Assembly: GCF_001921215.1 (NCBI RefSeq) | Contig: NZ_MSIF01000003.1 | Location: 310,001-374,000 of the forward strand | DNA: 64,000 bases | Direction: 5' to 3' | Source of the DNA: Actinophytocola xinjiangensis | Lineage (GTDB): Bacteria; Actinomycetota; Actinomycetes; Mycobacteriales; Pseudonocardiaceae | In this document: positions 1 to 64,000 of the stretch, piece by piece | Position numbering within the stretch: position 1 is the first letter of the stretch | Layout of the letters: the number at the start of each line of letters is the position of its first letter | The notes under the pieces: model-generated | What the model was told of the DNA's origin: nothing | What the model saw: only the letters and a program-made list of their open reading frames with translations | Databases searched by the model: none | Position numbers and translations under genes: made by a program

Positions 1-141
1 ACCGACCTCACCGCCGGGGAAGCAGATCAGGTTGACGTCGTGGCGTCTGGCGGCGTCGAGCGCGCCCGACCAGAGCGTGGCCCCGACTCCGAGATGGATG
101 TTGGCCGTCACCAGGCCGATGGTCAGCCGCGCAGCCGTCAT
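1..141 (-). CDS. N-terminus of a LacI-like substrate-binding sensor/regulator (truncated by window edge)
   Basis: Only the first 47 residues are visible; the reading frame runs off the left edge without a stop. The protein begins MTAARLTIGLVTANIHLGVG and continues with a helix (LWSGALDAARRHDVNLICF) and FPGGEVG. This is the first beta-alpha-beta unit of a periplasmic-binding-protein/LacI-like sensor domain, of the kind placed at the N-terminus of cytoplasmic regulators (XylR-like AraC proteins, histidine kinases, cyclases). There is no signal peptide, so it is probably cytoplasmic. The ATG at 141 has GAGG about 8 nt upstream; an in-frame ATG at 156 is the alternative. The effector domain lies outside the window, so whether it is a DNA-binding protein cannot be decided. 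It sits next to the pectate lyase block and is a candidate regulator for it (inference). Confidence 0.6.
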   Translation of the reverse strand, partial: MTAARLTIGLVTANIHLGVGATLWSGALDAARRHDVNLICFPGGEVG

Positions 142-244
142 GTTCGCCTCGCTCATCCACGTTGATGAACCGTGTGTGGTCCGGCGACACTCTCTGCAAC
201 ATAACGGTCACCCGGCTGACAAGGCAAGGGGCGGACACCGCGAC

Positions 245-272
245 GGCTCCCGGCACACGCGTGCCGGGAGCC
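245..272 (-). terminator. Strong hairpin after the pectate lyase gene
   Basis: A perfect 12-bp stem (GGCTCCCGGCAC at 245-256, its complement at 261-272) with a 4-nt loop lies about 40 nt downstream of the stop of the leftward pectate lyase gene. No U-tract follows, which is usual for actinomycete terminators. Just beside it, CGGGTGGGTGTCAC is repeated in tandem (272-285 and 286-299). Confidence 0.55.
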
Positions 273-312
273 GGGTGGGTGTCACCGGGTGGGTGTCACC
301 GACCGGTGTCGC

Positions 313-1257
313 TCAGGCCACCTTGCCCGTGCCCGCGCCGTTCTCGACGATCGACTTGACGTTGCTCGCCGGGTCGAGCGAGTAGGAGTACGGGATGCCG
401 TTGACGCTGCCCTGGGTGGCACAGGCGCCCGAGTTCACGAAGTGGTTGTTCCTGGCGACCAGGTCACCGGCCGGCGAGGAACCCTGGCCCAACTCGCACG
501 GCGAGTCGGTGTTCTCGAAGTAGTTGCCCTCGACCAGAACCCCGGCCTCCACAGTGGACGCGACACCGTAGTCGCCGACACCGTCGTAGTAGTTGTTGTA
601 GACGTGCACCGGGTCGCCGAAACGCACCCGGGGGTGACGCTGGTTGGTGCCGTCGAACCAGTTGTGGTGGTAGCTGACCCGCAGGTGGCCGCGGTCCTGG
701 CCGCCGTTGCCGTCGCTGTGCCCGAGCAGCATCGTCTTGTCGTGGCCGAAGAACCGGTTCCACGACACGGTGATGTAGTCCGAGCCGCGCTTGATGTCCA
801 CCGCGCCGTCGTAGCCGTCGGTGAAACTGTTGTGGTCGATCCAGATCTTCGTCGAACCGTCCTGGACGTTGATGGCGTCGTCGGACCAGCCACGGAAGTT
901 CAGGTTCTGGATGATCACGTTGTCGGCGTCGTCGACGTCCAGGCCGCCGCCGGTGATACCCGAACCGGAGCCGACCCCGATCAGCGTCTTGTTGGACGCG
1001 ACGTCCTGCATGCCGCTGATCGAGATCATGCCGCTGACCCGGATGACCGCCGAACCACTGCTCTGCATGGCGCTGATCAGGGCAGATGAGCTGGTGACGG
1101 TCACCGGCGAGGCGTTGCCGCCGCCGGTGGTGCCGGCGCCGAACCCGGTCGGGGTGCCGACGGCGGCCGCCTGCCCCGCCGCCACGACGGTCAGCGCGGA
1201 GGCGGCCGCGACCACGAGAGCACCTACCAGGCCCCGTTTCGCGATCGATTTACCCAT
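313..1257 (-). CDS. Secreted pectate lyase, polysaccharide lyase family 1
   Basis: Predicted to cleave polygalacturonate by calcium-dependent beta-elimination outside the cell. The protein is 314 aa. Residues 1-32 form a Sec signal peptide with basic KSIAKRG, a hydrophobic stretch and an AAA cleavage region. The PL1 parallel-beta-helix signatures are in order: IWIDHNSFTDG, YDGAVDIKRGSDYITVSWN, FFGHDKTMLLGHSD, the catalytic-arginine segment RHPRVRFG and VHVYNNYYDG. The length suits a single-domain PL1 enzyme with no carbohydrate-binding module. The start at 1257 is chosen because GGAGAG lies 5-6 nt upstream; a longer start at 1269 has no Shine-Dalgarno sequence. It has its own promoter region (1285-1379) and a hairpin downstream, so it is probably monocistronic. 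Confidence 0.93.
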   Translation of the reverse strand: MGKSIAKRGLVGALVVAAASALTVVAAGQAAAVGTPTGFGAGTTGGGNASPVTVTSSSALISAMQSSGSAVIRVSGMISISGMQDVASNKTLIGVGSGSGITGGGLDVDDADNVIIQNLNFRGWSDDAINVQDGSTKIWIDHNSFTDGYDGAVDIKRGSDYITVSWNRFFGHDKTMLLGHSDGNGGQDRGHLRVSYHHNWFDGTNQRHPRVRFGDPVHVYNNYYDGVGDYGVASTVEAGVLVEGNYFENTDSPCELGQGSSPAGDLVARNNHFVNSGACATQGSVNGIPYSYSLDPASNVKSIVENGAGTGKVA

Positions 1258-1284
1258 GATGCTCTCCATTCCTTGGGAGACCCG

Positions 1285-1315
1285 TCGAAATCATTCGATA
1301 ATCCGAATTTCTTCG
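1285..1315 (-). promoter_or_regulatory. Two adjacent LacI-type half-palindromes in the pectate lyase leader
   Basis: TCGAAATCATTCGA (1285-1298) has arms TCGAA/TTCGA around a 4-bp centre. This is the same arm geometry as the 19-bp operator at 19099 and 20172 (TCGAA-GCGA-TTCGA). A weaker copy, CGAATTTCTTCG (1304-1315), is centred 18 bp away. Both lie between the proposed -10 (1332-1337) and the start codon, where a repressor could block elongation. AT-rich sequence of this kind stands out in this genome. That a LacI protein binds here is inference. Confidence 0.4.
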
Positions 1316-1331
1316 ATGGCGACCACAATTC

Positions 1332-1379
1332 ACGTTACGGAGCACCGGGTGGACAATCGCGTACACTCTGTGGAGTTTT
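1332..1379 (-). promoter_or_regulatory. Promoter of pectate lyase with AraC-type direct repeats
   Basis: On the + strand, TGGACAATC (1350-1358) and TGGAGTTTT (1371-1379) are direct repeats 21 bp apart. CACGTTA (1331-1337) reads TAACGT on the gene strand and is a plausible -10. The same three elements with identical spacing occur at 7852-7900 before the transporter operon. Two half-sites separated by 21 bp, with the inner one beside the -35 region, is the usual arrangement for AraC-family activators (established); that such a protein acts here is inference. Confidence 0.55.
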
Positions 1380-1395
1380 CTGTTTTCGCGATGGC

Positions 1396-2679
1396 TCAGT
1401 GTGAATCGGCTCCGGCGAACCGGTCGACCAGGGCGGGGACCGCCCTCGGCGCGTCGATCCTGGTGTGCCGGACCGGTTCCCAGCCGGCGTCGGTACCCAG
1501 GTCCGGGTCGTTGGCGGCGTTGTACTCGGCGACCAGGTCGACCGGGACGGCACGGTGACCGGTGCGCAGCAGGTTGTCCCGCGCGGTGAGCGCCGTGCCG
1601 CCCCAGTCGTACACCAGACGGCTGGGAGCCAGGTCGCGGCTCGCGGTGAACACGTTGGCCTGCGCGACGATGCCCGACTCCACACCGACCCCGAGCGCGT
1701 ACACCAGGTCGTCCGACACGCGGTAGTGGTTGTTGTAGACGTGCACCTGTCCGAACCGGACCCTGGGCAGCCGTTGCAGGGTGGTGTCGAACAGGTTGTG
1801 GTGCACGGTCACGTTGAGCCGGCCCCGGTCGGTGGCCGGGTTGTTGGTCGAGCCGATGAGCATCGTCTTGTCGTGGCCGGTGAACGCGTTCCACGACACG
1901 GTGATCAGGTCCGAGCCGTTGGTGAGGTCGAGCTGGCCGTCGTGCACCTGGTAGGGCCGGCCGAAGTGGATCGGCTGCGCCGAGTCCGGGTTGTCCCCGT
2001 CGGTGAACGTGTTGCCCTCGACCCACACGTGCGTCGAGCCGGTGACCGACACGTTGTCGTACAGGGAGTTCCACTCGCCGCTGGCGCCGTCGGTCGGGTC
2101 CCACCGCGGGAAGCAGTCGGCCGCGTCGACGAACGTCAGGTTGCGGATGATCACGTTGTCCGCCCGGTCGACGTGCAGGTTCACCCCCTCCAGCACGGCG
2201 TGCCGGCCGAGACCGACGATCGTGGTGTCCGAGCCGACCTTCAGCTTCATCCGCGCGGTCTGGTTGGCCGCCGAGGCGACCCTGGCGTCCTCCAGCGGCC
2301 CGGACGGCTCGGTCTCCCGGCCCCACACGTCCGGGTCGTAGGCGTCGAGGTAGCCGTCGAGGGTGTAGCCGGGGGCGGCGTAGTCGTCGCAGTCCAGCGG
2401 GCGGCCGGCGTCGTCGGTGTCGCCGTCGATCCGGCCGCGAACGTACACGATCCTGGGTGCCGGCGCGGCCAACGCCGCCACCAGACCCGCCCGGTCGTCC
2501 ACGACGTGCACGTTGGCGGCCGGGGCCGCTGAGCCGCCGGTGGTGCCGGCGCCCTCGGACGCCCAGCCGTCGTTGGGCGCGAGCACCTGCCGGCCGAGCG
2601 ACACCTCGGCGGTCGCGCTCGCCGGCCAGCACAACGCGGCGGTGACCAGGGTGGCCGCCAGCGCGGGGAGTGTTCTCAT
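1396..2679 (-). CDS. Secreted pectate lyase, polysaccharide lyase family 1 (second paralogue)
   Basis: 427 aa with a signal peptide (MRTLPALAATLVTAALCWPA, cleavage near ATA-EV), so an extracellular pectate lyase. PL1 landmarks are present: HVWVEGNTFTDG, DLTNGSDLITVSWNAFTGHD, KTMLIGS, the arginine segment LQRLPRVRFG and VHVYNNHYRV. It is about 110 residues longer than its neighbour, mainly through loops in the first third, and has LP where most PL1 enzymes have HP before the conserved PRVRFG. It is the last gene of the leftward transporter operon, 5 nt after the solute-binding protein gene. Tight linkage to an importer suggests the importer takes up its unsaturated oligogalacturonides (inference). 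Confidence 0.92.
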   Translation of the reverse strand: MRTLPALAATLVTAALCWPASATAEVSLGRQVLAPNDGWASEGAGTTGGSAAPAANVHVVDDRAGLVAALAAPAPRIVYVRGRIDGDTDDAGRPLDCDDYAAPGYTLDGYLDAYDPDVWGRETEPSGPLEDARVASAANQTARMKLKVGSDTTIVGLGRHAVLEGVNLHVDRADNVIIRNLTFVDAADCFPRWDPTDGASGEWNSLYDNVSVTGSTHVWVEGNTFTDGDNPDSAQPIHFGRPYQVHDGQLDLTNGSDLITVSWNAFTGHDKTMLIGSTNNPATDRGRLNVTVHHNLFDTTLQRLPRVRFGQVHVYNNHYRVSDDLVYALGVGVESGIVAQANVFTASRDLAPSRLVYDWGGTALTARDNLLRTGHRAVPVDLVAEYNAANDPDLGTDAGWEPVRHTRIDAPRAVPALVDRFAGADSH

Positions 2680-2684
2680 CCGGC

Positions 2685-3986
2685 TCAGCCCCCGTTGCGC
2701 TCGTCGTAGGAGGCCTGGGCCTCGGTGAGCTTGCCGGCCATCTCGTCGAGGAAGTCCCTGGCCGACAGCTCACCGAGCAGGACCTTCTGGAACTGCGGCT
2801 CGGCGTCGGTCTTGGTGATGGAGTTGAACTCCGGCAGGTAGTAGGGCAGCTGGACGAGCGTGGTGCCCGGGTCGCTGAGCACCTGCGCCGCCCGGGTGAT
2901 GTGCTCCAGGCCGGCGGCGTCGGCGACCTCGGTGTTGGCCGGCAGTACCCCGGTCTCGGTGGCCCAGTAGGTGTTCATCTCCTTGCCCGCCACGAACTCG
3001 GCGAACCGGAACGCCGCGTCGCGCTGCTCGCCGGCGGCGAACACGCCCAGGCCGGTGACCGGGTGCGAGGTGACCGTGCGGGTGCCGTCCTCGCCGGCCG
3101 GGACGAACATCGCGTCGACCTTGTCCTCGCCGAGGGTCTCCACGTGGTCGGTGTAGGAGCCCAGGTTGTGCTGCATGACGCCGATGTTGCCGCCGTCGAA
3201 CTGGGCGACCATCTTCACGTAGTCGTTGGTGACGTCCGCCTCGGGCGTGACCTTCTTGTACAGCCCGGCGATCCGCTCCAGGGCCTCGACGTTGCCCGGG
3301 TCGTTGACCGTGGACTCGCCGGAGGAGTCGAAGACCTCGTCGATGCCCGACTGGCCGTAGAGCACCTCCAACAGCTGGGAGATCGAACCGGCGCCGCCGC
3401 GAATCGTGTAGCCGTAACGGTTGTTGGGCCTGTCGGTCAGCTTCTCGACCGCACTGTAGAACTCGTCCCAGTTCGCCGGCGGGGAGATCTTCGCCTCGGC
3501 GAACCAGTCGGCGCGGTACCAGAACACGCCCAGGTTCGTCGACAGCGGCACCATGTACAGCTTCTCGTCCGGCACGGTCGCCTTCACCGTGTCCACGACC
3601 TGCTCGTTGAGCTTGCCGTCCAGCGCGCTGCCGGAGAGGCGCTCGTCCATCGGTTCGAGGACCTCGCGGGCGGCCAGGTTGGCCAGCATCGCCGTGGTCA
3701 CCCCGCCGACGTCGGGCAGCCCCCCACCCGCGATGGCCGTGTCGTACTTCTGCTGGACCTGGGCGATCGGGATCCCGACGTACTTGACCTTGATCGTCGG
3801 GTTCTCCTTCTCGAACTCGGCGATCATGTGCTCCCACACCGGGGTGCGCGCTGGCCCGCCGTTGTCGTCCCAGAAGGTGATCGTCGTGGTGCCGTCGGCG
3901 GCCGGGTCGTCCCCGCATCCGGCCAGGGCCAGACACGCTCCCACGGCGAGCGCCGTGGCCGTCCTCGACCATCGTCCTGGAGCCAT
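2685..3986 (-). CDS. Extracellular sugar-binding lipoprotein of a CUT1 ABC transporter
   Basis: 433 aa, substrate-binding subunit of a carbohydrate ABC importer, anchored outside the membrane. The N-terminus is a lipoprotein signal with lipobox LAGC and the modified Cys at residue 24, followed by a short acidic linker and the family-1 fold (ITFWDDNGGPARTPVWEHMI, then VPLSTNLGVFWYR and similar segments). Two permease genes lie upstream in the same operon, with the oxidoreductase/DUF6807 gene between. No ATPase is encoded nearby, so a shared MsiK-type ATPase is probable, as is usual in actinomycetes. Its position directly before a pectate lyase suggests a pectin-derived oligosaccharide ligand; the sequence alone does not prove this. 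Confidence 0.9.
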   Translation of the reverse strand: MAPGRWSRTATALAVGACLALAGCGDDPAADGTTTITFWDDNGGPARTPVWEHMIAEFEKENPTIKVKYVGIPIAQVQQKYDTAIAGGGLPDVGGVTTAMLANLAAREVLEPMDERLSGSALDGKLNEQVVDTVKATVPDEKLYMVPLSTNLGVFWYRADWFAEAKISPPANWDEFYSAVEKLTDRPNNRYGYTIRGGAGSISQLLEVLYGQSGIDEVFDSSGESTVNDPGNVEALERIAGLYKKVTPEADVTNDYVKMVAQFDGGNIGVMQHNLGSYTDHVETLGEDKVDAMFVPAGEDGTRTVTSHPVTGLGVFAAGEQRDAAFRFAEFVAGKEMNTYWATETGVLPANTEVADAAGLEHITRAAQVLSDPGTTLVQLPYYLPEFNSITKTDAEPQFQKVLLGELSARDFLDEMAGKLTEAQASYDERNGG

Positions 3987-3992
3987 GGCCTT

Positions 3993-5969
3993 CTACCTCT
4001 CTGTCGTGCTGGCGAAAAGCTGTGCCGAGGCGTCCCGATCGAGGCGGCCGTCGGCGACGATGGTGGTCACCCGCCTGGTCACCGAGCCGGTGACGACCAG
4101 CGGTCGTTCCCAGGCCAGGGCCGGTCCGAACCCGGGGTACTCGCGTACCCGGACGAACCACGGGTCGACGTGCCCGTGCTGGGCCATGACCAGCGTCCAG
4201 TCCCGCCCGTCGGGGTCGGTGCCGGTCATCGCGACCCACGGCGCGTGGCTGTGGTTGACCAGGTCCTCGCCCTCGACCCGCTCGGTGAACACCGTGCGTC
4301 CGGTCGCCGAACCGGGGGCGCGCCAGAAGAACCCGCCGTAGCCGGCGCCGGCCCGGCCCTTGGTGGCCGAGCTGCGCACGGCCAGCGGGGCGCCGGTCAG
4401 GTTGGTGAGGGTGAAGGTCACGTCCAGCAGCCAGGCGGCGCCCTCGACCCCGCGGGCCGCGACCGTGCGGCGCTCGCCGAGGATCGCCACGCCGTCGGGG
4501 CCGACCCACTCCAGGTGCTCGCCGAACCGGTCGGCCTCGCGGCGGCGGAACCGCAGGTGCCGCTGCCGGCCGTGGTCGTGGCGCCAGGTCGGGCCGGCGC
4601 CGGGTACGTAGGTCCGGCCGCCCCAGAAGTTCACCCCGCCGGCGTCGGCGACCGCGATCCCGACCCCCAGGTGGTGGACGTGGTCGGCCGGCGCCAGCTC
4701 GCTGACCGCCACCCCGCCCAGCGTGCGCACCGGGTGCAGGTGCGGGCGGGGCGAGGCGGTGACCGGCAGGTCGACCCGCCAGCGGTAGTGCGCGACGTCG
4801 CGCCCGGCGACCCGCAGTACCTGCTCGGCCGGCGCCCACGGCGCGTCCAGCTCGGAGTACAGCGCGAGCCGCTCGGCGCTGCGGGCGGTCAGCTCGGCGA
4901 CGCCCGGCAGTACCCGGCCGGTGGGCTCACCGGTGTCGTCGCGGCGGATCTCCTGGAGGCGTTCGGGGATCTCCGCCGGCTCCGCCGCGCGCCGCACCGC
5001 CTCCAGGACCTGGATGAACGCGCCGGTCCTGGCCAGCGGGACCAGCAGCTGCGCGTCGGTGCGCACGTGGTCGACCAGGTTCTCCAGCAGGTCGGTCCTG
5101 GCGTGGGTGGTGCGGGCCGGCGCGCCGGTGGCCGGAACGACCTCCACCTCGTCGCGGGTGTAGACCAGGCTCGCCCGGCCGGCCTCGCCGTGCACCAGCA
5201 GCGACGGCTCGACGCGGCCCGGGGCACACAGGGTCACCGCGACGGTGATCACCAGCCCGCTGGGCAGCGTGAGCCGCACGCAGGAGGTGTCGTCGGCCTC
5301 GATCGGGTTGGCCCGGTACAGCTCGACGTCGATCTCGGCCACCGCGCCGAGTTGTTCGGCCTCGGCCACGGCCAGCGCGGTGGCGATGGCGTGCGCGAAC
5401 GGGTTGGTCAGCGCGCCGTCGGTCACCGCGACCTCGCCCAGACGCCGCCGCCCGGCCCACGGCGCCCGGCCGAAGTAGGCGGCCGGCCGGTTCCAGGCGC
5501 CGGCGACGCCGATGCCGCTGACCCGGCCGAGGTGCCCGTCGGCGATCAGCTTGCGCAGGAAGGGGATCGCGTCCGAGCCGAGGGTCTGGAAGCCGACCTG
5601 GCAGGCCAGTCCGGTCTCCCGCACGGCCGCCGCGATCACCTCGTACTCGGCGAGGCTGGGCGCCGGCGGCTTCTCCAGCAGCAGGTGCGACCCGGCGCGC
5701 AGCGCGGCCACCGCCAGCTCAGCGTGCGTGTGGATCGGGGTGACCAGCACGGTGATCTCCGCGCCGGTGCGCCGGATCAGGCCCGGCAGGTCGGCGGAGT
5801 ACTCGGGCGTGCCCAGCCCGGCGAGCGCCTCGGCGGGCACCGGCGCCACGTCGCACACCCCGACCAGCTCGACCAGTCCCGTGGCCGACAGCCGGCGCAG
5901 GTTGTCCAGGTGCCAGTGCCCGTGGCCGCCCGCGCCGGCGAGCACCACCCTGGCCGGTCGGCCCGTCAT
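3993..5969 (-). CDS. Fusion of Gfo/Idh/MocA oxidoreductase and PmoA-like DUF6807 domain
   Basis: 658 aa. Residues about 5-350 are an NAD(P)-dependent Gfo/Idh/MocA dehydrogenase: Rossmann start RVVLAGAGGHGHWHLDNL, then VTPIHTHAELAVAALRAGSH, the EKPPAPS motif with its conserved Lys, and ACQVGFQTLGSDAI. Residues about 370-655 match the PmoA/DUF6807 beta-sandwich: LHPVRTLGGVAVSELAPADH, VHHLGVGIAVAD, VNFWGGRTY, FTERVEGEDLVNHSHAPW. The name PmoA is a misnomer inherited from early annotation. No signal peptide is seen, so it is cytoplasmic. The ATG overlaps the permease stop (ATGA at 5966-5969), supporting this start and co-translation. In this operon it probably oxidises an imported uronate or sugar derivative (inference). 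Confidence 0.85.
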   Translation of the reverse strand: MTGRPARVVLAGAGGHGHWHLDNLRRLSATGLVELVGVCDVAPVPAEALAGLGTPEYSADLPGLIRRTGAEITVLVTPIHTHAELAVAALRAGSHLLLEKPPAPSLAEYEVIAAAVRETGLACQVGFQTLGSDAIPFLRKLIADGHLGRVSGIGVAGAWNRPAAYFGRAPWAGRRRLGEVAVTDGALTNPFAHAIATALAVAEAEQLGAVAEIDVELYRANPIEADDTSCVRLTLPSGLVITVAVTLCAPGRVEPSLLVHGEAGRASLVYTRDEVEVVPATGAPARTTHARTDLLENLVDHVRTDAQLLVPLARTGAFIQVLEAVRRAAEPAEIPERLQEIRRDDTGEPTGRVLPGVAELTARSAERLALYSELDAPWAPAEQVLRVAGRDVAHYRWRVDLPVTASPRPHLHPVRTLGGVAVSELAPADHVHHLGVGIAVADAGGVNFWGGRTYVPGAGPTWRHDHGRQRHLRFRRREADRFGEHLEWVGPDGVAILGERRTVAARGVEGAAWLLDVTFTLTNLTGAPLAVRSSATKGRAGAGYGGFFWRAPGSATGRTVFTERVEGEDLVNHSHAPWVAMTGTDPDGRDWTLVMAQHGHVDPWFVRVREYPGFGPALAWERPLVVTGSVTRRVTTIVADGRLDRDASAQLFASTTER

Positions 5970-6850
5970 CCCTTCACCGCCCCGGCCGACAGTCCCTGCA
6001 CCAGGTAGCGCTGCACGATCGCGAACACCAGCACCACCGGGACCGCGGCCACCACGCCGCCGGCCGCCAGCGCGCCGAAGTCGACGCTGAACTCGCCGAG
6101 GGTGAACGCGAGCCCCACCGGGATCGTGTACTTCTCCTGCTCGCTGACGAACATCAGCGCGAACAGGAAGTTGTTCCAGCTGTGGATGAACGCGAACGAC
6201 CCGACCGCGACCAGCCCCGGCCGCAGCATCGGCAGCACCACCACCAGGAACCCGCGCAGCCGCGAGCAGCCGTCCACCCAGGCGGCCTCCTCCAGCTCGA
6301 CCGGCACGTTGCGGATGAAGCCGCTGATCAGGATGAGCGAGAGCGGGAGCTGGAAGACGGTCTCGGCGATCACCAGGCTCCACAGGCTGTTCACCAGCTC
6401 CAGCGTGCGGAACACCTCGAACAGCGGGATCAGCATCATCGCGCCCGGGATGAACTGGGTGCACAGCATGGCCACCATGAACGCCGTGCGGCCGCGGAAC
6501 CGGTAGCGGGCCAGGGCGTAGCCGCCGGCCAGCGCGATCACCGTGGTGGACACCAGCGCCGCCGCCCCGACCTTGAGACTGTTGGCGAAGAACACGCCGA
6601 ACCCGAGCCCGTTCCACACGGTCTCGAAGTTCTCCAGCGACACCGGCCACGGCAGCAGCGAGGTCGACCCGCGCGGGCGGACCGCGAACACCAGCATCCA
6701 GTAGAAGGGCACCAGCGTGAACAGCAGGTACAGGCCCAGCGGCACGTAGATCTGCCACTTGCTGACCCGGATCGCCCGGTTGGGCCGGGCCGGTGGCGGG
6801 CGGTCCGGGGCCGGTCGGGCAGCCGGACGGGTGGGGGTCACGGTACTCAC
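5966..6850 (-). CDS. Sugar ABC transporter permease, MalG type
   Basis: 294 aa inner-membrane permease. After a Pro/Arg-rich cytoplasmic N-terminus there are six predicted membrane segments, beginning IYVPLGLYLLFTLVPFYWML. The EAA loop (LEEAAWVDGCSRLRGFLVVVLP) that contacts the ATPase is intact. The GTG start at 6850 overlaps the stop of the upstream permease (GTGA). It pairs with the following MalF-type gene and the lipoprotein to form one importer. Confidence 0.92.
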   Translation of the reverse strand: MSTVTPTRPAARPAPDRPPPARPNRAIRVSKWQIYVPLGLYLLFTLVPFYWMLVFAVRPRGSTSLLPWPVSLENFETVWNGLGFGVFFANSLKVGAAALVSTTVIALAGGYALARYRFRGRTAFMVAMLCTQFIPGAMMLIPLFEVFRTLELVNSLWSLVIAETVFQLPLSLILISGFIRNVPVELEEAAWVDGCSRLRGFLVVVLPMLRPGLVAVGSFAFIHSWNNFLFALMFVSEQEKYTIPVGLAFTLGEFSVDFGALAAGGVVAAVPVVLVFAIVQRYLVQGLSAGAVKG

Positions 6851-7758
6851 GACTTCGCTCCGAACTTGCCCAACCGCAGGTAGGCGACCGAGAAGAAGGT
6901 CAGGATCAGGAACCCGGCCGTGGTCAGCGCCGAGCCGTAGCCGAAGTCCTGGGACTGCACGGCCGTCGACGCCACGTACAGCGGCAGCGTCGTCGTCTGG
7001 TGCGCCGGCCCGCCGCCGGTGAGGGTGTACAGCAGGTCGACGTTGTTGAACTCCCACACCGCGCGCAGCAGCGTGGAGAGGATGATCGCGTCCTTCAGGT
7101 GCGGCAGCGTGACGTGGTAGAAGCGCCGCAACCGGCTGGCCCCGTCCACCGAGGCGGCCTCGTAGAGGTCACGCGGGATGGACTGGAGGTCGGCCAGCAG
7201 CAGGATCGCGAAGAACGGGACCCCGCGCCACAGTTCCGCGACCACCGCCGCGAGGAAGACGGTGTCCGGGTTGGCCAGCGGGGCGCCGCCGTAGTCCATC
7301 AGCCCGAGATCGGCGAGGTACTTGGACATTCCCGTCGTCGGGTTGTAGAGCAGCACCCAGATGCCGGTGGTCAGCACACCGGACACCGCCCACGGCGAGA
7401 ACACCATCGCCCTGGCGAACGCCCGCCCGACGAACGTCTCGTTGACGATCAGGGCGAGGGCCAGGCCCAGCACCAGCTGCAGGGAGACCTCGACCACGAC
7501 CCACCGGGCGGTGAACCCGAGGCTCTGCCAGAACAGCGGGTCCTCGGTGAGCATCCTGGCGAAGTTGTCCAGGCCGGCGAAGCCGTCCTCCCACGGCTTG
7601 CTCAGGTTGTAGTGCCGCAGGCTGTAGTAGACGACGCTGCCCATCGGGTAGACGAGGAACGCCAGCATCGCCAGGACCGCGGGGGCGATCAGCAGGTAGG
7701 GCGTTCTCGACCCGCGTCGCCGGGTGTGTTGGCGCACGTTCGTCTCGCCGACCGTCAT
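6847..7758 (-). CDS. Sugar ABC transporter permease, MalF type
   Basis: 303 aa, first gene of the pectin transporter operon. Six membrane segments are predicted (first YLLIAPAVLAMLAFLVYPMG), with the EAA motif YEAASVDGASRLRRFYHVTLP and the MalF-like segment LLYTLTGGGPAHQTTTLPLY. The start MTVGETNVRQ at 7758 is preferred because AAGGGG lies 8 nt upstream; ATG 7764 and the ATG at 7791 are alternatives with poor spacing. It is transcribed from the promoter at 7853-7900, leaving a leader of roughly 90 nt. Confidence 0.92.
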   Translation of the reverse strand: MTVGETNVRQHTRRRGSRTPYLLIAPAVLAMLAFLVYPMGSVVYYSLRHYNLSKPWEDGFAGLDNFARMLTEDPLFWQSLGFTARWVVVEVSLQLVLGLALALIVNETFVGRAFARAMVFSPWAVSGVLTTGIWVLLYNPTTGMSKYLADLGLMDYGGAPLANPDTVFLAAVVAELWRGVPFFAILLLADLQSIPRDLYEAASVDGASRLRRFYHVTLPHLKDAIILSTLLRAVWEFNNVDLLYTLTGGGPAHQTTTLPLYVASTAVQSQDFGYGSALTTAGFLILTFFSVAYLRLGKFGAKS

Positions 7759-7852
7759 GCCCATCGCCCCTTCTGCCCGGCGGGGTTTCACCCGCCAGAA
7801 CAGGACGAATGGCCGGAAATCCCGCTCCGTCCGTCCTCATCGCATGAGCCAC

Positions 7853-7900
7853 ACGTTAGGTAGGAATCCGTGGACAATTGCGCAGACCGTGTGGACTATT
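7853..7900 (-). promoter_or_regulatory. Promoter of the pectin transporter operon with AraC-type direct repeats
   Basis: TGGACAATT (7871-7879) and TGGACTATT (7892-7900) are direct repeats 21 bp apart. A gene-strand -10 TAACGT (7853-7858) follows at the same distance as in the pectate lyase promoter at 1332-1379. Aligned over 50 bp, the two promoters keep CACGTTA, both repeats and all spacings while the rest diverges, which indicates selection for a regulator site. Confidence 0.6.
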
Positions 7901-7981
7901 CCGTCCGGTGTCGCGATGTGGGTTCGCCGGTGACCGGACTGGGCCGAAGATCTTCCATCGTGCGGTGTGTCGGCCGACGCG

Positions 7982-8010
7982 TTGTCCTGGTCTGTGGGGC
8001 TGGCTACCGT
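7982..8010 (+). promoter_or_regulatory. Promoter for a leaderless SRPBCC mRNA
   Basis: TTGTCC (7982-7987), a 17-bp spacer and TACCGT (8005-8010) form a good housekeeping-type promoter. The GTG at 8017 lies 7 nt after the -10, so transcription would begin at the start codon. Confidence 0.6.
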
Positions 8011-8016
8011 TTTCCC

Positions 8017-8520
8017 GTGGAGCCGTGGATCTCGCTCAGTACCGAGGTGGCCGCCGACCCCGACACCGTCTGGAAGTTGATCTCCGACCTGCCACGAATG
8101 GGCGAGTTCAGCCCGGAGAACGTGGGTGGTGAATGGGTCGCCCCCGCCACCGGACCCGCCGTCGGCGCACGGTTCCGGGGGAACAACCGCAACGGTGAAC
8201 GGATGTGGTGGACCCGCGTACGGATCGTCGCCTGTGAGCCGGGCCGGGAGTTCACCTTCGACGTGCGCACGCCGTTCGGGGTGCGGGTCTCGCGCTGGTC
8301 CTACGTGATCACCCCGACGCCGGGGGGCTGCCGGCTCACCGAGAACTGGTACCGGGTCGGCAACTGGTTCATCCGCCGGATCATGGGACCCCGGGTGACC
8401 GGGCGCCAGGACCGGCCCGGCTACAACGTCAGCTCGATCGAACACACCCTGGCCGCCGTCAAGGCCCGCGCCGAACACCTGCGCGCCGCCCGCACCGAGC
8501 CGACCACCTCCCTGCCATGA
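8017..8520 (+). CDS. SRPBCC (START-like) family protein
   Basis: 167 aa, cytoplasmic, of the polyketide cyclase/dehydrase or START-like fold that encloses a hydrophobic ligand. Visible features: the N-terminal strand and helix ISLSTEVAADPDTVWKLISD, GARFRGNNRNG in the middle, and SRWSYVITPTPGGCRLTENW before the long C-terminal helix. The GTG at 8017 starts the protein exactly where the family begins and lies 7 nt after a -10 box, so the mRNA is probably leaderless. The frame is open upstream to 7870, but that would run through the divergent promoter. The next gene is 21 nt away. Ligand unknown. Confidence 0.75.
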   Translation: MEPWISLSTEVAADPDTVWKLISDLPRMGEFSPENVGGEWVAPATGPAVGARFRGNNRNGERMWWTRVRIVACEPGREFTFDVRTPFGVRVSRWSYVITPTPGGCRLTENWYRVGNWFIRRIMGPRVTGRQDRPGYNVSSIEHTLAAVKARAEHLRAARTEPTTSLP

Positions 8521-8541
8521 GAACTGGGTAGCGTTGATCGG

Positions 8542-9672
8542 GTGGGTAGACGCGGGGCAGTCCTGGTCATCGTCGTGCTGCTGCTGTTCGGCGTGCCGTG
8601 GTGGCGGCTGGTCGCCAGCGGGCAGGACTGGCCGGCGGCCGTGTTCGTCACCGCGACGGCCGTGTTCGCCGCCGGCGCCCTGGCGCTGCCCTGGCTGATG
8701 GTGCTCGGCCACGCGCGTGGCGAGGACCGCGCCGCCCGGGTCGGCGACACCCTGCTCGGCGTGGTCTGGGTGCTGTTCTCCTGGTCGGTCATCGGGTCGC
8801 TGGTGGAGATCGCGCTGGGGCTGGCCGGACTCGACGACCCGGCGCGGTCGCGCGGCGTGGCCGCCGCGACGCTGGTGGTGGCGGCCGGACTGGTGGCCTG
8901 GGGCGCGGTCGAGGCGCTGCGGGTGCCCCGGGTCCGGCGGGTCGAGGTGGTGCTGCCGGGACTGGGCCCCGGGCTGGACGGCACCAGGGTCGTCCTGCTG
9001 GCCGACACGCACTTCGGGCCGATCGACCGGGTGCGGTGGTCGCGGCGCACCGCCGAGGCGGTCGACGCGCTGGAGCCGGACCTGGTCTGCCACGCGGGGG
9101 ACATCGCCGACGGCACGGCCGAACAGCGCCGCGACCAGGCCGCCCCGCTCGGCACGATCCGGGCGCGGCTGGCCAAGGTCTACGTCACCGGCAACCACGA
9201 GTACTTCGGCCAGGCACAGGGCTGGCTCGACCACATGGCCGGGCTGGGCTGGCAGTCGCTGCACAACCGGCACGTGGTGGTCGAGTCCGGCGGTGACCGG
9301 CTGGTCGTGGCCGGCATCGACGACGCCACCGCGCGCGGCTCCGGGCTCGCCGGACACGGCGCCGACCTCGACACCGCACTGGCCGGCGCCGACCCCGACC
9401 TGCCGGTGCTGCTGCTCGCCCACCAGCCCCGCCAGGTCGCCCAGACCAGGGACCGGGTCGACCTCCAGGTCTCCGGGCACACCCACGGCGGGCAGATCTG
9501 GCCGTTCCACTACCTGGTGCGCGTCGACCAGCCGACCGTCCACGGGCTGAGCCGCCACGGCGAGCGCACCCAGCTCTACACCACCCGGGGCGCCGGTTTC
9601 TGGGGCCCGCCGCTGCGGATCTTCGCGCCGAGCGAGATCAGCCTGCTCATCCTGCGCCGAACTCTGCGATGA
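8542..9672 (+). CDS. Membrane-anchored metallophosphoesterase
   Basis: 376 aa. Residues 1-130 hold four predicted membrane segments. The cytoplasmic or surface domain that follows is a calcineurin-like phosphoesterase (YkuE/YaeI type) with its dimetal motifs in order: LLADTHFGPID, CHAGDIADG, VTGNHEYF, LLAHQP and SGHTHGGQIWPF. The substrate cannot be told from sequence. The GTG start at 8542 follows a TAGCGT -10 (8529-8534) by 7 nt, again suggesting a leaderless message. The C-terminus TTRGAGFWGPPLRIFAPSEI is typical of the family. Confidence 0.88.
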   Translation: MGRRGAVLVIVVLLLFGVPWWRLVASGQDWPAAVFVTATAVFAAGALALPWLMVLGHARGEDRAARVGDTLLGVVWVLFSWSVIGSLVEIALGLAGLDDPARSRGVAAATLVVAAGLVAWGAVEALRVPRVRRVEVVLPGLGPGLDGTRVVLLADTHFGPIDRVRWSRRTAEAVDALEPDLVCHAGDIADGTAEQRRDQAAPLGTIRARLAKVYVTGNHEYFGQAQGWLDHMAGLGWQSLHNRHVVVESGGDRLVVAGIDDATARGSGLAGHGADLDTALAGADPDLPVLLLAHQPRQVAQTRDRVDLQVSGHTHGGQIWPFHYLVRVDQPTVHGLSRHGERTQLYTTRGAGFWGPPLRIFAPSEISLLILRRTLR

Positions 9673-9713
9673 TGCCGTGACCACTCCGGACGGTCGAGCC
9701 AGAGGAGACCACG

Positions 9714-10487
9714 ATGCCGCTGCTGCGTGACCTGCTGGACGCCATCGGTGACCGCCGGGTCGAGATCGTCGACCTGACCGCGCCGCTGTCGGCCGACACG
9801 CCGATCCTGGCCCTGCCCGAGCCGTTCGCCAACACGATTCCCTTCCGGCTGGAGGAGATCAGCCGCTACGACGAGGCCGGGCCGGCCTGGTACTGGAACA
9901 ACATCCACACCGGCGAGCACACCGGCACCCACGTCGACGCCCCGGTGCACTGGGTGTCCGGAAAGGACGGTGTGGACGTCTCCCGGCTGGCGTTGCCGCA
10001 GCTGATCGCCCCGGCCGTGGTCATCGACGTGTCCGACCGCGTCGCCGACGACCCGGACCACCTGGTCGGCATCGACGACGTCCGCGCCTGGGAGCGGGCC
10101 AACGGTCCGCTGCCCGTCGGCGGCTGGGTGCTGGTGCGCACCGGCTGGGACGAGCGCTCCGAGGACTCCGACCGGTTCCTCAACGCCGACGAGAACGGCC
10201 CGCACTCCCCCGGTCTGTCCGCCGAGTGCGCGCGCTGGCTCGCCCAGGAGACCCCGGTGATCGGCCTTGGCGTGGAGACCGTCGGCACCGACGCCGGGGC
10301 CGCGCACGGGTTCGACCCGCCGTTCCCGTGCCACAACTACTTCCTCGGCGCCGGCAAGCTCGGCCTCACCCAGCTGCGCAACCTCGCGACGCTGCCGCCG
10401 ACCGGCTCGGTGATCGTGGTCTCGCCGCTGCCGATCGTCGGCGGATCGGGCAGCCCGGCCAGGGTCTACGCGCTCGTCGAGCGGTGA
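9714..10487 (+). CDS. Cyclase-family metal-dependent hydrolase (kynurenine formamidase-like)
   Basis: 257 aa, cytoplasmic. The defining motif HTGTHVDAPVHW (about residues 71-82, the H-x-G-T-H-x-D metal-binding motif) is present, as is a C-terminal HGFDPPFPCHNYF segment. The family includes kynurenine formamidases and isatin or other amide/lactone hydrolases. AGGAG sits 6 nt before the ATG. The stop overlaps the GTG of the ThDP enzyme gene (10484-10487), so the two are translationally coupled and probably act in one pathway. No tryptophan-pathway genes are nearby, so kynurenine is not favoured as substrate. Confidence 0.82.
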   Translation: MPLLRDLLDAIGDRRVEIVDLTAPLSADTPILALPEPFANTIPFRLEEISRYDEAGPAWYWNNIHTGEHTGTHVDAPVHWVSGKDGVDVSRLALPQLIAPAVVIDVSDRVADDPDHLVGIDDVRAWERANGPLPVGGWVLVRTGWDERSEDSDRFLNADENGPHSPGLSAECARWLAQETPVIGLGVETVGTDAGAAHGFDPPFPCHNYFLGAGKLGLTQLRNLATLPPTGSVIVVSPLPIVGGSGSPARVYALVER

Positions 10488-12100
10488 ACGTCGCCGAACA
10501 GGTCGGCACCGCCCTGGCACGACTCGGCGTCGCCCACGCCTTCGGCGTGGTCGGCAGCGGCAACTTCGTGGTGACCAACGCGCTGCGCGCCGCCGGTGTG
10601 CCGTTCACCGCCGCCCGGCACGAGGGCGGCGCGGCGACGATGGCCGACGCGTACGCCAGGACCAGCGGGCGCCCGGCCGTGGTCACCACCCACCAGGGCT
10701 GCGGGCTGACCAACGCGCTCACCGGGATCGCCGAGGCCGCCAAGAGCCGCACCCCGCTGCTGGTGCTCACCGGCGACACCCCGGGCGCGGCGGTCACCTC
10801 GAACTTCCGGATCGACCAGGACGCCGCCGTCACGGCCGTCGGCGCGGTCGCCGAGCGGGTGCACACGCCGGCCAGCGCGATGGCCGACACCGTGCGCGCG
10901 TTCCGTCAGGCGACCCACGATCGTCGCACAGTGGTGCTGGGGCTTCCGCTGGACGTCCAGGCCGCCGACGCCGTCGGGTCGCTGCCCGACGTGCCGGAGC
11001 CGCCGCTGCCGGTGCGGCCGCACCCGGACGCCGTCGCCGCGCTCGCCGCGCTCGTCGAACGGGCGCGGCGGCCGGTGTTCGTCGCCGGGCGCGGTGCGCG
11101 GGCGGCCGGGCCGGAACTGGCGGAGCTGGCGGAGACGGCCGGGGCGCTGCTGGCGACCTCGGCGGTCGCCAACGGGCTGTTCGCCGGGAACCCGTTCGCG
11201 CTGGGCATCGCCGGCGGGTTCGCCACCCCGCTGGCGGCCGAGCTGATCGCCGGGGCGGACCTGGTCGTCGGCTGGGGCGCCGCGCTCAACCGGTGGACCA
11301 CCGGGCACGGCCGGCTGCTCGGCCCCGACGCCACGGTGGTCCAGGTCGACCTCGACCCGGCGGCGCTGGGCGTCCACCGGCCGGTCGACCTGGGGGTGCT
11401 CGGCGACGTCGCGCTGACCGCCAGGGACCTCGCGGCCCTGCTGGGTCCGCGCACGGGCTACCGCACCGGCGAGGTGCGCGAGCGGATCGCCGCGCGCGGG
11501 CGCTGGCGCGACGTCCCGTTCACCGACGCCTCCACCGGTGACCGGATCGACCCGAGGGCGCTCAACGTGCGGCTGGACGAACTGCTGCCGGCCGATCGGG
11601 TCGTCGCGGTCGACTCCGGCAACTTCATGGGCTACCCCAGCGCCTACCTCGGGGTGCCCGACCAGTTCGGTTTCTGCTTCACCCAGGCGTTCCAGTCCAT
11701 CGGCCTCGGGCTGGCGACGGCGATCGGCGCCGCGCTCGCCAGCCCAGGCCGGCTGCCGGTCGCCGCGCTCGGCGACGGCGGCGCGCTGATGAGCGTCGCC
11801 GAGCTGGACACCGTGGTACGGCTGGGGTTGCCGATGGTGATCGTGGTGCACAACGACGACGCCTACGGCGCCGAGGTGCACCACTTCACCGGCCAGGACC
11901 ACGGCGCGGTCCGCTTCCCGGACACCGACCTCGCCGCGATCGGCGCCGGTTTCGGTGCCGCGTCGCTGACCGTGCGCACGCTCGCCGACCTCGACGGCGT
12001 CACCGCGTGGCTCAACGGTCCGCGTGACCGTCCGCTGGTGGTCGACGCCAAGGTCACCGACGACGGCGGGGCGTGGTGGCTGGCCGACGCGTTCCGCTGA
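10484..12100 (+). CDS. Thiamine diphosphate-dependent enzyme (acetolactate synthase/decarboxylase-like)
   Basis: 538 aa with the full three-domain ThDP architecture. The N-terminal Pyr domain carries the catalytic Glu in ARHEGGAATMADAYARTSG; the central domain begins near RRPVFVAGRGARAAGPEL; the C-terminal PP domain carries the GDG-to-N motif (ALGDGGALMSVAEL to HNDDAYG). Enzymes of this family decarboxylate or ligate 2-oxoacids. The HNDDAYG ending differs from the NN of acetolactate synthase, so a 2-oxoacid decarboxylase role is as likely. The start is the GTG overlapping the upstream stop (GTGA); the longer open frame runs back over the cyclase gene. Confidence 0.85.
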   Translation: MNVAEQVGTALARLGVAHAFGVVGSGNFVVTNALRAAGVPFTAARHEGGAATMADAYARTSGRPAVVTTHQGCGLTNALTGIAEAAKSRTPLLVLTGDTPGAAVTSNFRIDQDAAVTAVGAVAERVHTPASAMADTVRAFRQATHDRRTVVLGLPLDVQAADAVGSLPDVPEPPLPVRPHPDAVAALAALVERARRPVFVAGRGARAAGPELAELAETAGALLATSAVANGLFAGNPFALGIAGGFATPLAAELIAGADLVVGWGAALNRWTTGHGRLLGPDATVVQVDLDPAALGVHRPVDLGVLGDVALTARDLAALLGPRTGYRTGEVRERIAARGRWRDVPFTDASTGDRIDPRALNVRLDELLPADRVVAVDSGNFMGYPSAYLGVPDQFGFCFTQAFQSIGLGLATAIGAALASPGRLPVAALGDGGALMSVAELDTVVRLGLPMVIVVHNDDAYGAEVHHFTGQDHGAVRFPDTDLAAIGAGFGAASLTVRTLADLDGVTAWLNGPRDRPLVVDAKVTDDGGAWWLADAFR

Positions 12101-12148
12101 CGGGACGGTCCCTGGCGCGGCCCGCCGGCTCTGCCGCACCATCGGAGG

Positions 12149-12910
12149 ATGACCCCCGACCAGGTGCGACGCACCGCGACCGGGCCGACCGCCGGGCTCG
12201 CGGCCGGCTACACGCAGGCCAACCTGATCGCCGTGCCCGCCGACCTGGCCTACGAGATGCTGCTGTTCGCCCAGCGCAACCCGAAGCCGTGCCCGGTGCT
12301 GGACGTGACCGACACCGGCAGCCCGCACACCGTGCTGGCACCCGGCGCCGACCTGCGCACCGCCCTGCCGCGCTACCGCGTCTGGCGCGACGGGGATCTC
12401 GTCGCCGAGCCGACCGACGTCACCGGGTACTGGCGCGCGGACCTGGTGGCGCTGCTGATCGGGTGCAGCTTCACCTTCGAGACCGCGCTGGCCGCCGCCG
12501 GGATCCCGCTGCGCCACCGTGACCAGGGCGTCAACGTGCCGATGTTCGTCACCGACCGCGAGTGCCGCCCGGCCGGGAGGCTGCACGGCCCGCTGGTGGT
12601 GTCGCTGCGGATGATCCCGGCCGGGCTGGTCGACCTCGCGGTGGCGATCAGCGCCAGGATGCCGGCCGTGCACGGCGCCCCGGTGCACGTCGGCGACCCC
12701 ACCGCGCTGGGCATCGCCGACCTGGCGGCCCCGGACTTCGGCGACCCGGTGCGGGCCCACGACGGTGACGTGCCGGTGTTCTGGGCGTGCGGGGTGACGC
12801 CGCAGGCGGTGCTGACGGCCTCCCGGCCGCCGTTCGCGATCACCCACGCACCGGGGCACATGTTGGTCACCGACGTGCGGGACACCGAGTACCTCACCGT
12901 CCCGCTCTAG
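12149..12910 (+). CDS. DUF1445 family protein (putative hydro-lyase / D-glutamate cyclase-like)
   Basis: 253 aa, cytoplasmic. Recognisable by [20 protein letters not shown] near the N-terminus, [20 protein letters not shown] in the middle and the closing [13 protein letters not shown]. Members are annotated as putative hydro-lyases, and a mitochondrial relative is a D-glutamate cyclase; the bacterial reaction is generally unknown. GGAGG directly abuts the ATG, which is too close to act as a normal Shine-Dalgarno sequence, so initiation may be leaderless or coupled; a GTG at 12164 is an alternative. It lies between the ThDP enzyme and the creatininase gene on the same strand. Confidence 0.78.
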
Positions 12911-12920
12911 GGTGCGGGAC

Positions 12921-13643
12921 ATGACCAACCACCTCCTCCCCACGGCCACCGCCACCGAGGAACGGGACCGGGGCGCCGGCATCGCGCTGCTTCCGGTCGG
13001 CAGCTTCGAGCAGCACGGCACGTTCCTGCCGCTGGCCACCGACACCGTCATCGCGGTCACCGTGGCCAGGGCGATCGGCGAGGCCGTCGACGTGTTCGAG
13101 CTGCCGCCGGTGACCGTGTCCTGCTCGCACGAGCACGCCGCCTGGCACGGCACCGTCAGCATCTCGGCGGCGACGCTGTACGCGGTGGTCACCGACATCG
13201 CCGCGTCGCTGCGGGCCAGCGGGGTGTCGAAGCTGGTGCTGGTCAGCGGACACGGCGGCAACTACGTACTGGGCAACGTCGTGCAGGAGGCCGGTGCCGC
13301 CGGGCACGCGATGGCCCTGTTCCCCACCGAGGACGACTGGGCGCGGGCCCGCCGCGACGCCGGGGTCGAGCTGAGCGCGGTCCACGACATGCACGCCGGC
13401 GAGCTGGAGACCTCGATCATGCTGCACGCGCACCCCGAGCTGGTGCGCGCCGACCACGCCGAGCACGACCACCTCGCCGACGACCGGGGCCGGTTCCTCA
13501 CCCTCGGACTGCGCGCCTACACCGAGTCCGGGGTGATCGGGCGGCCCTCGCTCGCCTCCGCCGGAAAGGGCCGCGACGCCGTGCGCAGCCTGGTCGACTC
13601 GTTCGCCGGGGTGGTCGACGCGTTGGACAGGTGCGGCAGGTAG
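12921..13643 (+). CDS. Creatininase-family amidohydrolase
   Basis: 240 aa. Creatininase-fold signatures: LLPVGSFEQHGTFLPLATD (metal ligands in EQHG and D), HEHAAWHGTVSIS, VLVSGHGGNYVLGN and DMHAGELETSIML, all with intact metal-binding residues. The family includes creatininase, mycofactocin peptidase MftE and the archaeal ArfB that hydrolyses FAPy (established). The ATG at 12921 is 7 nt after TAGGGT (12908-12913), a good -10 that overlaps the upstream stop; GTG 12912 is an alternative. Its last 127 bp overlap the convergent ribA-like gene, whose enzyme is predicted to make FAPy. A role opening the formamide of FAPy or a derivative is therefore attractive (inference). Confidence 0.82.
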   Translation: MTNHLLPTATATEERDRGAGIALLPVGSFEQHGTFLPLATDTVIAVTVARAIGEAVDVFELPPVTVSCSHEHAAWHGTVSISAATLYAVVTDIAASLRASGVSKLVLVSGHGGNYVLGNVVQEAGAAGHAMALFPTEDDWARARRDAGVELSAVHDMHAGELETSIMLHAHPELVRADHAEHDHLADDRGRFLTLGLRAYTESGVIGRPSLASAGKGRDAVRSLVDSFAGVVDALDRCGR

Positions 13644-14245
13644 TGGCCGAGGCGTTCGCGCTTGGTGGCCAGGTAGCTCAGGTTCTCCTCCCCCGGCTCG
13701 ATCAGCAGGGGAACCCGTTCACTGATCCGGATCCCCTTCGCGCGTAACGCCGCCACCTTCTGCGGGTTGTTCGACAGCAGCCGGATGGAGGCCACGCCGA
13801 GCTCGTCGAGGATGTCGGCGGCGACGTCGAAGCTGCGCGCGTCGACCGGCAGGCCGAGCGCGACGTTCGCCTCGACGGTGTCCATGCCCTCCTCCTGCAG
13901 GCGCATCGCCCGCAGCTTGGCGACCAGCCCGATGCCCCGGCCCTCGTGACCGGTCAGGTAGATCACCACGCCCGCGCCGGCCGCGACGATCTCCCGCAGC
14001 GACGCGTCGAGCTGCTCACCGCACTCACAGCGGGTGGAGCCGAAGACGTCCCCGGTCAGGCATTCGGAGTGCACCCTGGTCAGCGGGCTGAACCCGGTGA
14101 GGTCACCGTGGACGGCCGCCAGGTGCTCGTGCCCGTGCCGGTCCAGGTATCCGACCGCGCGGAACTCCCCGTACCGGGTGGGCAGGCGGGTCTCGCCGAC
14201 CCGAACGATGGTGCCGTGCCGCTCGATGTCGGCCAGATCAGTCAT
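13517..14245 (-). CDS. ribA: GTP cyclohydrolase II homologue with Met at the Tyr switch (predicted FAPy-forming)
   Basis: 242 aa. All core GCH II elements are present: RVHSECLTGDVFGSTRCECG with zinc ligands Cys62, Cys73 and Cys75, HEGRGIGL (100-107), DTVEANVALGL and RLLSNNPQKV. The residue aligned with catalytic Tyr105 of E. coli RibA is Met114 (KLRAMRLQEEG; ATG codon at 13904-13906). A Met here was reported as the switch that makes a Streptomyces coelicolor paralogue release the formylated intermediate FAPy. The C-terminal ~37 residues after LPHL are low-complexity and overlap the creatininase gene by 127 bp. The ATG overlaps the upstream stop (ATGA). As the last gene of a five-gene operon without other riboflavin genes, it is probably not the housekeeping RibA. 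Confidence 0.9.
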   Translation of the reverse strand: MTDLADIERHGTIVRVGETRLPTRYGEFRAVGYLDRHGHEHLAAVHGDLTGFSPLTRVHSECLTGDVFGSTRCECGEQLDASLREIVAAGAGVVIYLTGHEGRGIGLVAKLRAMRLQEEGMDTVEANVALGLPVDARSFDVAADILDELGVASIRLLSNNPQKVAALRAKGIRISERVPLLIEPGEENLSYLATKRERLGHYLPHLSNASTTPANESTRLRTASRPFPAEASEGRPITPDSV

Positions 14246-15204
14246 GCAAGCCTCTCCCGTCGAACCAACAGCATCAGCGCACCGGGCAGGCTCGCGACCA
14301 GACCGAGAAGTCCGTAGGCGACGGCGGCGGTGAGGCCCTGTGCGGCTCCGAGCCCGGCGGCGGCGAACATCAGCGCGGTCACCCCCTCCCTCGGCCCCCA
14401 GCCGCCGACGTTGACCGGCAGTCCCATGGCGAGCAACGCGACCACGACGATCGGCAGCAGCTGGCCGGCCGGCTGGTCGGCCCCCGCCGCGTGCATCGCG
14501 ATCAGGAACAGCGTCACATGCCCGGCAAGCGCCAACGCCGACAACAGCGCGACCCCGGGCCACGCGTCGCGAGCCAGCAAGCCGGTGCGCACGTCCTCAA
14601 AAGTACGCCGCCAACGCGATCGTGCCCCGATCAATTTGCGCGCCATCATGTACACGAGTACCAGGACCGCAACTCCGGCGAGCACCGCGAAGCCCACCTC
14701 GCGGGCCGGTCCGGCGACCAGCACCACCACCCCGGCGGCGATCACCACGGCCTGGCCGGCCATCCGTTCGAGCACCACCGCGCGTACCCCGGCGCCCAGA
14801 TCGCCCTCCTCGCGGCCGTGGCGCACCGCGCGCTGCACGTCGCCGAGCACCCCGGCCGGCAGGACCGCGTTCAGGAACAGCGCCCGGTAGTAGTCACCGA
14901 CCGCGCGCCCCAGCGGCAGCCGCAGCCCGAGACGGCGGGCGACCAGACACCAGCGGCCGGCGCACAGCACGGTCGTCGCCAGCCCGATGCCCAGCGCGGC
15001 CGCCACCTCGGTCACCGAGATGACCCGCAGCCCCTCGACGAACCCGGCCGCGCCCAGCTTCCACACCAGCGCGCCCACGATGCCCGCGCCGACGAGCAGC
15101 TTCACCCACGCCCACAGCCGGGCGTTTCCCCGCCGTGGCGCGGGTTCCGGTGCGGGGGGCGGGACCGGCGGGGCGGCGACCGGCCGTTCGAGCATGGCGG
15201 TCAT
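14242..15204 (-). CDS. Flippase-like integral membrane protein (LPG synthase TM / UPF0104 family)
   Basis: 320 aa. After a Pro/Ala-rich N-terminus of about 35 residues come roughly eight hydrophobic helices, with the family landmarks GRWCLVARRLGL, YYRALFLNAVLPAGVLGDV and GLPVNVGGWGPREGV. This is the membrane half of lysylphosphatidylglycerol synthase; free-standing members are thought to translocate lipids or glycosylated compounds. There is no aminoacyl-transferase domain. Both ends overlap neighbours by ATGA (15201-15204 and 14242-14245). Placed between a glycosyltransferase and a GTP cyclohydrolase, it may export the product of this operon (inference). Confidence 0.85.
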   Translation of the reverse strand: MTAMLERPVAAPPVPPPAPEPAPRRGNARLWAWVKLLVGAGIVGALVWKLGAAGFVEGLRVISVTEVAAALGIGLATTVLCAGRWCLVARRLGLRLPLGRAVGDYYRALFLNAVLPAGVLGDVQRAVRHGREEGDLGAGVRAVVLERMAGQAVVIAAGVVVLVAGPAREVGFAVLAGVAVLVLVYMMARKLIGARSRWRRTFEDVRTGLLARDAWPGVALLSALALAGHVTLFLIAMHAAGADQPAGQLLPIVVVALLAMGLPVNVGGWGPREGVTALMFAAAGLGAAQGLTAAVAYGLLGLVASLPGALMLLVRRERLA

Positions 15205-16259
15205 CGGGGCCCACCCAGGTCGTCGAGCAGGACCGCGAGCCGGTCGCCGGCGCCCGCCCAGTCGGTGAGCTCCCGCTTGCGCGCGGCGTCGCGCAGCCGT
15301 TCCCGCAGGCGGGGTTCGGTCAGCCAGCGGCGCAGGGCGGCGGTCAGCGCCGGCACGTCGTCCGGCGGCACCAGCAGGCCCGGCACGGCACCGGCGGCGG
15401 TGCGCCCGACAGTCTCCGGCAACGCGTCCACGTCCGAGGCCAGCACCGGCATCCCCCTGGCCAGCGCCTCGGTCACGACCATGCCGAAGGTCTCCTGCCG
15501 CGAGGGCAGCACCAGCAGGTCCGACTCCGCGAACAGCGCCGCCAGCTCCGTGCCGGGCAGGGGCGCCAGCGGACCGGGCAGCGTGACCCGCCCGGCGAGA
15601 CCGTGGCGGCGGGCGAGGTCACGCACCCAGCCGACGAACTCCGGGTCGCGGTCCACCGAACCGACACAGGTACAGGTCCACGGCAGGTCGGCGAGCCCGG
15701 CCAGCGCCTCCACCAGCACGTCCTGGCCCTTGCGCGGCACGATCGCCGCCACGCACAGCAGCCGCGTGCCGTCACCGCCGTCGCCCGGCGGCGCCGGGTC
15801 GGTGCCCGGCTCGACGACGTGCACCCGCTCGGGGTCCAGCCGGTGCAGGCCGGTCAGCCGCCGCCACGCCCACCGGCTGGTGGCGACCACGGCGAACGCC
15901 GCGCGCAGCGTCTCGCGCTCCAGCGCGTCCAGCTCGGCGGCCCGCTCACCCGGCAGGGCGGTGTCGTCACCGAGGGGCATGTGCACCAGCACCACCAGCC
16001 GCAGCCGCCGCGCGTGCGGCACCACCACCGCCGGCACCCCGCACGCCACCAGCCCGTCGACCAGGGTCACCGTGCCGTCGGGGACCTCGGCCAGCGCCCG
16101 GTCGAGCGCCACCCGCGAGGCGGTGTCCGGCACCGGCCAGCGCCCGGCGACCGGCACCGGCGTCAGACCGGCGACCGCGCTCACCCGCCGGTCGTAGACG
16201 TTGCCGCCGCTGGCCAGCGCGACGTCGTCGACGTCGGACGGGACGACGAACGGGATCAC
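15201..16259 (-). CDS. GT4-type glycosyltransferase
   Basis: 352 aa with two Rossmann-like domains (GT-B fold). The C-terminal domain has [20 protein letters not shown], the phosphate-binding region, and the retaining GT4 E-x7-E motif in [14 protein letters not shown]. The N-terminus [22 protein letters not shown] contains the donor-domain glycine loop. The GTG at 16259 overlaps the stop of the PTPS-like gene (GTGA); an ATG at 16283 is open but would overlap more. The acceptor is unknown. Its neighbours suggest a pterin- or pyrimidine-like acceptor, similar in idea to bacterial pteridine glycosyltransferases, but this is inference. Confidence 0.87.
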
Positions 16260-16654
16260 AGCGCCCGCCGGTAGCTCGCCCACGCCACGTGGGACTCGCC
16301 CAGGGTCACGCTGATCTCGGACAGGCCGCGCGCGCCCTCGCCGAGCCCCCCGTCGTGGACCCGCTCGACGAGCTGGTCGGCGACGTACTTCGCCAGGAAC
16401 TCGGTCGAGGTGTTCACCCCGGCGAACTGCGGCAGCTCGTCGAGGTTGCGGTAGTTCAGTTCGCCGAGCACCTCGCCCAGGCGGGTACTCGCCAGGCCGA
16501 TGTCGACGACCAGGCCGTCGGCGTCGAGGTCCGCACGGTGGAAGGTGGCGTCCACGACGAACGTGGCGCCGTGCAACCGCTGCGCGGGCCCGAACACCTC
16601 GCCGTGGAAGCTGTGCGCGACCATCATGTGGTCCCGGACGGTGAGGCTGTACAC
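16256..16654 (-). CDS. 6-pyruvoyl-tetrahydropterin synthase (PTPS/QueD)-like protein, atypical active site
   Basis: 132 aa, single T-fold domain. Family features: the first zinc-type His in [19 protein letters not shown], the [15 protein letters not shown] helix and the substrate-anchoring Glu in LGESHVAW. Compared with QueD and PTPS it is unusual: the segment [12 protein letters not shown] has no catalytic Cys before the His, and the HGH zinc motif has become HGA, so one ligand is missing unless His17 replaces it. A different reaction or a binding role is likely. The start is GTG 16654 with AGGAGG upstream. The gene follows the MDR gene by 21 nt and overlaps the glycosyltransferase gene. Confidence 0.82.
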
Positions 16655-16675
16655 CCGCGCCTCCTGCTGTGTCGA

Positions 16676-17647
16676 TTACGTGTTGTCGTAGGTAACACGG
16701 ACACAGAGCGCGGACAGTTCAATCCCGTTCAACCTGGGCAGCAGGTCCGGCAGCTCGGCGAACCGGCACTCGCCGGTGATCAGGGCGTCGAAACCGGGGT
16801 CGGCCAGCAGGTCCAGGGCCACCGCCAGCCGCTGCGGGTAGCCCCGGCGGCCACGTTGGGCCGGCGAAACGGTACCCACCTGGCTGGCGCGCAGGGTCAG
16901 CCGCCGCGAGTGGAACCACTCCCCCAGCGGCACGGTCACCGGCCGGTCGCCGTACCAGCTCAGCTCGACCACCACGCCCTCCGGCGCCAGCAGCTCCAGC
17001 GACCTGGCCAGGCCGGCCGAGGTCGCCGAGGCGTGCACCACCAGGTCACAACCCTCGCGCGCGGCGTCCGGGGTGGCGAACTCGACGCCCAGGGCGTCGG
17101 CCAGCGCGGCGCGGTCGGGGTTGGTGTCCACCAGCTGCACCCTGGCGGCCGGGACACCGGCGAGCACCTTGGCCACCGACGCGCCGACCATGCCGGCGCC
17201 GACGACCGCGATCCGGTCACCGACCAGCGGCGCGGCGTCCCAGGCGGCGTTCACCGCGGTCTCCACCGTGCCGGCCAGGATCGCCCGTGCGGGTGGCACC
17301 GAGTCCGGCACGGGCGTCACCGAGGCCGCCGGCACCACGTACCGGGTCTGGTGCGGGTACAGGCAGAACACCGTCCGCCCGGCCAGCTCCGCCGGCCCCC
17401 GCTCCACGACGCCCACGTTGAGGTAGCCGTACTTCACCGGTGCCGGGAACGCGCCGTCCTGGAACGGCGCCCGCATGGCGGCGTGCTGGCTGTCCGGCAC
17501 GCCGCCACGGAACACGAGCGTCTCGGTGCCCCGGCTGACCCCCGAGTACAGGGTCCGCACGAGCACCTCGTCGGGGCCGGGGGCCGCGACCTCGACCGGT
17601 CGCAGCTCACCCCGGCCCGGTTCGGCGAGCCAGAACGCCTGGTCCAT
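16676..17647 (-). CDS. MDR-family (zinc-binding-dehydrogenase-like) oxidoreductase
   Basis: 323 aa. It has the GroES-like N-domain (DEVLVRTLYSGVSRGTETLV) and a Rossmann domain with DRIAVVGAGMVGASVAKVL binding NAD(P). The usual catalytic-zinc Cys (GICGTD in alcohol dehydrogenases) is replaced by SGVSRGTE and the structural-zinc Cys cluster is absent, so it is probably a zinc-independent reductase or dehydrogenase of the BchC-like branch. It is the first gene of the leftward operon with the PTPS-like, glycosyltransferase, flippase-like and ribA-like genes. The ATG lies 6 nt after a TACAGT -10, implying a leaderless message. Confidence 0.85.
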   Translation of the reverse strand: MDQAFWLAEPGRGELRPVEVAAPGPDEVLVRTLYSGVSRGTETLVFRGGVPDSQHAAMRAPFQDGAFPAPVKYGYLNVGVVERGPAELAGRTVFCLYPHQTRYVVPAASVTPVPDSVPPARAILAGTVETAVNAAWDAAPLVGDRIAVVGAGMVGASVAKVLAGVPAARVQLVDTNPDRAALADALGVEFATPDAAREGCDLVVHASATSAGLARSLELLAPEGVVVELSWYGDRPVTVPLGEWFHSRRLTLRASQVGTVSPAQRGRRGYPQRLAVALDLLADPGFDALITGECRFAELPDLLPRLNGIELSALCVRVTYDNT

Positions 17648-17653
17648 CAGCCC

Positions 17654-17659
17654 ACTGTA
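17654..17659 (-). promoter_or_regulatory. -10 element of the pterin-like operon (leaderless)
   Basis: On the gene strand TACAGT is followed by 6 nt and then the ATG of the MDR gene. I find no convincing -35, so the call rests on the -10 and its spacing to the start codon. Confidence 0.4.
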
Positions 17660-17668
17660 GGCGGGTGA

Positions 17669-18988
<1,320 letters not shown>

Positions 18989-19065
18989 TCAGCAGGGATG
19001 GAGCGCATCCCACCGAGCGTCCCCGAACCGGTCAGCGAAGACGTAGCTCCGTTCGTGGGCAGTTC

Positions 19066-19117
19066 TTCCCAGTTGCCGAAAACTGCCCTACCATGTGCCG
19101 TCGAAGCGATTCGACGA
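19066..19117 (+). promoter_or_regulatory. Promoter and operator of the xyloglucan-block LacI regulator
   Basis: TTCCCA (19066-19071), a 17-bp spacer and TACCAT (19089-19094) form a plausible promoter. The palindrome CGTCGAAGCGATTCGACGA (19099-19117) covers the expected transcription start. The same 19 bp recur at 20172-20190, which identifies this as the autoregulatory operator of the LacI gene. An inverted repeat GGGCAGTT/AACTGCCC (19057-19064, 19081-19088) flanks the spacer and may be a second site. Confidence 0.7.
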
Positions 19118-19131
19118 TCCCGGGTGGCGCA

Positions 19132-20136
19132 GTGGCCAAGATCGAGGACGTCGCCCGGCACGCGGGCGTGGCTCCCAGCACGGTGTCCTACGTGCTCAGC
19201 GGAAAACGGTCCATCACCGAGCGGACCCGGCAGCGGGTCCTGCGCAGCATCGAGGAACTCGGGTACCAGCCGCACGCCGGCGCGCGGGCGCTGGCGAGCA
19301 ACCGGTCCAACGTGGTCGCGCTGGTCGTACCGCTGCGTACCGGGATCCACGTACCGGTGATCATGCGTTTCGCCACCTCGGTGGTCACCGCCGCCCGCGA
19401 GCACGACCACGACGTGCTGCTGCTGACCCAGAACGAGGGCGTCGCGGGGCTGCGCCGGGTGGCCGGCACCTCGCTGGTGGACGCGATCATCGTGATGGAC
19501 GTCGAACTCGACGACGAGCGGGTGCCGGTGCTGCGGGACCTGCGGCTGCCGGCCGTGCTGATCGGTTTCCCCGCCCAGGCCCAGGATCTGACCTGCATCG
19601 ACCTCGACTTCACGGCCGCGGCCGTCGCGTGCGTGGACCACCTGGCCGAACTGGGGCACCGGCGGGTCGCGCTGATCGGCTCACCGCCGGAGGTCTACGA
19701 ACGCGGCACCGGCTTCGCGACCAGGACCACCGCCGGGTTCACCGAGGCGACCGGGCGGCACGGGATCGCGGCCAGCGTGCACCCGTGCGAGTCGACCCCG
19801 GCGGCGGCCAGGGAGATGGTGACCCGCCTGCTGCACGAGCACCCCGACCTCACCGGAGTCGTGGTGCACAACGAACCGGTGATCGCGCCGGTCCTCGCGG
19901 CGATCCGCGAGGCCGGTCGCACCGTCCCCGACGACCTGTCCGTGGTGGCGATCTGCCCCGACGACCTCGCCGAGCACGCCATGCCCGCGCTGACCTCGGT
20001 GTCCATCCCCGCCGAGGAGGTCGGCCGCGAGGCGGTCGGCCTGCTCATGGCCAAGCTGGGCGGGCAACCCGTTCCGGACGCGACGCTGATCGAGGCCCGT
20101 CTGACCCCACGGGACAGCACCGGCGCCGCCAGGTAG
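19132..20136 (+). CDS. LacI-family transcriptional regulator of the xyloglucan-type block
   Basis: 334 aa. The N-terminal LacI helix-turn-helix begins at residue 2 (AKIEDVARHAGVAPSTVSYV, hinge helix GARALASNRSN) and is followed by a periplasmic-binding-like effector domain (VVALVVPLRTGIHVPVIMRF, GHRRVALIGSPPEVYERGTG, DDLSVVAICPDDLAEHAMPA). The GTG at 19132 is chosen because the family starts just before this helix; an in-frame ATG at 19093 would begin upstream of the operator and seems wrong. An identical operator lies before this gene and before the downstream importer operon, so it probably represses both until a xyloglucan-derived sugar binds. Confidence 0.9.
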   Translation: MAKIEDVARHAGVAPSTVSYVLSGKRSITERTRQRVLRSIEELGYQPHAGARALASNRSNVVALVVPLRTGIHVPVIMRFATSVVTAAREHDHDVLLLTQNEGVAGLRRVAGTSLVDAIIVMDVELDDERVPVLRDLRLPAVLIGFPAQAQDLTCIDLDFTAAAVACVDHLAELGHRRVALIGSPPEVYERGTGFATRTTAGFTEATGRHGIAASVHPCESTPAAAREMVTRLLHEHPDLTGVVVHNEPVIAPVLAAIREAGRTVPDDLSVVAICPDDLAEHAMPALTSVSIPAEEVGREAVGLLMAKLGGQPVPDATLIEARLTPRDSTGAAR

Positions 20137-20171
20137 TTCCCGACAACCGCACACCGACCTCCGACGCCCAT

Positions 20172-20190
20172 CGTCGAAGCGATTCGACGA
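20172..20190 (+). promoter_or_regulatory. LacI operator of the xyloglucan-type transporter/hydrolase operon
   Basis: CGTCGAAGCGATTCGACGA is identical over 19 bp to the copy at 19099-19117. The arms CGTCGAA/TTCGACG are perfect inverted repeats. It lies 28 bp upstream of the solute-binding protein gene, within an 82-bp gap that also holds the ribosome binding site TTGGAGAG. Confidence 0.8.
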
Positions 20191-20218
20191 CCGATCCCCA
20201 CTGGTTGGAGAGACAACG

Positions 20219-21508
20219 ATGTTCACCCCAGGAAGGCTCGTCGCGGTCATGATCGCGACGGCGACGGTCCTCACCGCCTGCGGCGACGACGGCGACGCAG
20301 CGGCCGGCACCGAACTCACCCTCTGGCACTACGAAAGTCCCGACAGCGCCATGGGAGTCGCCTGGAACAAGGCGATCGAGGAGTTCGAACGCACCCACGA
20401 CGGCGTGACGGTGAAGTTCGAGGAGAAGGGTTTCGAGCAGATCCAGAAGAGCGCCCAGATGGTGCTCAACTCCGACGAGGCGCCGGACCTGTTGGAGTAC
20501 AACAAGGGCAACGCGACCGCCGGACTGCTGTCCAAACAGGGCCTGCTGACCGACCTGTCCGACGTGGTCACCGAACGCGGCTGGGACGACAAGCTCTCCC
20601 CCAGCGTGCAGACCACCTGCAAGTACGACGAGCGCGGCGTGATGGGCGGCGACCGGTGGTTCGGCGTGCCGAACTACGCCGAGTACACGATGGTCTACTA
20701 CAACAAGGACCTGTTCGACCAGCACGGCGTCGCGGTGCCGACCTCGCTGGACGAGCTGACCGCCGCCATGGACACGTTCGTGGACAAGGGTGTGACGCCG
20801 CTGTCGGTCGGCGCCAAGGAGTACCCGGCCCAGCAGATCCTCTACCAGCTCGCCCTGTCCAAGGCGGACTCCGACTGGGTGCGCGGCTTCCAGCAGTACG
20901 ACGGCGAGGTCGACTTCCACGACCAGGCCTGGACCTACGGCGCGGAGACCTTCGCCGACTGGGTCGAGAAGGGCTACCTGTCCCAGGACTCCACCGGCAT
21001 CGACGCCGAGAGCATGGGCGTGGCGTTCATGGAGGGCAAGTTCCCGATGATGATCTCCGGGAGCTGGTGGTACGGCCGGGTCCAGTCCACGGTCAAGGAC
21101 TTCGCCTGGGACACGTTCCTGTTCCCCGGCAGCGACCTCGCGCTCGGCTCCAGCGGCAACCTGTGGGTGGTGCCGGAGAACTCCCCGAACAAGGAGCTGG
21201 CCTACGACTTCATCGACATCACGATGCAGCCGGACATCCAGGCGCTGCTGGGCAACTCCGGCGGCATCCCGGTCGCGGCCGACGTCAGCGCGATCACCGA
21301 CGAGCCCAGCCGCAAGCTCGTGGAGAACTACCAGACGCTGGTCGAGCGGGACGGCCTTGGCTACTACCCGGACTGGCCGGTGCCCGGCTACTACGACGTG
21401 CTGGTCTCCGCGACCCAGAAGCTGATCAGCGGGTCCGCGTCACCGCACGAGGTCCTCGGCGAGCTGGCGGGGCCGTACGAGGAGAACCTCGCCACCATCG
21501 GCTCCTGA
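20219..21508 (+). CDS. Extracellular sugar-binding lipoprotein (xyloglucan-type block)
   Basis: 429 aa ABC importer lipoprotein: signal MFTPGRLVAVMIATATVLTA with lipid-modified Cys21, acidic linker, then the family-1 sugar-binding fold (ELTLWHYESPDSAMGVAWNK, YTMVYYNKDLFDQHG, MMISGSWWYGRVQS, LGSSGNLWVVPENSPNKELA). TTGGAGAG precedes the ATG. First gene of a six-gene operon with two permeases and three glycosidases. The alpha-xylosidase, beta-galactosidase and GH3 genes behind it suggest xyloglucan oligosaccharides as ligand (inference). No ATPase gene accompanies it. Confidence 0.9.
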   Translation: MFTPGRLVAVMIATATVLTACGDDGDAAAGTELTLWHYESPDSAMGVAWNKAIEEFERTHDGVTVKFEEKGFEQIQKSAQMVLNSDEAPDLLEYNKGNATAGLLSKQGLLTDLSDVVTERGWDDKLSPSVQTTCKYDERGVMGGDRWFGVPNYAEYTMVYYNKDLFDQHGVAVPTSLDELTAAMDTFVDKGVTPLSVGAKEYPAQQILYQLALSKADSDWVRGFQQYDGEVDFHDQAWTYGAETFADWVEKGYLSQDSTGIDAESMGVAFMEGKFPMMISGSWWYGRVQSTVKDFAWDTFLFPGSDLALGSSGNLWVVPENSPNKELAYDFIDITMQPDIQALLGNSGGIPVAADVSAITDEPSRKLVENYQTLVERDGLGYYPDWPVPGYYDVLVSATQKLISGSASPHEVLGELAGPYEENLATIGS

Positions 21509-21509
21509 G

Positions 21510-22409
21510 ATGGCGGTGCTGACCAGACCCCGCACGGGCAGGGCGGGGTACCTGCCCTACCTGCTGCCGGCGGCGGTGCTGTTCGTCGCGGTCATCGCGG
21601 TGCCGCTGGCGATGAACATCGGGATCAGCTTCACCCGCTGGCAGGGCGTCGGCTCACCGGACTGGGTGGGCCTGGACCAGTACCGCACGCTGTTCGCCGA
21701 CGAGACGTTCTGGGTGTCCTTCGGCAACAACCTGGCGCTGGTCGTGGCGATGGCCGTGCTGCCGACGCTGTTCGGGCTGCTGCTGGCGACCGCGCTGTTC
21801 GACGTCGTCGGCAAGCGGTACGCCAGGACGACCACGGCGCTGCGGGCGGCGTTCTACCTGCCGCAGGTGCTGCCGGCGGTGGTCGCCGGGGTGGTGTGGG
21901 GCTGGATCCTGCATCCCGAGTACGGCTCGGCGAACGCGCTGCTGCGGTTCCTCGGCCTGGAGTCGTGGACGCAGAACTGGTTGGGCGACGAGCGGACGGC
22001 GCTGCTGTCGGTGATGGGCGTGCTGGTGTGGATCCAGCTCGGCTACCCGCTGGTGATCTTCCTGGCCGGTCTGCAACGCATCGACCCGCAGCTGCACGAG
22101 GCGGCGGCGCTGGACGGGGCGTCGTGGTGGCAGCGGCTGTGGGCGGTGACCGTGCCCCAGCTGCGGCCCGAGATCTTCGTGGTCCTGCTGACCTGCACGA
22201 TCGCCTCGCTCAAGTCCTTCGACAAGATCTTCGTGCTGACCAGGGGCGGGCCGGGCGGCTCGACCAACACCCCGGCCTACTTCTCCTTCCAGAACTTCTT
22301 CGAGAAGACCAACGTCGGCTACGGCGCCGCGATCGCCACGGTCCTCACGGTGTTGATCCTGGGGCTCACGTTCCTGTTCCTGCGTGCGCAGAACAGGAGC
22401 GATGGATGA
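21510..22409 (+). CDS. Sugar ABC transporter permease, MalF type (xyloglucan-type block)
   Basis: 299 aa with six predicted membrane helices, beginning LPYLLPAAVLFVAVIAVPLA. The EAA loop LHEAAALDGASWWQRLWAVTVP and the FDKIFVLTRGGPGGSTNTP segment are typical of MalF/UgpA permeases. It starts one base after the lipoprotein stop. Its own stop overlaps the next permease (ATGA at 22406-22409). Confidence 0.92.
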   Translation: MAVLTRPRTGRAGYLPYLLPAAVLFVAVIAVPLAMNIGISFTRWQGVGSPDWVGLDQYRTLFADETFWVSFGNNLALVVAMAVLPTLFGLLLATALFDVVGKRYARTTTALRAAFYLPQVLPAVVAGVVWGWILHPEYGSANALLRFLGLESWTQNWLGDERTALLSVMGVLVWIQLGYPLVIFLAGLQRIDPQLHEAAALDGASWWQRLWAVTVPQLRPEIFVVLLTCTIASLKSFDKIFVLTRGGPGGSTNTPAYFSFQNFFEKTNVGYGAAIATVLTVLILGLTFLFLRAQNRSDG

Positions 22410-23224
22410 GTCTTCGACGGGGCTTGGTGCTGGGCGTTCTGGTGGTCCTGGCCGTGGTGATGTTGTTCCCGTTCCTGCTGGTGCTGCTCAACGCGCTCAA
22501 GTCACCGGCCGACTACACCGCCAACGGGCCGCTCGGACTACCGGAAAGCCTGTACCTGCAAGGGATCGTGGACTTCTGGGAACGGGTCGACTTCGGGCTC
22601 AAGCTGACCAACAGCACGGTCATCGCCGGGTCGGTGTCGGTGCTCGCGGTCCTGGTGTCGATCCTGACGGCCTACGCGCTGGGCATCGGACGCGTCCGGG
22701 GCAGGGTGTGGATCGTCGCGGTGTTCCTGCTCGCGAACCTGATGCCGCAGGAGGCGCTGGTCTACCCGCTGTACTTCCTGGCCAAGGAGGCCGACCTCTA
22801 CGACACCAAGCTCGCGGTGATCATCATCTTCACCGCGGTGCAGAGCGCGTTCGGCACCTACCTGCTGTCCTCGGTGCTGTCCACGTTCCCGCGTGAACTC
22901 GTCGAGGCGGCCAGGATCGACGGCGCCGGGCGGTGGCAGATCCTGTGGCGGGTGGTGGTGCCGATCTGCTGGCCGACGCTGTCGGTCCTGTTGGTCTTCT
23001 TCTTCATCTGGACGTGGAACGAGTTCTTCATCCCGATGATCATGCTGGTCTCCAACGACAACCAGACCGTTCCGGTGGCACTCGGGGTGCTGCAGGGCCA
23101 ACGGCTGATGGACGCCACCGCGCAGAGCGCCTCGGCGCTGCTGGGCATCCTCCCGGCGGTGGTGTTCTTCCTGATCTTCCAACGGACACTGACCCGCGGC
23201 ATCGCGGTGGGGGCGATCAAATGA
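22406..23224 (+). CDS. Sugar ABC transporter permease, MalG type (xyloglucan-type block)
   Basis: 272 aa, six predicted helices (first LVLGVLVVLAVVMLFPFLLV), with the EAA loop LVEAARIDGAGRWQILWRVV and the WTWNEFFIPMIM segment of MalG-type permeases. ATGA overlaps join it to the MalF gene and to the alpha-xylosidase gene. The open frame extends far upstream over the MalF gene, but that extension is a shadow. Confidence 0.92.
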   Translation: MSLRRGLVLGVLVVLAVVMLFPFLLVLLNALKSPADYTANGPLGLPESLYLQGIVDFWERVDFGLKLTNSTVIAGSVSVLAVLVSILTAYALGIGRVRGRVWIVAVFLLANLMPQEALVYPLYFLAKEADLYDTKLAVIIIFTAVQSAFGTYLLSSVLSTFPRELVEAARIDGAGRWQILWRVVVPICWPTLSVLLVFFFIWTWNEFFIPMIMLVSNDNQTVPVALGVLQGQRLMDATAQSASALLGILPAVVFFLIFQRTLTRGIAVGAIK

Positions 23225-25482
23225 AGTTCACCGACGGCCACTGGCTGATGCGCGCCGGCGTCACCCCGGCCTACCCGGTCGAGGTGCTCGACGCCGCGCC
23301 GACGGCCGACGGCCTGCGGATCCTCGCGCCGACCTATCCGGTGCGCTCACGCCAGGACCTGCAGAGCGGCGCGGTGCTCACCGTCGACCTCAGCGCGCCG
23401 CTGCCCGGCGTGATCGGGGTGACGCTGACCCACCACGCGGGCGGCGCGGCGCGGTCACCGAGGTTCGAGCTGTTCGGCGACGGCCACCCCGCCGCGCACC
23501 AGGAGATCACCGACACCTCCGCCGCGCTGACCTCCGGCGAGCTGACCGTGCGGGTCAGCCGCGCCGCGCCCTGGCGGGTCGAGTTCAGCGCGGGCGGGCG
23601 GGTCCTGACCTCCAGCGGCGAGAACGACATGGCCATCCTGACCACCGGCGACGGCGGCCACCACCTGCGGGAACGGCTGATGCTCGGCGTCGGCGACGCG
23701 GTCTACGGCCTGGGCGAGCGGTTCGGTCCGCTGGTGCGCAACGGCCAGGTCGTCGACATCTGGAACGCCGACGGCGGCACCAGCAGCGAACAGGCCTACA
23801 AGAACATCCCGTTCTTCCTGACCAACGCCGGCTACGGCGTGTTCGTCGACCACCCCGGCCTGGTGTCCTTCGAGGTCGGCTCGGAGGACGTGTCGCGGGT
23901 GCAGTTCAGCGCCCAGACCCAGTCGCTGCGCTACTTCGTGATCCACGGGACGCCCAAGGAGATCCTCGCCCGGTACACCGCGCTGACCGGGCGCCCGGCG
24001 CTGCCGCCGGCGTGGTCGTTCGGGCTGTGGCTGTCGACCTCGTTCAACACCGACTACGACGAGGACACCGTCAACTCGTTCATCGACGGCATGGCCGAGC
24101 GTGACCTGCCGCTGTCGGTGTTCCACTTCGACTGCTTCTGGATGCGCGAGCTGTCCTGGTGCGACTTCCAGTGGGACGAGCGGATCTTCCCCGACCCGCG
24201 CGGCATGCTCGCCCGGCTCAAGGCCCGCGGCCTGCGGGTGTGCGTGTGGATCAACCCCTACATCGGCCAGCGGTCACCGCTGTTCGAGGAAGGGATGGCC
24301 CACGGCTACCTGCTCAAGCGCCCCAACGGTGACGTCTGGCAGTGGGACCTGTGGCAGCCGGGCCTGGCCATCGTGGACTTCACCAACCCGGAGGCCCGCG
24401 AGTGGTACGCCGCCAAGCTCGACGCGCTGCTCGACCTGGGCGTCGACTGCTTCAAGTCCGACTTCGGCGAGCGGATCCCCACCGACGTCGCCTACTTCGA
24501 CGGCTCCGACCCGGAGCTGATGCACAACTACTACGCCTTCCTCTACAACCGCACGGTGTTCGACCTGCTGCGCAAGCGGCGCGGTGAGCGGGACGCGGTC
24601 GTCTTCGCGCGCACCGCCACCACCGGCACCCAGCGGTTCCCGGTGCACTGGGGCGGGGACAACCTGTCCACGCCGCAGTCGATGGCCGAGTCGCTGCGCG
24701 GCGGGCTGTCGCTGACGATGTCGGGCTTCGGGTTCTGGAGCCACGACATCGGCGGGTTCGAGGGCACCCCGCCGGCCTGGCTGTTCAAGCGGTGGATCCC
24801 GTTCGGGCTGCTGTCCTCGCACAGCCGGCTGCACGCCAACTACTCCTACCGCGTGCCGTGGGCGTTCGACGAGCAGGCCGTCGACGTGCTGCGCTCGTTC
24901 ACCCGGCTCAAGGCGTCGCTGATGCCCTACCTGTACCAGGCGGCGCGGGTGGCGCACACCGACGGCGTGCCGGTGATGCGCGCGATGGTCCTGGAGTTCC
25001 CCGACGACCCCGCCTGCGTGTACCTCGACCGCCAGTACCTGCTCGGCGGCGACCTGCTGGTGGCCCCGGTGTTCACCGAGGACGGCACCGTCGACTACTA
25101 CCTGCCGGCCGGCGAGTGGACCCACTTCGTCACCGGCGAACGGGTCTCGGGGCCGCGCTGGGTGCGCGAGCGGCACGGGTTCGACAGCGTGCCGCTGTTC
25201 GTGCGGCCGGGGGCGGTCGTGCCGGTCGGCGCGGTCGACGACCGGCCGGACTACGACTTCGCCGAGGGGGTCACGCTGGGGGTGTACGGGCTGGCCGACG
25301 GCGCGACCGTCACCACCACCGTGCCCACCGTGGACGGCGACGTCGCCGCCACCTTCACCACGACCCGGCGCGGCGACACGGTGCGCGTCGAGGTCGACCA
25401 CCCGCCGGCCACCTGGCGGGTGCGGCTGGCCGGCGCCGAGCCCGTCGACGTCACCGGTTCGACCGTCACCGTTCACCTCTGA
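23221..25482 (+). CDS. yicI: Alpha-xylosidase, glycoside hydrolase family 31 (YicI-like)
   Basis: 753 aa, no signal peptide, so it acts on imported oligosaccharides in the cytoplasm. It releases alpha-1,6-xylosyl side chains from xyloglucan oligosaccharides (family knowledge). GH31 catalytic residues: nucleophile Asp414 in CFKSDFGERIPTDV and acid/base Asp480 in VHWGGDNLSTP, nearly the same numbering as E. coli YicI (416 and 482). The YicI-type motifs NAYKNIPFFLTNAGYGVF-like and FHFDCFWMRELSWCDFQWD are present. The ATG overlaps the permease stop (ATGA), coupling uptake and hydrolysis. Confidence 0.93.
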   Translation: MKFTDGHWLMRAGVTPAYPVEVLDAAPTADGLRILAPTYPVRSRQDLQSGAVLTVDLSAPLPGVIGVTLTHHAGGAARSPRFELFGDGHPAAHQEITDTSAALTSGELTVRVSRAAPWRVEFSAGGRVLTSSGENDMAILTTGDGGHHLRERLMLGVGDAVYGLGERFGPLVRNGQVVDIWNADGGTSSEQAYKNIPFFLTNAGYGVFVDHPGLVSFEVGSEDVSRVQFSAQTQSLRYFVIHGTPKEILARYTALTGRPALPPAWSFGLWLSTSFNTDYDEDTVNSFIDGMAERDLPLSVFHFDCFWMRELSWCDFQWDERIFPDPRGMLARLKARGLRVCVWINPYIGQRSPLFEEGMAHGYLLKRPNGDVWQWDLWQPGLAIVDFTNPEAREWYAAKLDALLDLGVDCFKSDFGERIPTDVAYFDGSDPELMHNYYAFLYNRTVFDLLRKRRGERDAVVFARTATTGTQRFPVHWGGDNLSTPQSMAESLRGGLSLTMSGFGFWSHDIGGFEGTPPAWLFKRWIPFGLLSSHSRLHANYSYRVPWAFDEQAVDVLRSFTRLKASLMPYLYQAARVAHTDGVPVMRAMVLEFPDDPACVYLDRQYLLGGDLLVAPVFTEDGTVDYYLPAGEWTHFVTGERVSGPRWVRERHGFDSVPLFVRPGAVVPVGAVDDRPDYDFAEGVTLGVYGLADGATVTTTVPTVDGDVAATFTTTRRGDTVRVEVDHPPATWRVRLAGAEPVDVTGSTVTVHL

Positions 25483-25500
25483 CCGCACACTGGAGTGCTC

Positions 25501-28485
25501 ATGTCGTTCAGCAGACGCATGTTCCTGACCGTGTCCGGCGTGGCCGCCGCCGCGTTCGCCGCGCCGGCCACCTCCGCCGCCGCCGGCCAGGCGGCCCTTC
25601 CGTTCCGCGATCCCCGGCTGCCGCTGGAGCGGCGGATCGCCGACCTGCTCGGCCGGCTGACCCTGCCGGAGAAGATCTCCTGGCTGCACCAGTACCAGCC
25701 GGCCGTCCCCCGTCTTGGCATCGCGCTGTTCAAGACCGGCACCGAGGCGCTGCACGGCCTGGCGTGGTCCACCGACATCACCTCGACCCCCGAACCCGGC
25801 GCGGTACGCACCGCCACCGCCACCGTGTTCCCGCAGGCCGTCGGGCTCGGCTCCACCTGGGACCCGGACCTCCTGCGACGCGTCGGCACGGTCGTGGGCG
25901 AGGAGTTACGCGGCCACCACAGCGCCAACCCGGTGGTGTGGGGGCTCAACGCGTGGGCGCCGGTGGTGAACCTGCTGCGCGACCCGCGCTGGGGCCGCAA
26001 CGAGGAGGGCTACGCCGAGGACCCGTACCTGACCGGCGTGCTGTCCACCGCCTACGCGCGCGGGATGCGCGGCGACCACCCGCACCACCTGCGCACCGCG
26101 CCCACCCTCAAGCACTACCTGGCCAACAACAACGAGATCCGCCGCGACCGCACCTCGTCGAACCTGCGGCCCCGGGTCAAGCACGAGTACGACGAGCCGG
26201 CGTTCCGCCCGGCCATCGAGAACAACGCGGCCACCGGCGTGATGGCCGCCTACAACCTGGTCAACGGCCGCCCGATGACCGCGCACGCCGACCACGACGA
26301 GGTCGTCCGGTCGTGGACCGACCAGACGCTGCTCAACGTCACCGACGCCGGCGGCCCCAACAACCTCGTCGGCTCGCAGGCCTACTACGCCACCCGCGCG
26401 CAGGGCGACGCCGCCACCCTGCGCGCCGGGCTGGACAGCTTCACCGTCGACAACACCGACGCCGGCCCGACCGTCGAGGCGATCAACGCCGCGCTGGCCG
26501 CCGGCCTGCTCACCGAGTCCGACGTGGACACCGCCGTGGAGCACATCCTGAGCATCCGGTTCCGGCTCGGCGAGTTCGACCCCGACGGCGGCCCGTACGC
26601 CGGCATCACCATGGACGTCGTCGACCGGCCCGAGCACCGGGCGCTGGCCCGCGAGGTCGCCGGCAAAGCCGTGGTACTGCTCAAGAACGACGGCGCGCTG
26701 CCGCTGTCGGCCGGACTGGGCGAGGTCGCGGTCGTCGGTCCGCTGGCCGACACGCTCTACACCGACTGGTACTCCGGCCGGATGCCCTACCAGGTCACCC
26801 CGCGCGCCGGCATCGCCGCGCGGCTGGCCGGCGGGACGGTCACCGGCGGTGAGGCGGTCGACCGGATCGCGCTGCGCAGCGCCGACACCGGCGGCTACGT
26901 CACCGCCGGGGCCGGCGAACAGGGCGCCGAGCTGACCGCGACCGCGCCGGACGCCGGCGACGCCGAGCACTTCGACGTGTTCGGCTGGGGCCAGGGCGTG
27001 CTGACGCTGCGCGCGGTGGCCAACGGCCGCTACGTCGAGCGCGCGGACTTCGGGGCGACCAGCGCGTTCGTCAACCGCGCTCCCCAACCCCGGGACTGGT
27101 TCGTCCACCAGCAGTTCGCGTTCGAGGACGCCGGGGACGGGACGGTCGTGGTGCGCTACGCCGGCTACGAGACGGTCAACGACTGGGAGGGCCCGAACAA
27201 CTACCTGACCGTCGAGGCCGGCGGCCGGATCGTGCTCGGCTCTCCCGACTCCGCCGGGGCCGCGCGGTTCACCCGCGAGGTCGTGACCAGCGGCACCGAC
27301 CTGGCCGTCGCGGCGGCGGCCCGCGCGGACGCGGCGGTCGTCGTGGTCGGCAGCATGCCGTTCATCAACGGCCGCGAGGACCACGACCGGACCACGACCG
27401 CACTCGCCGAGACCCAGTCGGCGCTGGTCAGGGCGGTGCACGCGGCGAACCCGAACACTGTCGTGGTGGTCGAGAACAGCTACCCGACGACCCTGACCTG
27501 GGAGCAGGAGCACGTGCCGGCGATCGTGTGGACCTCGCACGCCGGCCAGGAGACCGGCAACGCCCTGGCCGACGTGCTGTTCGGCGCGGTCAACCCGGCC
27601 GGGCGGCTCACCCAGACCTGGTACCGCCGCGACGAGGACCTGCCCGACATCCTGGACTACGACATCATCAAGAACGCCCACACCTACCAGTACTTCACCG
27701 GCGAGGCGCTCTACCCGTTCGGCCACGGCCTGTCCTACACCGCCTTCCGCCACGCCCGGCTGCGGGCCGAGTCCACCGTCGGTCCCCAGGCGACGGTGCG
27801 GGTGAGCGTCGAGGTCACCAACACCGGTGACGTGGCCGGCGAGGAGGTCGTGCAGCTCTACAGTCACCAGCGGGTCTCCCGCGACCCGATGCCCCGGCTG
27901 ACGCTGCGCGCGTTCGCGCGGGTCGCGCTGGAACCGGGCCGGCGGCGGACCGTGCGGCTGGAGTTCCCGGCCGCCGCCCTCGGCCACTGGGACGTGACCC
28001 GGCGCCGCTGGGTCGTCGAGGACGCCACCCACGACCTGCTGGTCGGCGCCTCCTCGACGGACCTGCGCCAGCGCACCACCCTGCGGGTGCGCGGCGAGAC
28101 CATCCCGCCGCGCGACCTGTCCCGGTCCACCCGCGCGATCGACTTCGACGACTACGCCGGCGTCGACCTGGTGGACACGTCCAAGGAACGCGGCGAGGCC
28201 GTCGCCGCGTCGGCCGGCGCCTGGGTGAGCTTCGCCGACGCCGCGCTCGACGGCCCGCGCGCGTTCACCGCGCGGGTGGCCAGGGAACAGGCCGGCGAGG
28301 CCACCGTCGAGGTCCGGCTCGGCGGCCCGGACGGCCGGCTGGCCGGCACCGCGACCGTGCCCGCCACCGGCGACCGCTACACCTACGTCACGGTCACCGC
28401 CGGTCTGCGTGGCGCGCGCGGACGCCACGACGTGTACCTGGTGTTCACCGGCGACCTGCGCCTCGACACGTTCACCCTCCGATGA
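25501..28485 (+). CDS. Tat-exported GH3 glycosidase with beta-trefoil-like insert and C-terminal beta domain
   Basis: 994 aa. The N-terminus has a twin-arginine motif (SRRMFLTVSG) and a hydrophobic stretch, so it is probably exported folded. The GH3 catalytic domain spans residues 40-380, with KHYLANNNE and nucleophile Asp282 in VTDAGGPNN. The second GH3 domain is interrupted at about 453-596 by an insert (SADTGGYVTAGAGEQ, NGRYVERADFG) resembling a fascin-like beta-trefoil, then resumes (VVVVGSMPFINGREDHDR, AGRLTQTWYR). A fibronectin-III-like domain follows, then a CBM6/35-like sandwich at the end. GGAG precedes ATG 25501. It is probably a beta-glucosidase or beta-xylosidase on xyloglucan fragments; the exact specificity is open. 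Confidence 0.88.
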   Translation: MSFSRRMFLTVSGVAAAAFAAPATSAAAGQAALPFRDPRLPLERRIADLLGRLTLPEKISWLHQYQPAVPRLGIALFKTGTEALHGLAWSTDITSTPEPGAVRTATATVFPQAVGLGSTWDPDLLRRVGTVVGEELRGHHSANPVVWGLNAWAPVVNLLRDPRWGRNEEGYAEDPYLTGVLSTAYARGMRGDHPHHLRTAPTLKHYLANNNEIRRDRTSSNLRPRVKHEYDEPAFRPAIENNAATGVMAAYNLVNGRPMTAHADHDEVVRSWTDQTLLNVTDAGGPNNLVGSQAYYATRAQGDAATLRAGLDSFTVDNTDAGPTVEAINAALAAGLLTESDVDTAVEHILSIRFRLGEFDPDGGPYAGITMDVVDRPEHRALAREVAGKAVVLLKNDGALPLSAGLGEVAVVGPLADTLYTDWYSGRMPYQVTPRAGIAARLAGGTVTGGEAVDRIALRSADTGGYVTAGAGEQGAELTATAPDAGDAEHFDVFGWGQGVLTLRAVANGRYVERADFGATSAFVNRAPQPRDWFVHQQFAFEDAGDGTVVVRYAGYETVNDWEGPNNYLTVEAGGRIVLGSPDSAGAARFTREVVTSGTDLAVAAAARADAAVVVVGSMPFINGREDHDRTTTALAETQSALVRAVHAANPNTVVVVENSYPTTLTWEQEHVPAIVWTSHAGQETGNALADVLFGAVNPAGRLTQTWYRRDEDLPDILDYDIIKNAHTYQYFTGEALYPFGHGLSYTAFRHARLRAESTVGPQATVRVSVEVTNTGDVAGEEVVQLYSHQRVSRDPMPRLTLRAFARVALEPGRRRTVRLEFPAAALGHWDVTRRRWVVEDATHDLLVGASSTDLRQRTTLRVRGETIPPRDLSRSTRAIDFDDYAGVDLVDTSKERGEAVAASAGAWVSFADAALDGPRAFTARVAREQAGEATVEVRLGGPDGRLAGTATVPATGDRYTYVTVTAGLRGARGRHDVYLVFTGDLRLDTFTLR

Positions 28486-31316
28486 GGCGCCCGGCCGTCG
28501 GACTGGTCCTGGTCGCCCTGCTGGCCACCCTGCTGTCGGTGCCGGCACCGGCGGTCGCCACCCGGACCCACGAGGTCTCCTACGACCGGTACTCGCTGAG
28601 CGTGGACGGCGAACGGGTCCTGCTGTGGAGCGGCGAGTTCCACTACTTCCGGCTGCCCAGCCAGCGACTGTGGCGCGACGTGCTGGAGAAGATCCGGGCC
28701 GCCGGCTTCACCGGCGTGTCGCTCTACGTCAACTGGGGTTACCACTCCCCCGCGCCCGGCGAGTACGACTTCACCGGCGTGCGCGACGTCGACGCGCTGC
28801 TCGACCTGACCGAGGAACTCGGGCTGTACGCGGTCGTGCGGCCCGGCCCGTACATCAACGCCGAGGTCAGCGGCGGCGGCTTCCCCGCGTGGCTCAAGCA
28901 GGTCCCCGGCCGCGCCCGCTCCAGCGACCCCGGCTACACCCGGGCCTACCGGGAGTGGCTCGCGCGGATCAACCCGATCATCGCCCGCCACCAGGTCACC
29001 CGGGGCGGCTCGGTGATCGCCTACAACGTCGAGAACGAGTACGCCGCCAACACCGACGCCACCTACATGCGGGACCTGTACGACACCGCGCGGGCCGCCG
29101 GCATCGACGTGCCGATCACCCACAACCAGTGCTGCGACGCGTCCTGGACCCCGACCTGGGCCTCGGGGCCCGGCGCCGTCGACATCCCCGGCGTCGACGA
29201 CTACCCGCAGTCCTTCGAGTGCCAGACCCCGGACGTGTGGGGGCCGTGGGGCCCTGGCCTCACCGAACGGCTCAGCGACCACGCCCCGGTGTACGCGGCC
29301 GAGTACCAGGCGGGGGCGATCGACCTCAACCGCGCCGGCTACGACCGCTGCCGCGAGCTGACCGGCCCGGCCTACCTGCGCTACTTCACCAAGTCGAACC
29401 TGATCGCCAGCGGCGCCACCATGTTCGGCTTCTACATGGCCTTCGGCGGCACCAACTGGGGCTGGCTCGGCCAACCCAACGACGTCTACACCTCCTACGA
29501 CTACGGCGCGGCGATCACCGAGTCCCGCCAGCTCACCGACAAGTACGCCGAGTTCAAACGCCAGGGCTACTTCGTCCGCGCGGTCGAACCGCTGACCAGG
29601 ACCGACCCGGTCGCGGCCCCGGCGTCGGACAACCCGGCGGTCGGCACGCTGGCCAGGGCCAACCCGGACACCGGCACCCAGTTCGTCCTGGTCCGGCACA
29701 GCGACCCGGCGTCCACGACCGACGACGTGTCCACCCTGGACTGGTCCACACCGGACGGGCGCTACCGGGTCCCGGTCCGGGTCGACGGCCGGGACGCCAA
29801 GATCCTGGTCGCCGGGTACGACCTCGGCGGGCAGCGGCTGGTGTGGTCCAGCTCGGAGATCATGACCCACGAGCGGATCGCCGGCCGGGACGTCGCCGTG
29901 CTGCACGGCCGCGCCGGCGAGTCCGGCTCGACCGTGCTGCGCTACGCCACCCGCCCGTCGGTGCGGGTGCTCGCCGGTGACGTCCGGACCTCGTGGCACG
30001 ACGGCGACCTGCGGCTGGACTACACCCATTCCGGGCTGGCCAGGGTGCTGGTCAGCGGCGGCGGCCGGCCACCGCTGACGCTGCTGGTCGGCACCGAGCA
30101 GACCTCGGCGGAGTTCTGGCGGCTGGACACCGAGGCCGGGCCGGTGCTCGTGCGCGGCACCGCGCTGGCCCGCGACGCGCGCGTGTCCGGCCAGACCCTG
30201 CACCTGCGCGCCGACACCGCCGAACCCGGCGAGGTCGAGGTGTTCGCCCCCGCCCGGCGGCTGGTGGTCGGCGGCGAACCCGTGCGGGTGCGCAGCACCG
30301 CCAGCGGCTCGCTGTCCGGCCGGCTCGCCGGACCCGACCCGGTCGACCTGCCGCGGCTGACCGGCTGGCGCCACCGCGCCGGCTCCCCGGAGACCGCGCC
30401 GGACTTCGACGACAGCGCCTGGACCGTCGCCGACCACACCACCTCCACCAGCCCGGTCCCGCCGGTGACCCTGCCGGTGCTGTTCGCCGGCGACTACGGG
30501 TTCGACCACGGCCACGTCTGGTACCGGGGGCACTTCACCGCCACCGGCACCGAGACCGCCGTGAACCTCAACGCGATCACCGGCAAGAACGGCGTCTACC
30601 AGGTGTGGCTCGACGGCCGGTACCTCGGCCGGGCCGCCGGCGGCACCCAGGCCGACTCCGACGCGCCGGTCAACCCCGCCCCCGGACCGGGCACGTTCCC
30701 GCTGACCGGGCTGCGGGCCGGGCAACCGGCGGTGCTCTCGGTCCTGGTGGAGAACCTCGGCCACAACGACGACTGGACCGCCGAGGACATGCGGTTCAAG
30801 CAGCCGCGCGGGCTCGTCGGCGCCGCGCTCGCCGGCTCGGACGCCGCCCTCACCTGGCGGATCCAGGGCGCCGACCGGCACGCCACCGACCCGGTACGCG
30901 GGCCGCTGAACACCGGCGGCCTGTACGGCGAACGCGCCGGCTGGCACCTGCCCGGCGGCGGCGGACCGGGCTGGGGCGCGCCGCGCGACCCCGGCCCCGG
31001 CGTCTCCTGGTACCGCACCACGTTCCGGCTCGACCTGCCGCGCGACCAGGACGTGCCGGTCGCGCTGCGGTTCACCGGCACCGGCCCCTACCGCGCGCAG
31101 CTCTACCTCAACGGGTGGAACCTGGGCCGCTACACCGCCGACCTCGGGCCGCAACACGACTTCGTGCTGCCGGCCGGGCCACTGCGCGAACACGGGCCCA
31201 ACACCCTCGCCATCGCCGTCGTCGCCCTCGACGAGTCCACGTGGGACGCCCCGGAACTGGCAGTACTGGCAAATCACCGGATTGTGCCGCCACCGATCGG
31301 CCGTCTACCAAAGTAG
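28482..31316 (+). CDS. Secreted beta-galactosidase, glycoside hydrolase family 35
   Basis: 944 aa with signal peptide (VGLVLVALLATLLSVPAPAVA). The GH35 TIM barrel carries the acid/base Glu186 in YNVENEYAANT and nucleophile Glu274 in VYAAEYQAGAID, with other landmarks WSGEFHYFRLPSQRLWRDVL and YVVRPGPYINAE-like AVVRPGPYINAEVS. Beta-sandwich and jelly-roll domains follow, ending with LYLNGWNLGRYTADLGPQ, the usual GH35 C-terminus. It removes terminal beta-galactose, for example from galactosylated xyloglucan side chains. ATGA overlap with the GH3 gene (28482-28485). Last gene of the operon. Confidence 0.92.
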   Translation: MRRPAVGLVLVALLATLLSVPAPAVATRTHEVSYDRYSLSVDGERVLLWSGEFHYFRLPSQRLWRDVLEKIRAAGFTGVSLYVNWGYHSPAPGEYDFTGVRDVDALLDLTEELGLYAVVRPGPYINAEVSGGGFPAWLKQVPGRARSSDPGYTRAYREWLARINPIIARHQVTRGGSVIAYNVENEYAANTDATYMRDLYDTARAAGIDVPITHNQCCDASWTPTWASGPGAVDIPGVDDYPQSFECQTPDVWGPWGPGLTERLSDHAPVYAAEYQAGAIDLNRAGYDRCRELTGPAYLRYFTKSNLIASGATMFGFYMAFGGTNWGWLGQPNDVYTSYDYGAAITESRQLTDKYAEFKRQGYFVRAVEPLTRTDPVAAPASDNPAVGTLARANPDTGTQFVLVRHSDPASTTDDVSTLDWSTPDGRYRVPVRVDGRDAKILVAGYDLGGQRLVWSSSEIMTHERIAGRDVAVLHGRAGESGSTVLRYATRPSVRVLAGDVRTSWHDGDLRLDYTHSGLARVLVSGGGRPPLTLLVGTEQTSAEFWRLDTEAGPVLVRGTALARDARVSGQTLHLRADTAEPGEVEVFAPARRLVVGGEPVRVRSTASGSLSGRLAGPDPVDLPRLTGWRHRAGSPETAPDFDDSAWTVADHTTSTSPVPPVTLPVLFAGDYGFDHGHVWYRGHFTATGTETAVNLNAITGKNGVYQVWLDGRYLGRAAGGTQADSDAPVNPAPGPGTFPLTGLRAGQPAVLSVLVENLGHNDDWTAEDMRFKQPRGLVGAALAGSDAALTWRIQGADRHATDPVRGPLNTGGLYGERAGWHLPGGGGPGWGAPRDPGPGVSWYRTTFRLDLPRDQDVPVALRFTGTGPYRAQLYLNGWNLGRYTADLGPQHDFVLPAGPLREHGPNTLAIAVVALDESTWDAPELAVLANHRIVPPPIGRLPK

Positions 31317-31387
31317 GGGCCATTCGGCCGAACGGATGCACCCAGGCGTCCCACTGGAGTGATCAAGAACACTGGGCGGCAACAGAT

Positions 31388-31448
31388 CCTTAACCGGTGA
31401 AACGACTTAAGGTCCCCGATCGAACCACTGACGTACGGAACATGTACG
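31388..31448 (+). promoter_or_regulatory. Two inverted repeats upstream of the M6 protease gene
   Basis: The 190-bp gap before the protease is relatively AT-rich and holds CCTTAA-N13-TTAAGG (31388-31412) and CGTAC-N7-GTACG (31432-31448). A direct repeat CGAACC flanks the second (31421-31426, 31447-31452). These look like operator sites for a regulator I cannot name. I see no clear terminator after the GH35 stop. Confidence 0.35.
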
Positions 31449-31506
31449 AACCGCGACCGCAAGCGGACCAGTCTGCCTGCGGCGCATGGAACGGAAAGGG
31501 AATCAA

Positions 31507-33672
31507 TTGCGACGTAGCCGATTAGCCTCGGCCGCGGCAGCGGTGCTGCTCGTTCCCCTGGTGCAGGTGCTTCCCGCATCGCCCGTCGCCGCCGAGCCGG
31601 TCACGGCTCCCGTCGACGACACCAGGGAGCTGACCCGCAAGGAGCTCACTCTGGACGGCAAGCCCGTCCAGACGCCGTCGAGTTACCAGCCCAAGGCAGC
31701 CAAGAACCGGACCGCCGCGGCGGACACACCGCCCGTCGGTACCGTCCGGGGCTGGCTCGGGATGGATGACTACGAGGGCGTCCTGTACCGCAAGGACTAC
31801 ACGCTGCGGGGCGTCGGCGACTACATCGAGGTCTGGGTCGCGAACGACATCGCGTTCCCGGAGGGAGACTGCCGCCGGCAGATCCCCAACTCGACGGAGA
31901 TCACCGATGCCCAGGTCGCCGACCTGGTCAACGAGTTCGACACCAACATGTACCCGAAGGAGACGGCGGCGTTCTCGACCCCGCCCGACCGTGACGGTAC
32001 GAACGCCACGATCGAGGGTGACTACACCGGGGGCGGCGAGAAGACCGTTGCCCTGATCGACAACGTCCGGGACGACAACTTCTACGACTTCCCGGCCGCG
32101 CCCACCTACATCGCTGGCTTCTTCTCCTCGCAGATCAACGAACTGCTCGACCGCAACGTCATGACCATTGACGCGTTCGACTGGGCACACCGTACGGGTG
32201 CCGAGCCGGTGGACGAGCCGACCGATGACCTGTGCACCAGCCGCCCGGCACGCTCGCGCCTCTACGAGGGCACGTTCGCGCACGAGTGGCAGCACCTGCT
32301 GATGTACTACACCGACCCGTTCGAGGGTAACTGGATCAACGAGGGTCTCTCCGACTTCGCCCAGACCCTGGTCGGCTACGTCGACACGACGGCCACGGTG
32401 TACGACAAGGGAGCGGACAGTCACCTGTACTGCTACCAGGGTTTCGGCACGGTGCAGACGCCCTACAACACCAACCCACGGGACTGCGGCGGGCCGGAGA
32501 ACTCGCTCACCCTGTGGGGCGAGGGTGACCCGAACGCGGTACTCGCCGACTACGGTCACGCCTACTCGTTCATGCAGTTCGTCCACGACAGGTACGGCAC
32601 GGACTTCATGTCCCGACTGCACAGCGACGGCGAACACCAGGGGCTCGCGAGCCTCGACGCCGCGCTGGAGGCCGAGGGCGTGTCGGACATGTACCAGGTC
32701 ATCCACGACCACCAGTCGATGGTGCTGCTGGACAAGATCGTCGGAGAACGCCGGGGCATCACCGTCGGCGTGCCGAAGGGCAGGGTGACCTCCCCGAGCC
32801 TGCGCTCAACGGTCAACCTGGCCAACCCGCAGTCCAACGACGACCCGGGTGCCGCGCCGAACGGAGCGGACTACGTCCAGCTCCAGGACGCCAACGGCAA
32901 GCCGCTGCGCGGAGCCCAGCTGCGGTCGTTGAACTTCGCGGGAGCGACGGAACTTCCGTCGATCCCGCTGGAGTGGACCGTGGTGTCCGACGATCCGGAC
33001 AGTGCCGGTGACCCGGTGCTGTTCTCGGGCAACCGCAACAACATCAACGCCACCGCGGTGGCCGAGGTGGCGGTGCCGGCGGCCGACGCCACGCTGACCT
33101 TCGACGCCAAGTACGGCGCCGAGGCCGGCTACGACTACGGCTACGTCGTCGTGTCGACCGACGGTGGGGCGACCTACACCCCGATCGCCGGCGACAAGAC
33201 GGTCGCCGGACCGAACGGTCCGAGCCTCAACGGCACGACCAACGGGTTCGAACCGCACTCGTTCGACCTGTCGGCCTACGCCGGGCAGACCGTGCTGGTC
33301 GGTGTGCAGTACGTCAGCGACGGCGGCGTCAACGAGGGCGGGGTCATGGTCGACGACCTCGCCATCGGCGGCACCGTGATCAGCGACGGGTCGAGCCTCG
33401 ACCCGTTCAGGTCGCCGACGGAGATCAACCCGGTCGAGGTGGCGAACTGGAACCTCAAGCTCATCGGTATCGACGAGCGGAACCAGATCGCCATGCAGGC
33501 CGAGTTCGACGGCCGCACCTCGGTCAAGCTGGGCAAGCTGCAGCTGCTGCTGTTCTCCCTGTTCCCGAAGGTCGTCGCGACGGTGTCGTACGACGAGCCG
33601 ACGGAGACGGTCCAGCAGTACGCGCCGTACACCCTCACGGTGAACGGCGTGGCGCAGCCCGGCGGCGCGTGA
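31507..33672 (+). CDS. Secreted M6-type (immune inhibitor A-like) metalloprotease
   Basis: 721 aa. A TTG start at 31507 is preferred because GGAAAGGG lies just upstream and it places RRSR directly before the hydrophobic signal (LASAAAAVLLVPLVQVLP); the upstream ATG at 31486 has no ribosome binding site. A propeptide-like stretch precedes the catalytic domain, where HEWQH (residues 259-263) is the zinc HExxH motif, followed by NWINEGLSDFAQTL. The C-terminal part includes a beta-sandwich (YGYVVVSTDGGATYTPIAG, VLVGVQYVSDGGVNEGGVMV) typical of immune-inhibitor-A proteases. It probably degrades extracellular protein. It stands alone, with a strong terminator after it. Confidence 0.85.
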   Translation: MRRSRLASAAAAVLLVPLVQVLPASPVAAEPVTAPVDDTRELTRKELTLDGKPVQTPSSYQPKAAKNRTAAADTPPVGTVRGWLGMDDYEGVLYRKDYTLRGVGDYIEVWVANDIAFPEGDCRRQIPNSTEITDAQVADLVNEFDTNMYPKETAAFSTPPDRDGTNATIEGDYTGGGEKTVALIDNVRDDNFYDFPAAPTYIAGFFSSQINELLDRNVMTIDAFDWAHRTGAEPVDEPTDDLCTSRPARSRLYEGTFAHEWQHLLMYYTDPFEGNWINEGLSDFAQTLVGYVDTTATVYDKGADSHLYCYQGFGTVQTPYNTNPRDCGGPENSLTLWGEGDPNAVLADYGHAYSFMQFVHDRYGTDFMSRLHSDGEHQGLASLDAALEAEGVSDMYQVIHDHQSMVLLDKIVGERRGITVGVPKGRVTSPSLRSTVNLANPQSNDDPGAAPNGADYVQLQDANGKPLRGAQLRSLNFAGATELPSIPLEWTVVSDDPDSAGDPVLFSGNRNNINATAVAEVAVPAADATLTFDAKYGAEAGYDYGYVVVSTDGGATYTPIAGDKTVAGPNGPSLNGTTNGFEPHSFDLSAYAGQTVLVGVQYVSDGGVNEGGVMVDDLAIGGTVISDGSSLDPFRSPTEINPVEVANWNLKLIGIDERNQIAMQAEFDGRTSVKLGKLQLLLFSLFPKVVATVSYDEPTETVQQYAPYTLTVNGVAQPGGA

Positions 33673-33687
33673 CCGGTTAGGACAGAC

Positions 33688-33727
33688 CCTCCGGGCGGTG
33701 CCGATGGCGGTCGGCACCGCCCGGAGG
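33688..33727. terminator. Strong terminator between protease and ilvA, convergent
   Basis: A perfect 17-bp stem, left arm 33688-33704 (CCTCCGGGCGGTGCCGA) and right arm 33711-33727, closes a 6-nt loop. It lies between the stops of two convergent genes and is followed by TCGTTTCC on the + strand. Being symmetrical, it can serve both directions. Confidence 0.88.
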
Positions 33728-33743
33728 TCGTTTCCGGGGTTTC

Positions 33744-34976
33744 TCAGACGAGGAACGTGAACAGCGGGCTGTCCGGCGGCACGCGCTCGATCCGGTGCGG
33801 CGCGCCGGCCATCCGCTTGAGGATCGGCTCCAGACCCTCGGGCGAGCCGAGTTCGATGCCGACCAGCGCGGGCCCGGTCTCCCGGTTGTTGCGCTTGACG
33901 TACTCGAACAGCGTGATGTCGTCGTCCGGCCCGAGGACGTCGTCGAGAAACCGCCGCAACGCGCCGGGCTCCTGGGGGAACTCGACGAGGAAGTAGTGCT
34001 TGCGGCCCTCGAACACCAGCGCCCGCTCCACGATCTCGGCGTAGCGGCTGACGTCGTTGTTCCCGCCGGACAGGACACACACGACGGTCGAGTCGGCCGG
34101 CAGGTCGAGCCCGTCGAGCGCGGCCGGGGCCAGCGCGCCGGCCGGCTCGCTGATGATCCCGTCCGACTGGTACAGGTCGAGCATCTCCACACAGATCCGG
34201 CCCTCCGGCACGGCGACGAGCCGGGGCCGGTACTCGGCGACCAGCGCGTGCGTGTGCCGGCCGACCGTGCGCACCGCCGCCCCGTCGACGAACGGGTCGA
34301 CGTGGTCGAGCGGAACCGGCCCGCCGGCCGCGACGGCCGCCGCCATGCTGGTCGCGCCGAGGGGTTCGGCCCCGATGACCTGGATGTCCGAGTCACCGAG
34401 CCAGGCCAGCGTCCCGGCGAGCAGCCCGCCGCCGCCGACCGGGACCACGATCACCTCCGGCGGGCGCCCGAGCTGGGTGAGGATCTCCCTGGCCACCGTG
34501 CCCTGGCCGGCGATCGTGCGCGGGTCGTCGAAGGCCGGGATCAGCGTGCGGCCCATGACCTGCGCGTAGTCGCGGGCCGCGCCGGCGGCGTCGTCGTAGG
34601 TCTCCCCCTCGACGACGATCTCCACGTGCCGGCCGCCGAGGTGGGCGACCCGGTCCCGCTTCTGCCGGGGCGTGGTCCTCGGCAGGTACACCCTGGCCCG
34701 TACGCCCAACGCCGCACAGGCGAAGGCCACACCCTGACCGTGGTTGCCGGCGCTGGCGCACACGACCCCGCGCGCCCGCTGCTCGGCGGTCAGCGCGCTG
34801 ACGAAGTTGAACGCCCCCCGCCCCTTGTAGGAGCGCACGGCGTTGAGGTCCTCGCGCTTGAGCCACACGTCCAGGCCGTACCGGGCGGAGAGGCGCTCGT
34901 TGCGCTGCACGGGGCTGGGCGGGATCACCTCGGTGAACCGTTCCGCCGCCGCCGTCACCTCTGCCGCAGTCACCAT
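33744..34976 (-). CDS. ilvA: Threonine ammonia-lyase (threonine dehydratase)
   Basis: 410 aa, cytoplasmic PLP enzyme that deaminates L-threonine to 2-oxobutanoate, the first step to isoleucine. The PLP lysine is Lys51 in VRSYKGRGAFNF; the phosphate-binding loop is VPVGGGGLLAG; SAGNHGQGVAFA is conserved. The last ~85 residues (KHYFLVEFPQEPGALRRFLD) form one ACT-like regulatory domain, the single-domain form common in actinomycetes. It ends directly at the shared terminator and is the only core-metabolism gene in this part of the window. Confidence 0.93.
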   Translation of the reverse strand: MVTAAEVTAAAERFTEVIPPSPVQRNERLSARYGLDVWLKREDLNAVRSYKGRGAFNFVSALTAEQRARGVVCASAGNHGQGVAFACAALGVRARVYLPRTTPRQKRDRVAHLGGRHVEIVVEGETYDDAAGAARDYAQVMGRTLIPAFDDPRTIAGQGTVAREILTQLGRPPEVIVVPVGGGGLLAGTLAWLGDSDIQVIGAEPLGATSMAAAVAAGGPVPLDHVDPFVDGAAVRTVGRHTHALVAEYRPRLVAVPEGRICVEMLDLYQSDGIISEPAGALAPAALDGLDLPADSTVVCVLSGGNNDVSRYAEIVERALVFEGRKHYFLVEFPQEPGALRRFLDDVLGPDDDITLFEYVKRNNRETGPALVGIELGSPEGLEPILKRMAGAPHRIERVPPDSPLFTFLV

Positions 34977-34985
34977 GCCGACACG

Positions 34986-35174
34986 CTAACGCCTCACCGA
35001 GTCCAGAAAGGACACCCACCCCCCGGGCGGCACCCCGATCACCGGCCGCGAGTCCCGCTCGTCCTTGCTGTCCCGAACGAACACCAGCCCGGCACCGAAC
35101 CTGACCTCGACACAGCTCCCGACTCCCGAACTGCGAGTGCTCGTGAACCAACCACCCCGGTGTCCGCCGGACAT
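34986..35174 (-). CDS. DUF397 protein
   Basis: 62 aa. The pattern WFTSTRSSGVGSCVEVRF, then VRDSKDERDSRPVIGVPPGGW and a terminal SFLDSVR is the DUF397 signature, including the conserved C-V-E-V. These small proteins are found next to XRE-DUF5753 regulators throughout actinomycetes and are linked to developmental control (WhiJ/BldB-type systems). The ATG at 35174 is 17 nt after the regulator stop with a GAGAGAG ribosome binding site, so the two form an operon. Upstream in-frame codons exist but precede the typical start. Confidence 0.85.
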   Translation of the reverse strand: MSGGHRGGWFTSTRSSGVGSCVEVRFGAGLVFVRDSKDERDSRPVIGVPPGGWVSFLDSVRR

Positions 35175-35191
35175 CGGGGTATCTCTCTCGG

Positions 35192-36052
35192 TCAAGCCAG
35201 CTCCTCGGCACACCGACGGATCAGGGTCAGACTGGCGTCGCGGGTCAACGCGCGCTCCAGGGTGTCCACAAGTGACATGGACAGATCGCGGACAAGTGTA
35301 GGGTCCTCGATGACGCCCTTCGCCGAGACGGTCTCATGCCAGGCGATGGTCGGCAGCCCCACCTTCGCGAACGAGATCAGGTGCAGTGTGGACGCACCGA
35401 ACAGCTCCGAGGTGGTGGCGGTGAAGGGGACGACCCGCACGTCGATCGTCTCCGGGTGTGACTCGATGTGCAGCGCCAGCCGGTCGAGCTGGTTTCGCAG
35501 GACCGCCGGTCCACCGATCTGCTGACGCAGCGACGCCTCCCCGATCACGGCCGTCAGCCGCAGCGGGTCATCGCCCTCCAGCCGTTCCTGCCTGCGCATC
35601 CGGATCTCGACGAGCTGGTCGATCTCGACCTGCCGAACCATGACACCGGCATTCATCAACGCACGGGCGTACTCCGGCGTCTGGAGCAGTCCCGGAATCA
35701 GGACGTTCTCGTAGGTGCGGATGATCTCGGCACCGCACTCCAGGCCGTAGAGACGCTGGAGGTCGGCGTCGATGAGCCCGGAGTAGCGGGTCCACCAGCC
35801 GCGTTGTTTGGCGCCGGTGCGCAGGTCGTGCAGTTCGCGTTGTTCGTCGTCGTCGAACTCGAACAGGTCGGCGAGCCGGGTGAGGCTGTCCTCGGACAGG
35901 ATCTTGCGGTCGTTCTCGACGGCCGACCAGTAGTTGCGGGAGAAGCCGAGGGTCTGGGTGATCTCCTTGACCTCGATCCCGAGCTGCTGGCGGCGTTCAC
36001 GCAGCCGCAGCACGAGTTCCCAGCTCGCGACGGTGGGCGACAGGGGCGGCAC
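35192..36052 (-). CDS. XRE-family helix-turn-helix regulator with DUF5753
   Basis: 286 aa. The N-terminal ~75 residues are an XRE helix-turn-helix (RLRERRQQLGIEVKEITQTL, SRNYWSAVENDRKILSEDSL). The rest is DUF5753 (YENVLIPGLLQTPEYARALM, RQERLEGDDPLRLTAVIGEA, VRVVPFTA). Such proteins pair with DUF397 partners. The start is GTG 36052 with GAGGAGG upstream. A perfect GGTTACGGTAACC palindrome lies in the intergenic promoter region and could be its own operator (inference). Confidence 0.9.
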   Translation of the reverse strand: MPPLSPTVASWELVLRLRERRQQLGIEVKEITQTLGFSRNYWSAVENDRKILSEDSLTRLADLFEFDDDEQRELHDLRTGAKQRGWWTRYSGLIDADLQRLYGLECGAEIIRTYENVLIPGLLQTPEYARALMNAGVMVRQVEIDQLVEIRMRRQERLEGDDPLRLTAVIGEASLRQQIGGPAVLRNQLDRLALHIESHPETIDVRVVPFTATTSELFGASTLHLISFAKVGLPTIAWHETVSAKGVIEDPTLVRDLSMSLVDTLERALTRDASLTLIRRCAEELA

Positions 36053-36067
36053 CGGGACCCCTCCTCA

Positions 36068-36097
36068 TTGCTCCGGTTACGGTAACCAAGCTATAGT
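36068..36097 (+). promoter_or_regulatory. Promoter with central palindrome before the small-protein/kinase genes
   Basis: TTGCTC (36068-36073), an 18-bp spacer and TATAGT (36092-36097) make a promoter for the gene at 36130. The spacer is almost filled by the palindrome GGTTACGGTAACC (36075-36087), a likely repressor site. The divergent XRE gene starts 16 bp to the left, making its product the first candidate to bind here. Confidence 0.55.
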
Positions 36098-36129
36098 ACG
36101 GGTGAGGTAATCGTGGAGGTGACCGCGCC

Positions 36130-36324
36130 ATGACACCAACTCCCACCGCCCAGATCACCTGTCGGGTCAACTGCGGCGGCGACATCACCGTGTCGATCGG
36201 TCCGCTCCAGCTGAGAGTTCCGCCCGAGGCGTTCCGCGAGTTCCTCCGATCGGGTGCCCAGGCCCTCGACGAGGTCGAGGCCCGCTACACCGCCATTCGG
36301 GAACGGGCCGAACAGGCCGTGTGA
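36130..36324 (+). CDS. Small conserved-looking protein of unknown function
   Basis: 64 aa, acidic C-terminal half, no signal peptide or membrane segment. It starts with a Thr/Pro-rich stretch, has a CRVNCGGDITVSIGPLQLRV beta-rich core with two cysteines, and ends in a helix (LRSGAQALDEVEARYTAIRE). GGAGGTGA precedes the ATG and the codon usage is normal, so it is probably real. It sits between the XRE regulator and the kinase gene, and its stop overlaps a possible GTG start of the kinase. Its size and position resemble small partner proteins of DUF397/XRE loci, but I do not recognise a named family. Confidence 0.65.
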   Translation: MTPTPTAQITCRVNCGGDITVSIGPLQLRVPPEAFREFLRSGAQALDEVEARYTAIRERAEQAV

Positions 36325-36362
36325 GTCCCGAAGCCGCTGGTGGGGTTGCTAGCGTTGCGCGG

Positions 36363-37661
36363 GTGGAACCGGGTGAGGTGATCGGCGGCCGTTACCGGCT
36401 GCTCTCGCTGATCGGTCGGGGCGCCATGGGCATCGTGTGGTTGGCGCGCGACGAGCACCTCGATCGTCAGGTCGCGGTCAAGCAGTTGCTGGTCGACGGA
36501 TCGGCGTGGGCCGACGAGGCGATCGCGCGGGCGATGCGGGAGGGCCGTATCGCCGGTCGCCTGCGCCATCCCAACGCCATCGCCGTCTACGACGTCACCG
36601 AGCACCAGGGCTGGCCGTGCCTGGTCATGGAGTACCTGCCGTCGCAGCCCCTGGGCAACCGGGACGGCCTGCGCCCGCGCGACGTCGCCGCGATCGGCGC
36701 GCAGCTGGCCTCGGCGCTGGCGGCGGCGCACGAGGCGGGCATCGTGCACCGCGACATCAAGCCGGACAACGTGCTGATCGCCGAGGACGGCACGGCGAAG
36801 ATCACCGACTTCGGGGTGTCCCGGGCCAAGGGCGACACCTCGGTCACCGCGACCGGGATCCTCGCCGGCACGCCCGCCTACCTGGCGCCCGAGGTCGCCA
36901 AGGGCGCCGAGGCCGACGCCCGCTCCGACGTCTACTCCCTGGGCGCCACCCTCTACGCGGTCATCGAGGGTCAGCCGCCGTTCGGCGTGGACACCAACGC
37001 CATCGCGATGTTGCACCGGGTGGCCGGCGGCGTGATGGACCCGCCGCGCGGTGCCGGTGAGCTGACCGGCGCGCTGATGTGGCTGCTGCACCGCGATCCG
37101 GCCGCCCGCCCGACGATGCGCGAGGCGCAGGAGGTGCTGGCGGCCGCCGCGCAGGGCCGTTCGGTGCCGCCGCCGTCGTCGAAGACGCCGACGCTGATGC
37201 TGCCGGTGCGCCGGTTCTCCCGCCGCCGGATCGTCATCGGGGTGGGGGCGGCGGCGCTGCTCGCGGCCGGGGTCGTACTGGGTGTGTTGATCACCGGCGA
37301 CGGCTCGAACGGTTCGGCCGGCGCGACGACCCCGACCGGAACCCCGCCGACCCCGTCCTCGGCCTGTGTCGCGCGGATGACCGTCGGCAGCACCTGGGAG
37401 GACGGCTACGTCGCGTCGGTGTCGGTGCGCAACGACGGCGACGAGAAGATCACCGGCTGGCAACTGACCTGGACGCTGCCGGCCAACCACCGCATCGCCG
37501 ACCTGTGGGGCGGCACCCTGTCCCAGGAGGCCGGCGCGGTGACGGTCACCAACGCCGACTACAACGTGATCATCCCGGCCAGGGGCAGCGCCGAGGTCGG
37601 CCTGCGGGTGGAGGCCCCCGGCGGCGGCGACCCGCCCGAGATCCAGTGCCAGGAGCAGTGA
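36363..37661 (+). CDS. Membrane Ser/Thr protein kinase with extracellular CBM2 cellulose-binding domain
   Basis: 432 aa. Residues 8-265 are a Hanks-type kinase: glycine loop IGRGAMGIVW, ATP Lys40, VHRDIKPDN with catalytic Asp131, ITDFGVSRA and an AGTPAYLAPEV activation segment. A basic RRFSRRR and one membrane helix (about 288-312) lead to a Thr/Pro linker and a C-terminal CBM2: Cys335 and Cys429 in disulfide position, STWEDGYVASVSVRN, ITGWQLTWTLP, LWGGTLSQ, VTVTNADYNV. Two of the three binding-face tryptophans are kept and the third is Tyr. GTG 36363 is 7 nt after TAGCGT and fits kinase N-termini; GTG 36321 overlapping the previous stop is the alternative. The next gene, 44 nt away, encodes the giant LRR-Roco protein. 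Confidence 0.9.
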   Translation: MEPGEVIGGRYRLLSLIGRGAMGIVWLARDEHLDRQVAVKQLLVDGSAWADEAIARAMREGRIAGRLRHPNAIAVYDVTEHQGWPCLVMEYLPSQPLGNRDGLRPRDVAAIGAQLASALAAAHEAGIVHRDIKPDNVLIAEDGTAKITDFGVSRAKGDTSVTATGILAGTPAYLAPEVAKGAEADARSDVYSLGATLYAVIEGQPPFGVDTNAIAMLHRVAGGVMDPPRGAGELTGALMWLLHRDPAARPTMREAQEVLAAAAQGRSVPPPSSKTPTLMLPVRRFSRRRIVIGVGAAALLAAGVVLGVLITGDGSNGSAGATTPTGTPPTPSSACVARMTVGSTWEDGYVASVSVRNDGDEKITGWQLTWTLPANHRIADLWGGTLSQEAGAVTVTNADYNVIIPARGSAEVGLRVEAPGGGDPPEIQCQEQ

Positions 37662-37705
37662 CCCCCTCGCTACGCTGAGCGCGAACGCGTGGGATGGGGG
37701 CGCAG

Positions 37706-40700
37706 ATGGGGACCGAGGAGGCACGCGAGCGGATCGAGCGTGCCACGACCACGCTCGACCTCAGCGATCTCGGGCTCACCGAGGTGCCGCCGGCCGTCGC
37801 CGATCTCACCGGCCTGACCGAACTGCGCCTGGACGGCAACCGGCTCACCGCACTGCCGCGGCGGCTCGGCGAGCTGACCGGGCTCACCCGGCTCCACCTC
37901 GGCGACTGCCAGCTGGACACGGTCCCGGAGTGGCTGGCCGGTCTCACCTCGCTCACCGAGCTGCGCCTGGCCGACAACCGGCTCACCGGCCTGCCGGACT
38001 GGTTCGGTGACCTCGGCGCGCTGCGGATCCTCGACCTCGACGACAACCGGCTCACCAGCCTGCCGCCGGTGCTGGCCGGGCTCGACGCGCTCACCGAGCT
38101 GAACGTCGACGACAACCGGCTCACCGCGCTGCCCGAGTGGCTGCGCGAGCTGACCGCCCTGACCGACCTGCAACTCGACAACAACCGGCTGACCGGCCTG
38201 CCCGACTGGCTCGGCGACCTGACCGGCCTGACCGCCCTGGGCATCGGCTGGTGCCGGCTGGACACGGTGCCCGACTGGCTGGCCTCACTCACCGGCCTGC
38301 GCGAGCTGTGGTTGCAGGGCAACCAGCTCACCGAGGTCCCGGAGTGGCTCGGCGACCTCACCGCCCTGACCCACCTGCGCCTGCACCGCAACCGCCTCGA
38401 CCGGCTCCCGGACACGCTGGCCCGGCTCACCGGCCTGTCCGAGCTGCGCCTGCACACCAACCGGTTCACCGACCTGCCCGACTGGCTCGCCGACCTCCCC
38501 GCCCTCACCTACCTGGACATCGGCGCCAACCACCTCACCGAACTGCCGCCGGTCGTGGGCCGGCTGACCGGCCTGACCCGCCTGGAGATCGACAACAACA
38601 AGCTCGACGGGCTGCCCGACTGGCTGGGCGGGCTCACCGGCCTGGAGGTCCTCGGCCTCGGCCTGTGCCGGCTGGACGCCGTCCCGGACTGGCTCGCCGG
38701 CCTCACCGGGCTGAACCGCCTGTGGCTGCACGGCAACCGGCTCACCGCGCTCCCCGACTGGCTCGGCGACCTCACCGCCCTCACCAGGCTCTACCTCTAC
38801 GACAACCGGCTCACCGCACTGCCACCGGCACTGGCCGGGCTGACCGCGCTGGAGGAGCTGCACCTCGACCGCAACCACCTCACCGAGGTCCCCGCCTGGG
38901 TCGGCGGCCTACCGGCCCTGACCTACCTCGACGTCAGCGGCAACCGGCTCACCGGCCTACCCGGGAGTCTCGGTGGTTGCCGCACGCTGCGGACGCTTCG
39001 CCTGCACGACAACAGGTTCACCGGCCTGCCGGAGTCCATCGGCGAGCTGACCGGCCTGCGGGTACTGACCCTGCGCAACTGCCGGCTGGCCACCCTGCCG
39101 GACTGGATCGGCCGGCTGACCGGCCTGGACGAGCTGTGGATCAACAACAACCAGCTCACCGAACTGCCCGACTGGTTCCCCGGCCTCACCGGCCTGCGGG
39201 AGCTGTGGCTCAGCGGCAACCACCTCACCGCGCTGCCGGAGTTCCTCGGCACGCTGACCCGGCTCTCGGTGCTCGACCTCGGCTACTCGCGGCTGGAGAC
39301 GGTCCCCGAGTGGCTCGCCTCGCTCACCCGGCTCGACGACCTGTGGCTCAACAGCAACCGGATCGCCGAGGTCCCCGACTGGCTCGGCCGGATCACCCTT
39401 TCCTCGGTGAACCTCAACGACAACCGGCTGACCGACGTGCCGCCGCTGGGCGGGATCGGTGAGCTGCGCCTGGAGGGCAACCGGCTGGCCGCCCTGCCCG
39501 GCTGGCTCGCCTCGGCCACCGAGCTGACCCGGCTCGACCTCGACCGCAACCGGATCGCCGGCCTGCCGGACTGGCTGGGCAACCTCACCGAGCTGCGGTA
39601 CCTCGACATCGGTGGCTGCGAGCTGACCGAGGTCCCGCCGTGGCTGCGCCGGCTGACCAACCTCACCGAGCTGTGGCTCAACCGCAACGAGCTCACCGAC
39701 GTCCCGGACTGGCTCGGCGACCTGACCAGCCTGACCAGCCTGGTGCTCAACAACAACGGCCTGCGCCGGCTGCCCGACCGGCTCGGCGACCTCACCGGCC
39801 TGACCAAGCTCGGCCTGCGCTCCTGCCACCTCGCGGAGGTCCCCGACTGGGTCGGGAACCTCACCGGGCTCACCGAGCTGCTCCTGGACGGCAACCGGCT
39901 CACCGGCCTGCCCGGCTGGATCACCGGCCTGCGCCGGCTCGGTTCGCTGGAACTGAGCGGCAACCGGTTCGACCACCTGCCGGCGCACCTCGCGGCGGCC
40001 ACCGGGCTCACCGAGCTGGACCTGGACTCCAACCGGCTCGCCGACGTGCCGGCGTGGCTCGGTGACCTCACCGAGCTGACCTCGCTCGACCTGGGCCACA
40101 ACGCCTTCACCGGACTGCCCGCCGAACTCGGGCAGCTCACCGGGCTCACCACACTCGGCCTCGGCAACGTCGGGCTCGACACGGTGCCGCCGTGGATCTC
40201 CCGGCTCACCGGGCTCACCCGGCTCCAGCTGGACGCCAACCGCCTCACCGAACTGCCCGACTGGCTCGGCGACCTGACCGGCCTCACCGGCCTCCAGGTG
40301 CAGACCAACCAGCTCACCGAGCTGCCCGCGAGCCTGGCCCGGCTGACCGGGCTGACCTCGCTGTGGCTGGACAACCTGCGGGAGACCGACACCCCGCTGC
40401 CCGACTGGCTCGGCGACCTGACCGGGCTGGAGACCCTGAGCCTGGGCAGCTGCCAGCTCACCGAGGTGCCCGACTGGGTCCGCCGGCTGACCGGCCTCAC
40501 CCACCTCTACGTCGACAACAACACGCTCGACGCCCTGCCCGACTGGCTGCCCGAGCTGCGCGGTCTCGCCTCGCTGTGGCTCAACAGCAACCCGCTCGCC
40601 ACCCTGCCCGAGCACCTGGCCGAGCTGCACGGCCTCCAGTCGCTCAACGCCCGCGACTGCGCGCTGACCGCGCTGCCGGCGTGGCTGGGCCGACTGACCG

Positions 40701-43633
40701 GCCTGAGCGTGCTCAACGTCAGCGACAACACGCTCACCGACCTGCCCGCCACCCTCGGCCGGTGCGCCGGGCTGACCAAGCTGATGATCGGCGGCTGCGG
40801 GCTCACCGAGGTGCCGCCGATGATCCGCGACCTCACCGGCCTCACCTCGCTGAGTCTGTCCGGCAACGACCTGGACACGCTCCCGCCGTGGATCGGCGAG
40901 TTGACCAAGCTCACCACCCTGTGGGTCAACCGCACCCGGCTCTCGGCCCTGCCGGACACCTTCGGGCAGCTGACCCGGCTCACCTTCCTGGTGCTGGCCC
41001 GGAGCCGGTTCACCGAACTGCCGGCCCCGGTGCGCCCGCTGGGCCAGCTGCGCTACCTGTACCTGGACCACAACGCACTCACCGCGCTGCCGGACTGGAT
41101 CGCCGAGCTGACCGACCTGATCGCGCTGGAGGTCAACGACAACCGGCTCACCGCCCTGCCCGACGGTCTCACCGAACTGGCCGGCCTGACGTCGCTGCGG
41201 CTGGAGGACAACGAGCTGACCGCGCTGCCGGAGCGGTTCGGCGCGCTGACCGGGCTCACCGAGCTGCGGGTGGAGAACAACCGGCTCACCGCCCTGCCGG
41301 ACAGCGTCGCGGAGATCACGGGGTTGCGGGAGCTGCACGTCAACAACAACCGGCTGCCGTCCCTGCCGGACTGGCTGACCGCGCTGCCCGCGCTCACCGA
41401 ACTGTCGGTCAGCGCCAACCCGCTGGTCAGCCCGCCGCCGGAGATCGCGGCGGCCGGCTCGGAGTCGCTGATGGCGTTCATCCGGGCGCGTGAGCAGGGC
41501 AGCTCCCAGCAGTGGAAGTCCAAGCTGCTGGTGGTCGGCGAGGGCGGGGTCGGCAAGACCTCGCTGGTGCGCGCGCTGGCCGACGAGCCGCACGACCCGA
41601 GGGAGCGGTCCACCCACGGCCTGATGATCAGGGAGCTGGCCGTGCCGCACCCGACGGAGCCGGACGTGCGGATGGGCCTGAGCGCGTGGGACTTCGGCGG
41701 TCAGCAGATCTACCACGCCACCCACCAGTTCTTCCTCACCAACCGGTCGCTGTTCCTGCTGCTGTGGAACTCCCGCCTCGGCTGGGAGCAGGGCAAGCTG
41801 CGGTACTGGCTGGACATCATCATCGCCCGCGCCCCCGAGTCCCCGGTCGTGCTGGTCGCCACCCACCTCGACGACCGCCCGGTCGACCTGCCGCTCTACG
41901 AACTGCGCCAGGAGTACCCGAACATCGTCGACAGCGTGTCCATCGACAACGCCACCCGCCAGGGACTCGACGCGCTGCGCTCCCGGCTGGCCACCGAGGC
42001 CGCGCGGCTGCCGCTGATGGGCTCGGAGTGGCCGACGACGTGGCTGGGCGCCGCCGAGGCCGTGCGTCGCGCCACGGACAAGCACGTCACGCCGGCGCGG
42101 CTGTGGGAGCTGATGGCCGGGGCCGGGGTCACCGACGCCGACCAGCGCAAGTACATCGCCGTCGCGCTGCACGAGCTGGGCGACATCCTGTACTACAGCG
42201 ACGATCCCGAGCTGTCACAGACCGTCGTGCTGCAACCGGGCTGGGTCAACGACTACATCAGCATGGTGCTCGACAGCGGCCAGGTCGACGCCGCCTACGG
42301 GCTGCTGACCCGCGAGCACCTCAACGAGCTGTGGGCCGACCTCGATCCGGGGCTGCGCAACCACTTCCTCGGCATGATGGACAAGTACGACCTGTCCTAC
42401 CGCATCCAGGGCGGCCAGGCCGACGACATCAGCCTGGTCGTGGAGCGGTTGCAGTGGAACCCGCCGGACTTCGAGACCGAGTGGGACGACCTCGGGCAGC
42501 GGCCCAACACCCGCGAGATCCGCGTGCTGTACCGGCTCAACACGATGCCGCCCGGCATTCCGACCTGGTTCATCGCCCGCTCGCACCGGTTCAGCAAGCG
42601 GCTGCACTGGCGTACCGGCGCCCTGCTGGGCCACGGCGACGGCCAGCACCTGGCGCTGGTGCGGGCCAACCGCCACCACAACACCGTCGAGTTGGCGGTG
42701 CGCGGCCCGACACCGGCCAGCTTCTTCTCCGTCCTCGACGACGGCCTGAACCTGACCCTGGAACGGTTCCCCGGCCTGCGGATCAGCCGGCAGGTGCCGT
42801 GTCGCTGCACGCCGGCGGCCACGCCGTGCCACGAGATGTTCGACTACGAGGACCTGCGTTCGCGGCTGGCCGACACCCCACCGAAGGACACCATCGAGTG
42901 CCGCAAGTCGCGCCGGGACATCTCGGTGCCGGAGCTGCTGCTTGGCCTGGCGCCCTCGGAGCGGGACACCTCCCGGATGAGCATGGAGCAGATGTCGACG
43001 GTGCTCACCCAGGTCTACGAGCGGCTGGAGGAGCACGGCGACTACATCCAGCGCGCGTTCCTCAAGTTGCAGCGCCAGCTGCAGACCCAGCAGGAGGCGC
43101 GCTGCCCCAGCGTGTTCGCGATCGTCCCGGCCAGGCGGAAGCTGACCGGCAGCACCTACGAGCTGCGGCTGTACTGCGAGGAGCCGGGCGCCTGGCACCG
43201 GCTGCCCGAGCCGGCCGGCTGCTACCCGGTGTCCCGGCCGGCGGAGTGGTTGCGCAAGCTCGGGCCCTACCTGCAGCACCTGCTCAAGGGCCTCAAGCAC
43301 GCCGCGCCGCTGGTCGGCCCGGTGCTCGGGGTGGCCGTCGACAAGCTCGACGAGCAGGTCAAGGCGGACCTCGACCTGATGAAGGAGCTGGTCGCCCAGC
43401 TGCCCGACGAGGTGGAGCACAAGCCGGAGCTGGACAGGCCCGACCGCACCGACGCGGCGCCGGCCGTGCGCGCCACCACCGAGGCGGACCACCGCTCGCT
43501 GGAGGTGATGATGGCCAAACTGGACCCGGTGCGGGCGTGGGGCGGCCTGTCCCGCACGACCACGCCCGAGGGCCTGACGCTGTACCTGTGCGCCGACCAC
43601 GTGGCGGGCTACCGCCAGCCCGTCACCGGATGA
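37706..43633 (+). CDS. Giant leucine-rich-repeat Roco (Roc-COR) GTPase
   Basis: 1975 aa from ATG 37706 (GGGGG ribosome binding site; ATG 37694 is in frame). Residues about 17-1255 are 54 leucine-rich repeats of 23 residues, consensus LTxLxLxxNRLTxLPDWLGD. Then comes a Roc GTPase: P-loop GEGGVGKTS (1278-1286), switch WDFGGQQIYHATHQFF (Asp1329) and VATHLDDR in place of NKxD. COR follows (WLDIIIA to LQPGWVNDYI and beyond), with a Cys motif VPCRCTPAATPCHEMF and IECRKSRRDISVPELLL, then a C-terminal tail of about 250 residues that includes a coiled-coil-like segment. No signal or membrane segment, so cytoplasmic. Bacterial Roco proteins are dimerisation-controlled GTPases; ligand and output here are unknown. 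The upstream kinase gene is a possible partner. Confidence 0.92.
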   Translation: MGTEEARERIERATTTLDLSDLGLTEVPPAVADLTGLTELRLDGNRLTALPRRLGELTGLTRLHLGDCQLDTVPEWLAGLTSLTELRLADNRLTGLPDWFGDLGALRILDLDDNRLTSLPPVLAGLDALTELNVDDNRLTALPEWLRELTALTDLQLDNNRLTGLPDWLGDLTGLTALGIGWCRLDTVPDWLASLTGLRELWLQGNQLTEVPEWLGDLTALTHLRLHRNRLDRLPDTLARLTGLSELRLHTNRFTDLPDWLADLPALTYLDIGANHLTELPPVVGRLTGLTRLEIDNNKLDGLPDWLGGLTGLEVLGLGLCRLDAVPDWLAGLTGLNRLWLHGNRLTALPDWLGDLTALTRLYLYDNRLTALPPALAGLTALEELHLDRNHLTEVPAWVGGLPALTYLDVSGNRLTGLPGSLGGCRTLRTLRLHDNRFTGLPESIGELTGLRVLTLRNCRLATLPDWIGRLTGLDELWINNNQLTELPDWFPGLTGLRELWLSGNHLTALPEFLGTLTRLSVLDLGYSRLETVPEWLASLTRLDDLWLNSNRIAEVPDWLGRITLSSVNLNDNRLTDVPPLGGIGELRLEGNRLAALPGWLASATELTRLDLDRNRIAGLPDWLGNLTELRYLDIGGCELTEVPPWLRRLTNLTELWLNRNELTDVPDWLGDLTSLTSLVLNNNGLRRLPDRLGDLTGLTKLGLRSCHLAEVPDWVGNLTGLTELLLDGNRLTGLPGWITGLRRLGSLELSGNRFDHLPAHLAAATGLTELDLDSNRLADVPAWLGDLTELTSLDLGHNAFTGLPAELGQLTGLTTLGLGNVGLDTVPPWISRLTGLTRLQLDANRLTELPDWLGDLTGLTGLQVQTNQLTELPASLARLTGLTSLWLDNLRETDTPLPDWLGDLTGLETLSLGSCQLTEVPDWVRRLTGLTHLYVDNNTLDALPDWLPELRGLASLWLNSNPLATLPEHLAELHGLQSLNARDCALTALPAWLGRLTGLSVLNVSDNTLTDLPATLGRCAGLTKLMIGGCGLTEVPPMIRDLTGLTSLSLSGNDLDTLPPWIGELTKLTTLWVNRTRLSALPDTFGQLTRLTFLVLARSRFTELPAPVRPLGQLRYLYLDHNALTALPDWIAELTDLIALEVNDNRLTALPDGLTELAGLTSLRLEDNELTALPERFGALTGLTELRVENNRLTALPDSVAEITGLRELHVNNNRLPSLPDWLTALPALTELSVSANPLVSPPPEIAAAGSESLMAFIRAREQGSSQQWKSKLLVVGEGGVGKTSLVRALADEPHDPRERSTHGLMIRELAVPHPTEPDVRMGLSAWDFGGQQIYHATHQFFLTNRSLFLLLWNSRLGWEQGKLRYWLDIIIARAPESPVVLVATHLDDRPVDLPLYELRQEYPNIVDSVSIDNATRQGLDALRSRLATEAARLPLMGSEWPTTWLGAAEAVRRATDKHVTPARLWELMAGAGVTDADQRKYIAVALHELGDILYYSDDPELSQTVVLQPGWVNDYISMVLDSGQVDAAYGLLTREHLNELWADLDPGLRNHFLGMMDKYDLSYRIQGGQADDISLVVERLQWNPPDFETEWDDLGQRPNTREIRVLYRLNTMPPGIPTWFIARSHRFSKRLHWRTGALLGHGDGQHLALVRANRHHNTVELAVRGPTPASFFSVLDDGLNLTLERFPGLRISRQVPCRCTPAATPCHEMFDYEDLRSRLADTPPKDTIECRKSRRDISVPELLLGLAPSERDTSRMSMEQMSTVLTQVYERLEEHGDYIQRAFLKLQRQLQTQQEARCPSVFAIVPARRKLTGSTYELRLYCEEPGAWHRLPEPAGCYPVSRPAEWLRKLGPYLQHLLKGLKHAAPLVGPVLGVAVDKLDEQVKADLDLMKELVAQLPDEVEHKPELDRPDRTDAAPAVRATTEADHRSLEVMMAKLDPVRAWGGLSRTTTPEGLTLYLCADHVAGYRQPVTG
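37754..41464 (+). repeat. 54 tandem 69-bp leucine-rich-repeat units
   Basis: The DNA repeats with a period of 69 bp, one 23-residue LRR per unit, counted as 54 units from TLDLSDLG to the end of PPPEIAAAG. Only two units depart clearly in length: a shortened one near 39450 (LRLEGNRLAALPGW) and one extended by two residues near 40370 (RETDTPLPDW). Stretches such as CTGCCCGACTGGCTCGGCGA recur almost unchanged, which favours recombination between units. Confidence 0.9.
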
Positions 43634-43683
43634 ACAGCACTCCGGCGGTGGGCCGACGGCCGCCGACGCGGGATCATCGAGAT

Positions 43684-43974
43684 ATGTACGTGCACGTGGG
43701 CGCGGGTGCGCCGACCGTCGAGGACGTAAAGAACCTGCGCCAGCTGCACGTGGAGCTGGACGGCGTGGACGAGGAGACCGGCGCGGCCGCGCTCGCCGAG
43801 TCCGGTCTGGGCACACTGGAGGGTGACCACGTCTGGCTGAGCATCGCCGGGCTGCGTGCGGCCGGTGAGCACACCGACGCGTGGCGCGGCGGCTTCGACG
43901 GCATGATCGGCTACGCCAGGTCGCAGGGCTGGGTGAACGGCGGGCGGGTGCGCGCACACATCGTGCGGCCCTGA
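43684..43974 (+). CDS. Small protein of unknown function after the Roco gene
   Basis: 96 aa, no signal or membrane segment. MYVHVGAGAPTVEDVKNLRQ is followed by an acidic region (ELDGVDEETGAAALAESGLG), a WLSIAGLRAAG motif and a C-terminal half that looks like a compact alpha/beta domain (WRGGFDGMIGYARSQGWVN). I do not recognise a family. It starts 50 nt after the Roco stop and may be co-transcribed. A 6-bp hairpin, CGTCCC-GCAC-GGGACG (43985-44000), follows its stop and may end the transcript. Confidence 0.65.
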   Translation: MYVHVGAGAPTVEDVKNLRQLHVELDGVDEETGAAALAESGLGTLEGDHVWLSIAGLRAAGEHTDAWRGGFDGMIGYARSQGWVNGGRVRAHIVRP

Positions 43975-44030
43975 GCTGTGATCTCGTCCCGCACGGGACG
44001 CACCGGGGCCCGCGCGGCGTTGTGCCAGAT

Positions 44031-45095
44031 ATGCGGTACACCGACGTCGTCGTGATCGGTGCTGGCCAGGCCGGTCTGTCCAGCGCCTACTTCCTGCGCA
44101 GGAGCGGGTTCGACCACGTGGTGCTGGACGCGAACCCGGGACCGGGCGGCGCGTGGCAGCACCGCTGGCCGACCCTGCGGATGGCCACGGTGCACGGGAT
44201 CTTCGACCTGCCTGGCCTGCGGTTCGACCAGCCGACCCCGGACACGCCGGCGGCCACGGCGCTGCCGGAGTACTTCGGCGCGTTCGAACGCGAGTACGAC
44301 CTGGACGTGCGACGCCCCGTCCAGGTCCGCGCCGTCCGGTACGGGCCGGACGGCCGGCTGCTCGTCGAACCGGCCGGGCAGGAACCCTACGCCGCCCGCG
44401 CGGTGATCAACGCGACCGGCACGTGGACCAGGCCGTTCCGGCCGTACTACCCGGGCCGGTTCCTCGGCCGCCAGCCGCACACCGCCGACTACCGGGGCCC
44501 GGCGGAGTTCGCCGGCCAGCGGGTGGTGGTCGTCGGCGGCGGAAGCTCCGGGGTGCAGCTGCTGATGGAGATCGCCGAGGTCGCCGCGGACACCGCCTGG
44601 GTCACCCGGCGCCCGCCGGTGTTCCGCGCCGGCCCGTTCACCGAGGACCACGGCCGCCAGGTCGTGGCCAGGGTCGACGAGCGGGTCCGCGCCGGCCTGC
44701 CGCCGGAGTCGGTGGTGGCGGTGACCGAGCTGCCGCTCACCCCCGAGATCGAGCACGCCCGCGCCACCGGCGTCCTGCACCGGCGCCCGATGTTCGACCG
44801 CCTCACCGAGCACGGCGTCGCCTGGGCGGACGGCACCACCTGGGAGGCCGACGTGATCCTGTGGGCCACCGGTTGGCGGGCGGCGCTGGACCACCTGGCA
44901 CCACTGGAGCTGCGTTCCCCCGGCGGCGGGATCATGATGGACGGCACCAGGGTCGTCGCCGAACCGAGGCTGCACCTGGTCGGCTACGGGCCGTCGGCCA
45001 GCACGGTCGGCGCGAACCGGGCGGGCCGGGCCGCCGTCCGCGAGCTGCGCCAGCTGCTCGGCGACCCCCGCGACGCCCGCGACCCGGCAGCCTGA
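44031..45095 (+). CDS. FAD-dependent monooxygenase-like oxidoreductase
   Basis: 354 aa, two-dinucleotide-binding flavoprotein of the CzcO/flavin-monooxygenase type. The FAD site is VVVIGAGQAGLSSAYFL, the NAD(P) site is VVVVGGGSSGVQLLMEIA, and VINATGTW plus VILWATGWR are the usual linker motifs. It is shorter than Baeyer-Villiger enzymes and lacks their FxGxxxHxxxWP fingerprint. Thioredoxin-reductase-like CxxC is absent. The substrate is unknown. The start ATG 44031 (MRYTDVVVIG) is where the Rossmann fold begins. The GerW-like gene follows by 8 nt, so they are probably co-transcribed. Confidence 0.85.
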   Translation: MRYTDVVVIGAGQAGLSSAYFLRRSGFDHVVLDANPGPGGAWQHRWPTLRMATVHGIFDLPGLRFDQPTPDTPAATALPEYFGAFEREYDLDVRRPVQVRAVRYGPDGRLLVEPAGQEPYAARAVINATGTWTRPFRPYYPGRFLGRQPHTADYRGPAEFAGQRVVVVGGGSSGVQLLMEIAEVAADTAWVTRRPPVFRAGPFTEDHGRQVVARVDERVRAGLPPESVVAVTELPLTPEIEHARATGVLHRRPMFDRLTEHGVAWADGTTWEADVILWATGWRAALDHLAPLELRSPGGGIMMDGTRVVAEPRLHLVGYGPSASTVGANRAGRAAVRELRQLLGDPRDARDPAA

Positions 45096-45103
45096 GGAGC
45101 ACC

Positions 45104-45427
45104 GTGACGATCGAGGACCTGCTGAACCGCGCCCGGGACACCTTCACCGCCCGCCTGGTCTACGCCGAACCCCACGAGCGCGACGGCGTCACCGTCATCC
45201 CCGCCGCCCGCGTCTACGGCGGCGGCGGAGGCGGCACCGGCTCCGACCACACCGGCCGCCGGGGCGACGGCGGCGGCCTCGGCCTGGTCGCCAGGCCCGT
45301 GGGCGCCTTCGTCATCCGCGGCGAGGAGGTCAACTGGGTCCCGGCCGTCGACGTCAACCGCCTGATCCTGACGGCGGCGGCGACCGCCCTGGGCGCGGTG
45401 TTCCTGCACCGCCGCCAGCCCCGCTGA
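45104..45427 (+). CDS. GerW/YtfJ-like sporulation protein
   Basis: 107 aa. The N-terminus TIEDLLNRARDTFTARLVYA, then VTVIPAARVYGGGGGGTGSD, GLGLVARPVGAFVIRGEEVN and a final hydrophobic helix are the GerW (YtfJ) pattern: a glycine-rich loop in a small beta-rich fold. Bacillus members are needed for spore germination; the role in actinomycetes is unclear. GTG start 45104 with GAGGAG upstream. The gap to the convergent permease gene (45428-45524) has only short GC-rich inverted repeats. Confidence 0.82.
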   Translation: MTIEDLLNRARDTFTARLVYAEPHERDGVTVIPAARVYGGGGGGTGSDHTGRRGDGGGLGLVARPVGAFVIRGEEVNWVPAVDVNRLILTAAATALGAVFLHRRQPR

Positions 45428-45524
45428 GCTGTGCCTGGACTTCGACGGCGCCACGGCGCCCCGATCAAGGTCACCAACGGCGAGGACCCTCTGACGAACA
45501 CCGACGTGCGCGCCCCCCGCACCG

Positions 45525-46760
45525 TCACGACAGCCGGACGGTGCCGGAACGGCGTTTGGTCCAGATGTCGAAGGCGACGGCGACGAGCAGGATCAGGCCC
45601 TTCACCAGCATCACGTTCTCGCTGGGGGCACTGATGAGAGACATGCCGTTGTTGATGACACCCATGATCAGGCCGCCGGTGATGGCGCCGACGACCTTGC
45701 CGACGCCGCCCTGGACGGCGGCGCCGCCGATGAAGGCGGCCGCGATGGCGTCGAGTTCGAAGGCGTTGCCGGCGGTGGGACCGGCCTGGTTGAGGCGCCC
45801 GGCGAAGATCACGCCGGCCAGGGCCGCCAGGACGCCCATGTTGACGAAGACCCAGAACGTCACCGGTTTCACCCGGACCCCGGACAGGGTGGCGGCCTGG
45901 AGGTTGCCGCCCACGGCGTAGACGTGCCGGCCGAAGACCGTGCGGCTGGCCATCAGTGAGTAGCCCAGCGCCAGCACCGCCAGCAGGACCAGGACCCACG
46001 GCAGGTTGTGGAACCTGGCCAGCTGCACCACCACGAACAGCACCACCACCGCCGCGAAGAGGATCTTGGCGGCGAACAGCGGGACCGGGTCGACCGCCTG
46101 GCCGTAACCGCGCCGCGCCTGGCGGCTGCGCCACTGGGCCGTCGCGAAGCCGGCGACCACCAGGATGCCGGCCAGCAGGCTGACGACGTCCGCCCCGCCG
46201 AGCGGCCCCAGACCCACGTTGCCCAGGTAGCCGCCGGTGAAGCCGTTGGCCAGGGTGCCGATCTCGTTCGGGAACGGGCCGATGCCCTGGTTGCCGAGCA
46301 CGGTCAGGGTCAGCGCGCGGAACACCAGCATGCCGCCGAGGGTCACGATGAACGCCGGGATGCCGAAGTAGGCGATCCAGTAGCCCTGCGCGGCGCCGAT
46401 CAGGGCGCCGGCGCCCAGCGTGGCCAGGACGGCCAGCCACCAGGGCAGGCCGAGGTTCACCGTCAGGACCGCACAGATCGCGCCGGTCACCGCGACGACC
46501 GAGCCGACCGACAGGTCGATGTGGCCGCTGATGATCACCAGCATCATGCCGATCGCCAGGATCAGCACGTAGGAGTTCTGCACGACGATGTTGGAGATGT
46601 TGCCCGGTTGCAGCAACTTGCCGTTGGTCAGGATCGCGAACAGCACCACGATCAGCGCGAACGCCACGTAGATGCCGCTCTGCCGCAGGTTGATCCTGCT
46701 CCGGCGGGGCGTGCCAAGCGGGGCGTCCACACCGGACCTCGGTTCGACGTCGAGGCTCAT
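45525..46760 (-). CDS. mmsB: Multiple-monosaccharide ABC transporter permease
   Basis: 411 aa CUT2-type permease (BPD_transp_2 family) with about ten to eleven membrane helices. Landmarks: [55 protein letters not shown] and [18 protein letters not shown]. An unusually long central insertion (about 185-225, [13 protein letters not shown]) is typical of the MmsB/GguB branch rather than RbsC. Last gene of the leftward arabinose operon; its ATG overlaps the ATPase stop (46757-46760). Confidence 0.9.
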
Positions 46761-48292
46761 GAACCGACCTCCTGGGTCATCAGGTGCATCAGGCGCTCCT
46801 GGGTCGCCTCCGCCCGGCTCAGCTCACCGGTGATCCGGCCGGCGGACAGCGCGTAGATCCGGTCGCACAGGCCCAGCAGCTCCGGCAGCTCCGAGCTGAT
46901 CACCAGCACCGCCTTTCCCTGGGCCGCCAGGGAGTTGACGATCGTGTAGATCTCGTACTTCGCGCCGACGTCCACGCCTCTGGTCGGCTCGTCGAGGATC
47001 AGCACCTCCGGCTCGGTGAACATCCACTTGGCCAGCACGACCTTCTGCTGGTTGCCGCCGGACAGGGTGTGGGTGGGCGCCAGCACGTCCGGGGCCTTGA
47101 TCCGCAGCCGGTCCCGGAACCGTTGCGCGACACGGAACTCCTCGTGCTCGTCGACCCAGCCGCCGCGCGCCAGCGACCCCAGGCCGGCGGCCGAGACGTT
47201 GCGTTTCACGTCGGCGACCAGGTTCAGGCCGTAGCGCTTGCGGTCCTCGCTGACGTAGGCGATGCCGTTGCGGATCGCCGAGCGCACGGTCCGTACGTCG
47301 ATCTCCCGGCCGTGCTTGAGGACCCGGCCGGAGACGTTCACGCCGAACGAGCGGCCGAACACGCTCATCGCCAGTTCCGTGCGGCCCGCGCCCATCAGTC
47401 CGGCCAGGCCAACGACCTCCCCCTCGCGCAGCGAGAGCGTCGCGCGGTCGACGACCCGGCGGTCCGGGTTGGCCGGGCTGTGCACCGTCCAGTCCTCGAT
47501 GCGCAGCACCTCCTCCCCCGGCGCGACCGGGTCCCTTGGCGGGAAGCGGTGTTCGAGGTCGCGGCCGACCATGCCGGCGATCAGCCGTTCCTCGGTGACC
47601 GCGTCAACCGCCACGTCCAGCGTCTCGACCGTGCGGCCGTCGCGCAGGATCGTGACGGTGTCGGCGATCGCGGTGATCTCGTTGAGTTTGTGCGAGATCA
47701 CCACGCAGGTGATGCCGTCCTCACGCAGGCCGCGCAGCAGGCCCAGCAGGTGCGCGGAGTCGTCGTCGTTGAGCGCGGCGGTCGGCTCGTCCAGGATCAG
47801 CAGCCGGACCTGCTTGGACAGCGCCTTGGCGATCTCCACCAGCTGCTGTTTGCCGACACCGAGTTCACCGGCGGCGGTCGTCGGGTTCTCCCGCAGGCCC
47901 ACGCGGCGCAGGTGCCGCTGCGCCGCGTGGTTGGTGCGGTTCCAGTCGATGACCCCCCGGCGCGCCTTCTCGTTGCCCAGGAACAGGTTCTCCGCGATCG
48001 ACAGCTGCGGTACCAGCGCCAGCTCCTGGTGGATGATCACGATGCCGACCGCCTCGGAGTCGCGGATGCCGGTGAACGCGCGCGGCCGGCCGTCGAACTC
48101 GATCTCCCCGTCGTAGGACCCGTGCGGGTGCACCCCGGAGAGGATCTTCATCAACGTCGACTTGCCGGCGCCGTTCTCGCCGCACACGCCGTGGATCTCG
48201 CCCCGGCGCACCGACAGCTCCACCTCACGCAGCGCCGTGACGCCCGGGAAGGACTTGGTGATCCCACGCATGCGCAGGAGTTCCTCGGTCAT
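46757..48292 (-). CDS. mmsA: Multiple-monosaccharide ABC transporter ATPase (tandem)
   Basis: 511 aa with two ABC domains, as in all CUT2 importers. First domain: Walker [15 protein letters not shown], signature-like [15 protein letters not shown], Walker [12 protein letters not shown]. Second domain: degenerate Walker [13 protein letters not shown], intact signature [15 protein letters not shown] and [16 protein letters not shown]. The ATG at 48292 overlaps the substrate-binding gene stop (TGATG); a GTG one codon earlier is possible. The [11 protein letters not shown] insertion is characteristic of MmsA/GguA. Confidence 0.92.
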
Positions 48293-49404
48293 CACCGGAG
48301 CTGGTCGGCGGTGTAGTACCCGGAGTCGACGAGCACCTCCTTGTAGTTGTCCTTGTTCACGATCACCGGCTCCAGCAGGAACGCGGGAACGGTCTTCTCG
48401 CCGTTCTCGTAGTCCTCGGTGTTGTTGACCTCGGGCTCCTCGCCCTTGAGCACCGCGTCGGCCATCCGCACCGACACCTCCGCCAGCTCCCGGGTGTCCT
48501 TGTGGATCGTGGAGTACTGCTCGCCGGCCACGATCGACTTGACCGACGCGACCTCGGCGTCCTGGCCGGTGACCACCGGGTAGGGCTGGTCGCCGGAGCC
48601 GTAGCCGCTGCTGCGCAGCGCCGAGAGGATGCCGATGGACAGCCCGTCGTAGGGCGAGAGCACGCCGTCGACCCGCGCGCCGCCGTAGGTGGAGGTCAGC
48701 AGGTCCTCCATCCGGCGCTGCGCGGTGGCCGGGTCCCAGCGCAGGATGGCGATCGTCCGGAAGTCCGTCTGTCCACTGCGGACCACGAGATGTCCGGCGT
48801 CGATGTGCTCGGAGAGGACCGACATGGCGCCGTCGAAGAAGAACGTGGCGTTGTTGTCGTCCGGCGAGCCGGCGAACAGCTCGATGTTGAACGGTCCCGT
48901 CGCCTCGCCGGGTGAGCCGTCGGGTTTGATCATGCCCAGGCCGGTGAGCAGTGAGGTCGCCTGCTGCACGCCCACCTCGAAGTTGTCGAACGAGGCGTAG
49001 TAGTCGACGTTGGGGCTGTCGCGGATGAGCCGGTCGTAGGAGATGACCGGGATGTCGTTGTCGGCGGCCCGCCGCAGCTGCGTGGTGAGCGCGGTGCCGT
49101 CGATGGACGCGACGATCAGCACCCGCGCGCCCTTGGTGATCTGGTTCTCGATCTGGTTGGCCTGGGTCGGGATGTCGTTCTCCGCGTACTGCAGGTCGAC
49201 CTCGTAGCCCAGTTCCTCCAGGGCCTCGCGGATGTTGTCGCCGTCGTGGATCCAGCGTTCCGACGAGCGCGTCGGCATGGTCACGCCGACCAGTGCGCCG
49301 TCGGCCGACGCCGGCCGCTGGTCGATGGTCTTCTCCGACGAGCCGCAGCCGGTGAGCACCAGCGCGGCGGCGGTGACGGCCGTCGCGAGCCGTGGAAACC
49401 TCAT
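48292..49404 (-). CDS. chvE: Multiple-monosaccharide-binding lipoprotein (ChvE-like)
   Basis: 370 aa. Lipoprotein signal with lipobox LTGC (Cys20), then the type-I periplasmic-binding fold: [17 protein letters not shown], the [20 protein letters not shown] segment and [18 protein letters not shown]. These match ChvE, which binds L-arabinose, glucose and galactose. GGGAGAGAC precedes the ATG. It lies 44 nt after araA in the same leftward operon, so L-arabinose is the most probable ligand. Confidence 0.92.
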
Positions 49405-49448
49405 TGTCTCTCCCGTCCTCTCCGTCTCGGATCCGTCCAGAAGCCGGC

Positions 49449-50957
49449 TCAGAGACCCTGGGCGAGCCGGTGGTAGGCCTGGTTCCAGCGCAGCCGGTCG
49501 GCGAACGCGTCGGTCGTGGTGTCCCGGTCGATCAGCACCAGCTCGGTGCCGGCCATGGCGGCGAAGTCGCGCAGCACCGCCGGGCCGACCGCCTGGGTGA
49601 GCACCGTGTGGTGCGGTCCGCCGGCGGTCAGCCAGCACTCGGCGGAGGTCGTCAGCGCCGGCTGCGGCTCCCACACCGCGCGGGCCACCGGCAGCGCGGG
49701 CAGCGGCTCGTCCGGCGGCACCACGCGGATCTCGTTGGCCACCAACCGGAACCGGTCACCGAGGTCGGCCAGGCCGACGACCACGGCCGCGCCGGGGGCG
49801 GCGTCGAACACCAACCGGACCGGGTCCTCGCGGTCGCCGATGCCCAGCGGGTGGATCTCGCAGGACGGTGTGGCGGCCGCGATCGTCGGGCACACCTCCA
49901 GCATGTGCGCGCCGAGGACCTTCGGCGTGCCGGGCCCGAAGTGGTAGGTGTAGTCCTCCATGAACGAGCTGCCCCGGCCGGTGTCCGCACCCATCGCCTT
50001 GACCGACGCGAGCAGCGCCGAGGTCTTCCAGTCGCCCTCGCCGCCGAAGCCGTAGCCGTCGGCCATCAGCCGCTGCACCGCCAGGCCCGGCAGCTGCCGC
50101 AGGCCGCCGAGGTCCTGGAAGTTCGTGGTGAACGCGCCGAACCCGCCGTCGGTGAGGAACTGCCGCAGCCCCGCCTCGATCCGCGCGGCGTAGCGCAGCG
50201 ACTCGTGCCGCGCTCCCCCGCGCGCCAGGTCCTGGTCCAGCGTGTAGGTCTCGGCGTAGCCGGCGACCAGCAGGTCGACCTCCGCGTCGGTCACCGCGTC
50301 GACCACGGCCACCAGGTCGTTGACGCCGTAGGTGTTGACCGAGACGCCGAACCGCAGCTCCGCCTCGACCTTGTCGCCCTCGGTCACCGCGACGTCGCGC
50401 ATGTTGTCGCCGAAGCGGGCCAGCCGCAGGGTGCGCAGGTGGTGGTGGCCGGTGGCCGCGCGCACCCACTCGCCGATCCGGCCGACCACGACCGGGTCGG
50501 ACGCGTGCCCGGCGACGGTCTTGCGCGCCATCCCCAGCCTGGTCTGCACGTAGCCGAACTCGCGGTCGCCGTGCGCGGCCTGGTTCAGGTTCATGAAGTC
50601 CATGTCGATGGTGGCCCACGGCAGCGCCTCGTTGAGCTGGGTGTGCAGGTGCAGCAGCGGTTTGCGCAGCAGATCGAGGCCGGTGATCCACATCTTGGCC
50701 GGTGAGAACGTGTGCATCCAGGCGATCACGCCGACACAGGCCGGGTCGGCGTTGGCCTCGCCGAGCACCTGGCGGATCGCCGCCGAGTCGGTGAGCACCG
50801 GCCGCCACACCAGCTCGGCACCGATCCCCGGTTCGCCGTCGGCGAGCATCCGCTGGATCTGCTGTGACTGGCTCGCGACCTGCGCCAGCGTCTCGGCACC
50901 GTAGAGGTGCTGGCTCCCGGTGAGGAACCAGACCTGCGGCTTGGCGGCAGACGACAC
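49449..50957 (-). CDS. araA: L-arabinose isomerase
   Basis: 502 aa, converts L-arabinose to L-ribulose in the cytoplasm. Full-length match: [19 protein letters not shown] at the N-terminus, the catalytic and Mn-binding residues in [24 protein letters not shown] and [11 protein letters not shown], and a standard C-terminus. GTG start 50957 with GGGGAGG upstream. Third gene of the operon after araB and araD, 21 nt behind araD. Confidence 0.96.
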
Positions 50958-50978
50958 GTGCGACCTCCCCTTGCTGGG

Positions 50979-51626
50979 CTACTGCCCGTAGACGTTCTGG
51001 TAGCGCGCGTAGAGGTGGTCGATGTGGTGCGCCTCGATGCTGGCCGGCGTGCCGAGCTGGTGTGCGAAGTGGACGGTGCGGGCGACGTCCTCCAGCAGCA
51101 CGGCGGCCTTCACCGCCGCCCTGGCGTCCTGGCCGACGGTGAACGGGCCGTGGTTGCGCATCAGCACGGCCGGCGACCGGCTGCCGCGCAGCGTCTCGAC
51201 GATGCCCCGGCCGATCGAGTCGTCACCGATGAGCGCGAACGGCCCGACCGGGATGTCGCCGCCGAACTCGTCGGCGATCATCGTGAGCACGCACGGGATC
51301 GGCTCACCACGCGCGGCCCACGCGGTGGCGTAGGGCGAGTGGGTGTGTGCGACCCCGCCGACCTCGGGCAGGTGCCGGTAGACGTAGGCGTGCGCCGCGG
51401 TGTCCGAGGACGGCGCGAGGTCACCGTCGACCAGCCGGCCGTGCAGGTCGGTGACCACCATGGACTCCGGCCCGAGGTCGTCGTAGGACACGCCCGACGG
51501 CTTGATCACCATCAGGTCCTCGCCGGGAACCCGGGCCGACACGTTGCCCGCCGTCCAGCTGACCAGGCCGTACCGGGTCAGTTCCCGGTGCAGCGCCGCC
51601 ACTCGCACCCTCAGCTCGGCGATCAT
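50979..51626 (-). CDS. araD: L-ribulose-5-phosphate 4-epimerase
   Basis: 215 aa class II aldolase/epimerase fold that makes D-xylulose 5-phosphate. Seen: YGLVSWTAGNVSARV near the start, MVIKPSGVSYDDL, the zinc pair in AHTHSPYATAWA and the third His in MRNHGPFTVG. Slightly shorter than the E. coli enzyme (231 aa). ATG 51626 overlaps the araB stop (ATGA), and the stop lies 21 nt before araA. Confidence 0.94.
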   Translation of the reverse strand: MIAELRVRVAALHRELTRYGLVSWTAGNVSARVPGEDLMVIKPSGVSYDDLGPESMVVTDLHGRLVDGDLAPSSDTAAHAYVYRHLPEVGGVAHTHSPYATAWAARGEPIPCVLTMIADEFGGDIPVGPFALIGDDSIGRGIVETLRGSRSPAVLMRNHGPFTVGQDARAAVKAAVLLEDVARTVHFAHQLGTPASIEAHHIDHLYARYQNVYGQ

Positions 51627-53278
51627 CCCCCGACCGCCTCGCGGCGCAGGGCCCGCAGCCGGCGCATCACGTCGTTGGCGCCGCGCCCGAAGTGGTCGTG
51701 CAGCAGCGCGTACTCGGCGAACAGCCGCTCGTAGGCGTCGACGTTGGTCTCGACGGGGTGGTGGACCTCGCCGTCGGCGGCGCCCATCGCCTCGGCCGCC
51801 GCGCGGATGTCGGGGTAGGCGCCGGCGGCCAGCGCCGCGTGGATGGCCGCGCCCAGCGCCGGGCCCTGCGCGGACCCGATCGTGCGCAGCGGCAGGTTCG
51901 TGACGTCGGCGTAGATCCGCAACAGCAGCGGGTTGCGCACCAGTCCCCCGGCGACCACCAGTTCCTTGACCGGCACACCGGCGTCGGTGAACGCGTCGAT
52001 GATCATCCGGGTGCCGAACGCGGTGGCCTCCAGCAGGGCGCGGTAGACGTCCTCGGCCCTGGTCGCCAGGGTCTGGCCGAGCACCAGCCCGGACAGCTCG
52101 TGGTCCACCAGCACCGACCGGTTCCCGCTGTGCCAGTCCAGCGCCACCAGCCCGTGCGCCCCGATCCGTTGCGCTGCGGCGAGCTCGCTGAGCAGCTCGT
52201 GCACCGAGACACCGCGCCGCCGGGCCCGCTCGTGGTAGGACGGCGGCACCTGGTGGTCGACGAACCAGGCGAAGATGTCGCCCACGCCGCTCTGCCCGGC
52301 CTCGTAGCCCCACAGCCCCGGCACGATCCCGCCGTCCACCACACCGCACATGCCGGGCACGTCCCGCAGGTCCGCGCCGTTCATGACGTGGCAGGTGGAG
52401 GTGCCCATGATCGCGACCATGCGGCCCGGCTCGACCGCGCGGGCGGCCGGCGCGGTGACGTGCGCGTCGACGTTGCCGACCGCCACCGCGATTCCCGCGG
52501 TCAGGCCGGTCCAGTAGGCGGCCAGCGCCGACAGGTCGCCGGCCCGGTCACCGAGTTGGCCGATGGGCTGGTTGAGCTTGTCCACGACGAACGTGCCGAA
52601 GTCCGGGTTGCACTCGCGCAGGAAGTCGGCTGAGGGGTAGGCGCCGTCCTGGCGCAGGCCCTTGTAGCCGGCGGTGCAGGCGTTGCGGACGTAGCGCCCG
52701 GTGAGCTGCCAGACGATCCAGTCGGCGGCCTCGACCCAGTGCGCCATCGCCGCGTAGACCTCGGGGGCCTCCTCCAGGACCTGGAGTCCCTTGGCGAACT
52801 CCCACTCCGAGGAGATCAGGCCGCCGTAGCGGGGCAGCCACTTCTCGGCCCTGGCCTCGGCGAGGGCGTTGATGCGGTCGGCCTGGGGCTGGGCGGCGTG
52901 GTGCTTCCAGAGCTTGACGTAGGCGTGCGGGTTGGCGGCGAACTCGGGGAGCTCGCACAGCGGCGTGCCGTCGGCGGTCGTCGGGATCATCGTGCAGGCG
53001 GTGAAGTCCGTGCCGATGCCGATGACGTCGGCTGGCGTGACGCCGGCCCGGTCGATGGCCTCCGGGACGGCCTTGCGCAGGACGTCGATGTAGTCGCCGG
53101 GGACCTGGAGGGCCCAGTCCGGGGGCAGCGGGGTGCCGTTGGGGAGGGTGTCGTCCAGGACGCCGTGGGTGTAGTCGTGGACGGCCGTGGCCAGTTCCTG
53201 GCCGTCGGACACGCGGACCACCACTGCTCGGCCGGACAGTGTGCCGAAGTCGACGCCAAGGACGACCGGATCGTTCAT
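51623..53278 (-). CDS. araB: L-ribulokinase
   Basis: 551 aa FGGY-family kinase that phosphorylates L-ribulose. N-terminal phosphate-binding motif VVLGVDFGTLSGRAVVVRV, central IGIGTDFTACTMIP and AIMGTSTCHVMNG, and C-terminal ATP-binding VVAGGLVRNPLLLRI with AQGPALGAAIHAA. Length is usual for bacterial AraB. The start ATG 53278 is chosen because it lies just after the -10 and operator; longer in-frame starts would fall in the promoter. First gene of araB-araD-araA-chvE-mmsA-mmsB. Confidence 0.95.
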   Translation of the reverse strand: MNDPVVLGVDFGTLSGRAVVVRVSDGQELATAVHDYTHGVLDDTLPNGTPLPPDWALQVPGDYIDVLRKAVPEAIDRAGVTPADVIGIGTDFTACTMIPTTADGTPLCELPEFAANPHAYVKLWKHHAAQPQADRINALAEARAEKWLPRYGGLISSEWEFAKGLQVLEEAPEVYAAMAHWVEAADWIVWQLTGRYVRNACTAGYKGLRQDGAYPSADFLRECNPDFGTFVVDKLNQPIGQLGDRAGDLSALAAYWTGLTAGIAVAVGNVDAHVTAPAARAVEPGRMVAIMGTSTCHVMNGADLRDVPGMCGVVDGGIVPGLWGYEAGQSGVGDIFAWFVDHQVPPSYHERARRRGVSVHELLSELAAAQRIGAHGLVALDWHSGNRSVLVDHELSGLVLGQTLATRAEDVYRALLEATAFGTRMIIDAFTDAGVPVKELVVAGGLVRNPLLLRIYADVTNLPLRTIGSAQGPALGAAIHAALAAGAYPDIRAAAEAMGAADGEVHHPVETNVDAYERLFAEYALLHDHFGRGANDVMRRLRALRREAVGG

Positions 53279-53287
53279 GTCTTGGAG

Positions 53288-53314
53288 TGTTATCGCTAAC
53301 ATGATCCTCGTCAA
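53288..53314 (-). promoter_or_regulatory. araB operon promoter with LacI-type operator
   Basis: On the gene strand TTGACG (53309-53314) is followed after 16-17 bp by TAACACT as -10. The palindrome TGTTATCGCTAACA (53288-53301) covers the spacer end and the -10. Related 14-mers lie on the promoters of the arabinofuranosidase (57040) and the second importer (57119), pointing to one LacI-type repressor for all three. Confidence 0.75.
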
Positions 53315-53370
53315 GGTGGTGCTCGAGGTTCTTGGTTAGCGTGCTCAGGTTGTGGCTGGTCGCGGGTTCG

Positions 53371-54411
53371 CTACTGGGGCGGGGGTGCGACGCTGGCCCT
53401 GGCGATCAGTTGTGGTCCCACGGTGCGCTGGGGGGTGTCCAGCGGGCCGCCATCCAGTTGGGCCAGCAGGAGGCTGAGGGTTTCCCTGGCCACGGCCTTG
53501 AAGTCGGGGCGGATCGTGGTGAGGGGCGGGATGAAGTACTCGGCCTCGGGGACGTCGTCGAAACCGACGATGCTGACGTCGGCGGGGACGTGTTTGCCGC
53601 GCTCACTCATGGCGCGCAGGATGCCAAGAGCCAGGTGGTCGTTGGCGGCGAAGACCGCCGTCACCTCCGGCATTCTGGCGAGCATCTGGCCGGCCCGGTA
53701 GCCGGCGGCGGCGCTCCAGTCGGCGGCCACCAGCGGTGGGATCTCGGCGCCGGCCTCCTCCAGAGCCTTCTGCCAGCCGGTGACCCTGCCCTGCGCGTCG
53801 AACCAGTCCGGGGGGCCGGAGACGTGCCAGACGGTCCGGTGCCCGGCGGCCAGCAGGTGGTGGGTGGCGTCGAACGCCCCGGCCTGCTGGTCGACCGTGA
53901 CCATGGGGGTCGCCCGGCGGGGGTCACCGTCGACGGTGACCAGCGGGACACCGGCGGGGATGTCGGCGAGGGCCTCGTTGGCCGAGGCAGTGGGGGCGAT
54001 CGCCACGATGCCGGCCACGCGTTGGTCACGGTGGTGTTCCACGGCTTCGGCGATCGAGGACCGGTCCAGGACCTTGACCCGCTTGAGGCTCACGGCGAAG
54101 CCGGCCTCGCCGGCCGCCGACTCGAACGCGGCCAGCAGCGACGCCGGACCGAACAGGGTGGAGTTGGCGGCCACCACACCGATGAGCTGGGTGCGACCGG
54201 TGACCAGCGCCCTGGCCGCCTTGTTGGGCCGGTAGCCCAGTTCGGCGATCGCGGCACGGACCCGAAGACGCGTCTGCTCGCGGACGTTGGGGTGCCCGTT
54301 GAGCACCCTGGACACCGTCTGGTGTGACACGCCGGCCAGGCGGGCGACATCGGTCATCGCCGGGTCCCGGGTGACCCTGCCACCGACTACCGGGTCGTCC
54401 ACCTTCGCCAC
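53371..54411 (-). CDS. LacI-family regulator of the arabinose block
   Basis: 346 aa. The LacI helix-turn-helix (MTDVARLAGVSHQTVSRVLN) starts at residue 19 and the hinge is NKAARALVTGRT. The effector domain includes FAVSLKRVKVLDRSSIAEAV, GHRTVWHVSGPPDWFDAQGR and FAANDHLALGILRAMSERGK. GTG 54411 with a GAGG ribosome binding site gives a short N-terminal extension; MTDVARL at 54357 is a possible later start. It lies between the araB operon and the GH51 gene on the same strand. Three similar CG-centred palindromes at the surrounding promoters make it the likely arabinose repressor; functionally it corresponds to AraR but is of the LacI fold. Confidence 0.9.
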   Translation of the reverse strand: MAKVDDPVVGGRVTRDPAMTDVARLAGVSHQTVSRVLNGHPNVREQTRLRVRAAIAELGYRPNKAARALVTGRTQLIGVVAANSTLFGPASLLAAFESAAGEAGFAVSLKRVKVLDRSSIAEAVEHHRDQRVAGIVAIAPTASANEALADIPAGVPLVTVDGDPRRATPMVTVDQQAGAFDATHHLLAAGHRTVWHVSGPPDWFDAQGRVTGWQKALEEAGAEIPPLVAADWSAAAGYRAGQMLARMPEVTAVFAANDHLALGILRAMSERGKHVPADVSIVGFDDVPEAEYFIPPLTTIRPDFKAVARETLSLLLAQLDGGPLDTPQRTVGPQLIARASVAPPPQ

Positions 54412-54513
54412 CCTCGCTTCAGTTCACGTCGTCACCTCGATGTCGTCCACCGCCCCGTGGACCCCCTCGCGGGGGCCATTGTCCCACCTCAGCGGAATCG
54501 GACCGCGACACGC

Positions 54514-57012
54514 TCACGTTCGGCGCGTCCCGATCCGCACGAACGTCACCGAGTTCGCGGGGAACGTGTGGGTGAACGTCTCCGCCACCACCAGCTCCGA
54601 CTCGCGGGCGGCGATGGGGGTGGCGTGCTGGGTGTTCACGTCGTCGGGATCACCCTGGAGGGTCGTCAGCCTGGCCCGGGGCTCCACCGCGACCCCGGGC
54701 AGGTGGACGGTGGTGGACGCTGGCTCGTCCTGGGCGTTGACGACCTTCAGGATCAGCTCACCGGTCGCCTCGTCACGGGTGACGACCTGGCGGAACGGCT
54801 CGGCCACGGCGTCGTCGGTGAACTCGCCCCACAGGGTGCCGTCCAGGTACAGGGTCACGTGGCGGCCGCGGACCTCGACCCGCAGGTCGTAGGTCCGGCC
54901 GGTCTCGACCGTCGTCGTGTCGGACAGCAGGGTGGACTTGGCTCCGCCCTGGGCCTTCTCCACGGCCGACTGGGTGTTGTTCCAGCCGCCCAGGTTCCAC
55001 CAGTAGAAGTTGCCGGTGTCGCGCACGCCGAACGCGACCAGGAACCCCTCGCGGCCGGAGAGCTTGGTGGCGCGGACGTCCAGGTCGTAGTCCCGCCAGG
55101 ACGGGTCACCGGCCGAGACCAGGGTGTTCTCGGCGACGGCGTCGGACTGGACGTAGCGGCCGTCGACGACCGACCAGTCGCCCTGACCGGCGATCGGGGT
55201 CCAGCGCTCGGCCGTGCCGGAGAAGTCGTCGGCGAACAGTTCGTCGCCCCGCGCCGAGGTCACCCGGACGTCGTCGTAGGCGGCCGAGGTGGCCCAGGTG
55301 GACAGTCCGACGGCGCCGGTGATCGGTTCCAGCGTGGACGGTGTGCCGGTCGCCTCGCTGGGCACCACCCGGTCGCCGGTGTTGGTCATGAACAGCTTCT
55401 GCACCTCGTAGCTGGCCGAGCCCCAGGAGGCGTGGTTGTTGAACCAGATCAGGTCCGGGCGCCACTGCACGTGGTCCTCGTTGGCCAGCAGCGGCGCGTA
55501 GGACGCCAGCGACACGACGTCGGCGTTGCGTTCGATGCCGGTCAGGTACGCCGCCTCGGCCAGCGCGTTGCGGAAACGGTTGTCCTGCGAGGCGTACTCG
55601 CCGAGGAACACCTTCGGGCCGGCGCGGTCGTAGTCGTCGTAGCGCTCGTTGTTCTCCAGGAACCAGCCGGGGCTGTTGTAGTAGTGCTCGTCGACCATCG
55701 CCACCCCGGCGTCACGGTTGAGCTGCCAGAGGCGGTCGAACGTCGCCCCGGTGTCGTCCGGCCCGGAGTTGCCGACCACCGTGATCTCCGGGTAGCGCGC
55801 CTGGATCGCCGCGCGGAACTGGGTGAAGCGGGCGAAGTACTCGTCGGGCAGGTTCTCCTCGTTGCCGACCGCGAGGTGGGTCAGGCCGAAGGGCCTCGGG
55901 TGACCCATCGCGGCGCGGCGCGCGCCCCACGGGGAGTCGACCGGGCCGTTGGCGAACTCGATCAGGTCGAGGGTGTCCTGGATGTGGCGGCGCAGCAGGG
56001 CCGGGTCGTCGGTGGCGCGGTTCTGGCCGCAGCCGGTGACCAGGGCCGGCACCACCGGCAGCGGCATCGCGCCGATGTCCTCGGCGAACTGGAAGTACTC
56101 GTGGTAGCCCAGGCCGTAGGACTGGTTGTAGCCCCAGAAGTTCGCGTTGGTCGCGCGCTGCTCGACCGGGCCGATGGTGTCCTTCCACTGGTAGGAGCGG
56201 CGGCGCTCCCAGTCCGGCGCCTCGTAGCCGTAGTGGCTGCCGGTGTTGACCAGGCAGCCGCCGGGGAAGCGCACGAAACCCGGGCGCAGTGCGGCGATCT
56301 TCTCGGCGAGGTCCCGGCGCATCCCGTTGGGACGGCCGAGGAAGGTGTCCCGGGGGAACAGCGAGACCATGTCCAGCGCCAGCGTGCCGGTGCCCCCGGC
56401 GCTGACCCTCAGGCGGCCGGTGGTGGTCGCGGCGCGGGCGGTGAGCGTGCCGGTGTACTCCGCCCAGCCGGTACCGCGCACGGTGAGCCGCAGCGGGGCG
56501 GTGAGCGCGGCGCCGGCGGCGTCGGTCAGCGACACGGTGAGCGGGGTGGCCGCGCCGGTGGTGCGGGCGTGGACGGACAGGTCGTAGCGCTGGCCCCTGG
56601 CGAGCGGGATGCCCGTGTTGTAGCCGGCGTTGGCGACCCCGCCGGGCAGGTCCAGCAGCAGGTAGCGGCGGTTGCGCTCGTGGAGCCGGCCGGCGTCGTC
56701 GACGACCCGGGGGTTGCCGCCGAGCGCGGTCCAGCCGGTGAGCGGGGTGTAGGCGGCGTTGTCGGCGGTGTCGTACTCGAAGGAGCGGTTCACCACCAGC
56801 TCCGCGTAGAGCCCGCCGTCGGCGGCGCTGTTGATGTCCTCGAAGAAGACGCCGTACAGGTTGTCGGGGATCGCCGCGCCGGAGCCGGTGGCGTCGACGG
56901 TGACGGTGTAGTCGGTGTCGGCGCTCTGCCCGGTGGCGGGCCCGGCGGCGGGCAGACCGGTGATCAGACTCGCGGCGAGCGCGGCCGCCAGCAGAGGCCT
57001 GGTTCGGGACAT
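54514..57012 (-). CDS. Secreted alpha-L-arabinofuranosidase, GH51, with extra carbohydrate-binding domains
   Basis: 832 aa. Signal peptide (RPLLAAALAASLITGLPAAG). A CBM4/9-like region (about 85-230) interrupts the N-terminal part; the GH51 barrel follows with acid/base Glu385 in AVGNEENLPDE and nucleophile Glu472 in VFLGEYASQD. A LamG or 3-keto-hydrolase-like sandwich is inserted near 560-720 (LFADDFSGTAERWTPIAGQG, YWWNLGGWNN), before the C-terminal beta domain (LILKVVNAQDEPASTTVHLP). It releases L-arabinose from arabinan or arabinoxylan outside the cell. GAGGAG precedes ATG 57012. It has its own operator-controlled promoter. A weak CCCCC-TCGC-GGGGG hairpin (54462-54475) lies after the stop. 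Confidence 0.9.
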   Translation of the reverse strand: MSRTRPLLAAALAASLITGLPAAGPATGQSADTDYTVTVDATGSGAAIPDNLYGVFFEDINSAADGGLYAELVVNRSFEYDTADNAAYTPLTGWTALGGNPRVVDDAGRLHERNRRYLLLDLPGGVANAGYNTGIPLARGQRYDLSVHARTTGAATPLTVSLTDAAGAALTAPLRLTVRGTGWAEYTGTLTARAATTTGRLRVSAGGTGTLALDMVSLFPRDTFLGRPNGMRRDLAEKIAALRPGFVRFPGGCLVNTGSHYGYEAPDWERRRSYQWKDTIGPVEQRATNANFWGYNQSYGLGYHEYFQFAEDIGAMPLPVVPALVTGCGQNRATDDPALLRRHIQDTLDLIEFANGPVDSPWGARRAAMGHPRPFGLTHLAVGNEENLPDEYFARFTQFRAAIQARYPEITVVGNSGPDDTGATFDRLWQLNRDAGVAMVDEHYYNSPGWFLENNERYDDYDRAGPKVFLGEYASQDNRFRNALAEAAYLTGIERNADVVSLASYAPLLANEDHVQWRPDLIWFNNHASWGSASYEVQKLFMTNTGDRVVPSEATGTPSTLEPITGAVGLSTWATSAAYDDVRVTSARGDELFADDFSGTAERWTPIAGQGDWSVVDGRYVQSDAVAENTLVSAGDPSWRDYDLDVRATKLSGREGFLVAFGVRDTGNFYWWNLGGWNNTQSAVEKAQGGAKSTLLSDTTTVETGRTYDLRVEVRGRHVTLYLDGTLWGEFTDDAVAEPFRQVVTRDEATGELILKVVNAQDEPASTTVHLPGVAVEPRARLTTLQGDPDDVNTQHATPIAARESELVVAETFTHTFPANSVTFVRIGTRRT

Positions 57013-57039
57013 CGCGTGCTCCTCGCCGCCAACCGAAGA

Positions 57040-57079
57040 AGTGAGCGTTAACATAGAACGCGTCAACGAAAGGTGTCAA
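57040..57079 (-). promoter_or_regulatory. Arabinofuranosidase promoter with LacI-type operator
   Basis: On the gene strand TTGACA (57074-57079), an 18-bp spacer and TATGTT (57050-57055) form a near-consensus promoter. The operator-like AGTGAGCGTTAACA (57040-57053, + strand) overlaps the -10 and matches the araB operator at 10 of 14 positions, including the central CG. Confidence 0.7.
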
Positions 57080-57105
57080 TCGCGCGACGGCTCAGAACTT
57101 CAGGC

Positions 57106-57132
57106 TTGACGGGAGAACTGTGAGCGTTCACT
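57106..57132 (+). promoter_or_regulatory. Promoter and operator of the second arabinose importer
   Basis: TTGACG (57106-57111) is the -35. The palindrome TGTGAGCGTTCACT (57119-57132) occupies the spacer and the -10 position, where CACTCT is the best but weak candidate. The operator resembles those at 53288 and 57040. Confidence 0.6.
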
Positions 57133-57185
57133 CTAGTGGCCCAGTGACATGGGTCACCCACCGTCAACACGGAGGAAGAGCAAAG

Positions 57186-58145
57186 GTGCTGAAGAAGATC
57201 ACGGTCGCGGTCTCCTCGATCCTGCTACTGGCCGCGTGCGGTGCGGGCGGCGGTGACGACGCCGCCGGCGACGACGGCACGATCACCATGGGGTTCGCCC
57301 AGGTCGGCGCCGAGAGCGGCTGGCGGACGGCGAACACCAAGTCCGTCCAGGAGGCGGCGAAGGCGGCCGGCATCGACCTCAAGTTCTCCGACGCGCAACA
57401 GAAGCAGGAGAACCAGATCAAGGCGATCCGTTCCTACGTCCAGCAGAAGGTCGACGTGATCGCGTTCAGTCCGGTGGTGGAGACCGGCTGGGACACCGTT
57501 CTGCTGGAGGCCAAACGCGCCAACATCCCGGTCATCCTCACCGACCGCGCGATCGACTCCGAGGACACCTCGCTGTACGAGACGTTCCTCGGCTCGGACT
57601 TCGTCGAGGAGGGCAACAAGGCCGCCCAGTGGCTGCTGGACAACACGACCGGCGCGCAGAAGGTCGTCGAACTGCAGGGCACCACCGGCGCGGCACCGGC
57701 CATCGACCGCAAGAAGGGCTTCGAGGAGGTCATCGCCTCCCGGCCGGACATCGAGATCGTCGCCTCGCAGACCGGCGACTTCACCCGCTCCGGCGGCAAG
57801 CAGGTGATGGAGGCGTTCCTGCGGTCCACACCGGACATCGACGTCGTCTACGCGCACAACGACGACATGGGCCTTGGCGCCATCGAGGCGATCCGCGCGG
57901 CCGGCAAGGTGCCCGGCAAGGACATCACGATCATCACGGTGGACGCGGTGAAGGCCGGTATGGAGGCGCTGGCCGCCGGCGAGATCAACTTCATCGTCGA
58001 GTGCAACCCGCTGCTCGGCGAGCAGCTCATGGACCTGGCGAAGAAGGTCGTCGCCGGTGAGGAGGTGCCGGCCAGGGTGGTCACCGAGGAGGGCACCTTC
58101 ACCCAGGAACAGGCCAAGGCCGCGCTGCCCGACCGGCAGTACTGA
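57186..58145 (+). CDS. ytfQ: Sugar-binding lipoprotein of a YtfQ-type importer
   Basis: 319 aa. Lipoprotein signal ending LLLAAC (Cys18), acidic linker, then the YtfQ fold: TMGFAQVGAESGWRTANTKS, the QKQENQIKAIRSYVQQKVDV helix, IAFSPVVETGWDTVL and VYAHNDDMGLGAIEAIR. E. coli YtfQ binds galactofuranose; actinomycete relatives often lie with arabinose genes, so arabinofuranose or L-arabinose is likely here. GTG 57186 has GGAGGAAG upstream, and the earlier in-frame GTG at 57120 falls inside the operator. Confidence 0.9.
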   Translation: MLKKITVAVSSILLLAACGAGGGDDAAGDDGTITMGFAQVGAESGWRTANTKSVQEAAKAAGIDLKFSDAQQKQENQIKAIRSYVQQKVDVIAFSPVVETGWDTVLLEAKRANIPVILTDRAIDSEDTSLYETFLGSDFVEEGNKAAQWLLDNTTGAQKVVELQGTTGAAPAIDRKKGFEEVIASRPDIEIVASQTGDFTRSGGKQVMEAFLRSTPDIDVVYAHNDDMGLGAIEAIRAAGKVPGKDITIITVDAVKAGMEALAAGEINFIVECNPLLGEQLMDLAKKVVAGEEVPARVVTEEGTFTQEQAKAALPDRQY

Positions 58146-58149
58146 GCGC

Positions 58150-59700
58150 ATGACCGAACCACTGACCGCGGCCCAGCCGCAACCGCTGGTCGACCTGCGG
58201 GGCATGAGCGTCGAGTTCCCCGGCGTGAAGGCGTTGCGGGAGGTGGACTTCCGGCTGTTCCCGGGCGAGGTGCACGCGCTGATGGGCGAGAACGGCGCCG
58301 GCAAGTCCACCCTCATCAAGGCGCTGACCGGGGTGCACGCGCCCTCCGCCGGGCGGATCACCCTCGACGGCGCGCCGGTGTCGTTCACCGGTCCCGCGCA
58401 GGCGCAGGCCGCCGGGATCAGCACGGTGTACCAGGAGGTCAACCTGTGCCCGAACCTGTCGGTCGCGGAGAACATCCTGCTCGGCCGGGAACCGCGGCGC
58501 CTCGGCGCGATCAACGGTCGGGCGATGCGCGCGCGGGCGGCCCGGCTGCTGGGGCGGATGGGTCTGACGATCGACCCCGCCTCGGCGCTGGGCAACCACC
58601 CGATCGCCATCCGGCAGCTGGTGGCGATCGCCCGCGCGGTCGCGGTCGACGCGCGGGTGCTGATCCTCGACGAGCCGACCTCCAGCCTCGACACCGACGA
58701 GGTCGACGAGCTGTTCCGGATCATCCGGGTACTGCGTGACGACGGGGTCGCGGTCCTGTTCGTCACGCACTTCCTGGAGCAGGTGTTCGCGATCTCCGAC
58801 CGGGTCACCGTGCTGCGCAACGGATCCCGCGTCGGCGAGTACGACACCGCGCGACTGACCAGGATCGAGCTGGTGTCGGCGATGATCGGCCGGGAGCTGG
58901 GGGCGCTGGCGGAGGTGGAGCGGCGCACCGGTGACCGGCACGCCGCGCCCACCCCCCTGCTGCGCGCGCAGGGCCTTGGCCGCACCGGCGCGATCGCCCC
59001 GTTCGACCTGGACCTGCACGCCGGTGAGGTGGTGGGGCTGGCCGGGCTGCTCGGGTCGGGACGCACCGAGCTGGCCCGGCTGTTGTTCGGCGCGGACCGG
59101 GCCGACACCGGCCGGCTGCTGCTCGACGGCCGGCCGCTGCGGCTGCGCTCCCCGAGGGCGGCGATCGCCAGGGGTATCGCGTTCTCCTCGGAGGACCGCA
59201 AGGCCGAGGGGCTGGTCACCGACCTGACCGTGCGGGACAACATGATCCTCGCGTTGCAGGCGGCACGTGGCTGGGCCAGACAGGTCCCCCGGCGCACCGC
59301 CGACGAGCTGGTGGCGACCTACGTCGAGCGGCTGGACATCCGCCCGGCCGACCCGGACGCGGTCGTCGCCACCCTCTCCGGCGGCAACCAGCAGAAGGTG
59401 CTGCTGGCCCGCTGGCTGATCACCCGGCCCAGGCTGCTGATCCTCGACGAGCCGACCCGGGGCATCGACGTCGGCGCGAAGGCCCAGCTCCAGCGGGTGA
59501 TCGCCGACCTCGCCGCCGAGGGCATGGCGGTGCTGTTCGTGTCGGCCGAGCTGGAGGAGGTCGTGCGGATCAGCGACCGGATCGTCGTGCTGCGCGACCG
59601 GCACAAGGTCGCGGAGCTGTCCGGCGCGGGGGCCGGGGTCGACGAGGTGCTGGAGCTGATCGCCAGCGGCCGCACGACGGCGGAGGTGGGTGGCCGGTGA
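58150..59700 (+). CDS. ytfR: Tandem ATPase of the YtfQ-type importer
   Basis: 516 aa CUT2 ATPase with two ABC domains. First: [34 protein letters not shown], a degenerate signature HPIAIRQLVAIARAV and LILDEPTSSLDTDE. Second: degenerate Walker [29 protein letters not shown] and [17 protein letters not shown]. It starts 4 nt after the lipoprotein stop and overlaps the first permease (GTGA). Confidence 0.92.
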   Translation: MTEPLTAAQPQPLVDLRGMSVEFPGVKALREVDFRLFPGEVHALMGENGAGKSTLIKALTGVHAPSAGRITLDGAPVSFTGPAQAQAAGISTVYQEVNLCPNLSVAENILLGREPRRLGAINGRAMRARAARLLGRMGLTIDPASALGNHPIAIRQLVAIARAVAVDARVLILDEPTSSLDTDEVDELFRIIRVLRDDGVAVLFVTHFLEQVFAISDRVTVLRNGSRVGEYDTARLTRIELVSAMIGRELGALAEVERRTGDRHAAPTPLLRAQGLGRTGAIAPFDLDLHAGEVVGLAGLLGSGRTELARLLFGADRADTGRLLLDGRPLRLRSPRAAIARGIAFSSEDRKAEGLVTDLTVRDNMILALQAARGWARQVPRRTADELVATYVERLDIRPADPDAVVATLSGGNQQKVLLARWLITRPRLLILDEPTRGIDVGAKAQLQRVIADLAAEGMAVLFVSAELEEVVRISDRIVVLRDRHKVAELSGAGAGVDEVLELIASGRTTAEVGGR

Positions 59701-60671
59701 ACCGGCGGTTGCTGTGGCCGGCGCTGGCGCTGGTGGCGTTGCTGGTGCTCAACCTCGTGGTGACGCCGTCGTTCTTCGAGCTGCGGATCCGCGACGGGCA
59801 CCTGTTCGGGAGCCTGGTCGACGTCCTGCGCAACGGCGCGCCGACCGTGCTGATCGCGCTGGGCATGACGCTGGTCATCGCCACCCGGGGGATCGACCTG
59901 TCGGTGGGGGCGGTGGCGGCGATCGCCGGCGCGGTGGCGTGCACGCACCTGGCCGGGGGCGGCGACGCGGTCACCGGGATGGTGCTGGCGCTGCTGGTGT
60001 GCGCGGTTCTGGGACTGTGGAACGGTTTCCTGGTCGCGGTGCTCGGCATCCAACCGATCATCGCGACGCTGGTGCTGATGATCGCCGGGCGGGGCGTGGC
60101 GATGCTGTTGACCGAGGGGCAGATCGTCACCGTCGACGACGACGTGTTCCGCCAGGTCGGCGCAGGCTTCGTGGTGCTGCCGGTGGCGATCCTGATCAGC
60201 CTGGCCGTGCTGGGCGGCGTCGCGCTGGTCACCCGGCGCACCGCGCTGGGCATGCTGATCGAGTCGGTCGGGGTGAACCCGGAGGCCAGCCGCCTGGCCG
60301 GGGTCCGGGCGCGCACGATCATCTGGACGGTCTACGTGTTCGCCGCGCTGTGCGCCGGGATCGCCGGGCTGATGATCAGCTCGAACGTCAACGCCGCCGA
60401 CGCCAACAACGCCGGGCTGTGGATCGAGATGGACGCCATCCTGGCCGTGGTCATCGGCGGCACGCTGCTCACCGGCGGCCGGTACTCGCTGCTGGGGACC
60501 CTGCTGGGCGCGCTGACGATCCAGACCCTGACGACCACCGTCTACACGATCGGGGTGCCGCCGACGGCGACGCTGGTGTTCAAGGCGGCCGTGGTGATCG
60601 TGGTGTGCCTGCTCCAGGCGCCACGCGGAGCACCCGTGCCGCGCCGGGAACCGGAGGTGGTCGGATCGTGA
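59697..60671 (+). CDS. ytfT: First permease of the YtfQ-type importer
   Basis: 324 aa, eight to ten membrane helices, CUT2 permease family. Landmarks: VLIALGMTLVIATRGIDLSV, GIQPIIATLVLMIAGRGVAM, GVNPEASRLAGVRAR and AVVIGGTLLTGGRYSLLGTL. GTG start in a GTGA overlap with the ATPase gene; the stop overlaps the next permease in the same way. Two different permeases is the YtfT/YjfF arrangement, in contrast to the single MmsB of the other importer. Confidence 0.9.
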   Translation: MNRRLLWPALALVALLVLNLVVTPSFFELRIRDGHLFGSLVDVLRNGAPTVLIALGMTLVIATRGIDLSVGAVAAIAGAVACTHLAGGGDAVTGMVLALLVCAVLGLWNGFLVAVLGIQPIIATLVLMIAGRGVAMLLTEGQIVTVDDDVFRQVGAGFVVLPVAILISLAVLGGVALVTRRTALGMLIESVGVNPEASRLAGVRARTIIWTVYVFAALCAGIAGLMISSNVNAADANNAGLWIEMDAILAVVIGGTLLTGGRYSLLGTLLGALTIQTLTTTVYTIGVPPTATLVFKAAVVIVVCLLQAPRGAPVPRREPEVVGS

Positions 60672-61645
60672 CCGCGCTCGCCGTGCCGCGCGTGCCGTCC
60701 CGGTTCCTGCCGGTGATCGCCACGTTCGTGGTGTTCGTACTGACCTTCGGCGCCGGGTCGGTGCGCTACGAGGGGTTCGCCTCCGGGCAGATCGTGGCGA
60801 ACCTGTTCATCGACAACGCCTTTCTCGTCGTGCTGGCGGTGGGCATGACCTTCGTCATCCTGACCGGCGGCATCGACCTGTCGGTCGGCGCGGTGGTCGC
60901 GCTGGCCACGATGATCGCGGCGGCGACGCTGCGGGCCGGCTGGCCGGCGTGGCTGACGATCCTGGCCGTACTGGGCACCGGTTCGGTGCTCGGGCTCGGC
61001 ATGGGGCTGATGATCCACAAGCTGCGGGTGCAGCCGTTCATCGCGACCCTGGCCGGGATGTTCCTGGCCAGAGGACTGTGCTTCGTGATCAGCGAGGAGT
61101 CGCTGTCGATCAAGGACCCGGTGTTCCGCGCGGTGGCCACCGAAACGATCGAGCTGCCCGGCGAGGTGACGATCACCTACAGCGTGCTGATCGCGCTGGC
61201 GGTGGTGGGGATCGCCGCGTACGTGCTGCACCTGACCCGGTTCGGCCGGTCGGTGTACGCGGTGGGCGGCAGCGAGTCCTCGGCGACGCTGATGGGCCTG
61301 GCGACCGGTCGGGTGAAGGTCGGCGTGTACGTGATCAGCGGGTTCTGCTCGGCGCTTGGCGGGCTGCTGTTCAGCTTCTACATGCTCTCCGGCTACAGCC
61401 TGCACGCCGTCGGTCTTGAGCTGGACGCGATCGCCGCGGTCGTGGTCGGCGGCACGCTCCTGTCCGGCGGCGTCGGCTACGTGGTCGGCTCGGTGGTCGG
61501 GGTGCTGGTGCTGGGCACGGTGCAGACGATCATCTCGTTCGAGGGGACGCTCAGCTCGTGGTGGACGAAGATCGTGATCGGTGTGCTGCTGCTGGCCTTC
61601 ATCGCCCTGCAGCGGCTGATCGTGCACCGGCAGCGGGACCTGTGA
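60668..61645 (+). CDS. yjfF: Second permease of the YtfQ-type importer
   Basis: 325 aa CUT2 permease (FLVVLAVGMTFVILTGGIDL, LRVQPFIATLAGMFLARGLC, YAVGGSESSATLMGLATGRV, AVVVGGTLLSGGVGYVVGSV). GTG start overlapping the first permease stop. Its last 47 bp overlap the 3' end of the convergent sugar dehydrogenase gene, so no terminator separates the two. Confidence 0.9.
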   Translation: MTALAVPRVPSRFLPVIATFVVFVLTFGAGSVRYEGFASGQIVANLFIDNAFLVVLAVGMTFVILTGGIDLSVGAVVALATMIAAATLRAGWPAWLTILAVLGTGSVLGLGMGLMIHKLRVQPFIATLAGMFLARGLCFVISEESLSIKDPVFRAVATETIELPGEVTITYSVLIALAVVGIAAYVLHLTRFGRSVYAVGGSESSATLMGLATGRVKVGVYVISGFCSALGGLLFSFYMLSGYSLHAVGLELDAIAAVVVGGTLLSGGVGYVVGSVVGVLVLGTVQTIISFEGTLSSWWTKIVIGVLLLAFIALQRLIVHRQRDL

Positions 61646-64000
61646 GCCCGCCGGTCTGGAAACGGAAGAACCGAATGAACAACTCCGGCTGGGTACCCTC
61701 GGGCCAGTCGGCGACGAAGTACAGGTCGTGCGTCGCGCCCGGGTCGGTCACCTCGGCCGTGAGCCACTCGTAGACCCGGTCGTTGAGCGAGGTCGAGCCG
61801 GTGTGCGGGACGTCGGGGAAGGACGCGACGACCGGTCCGGTCGGGGAGCCGGCGCGCACGGTCAGGTCGACGCCGGCCTGCCGGGTGGCGAACTCCATCG
61901 TCAGGTTGTCGACGCCGGCCAGGTTGATCCGGGGGAAGGAGAACCAGTTTCCCCGGTCGGGCACGAACAGCTGCCCGAAGTACAGGCCGACGCCGGCGCC
62001 GTCCTGGTAGTTGCGGCCCTGGTACTCGCGCGGGTGCAGCACGAGGTCGGTCGAGCCGGTGAGCGCCGGCGCGCCGGCCGCTCCCCCGCCGTCGGTGTAG
62101 GACGCGCCGACGACGTGGAAGACGTAGGCGTCCGAACCGTGCCCGGCGTCGGTCTCCGGGCTGAGCACGCCGGTGCAGTCCGGGCCGGGGCGGGCCTCGC
62201 CCTGCGGGTGACCGTGCTGGTTGTGGCCGAGCTGGTAGGTGACCAGGATCCGCGTGCAGTCGACCTGTCCGTCCTCGGGGTCGGTGGCGCGCACCCGGAA
62301 CGGCAGGTCCTCGCCGAACTCGGCGAAGCCGCCGTCGGCCGGCGACTCGATCACCAGCTCCGGCCGGGTGTTGCCGGCCACGATCGTCAGGTTGCCGACC
62401 GAGACGGCACCGGCCGCGTCGGTCACGGTGACCCTCGGCGTGTGCTGGCCGGCGGTGTCGTAGGTCCAGGACGCGGTCGGGCCGGTCGCGTCCGGCACGC
62501 CGTCGCCGTCGAAGTCCCAGGAGTAGGCCAGGGCGTCGCCGTCGGGGTCGGTGGTGGCCGAGGCGTCGACGTCGACCGCCAGCGGCAGCGGTCCGGAGTC
62601 CACTGAGGACTCGACGGAGACCAGCGGCGCGCGGTTGCCCTCGACGTAGTCGATCCGGTAGAGCCCGGAGTCGTCGTTGCTGTCCCCCCAGCCGTTGCCG
62701 TACTCCAGCACGTAGAGCGACCCGTCCGGGCCGAACTCCAGGTCCATCGGCTTGCGGAACTCGGCGTCGGGCAGGAACTCGGTGAGCGTGCCGGGGGCGC
62801 CGGTGTGGTGGTTGACGGGCAGGGTCTGGATCCAGTCGGTGGTCCAGTCGTAGAGGAAACGCCGCTGGTCGAACCAGCGCGGGAACTTCGTCGGCGACGG
62901 GTTCGCCGGGTCGTAGGTGTAGCGCGGGCCGGCCATCGCGCCGCCGCCGAACAGCGTCGGGAAGTAGTCCTGGCTCTTCTCGTAGGTGTAGTAGATGTCC
63001 GCCGGGGTGATCGGCGGCAGGTTCACCAGGCCGGTGTTGTTCGGCGAGTCGTTCACCGGGGCGGCGCAGTCGAACCACGGGCCCGGCCGGTCCTCGACGT
63101 AGTTCCAGTCGTTGTAGGCGACGTTGTCCATCGTGCAGTAGGGCCAGCCGTAGTTGCCCGGTTCGCGGATCAGCATCGCCCGGACGTGGCCGGCGGGGCC
63201 ACGCTCCGGGTTGGCCACCACCGCGTCGGGGCCGTAGTCGGCCATCCAGAGGGTCTTGGTCGCCGGATCCCAGTCGCCGAGGGTGAACGGGTTGCGGAAG
63301 CCCATCGCGTAGATCTCGGGGCGGGTCCGGTCGGTGCCCGGCGGGAACAGGTTGCCCGGCGGGATGTCGTAGCCGCCGGCCGGGCGCGGGGTGATCCGCA
63401 GGATCTTGCCGTTGAGGTCGTTGGTGTTGGCCGAGGTCCGCTGGGCGTCGCCGCCGGCCTGGCCGGGGCGCTCGTCGGTGGGCGGGAACCCGTCGGAGGC
63501 GCAGCACTCGGAGTTGTCGCCGGTGGCGATGAACAGGTGGCCGTCGGGGGTCATCAGCAGGTCGCCGGCGGAGTGCCAGCCGGGGACGCCGATGGGGTGC
63601 TGGATGTCGATGACCGGCGATTCGCTGGCCGGGTCCAGGACGTTGCCCGGGGTGAGGGTGAACCGGGAGACGCGGGAGACGAACCGCTGGTCCCAGTCCG
63701 GCGGCGAGTAGTGCAGGTAGAGGTGCCCGCTGGTGGCGAAGTCGGGGGCGAGCGCGAGGCCGACCAGACCCAGCTCACCGGTGACCCGCACCGCGACCGT
63801 GCCGGCGACGGTGGAGGACTGGGTGTCCGGGTCCCAGACCTTCACCCGGCCGTCGCGTTCGATGTACACCACGCGCGCGTCCGGGGTGACCGCGATCCGC
63901 ATCGGCTGGGTCAGGTCGGAGTCGGCGAGCACGACCTTTCCGAACCGTTCGGCGACCGGCGGCGGGTGCCGCTCGTCGGTGTGCGCCGTGGCCGTTCCAG
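61599..64000 (-). CDS. PQQ-type sugar (glucose/sorbosone) dehydrogenase-like protein with PKD domain, 5' end cut by window edge
   Basis: Open frame runs off the right edge; 799 residues are visible. It begins with ERFGKVVLADSDLTQPMRIA, the first blade of a glucose/sorbosone dehydrogenase beta-propeller, and continues with LGLVGLALAPDFATSGHLYL, GDLLMTPDGHLFIATGDNSE, YAMGFRNPFTLGDWDPATKT and MDLEFGPDGSLYVLEYGNGW. A PKD domain follows (VDVDASATTDPDGDALAYSW), then Ig-like and CBM6-like sandwiches ending ELFIRFFRFQ. The propeller oxidises sugars in relatives, but many such secreted actinomycete proteins have no tested activity. A secretion signal is expected in the missing part. Convergent 47-bp overlap with the permease gene. 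Confidence 0.85.
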   Translation of the reverse strand, partial: GTATAHTDERHPPPVAERFGKVVLADSDLTQPMRIAVTPDARVVYIERDGRVKVWDPDTQSSTVAGTVAVRVTGELGLVGLALAPDFATSGHLYLHYSPPDWDQRFVSRVSRFTLTPGNVLDPASESPVIDIQHPIGVPGWHSAGDLLMTPDGHLFIATGDNSECCASDGFPPTDERPGQAGGDAQRTSANTNDLNGKILRITPRPAGGYDIPPGNLFPPGTDRTRPEIYAMGFRNPFTLGDWDPATKTLWMADYGPDAVVANPERGPAGHVRAMLIREPGNYGWPYCTMDNVAYNDWNYVEDRPGPWFDCAAPVNDSPNNTGLVNLPPITPADIYYTYEKSQDYFPTLFGGGAMAGPRYTYDPANPSPTKFPRWFDQRRFLYDWTTDWIQTLPVNHHTGAPGTLTEFLPDAEFRKPMDLEFGPDGSLYVLEYGNGWGDSNDDSGLYRIDYVEGNRAPLVSVESSVDSGPLPLAVDVDASATTDPDGDALAYSWDFDGDGVPDATGPTASWTYDTAGQHTPRVTVTDAAGAVSVGNLTIVAGNTRPELVIESPADGGFAEFGEDLPFRVRATDPEDGQVDCTRILVTYQLGHNQHGHPQGEARPGPDCTGVLSPETDAGHGSDAYVFHVVGASYTDGGGAAGAPALTGSTDLVLHPREYQGRNYQDGAGVGLYFGQLFVPDRGNWFSFPRINLAGVDNLTMEFATRQAGVDLTVRAGSPTGPVVASFPDVPHTGSTSLNDRVYEWLTAEVTDPGATHDLYFVADWPEGTQPELFIRFFRFQTGGLTGPAAGARSAAAGR

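Follow-up and report, generated by a model that had tools for sequence, protein, structure and literature searches.

A recurring gene set around a tyrosine-lacking GTP cyclohydrolase II in Actinophytocola xinjiangensis, and its coupling to a creatininase-family gene

The operon and its convergent neighbour

The window, i.e., the whole stretch of 64,000 nucleotides that was analysed, holds a five-gene minus-strand operon whose last gene, for a GTP cyclohydrolase II (GCH2), is convergent with a plus-strand gene of the creatininase family (CREAT). Open reading frame calls and Pfam assignments gave the following genes, in operon order:

16676-17647, minus strand, BchC-like MDR oxidoreductase lacking the catalytic zinc ligands, at the head of the operon (ADH_zinc_N, below the Pfam cut-off)
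16256-16654, minus strand, SCO6650-type PTPS homologue that has lost its zinc site and catalytic Cys (PF01242; 3d7j)
15201-16283, minus strand, GT4-type glycosyltransferase (PF00534)
14242-15204, minus strand, flippase-like membrane protein, LPG_synthase_TM (PF03706)
13517-14245, minus strand, GTP cyclohydrolase II with Met114, predicted to leave FAPy (PF00925; 2bz0 alignment)
12912-13643, plus strand, creatininase-family hydrolase, predicted FAPy formamidase (PF02633; fold; co-occurrence with non-tyrosine GCH2)

The initial annotation had described five overlapping genes meeting a creatininase gene, and the place, strand and family of all six were borne out, but the MDR and PTPS genes do not overlap, being separated by a 21-base gap. 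The remaining operon neighbours overlap by 28, 4 and 4 bases, and the 3' ends of the GCH2 and creatininase genes have 127 coding bases in common. By position alone the creatininase gene seemed tied to a plus-strand operon, since a single base separates its start from a D-glutamate-cyclase-like gene (12149-12910). Its membership of that operon (a cyclase-like gene at 9714, a TPP enzyme gene at 10484 and the gene at 12149) was rejected, because those genes turned up in 1 of the 80 loci collected with the PTPS homologue as seed, versus 23 of the 80 for the creatininase.

The PTPS homologue is a relative of SCO6650 of Streptomyces coelicolor, as seen in a full-length match to the SCO6650 structure 3d7j (E 1.9e-62, residues 1-132 of 132) and in its recurring gene neighbours; SCO6650 is, we assume, a T-fold protein. 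The Pfam PTPS family is common to this protein and the QueD/PTPS enzymes, but all 101 aligned rows, the window's included, have alanine at positions 24 and 30, which in PTPS hold the catalytic Cys and one of the zinc His; H14 and H28 are kept. PTPS chemistry is unlikely given these two replacements, and the match to the QueD model reached 34.4 bits against a cut-off of 89.25, the catalytic Cys and full set of three zinc His of PTPS/QueD being absent. Glu120, presumably the Glu of a pterin or pyrimidine pocket, is invariant (101/101).

The MDR protein was placed in its family by scores below Pfam cut-offs only, and its best NCBIfam model was bchC (51.5 bits, cut-off 291). It is without catalytic zinc ligands: among 105 rows, counting the window, the would-be ligand positions carry S38 (105), R39 (104) and Y73-G74-Y75 (105), and the GxGxxG glycines are present in 105/105. 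With these residues lost from both proteins, the rearrangement and reduction that had been assigned to the PTPS-like and MDR proteins found no support in that form.

A gene set found in four phyla

Up to ten gene families make up a conserved set that recurs in Actinomycetota, Pseudomonadota, Gemmatimonadota and Acidobacteriota, and the locus holds part of it. Across the 80 PTPS-seeded loci, GT4 was present in 75, MDR in 73, the flippase-like gene (FLIP) in 53, GCH2 in 46 and CREAT in 23, so that all six do occur together in genomes other than this one, as the initial annotation required. Chance co-occurrence is not likely, since three GCH2 genes in a 9.5 Mb genome give an expectation of about 0.006 per 20 kb stretch, against 46 of 80 observed.

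Many clusters add a CDP-alcohol phosphotransferase (59 of the same 80 loci), a methyltransferase (MT, 57), a ribosyl-reductase-like gene (RIBD, 46) and an LtaS-like gene (32), all of them pieces that the pathway as first drawn had lacked. The PTPS, GT4 and MT figures come from other counts, as an overlap filter in one family count undercounted them. Relatives of these extra families lie at two other places in the window's genome: a methyltransferase relative (65%) adjoins a CDP-alcohol-phosphotransferase/LtaS-like fusion, and elsewhere a reductase relative and a deaminase form one protein. An LtaS-like fold was found for the LtaS-like gene product; when the sequence of the CDP-alcohol-phosphotransferase/LtaS-like fusion was compared with solved structures, there were 0 matches.

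The RIBD of a Micromonospora cluster scored best with the model for the archaeal 2,5-diamino-6-ribosylamino-pyrimidinone phosphate reductase (133.8 bits, cut-off 186), and among solved chains 5xux and 6p8c came ahead of bacterial RibD, with 6p8c bearing the name of that same reductase. The archaeal model was best for the Micromonospora protein only; a proteobacterial RIBD (L098) went to the general ribD_Cterm model, and the fusion in the window's own genome to bacterial RibD.

Loss of the cyclohydrolase tyrosine and the creatininase

Alignment with 2bz0 placed Met114 of the window's GCH2 (PF00925, 213.6 bits) at the position of Tyr105 of E. coli RibA, just as the initial annotation had read it, and the active-site tyrosine is thus missing. 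In 43 non-tyrosine rows the residue is M in 28, L in 8, H in 5 and I in 2. Other GCH II residues are kept in the aligned non-tyrosine rows: H59, C73 and C75 in 42/42 and R137 in 43/43 (window numbering). We take C73 and C75 to be the zinc cysteines, and H59 and R137 to be functional residues as well. GCH2 pieces of L061 and L062 were dropped from the rows, and nine close GCH2 rows were left out of the tree, on which the division into tyrosine and non-tyrosine proteins is a single change.

The genome has two further GCH2 genes, both tyrosine-type and RibBA-type, one of which sits between apparent riboflavin synthase and lumazine synthase genes, read by eye as a riboflavin operon. The idea that the window's GCH2 is the only ribA was therefore rejected, and the gene does not lie beside other rib genes, so the earlier view that it is not simply the riboflavin enzyme held. 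That it is a spare riboflavin enzyme is very improbable: the GCH II zinc cysteines and arginine are kept, as a spare copy would have them, but those two tyrosine-type genes are at hand, and the window's protein is single-domain and comes from a separate operon, one found repeatedly together with other families.

The chief new finding is that loss of this tyrosine is coupled to a close creatininase gene. Among 80 GCH2-bearing stretches, CREAT was found in 42 of the 44 with a readable non-tyrosine residue and in 6 of the 34 with tyrosine, which include the two RibBA-type genes of the window's own genome; 2 were unreadable, and weak creatininase pieces of L079, L180, L204, L202 and L175 were left out of the count. 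With the window and 10 loci found via the creatininase set aside, CREAT was close by in 31/33 non-tyrosine loci, and in the PTPS-seeded loci it was present in 12/14 non-tyrosine versus 6/31 tyrosine cases. Actinobacterial tyrosine cluster loci had a creatininase in 0/20 (3 of the 20 end less than 1.3 kb from GCH2 on one side). In a GCH2 search covering 394 Actinomycetes genomes, the best 30 among the matches listed comprised 19 Met genes that all had CREAT in the fetched stretch and 10 tyrosine genes with none in their 1.5 kb flanks. Readable GCH2 genes near CREAT matches were non-tyrosine in 10/10. RIBD went the other way, being present in 5 of the 44 non-tyrosine stretches versus 30 of the 34 with tyrosine. 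The coupling fits a split reaction in which GCH2 would stop at FAPy (formamidopyrimidine monophosphate) and the creatininase would deformylate it. It supports the part of the initial annotation that ran from GTP to FAPy and then to the creatininase, being what one would expect of a creatininase that completes an unfinished cyclohydrolase reaction. Because the tree puts the tyrosine split down to one change, the coupling counts as a single evolutionary event that many genomes have retained.

The creatininase-family protein itself (PF02633, 205 bits) has a TM score of 0.74 to creatininase 3a6d, and the metal-site residues E33, H35, D44, H114, H161 and E166 are kept in 42/42 rows from non-tyrosine clusters, the window included. 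Its best curated model was MftE (TIGR03964; 126.4 bits, cut-off 172), and ArfB (NF033501) gave 29.8 bits against a cut-off of 180; membership of either was rejected on these scores. The neighbours that recur here are of other families than those of MftE. A creatininase is also present in six tyrosine clusters of Proteobacteria, Gemmatimonadota and Acidobacteriota; it shares 30-33% identity with the window's and falls on a separate branch. There were 14 CREAT stretches without any cluster gene, 11 of them with CREAT beside a regulator-like gene; five of these stretches start about 2 kb or less from CREAT.

A proposed pathway and its rivals

On balance we favour a conserved pathway that starts from GTP via a split cyclohydrolase reaction and runs through later steps to a lipid-linked product; the product of the gene set is probably a small molecule, linked to the membrane. 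The families, their cross-phylum recurrence, the residue changes and the coupling were computed, and from these we infer all the reactions, their order and the lipid-linked product. The non-tyrosine GCH2 would open GTP and halt at FAPy, from which the creatininase-family enzyme would take the formyl group to leave 2,5-diamino-6-ribosylamino-4(3H)-pyrimidinone 5'-phosphate. Where a cluster has retained the tyrosine, GCH2 alone would do both opening and deformylation. The RibD_C-type reductase (RIBD) would convert the ribosyl to a ribityl chain, the MDR protein and the zinc-free PTPS homologue would modify or cyclise the ribityl compound, and the GT4 enzyme and methyltransferase would glycosylate and methylate it. 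The CDP-alcohol phosphotransferase, flippase-like protein and LtaS-like enzyme may provide lipid attachment and handling on the outer side of the membrane. Several observations count against the proposal: the single origin of the coupling, the unexplained job of the creatininase in the six non-actinobacterial tyrosine clusters, the CREAT stretches without cluster genes, the failure of CREAT to pass any curated FAPy-hydrolase model, the rarity of RIBD in non-tyrosine stretches, and the better fit of RIBD proteins other than the Micromonospora one to models other than the archaeal.

The riboflavin pathway of archaea starts with GCH III, ArfB and ArfC. The logic of FAPy, formamidase and reductase would be shared, and the Micromonospora reductase resembles the archaeal one, but the cyclohydrolase here is a GCH II, CREAT lies far under the ArfB cut-off, and the end product in the favoured reading is not riboflavin. 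According to PMC9478397, which also treats ArfB, BrbF of Sinorhizobium meliloti is a creatininase-family FAPy formamidase that serves riboflavin synthesis, its partner cyclohydrolase still to be found (Yurgel et al. 2022). By this description, BrbF is like the window's protein in family and in proposed substrate (FAPy/AFRPP). Unlike BrbF, the window's creatininase adjoins its candidate partner; actinobacteria appear to hold a candidate cyclohydrolase/formamidase pair side by side, making the split reaction directly testable.

Instead of FAPy, the creatininase might have a later intermediate as its substrate, or might cleave some other amide or peptide bond in the manner of the related MftE of mycofactocin synthesis, with FAPy a building block that is never deformylated. 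Its retention in six tyrosine clusters outside Actinobacteria, the 14 copies without cluster genes and a score far better with MftE than with ArfB would suit such a role. We regard it as unlikely: it would not predict 0/20 in actinobacterial tyrosine loci against 42/44 with a non-tyrosine residue, and BrbF (PMC9478397) shows the family to be capable of FAPy formamidase activity. Somewhat doubtful, too, is a product that keeps the N-ribityl pyrimidine or gains a lumazine-like ring, i.e., a lipid-linked derivative of a riboflavin precursor; the MDR protein would then work on the sugar or elsewhere in the molecule, and the PTPS homologue would be a binding protein. The likeness of cluster RIBD proteins to RibD-type reductases (the Micromonospora one most to the archaeal), the loss of PTPS catalytic residues, and the window genome's reductase-deaminase fusion, which would give the uracil form, speak for it. 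Against it, no dihydroxybutanone-phosphate synthase or lumazine synthase was recognised by eye among the recurring families, and the invariant Glu120 suggests a kept pterin- or pyrimidine-binding pocket.

A variant of the favoured pathway, quite unlikely in our estimation, would reach a pterin by redox steps, as a second route that bypasses GTP cyclohydrolase I, and would give a membrane-anchored pterin in several phyla. In the ribosylamino-diaminopyrimidine phosphate, the reductase would reduce C1' and the zinc-free MDR would oxidise the C2' alcohol, yielding a 1-deoxy-ribulosylamino compound identical to the product of the Amadori rearrangement by GTP cyclohydrolase I, from which the zinc-free T-fold PTPS homologue would close the ring to a dihydroneopterin-type monophosphate. 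The pterin would then be glycosylated, methylated, joined to lipid by the CDP-alcohol phosphotransferase and flipped, and the LtaS-like enzyme would finish it outside.

The system is not wholly undescribed: the SCO6650 structure has been solved (3d7j), and SCO6655 was reportedly among the S. coelicolor GCH II proteins studied by Spoonamore et al. in 2006, and is said to make FAPy owing to a Met at the tyrosine position. SCO6650 and SCO6655 were reportedly studied singly, in 2006-2008, and no function of the S. coelicolor cluster is known to us. In the literature searched for SCO66xx genes, SCO6655 appeared only as a table entry (PMC2853524) and SCO6652 only as a mention in one paper (PMC3610822). 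Literature listings searched with combined terms showed no paper on such a cluster; the recurrence in four phyla points to a molecule made by many bacteria, with no description found in the literature searched. If the favoured pathway is true, SCO6650 and SCO6655 would gain a pathway.

Nineteen clusters of one genus, probably Streptomyces, have a Met GCH2 with an adjoining creatininase in the order PTPS-GT4-(MT)-FLIP-CREAT-GCH2, MT being detected in 16 and RIBD lying between FLIP and CREAT in 4. This order presumably fits SCO6650 to SCO6655, going by gene numbering. Compared with this type, the window's genome has its methyltransferase, CDP-alcohol phosphotransferase and reductase relatives placed elsewhere, and its GCH2 gene stands in the main operon, convergent with the creatininase gene and not divergent. 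In five Streptomyces loci that have the PTPS gene only (L037, L040, L044, L045 and L049), this copy stands in other surroundings.

The locus and its recurrence

The initial annotation described a five-gene operon meeting a creatininase-family gene. This arrangement is present in the window, as a tight minus-strand operon convergent with a creatininase-family gene on the plus strand. The window belongs to a genome of 9.5 Mb, and its closest sequence relative at the locus is Actinophytocola xanthii (L034). The genes are:

16676-17647, minus strand, BchC-like oxidoreductase (MDR), operon member
16256-16654, minus strand, PTPS homologue, operon member
15201-16283, minus strand, GT4 glycosyltransferase, operon member
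14242-15204, minus strand, flippase-like protein, operon member
13517-14245, minus strand, GTP cyclohydrolase II (GCH2), operon member
12912-13643, plus strand, creatininase-family gene, convergent with GCH2

A gap of 21 bases separates the MDR and PTPS genes, the remaining adjacent pairs of the operon overlap by 28, 4 and 4 bases, and the 3' ends of the GCH2 and creatininase genes have 127 coding bases in common. Alignment with 2bz0 bore out that Met114 of the GCH2 is the counterpart of E. coli RibA Tyr105. That this might be the organism's only ribA had been named as grounds for refutation, which fails, since two more GCH2 genes exist in this genome and each has tyrosine at the position in question: one also encodes a DHBP-synthase domain (Pfam), and the other sits inside what by eye is an apparent rpe-ribE-ribBA-ribH arrangement.

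Genome contigs were scanned with the window PTPS homologue, and the best 80 of at least 149 confirmed stretches (PTPS-seeded loci) were compared; many of their contigs stop early, so that gene counts apply to the available stretch. The expected co-occurrence of the families in other genomes was found, with GT4 in 75/80 loci, MDR in 73/80, the flippase-like gene in 53/80, GCH2 in 46/80 and the creatininase in 23/80, and four phyla are represented among the loci: Actinomycetota, Pseudomonadota, Gemmatimonadota and Acidobacteriota. Clustering of ORFs across the same 80 loci added families beyond the window operon, i.e., a CDP-alcohol phosphotransferase (59/80), a SAM methyltransferase (57/80), a RibD_C-type reductase (46/80) and an LtaS-like protein (32/80). 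YceI, FkbM-type methyltransferase and cytochrome b561-like genes also recur, mostly in non-actinobacterial loci; a YceI-type gene is near the proteobacterial clusters L061, L074, L076-L078, L080, L081, L083, L093, L095, L098-L101 and L107, and some loci additionally have the FkbM-type or cytochrome b561-like genes.

The window carries cyclase/arylformamidase-like, TPP enzyme and D-glutamate-cyclase-like genes at 9714-12910 on the plus strand, and the creatininase's plus-strand neighbours are beside the cluster in only one of the 80 PTPS-seeded loci, L034. In a Nocardiopsis cluster (L062:7448-8234) GCH2 is split into two parts that lie in different frames, and in Nocardiopsis flavescens (L072:2371-10001) about 6.7 kb of other sequence separates MDR from PTPS, splitting the cluster. 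Streptomyces loci L037, L040, L044, L045 and L049 have an SCO6650-type PTPS copy without other cluster genes.

The Tyr105 position and the creatininase

The coupling of a non-tyrosine GCH2 with a nearby creatininase was assessed in 80 GCH2-bearing stretches, made up of the window, loci found with the PTPS homologue, GCH2 or creatininase, and the two own-genome paralogues. Forty-four were non-tyrosine (28 Met, 9 Leu, 5 His and 2 Ile), 34 tyrosine and 2 unreadable. A creatininase is present in 42/44 non-tyrosine versus 6/34 tyrosine stretches, and the two non-tyrosine stretches without one, L069 and L108, both stop shortly past the flippase-like gene. The coupling is unchanged by the mode of search, because the counts free of creatininase seeding agree: 31/33 non-tyrosine stretches after removal of the window and 10 creatininase-found loci, and 0/20 actinobacterial tyrosine cluster loci (L163 and 19 PTPS-seeded loci, 16 of which extend more than 4 kb either side of GCH2). 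Among PTPS-seeded loci only, the creatininase accompanies 12/14 non-tyrosine and 6/31 tyrosine enzymes. The best 30 GCH2 matches comprise the window, 19 Met and 10 tyrosine proteins; a creatininase adjoins GCH2 in all 19 Met loci (genus f5/g8), six of which are also PTPS matches, and none was found in the 1.5 kb flanks of the 10 tyrosine genes.

The reverse search with the creatininase gave 46 matches in 44 of 394 Actinomycetes genomes, and 26 stretches with matches outside the earlier loci were examined. Twelve have cluster genes, and every readable GCH2 there (10/10) is non-tyrosine. The remaining 14 are without cluster genes (L182-L184, L189, L191-L194, L197-L199, L202, L204, L205); five of these have their start no more than about 2 kb from the creatininase, and 11 have in common a neighbour resembling an XRE-type regulator. 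The L197 creatininase falls among the cluster copies on the tree, and its cluster may therefore be split. For the 12 genomes of genus g270 among those listed, a creatininase match occurs in 9/9 with two GCH2 matches and in 0/3 with a single one (G547, G625, G696).

When the residue was masked, a tree built from 69 GCH2 rows showed the Tyr/non-Tyr split as a single change (support 98/90; 97% of bootstrap trees), and the coupling is thus one evolutionary event, long kept. Between the zinc cysteines, C-E-C replaces C-D-C in 41/42 non-tyrosine rows, the window type, versus 0/35 tyrosine rows. A quick tree divided the cluster GCH2 into an actinobacterial tyrosine group (20 rows), an other-phyla group (10 rows; L096 and L103 fall elsewhere) and a non-tyrosine group (33 rows) placed near actinobacterial RibBA, separate groups that suggest GCH2 was taken into the cluster more than once.

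The other enzymes

The PTPS homologue aligns end to end with 3d7j (SCO6650), and has Ala at the Cys position and at the last zinc His in 101/101 rows, including the window, with H14, H28 and E120 invariant. From these replacements and retained residues, the homologue seems to have a single conserved role across phyla, other than that of PTPS. Zinc ligands are absent from the MDR, which has Ser-Arg and Tyr-Gly-Tyr at those places (R39 in 104/105 rows, the others in 105/105), and its Rossmann glycines are retained in all 105. The creatininase model (pLDDT 85) had 26 structure matches at E ≤0.001, all of them creatininases, and the residues we take to be metal ligands are retained in 42/42 rows; no curated model gives this protein a name. 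The LtaS-like model (pLDDT 89) has long N-terminal helices resembling membrane helices, followed in the description by a domain with LtaP/LtaS and other phospho-transferases as its top structure matches. For the reductase of the Micromonospora locus L048 the top model, under its cut-off, is the archaeal 2,5-diamino-6-ribosylamino-pyrimidinone phosphate reductase, and the closest solved structures are 5xux and variants, then 6p8c, before bacterial RibD; that of L098 has the general ribD_Cterm as top model.

A possible pathway

SCO6650 (3d7j) and SCO6655 are known proteins, and we know of no pathway for them; Spoonamore et al. reportedly presented findings on S. coelicolor GCH II proteins, SCO6655 included, in 2006. 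The enzyme families and the type of first step are known. No published account of the cluster or the creatininase coupling was found in the literature searched, which covered a minority of subscription papers, and on this basis we regard the combination and the coupling as apparently new.

Based on the coupling, the reported SCO6655 work and BrbF, the non-tyrosine GCH2 would convert GTP to formamidopyrimidine monophosphate (FAPy), which the creatininase would deformylate. BrbF is a creatininase-family FAPy formamidase (PMC9478397). From the enzyme families, the reductase would then give a ribityl compound, the MDR and PTPS homologue would modify it, GT4 and the methyltransferase would decorate the product, and the CDP-alcohol phosphotransferase, flippase-like protein and LtaS-like enzyme would place it onto lipid and bring it outside. 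In a bolder reading, C1' reduction followed by C2' oxidation would take the place of the Amadori rearrangement, with a pterin as the outcome. Several points count against the pathway: the single origin of the coupling, the failure of any curated model to name the creatininase, the six tyrosine clusters from other phyla with a creatininase on a separate branch, the 14 creatininase stretches without a cluster gene, 11 of them with the regulator-like neighbour, and the presence of the reductase in only 5/44 non-tyrosine stretches.

In the whole genome there are 16 RibD_C matches and a single PTPS match. A relative of the Actinophytocola oryzae (L035) methyltransferase, at 65% identity, lies on contig C1 (279576-280340) and adjoins a 782-aa protein that joins a CDP-alcohol phosphotransferase to an LtaS-like part, of which Pfam recovered the former only; the fused frame is at L172:6094-8442 (C1) and at L035:13882-16320. 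Contig C34 encodes a RibD_C-type reductase-deaminase fusion (L173:7208-8794), which may serve riboflavin in addition or instead, because its top curated model is bacterial RibD. In this fusion the reductase precedes the deaminase domain, the opposite of the usual RibD order.
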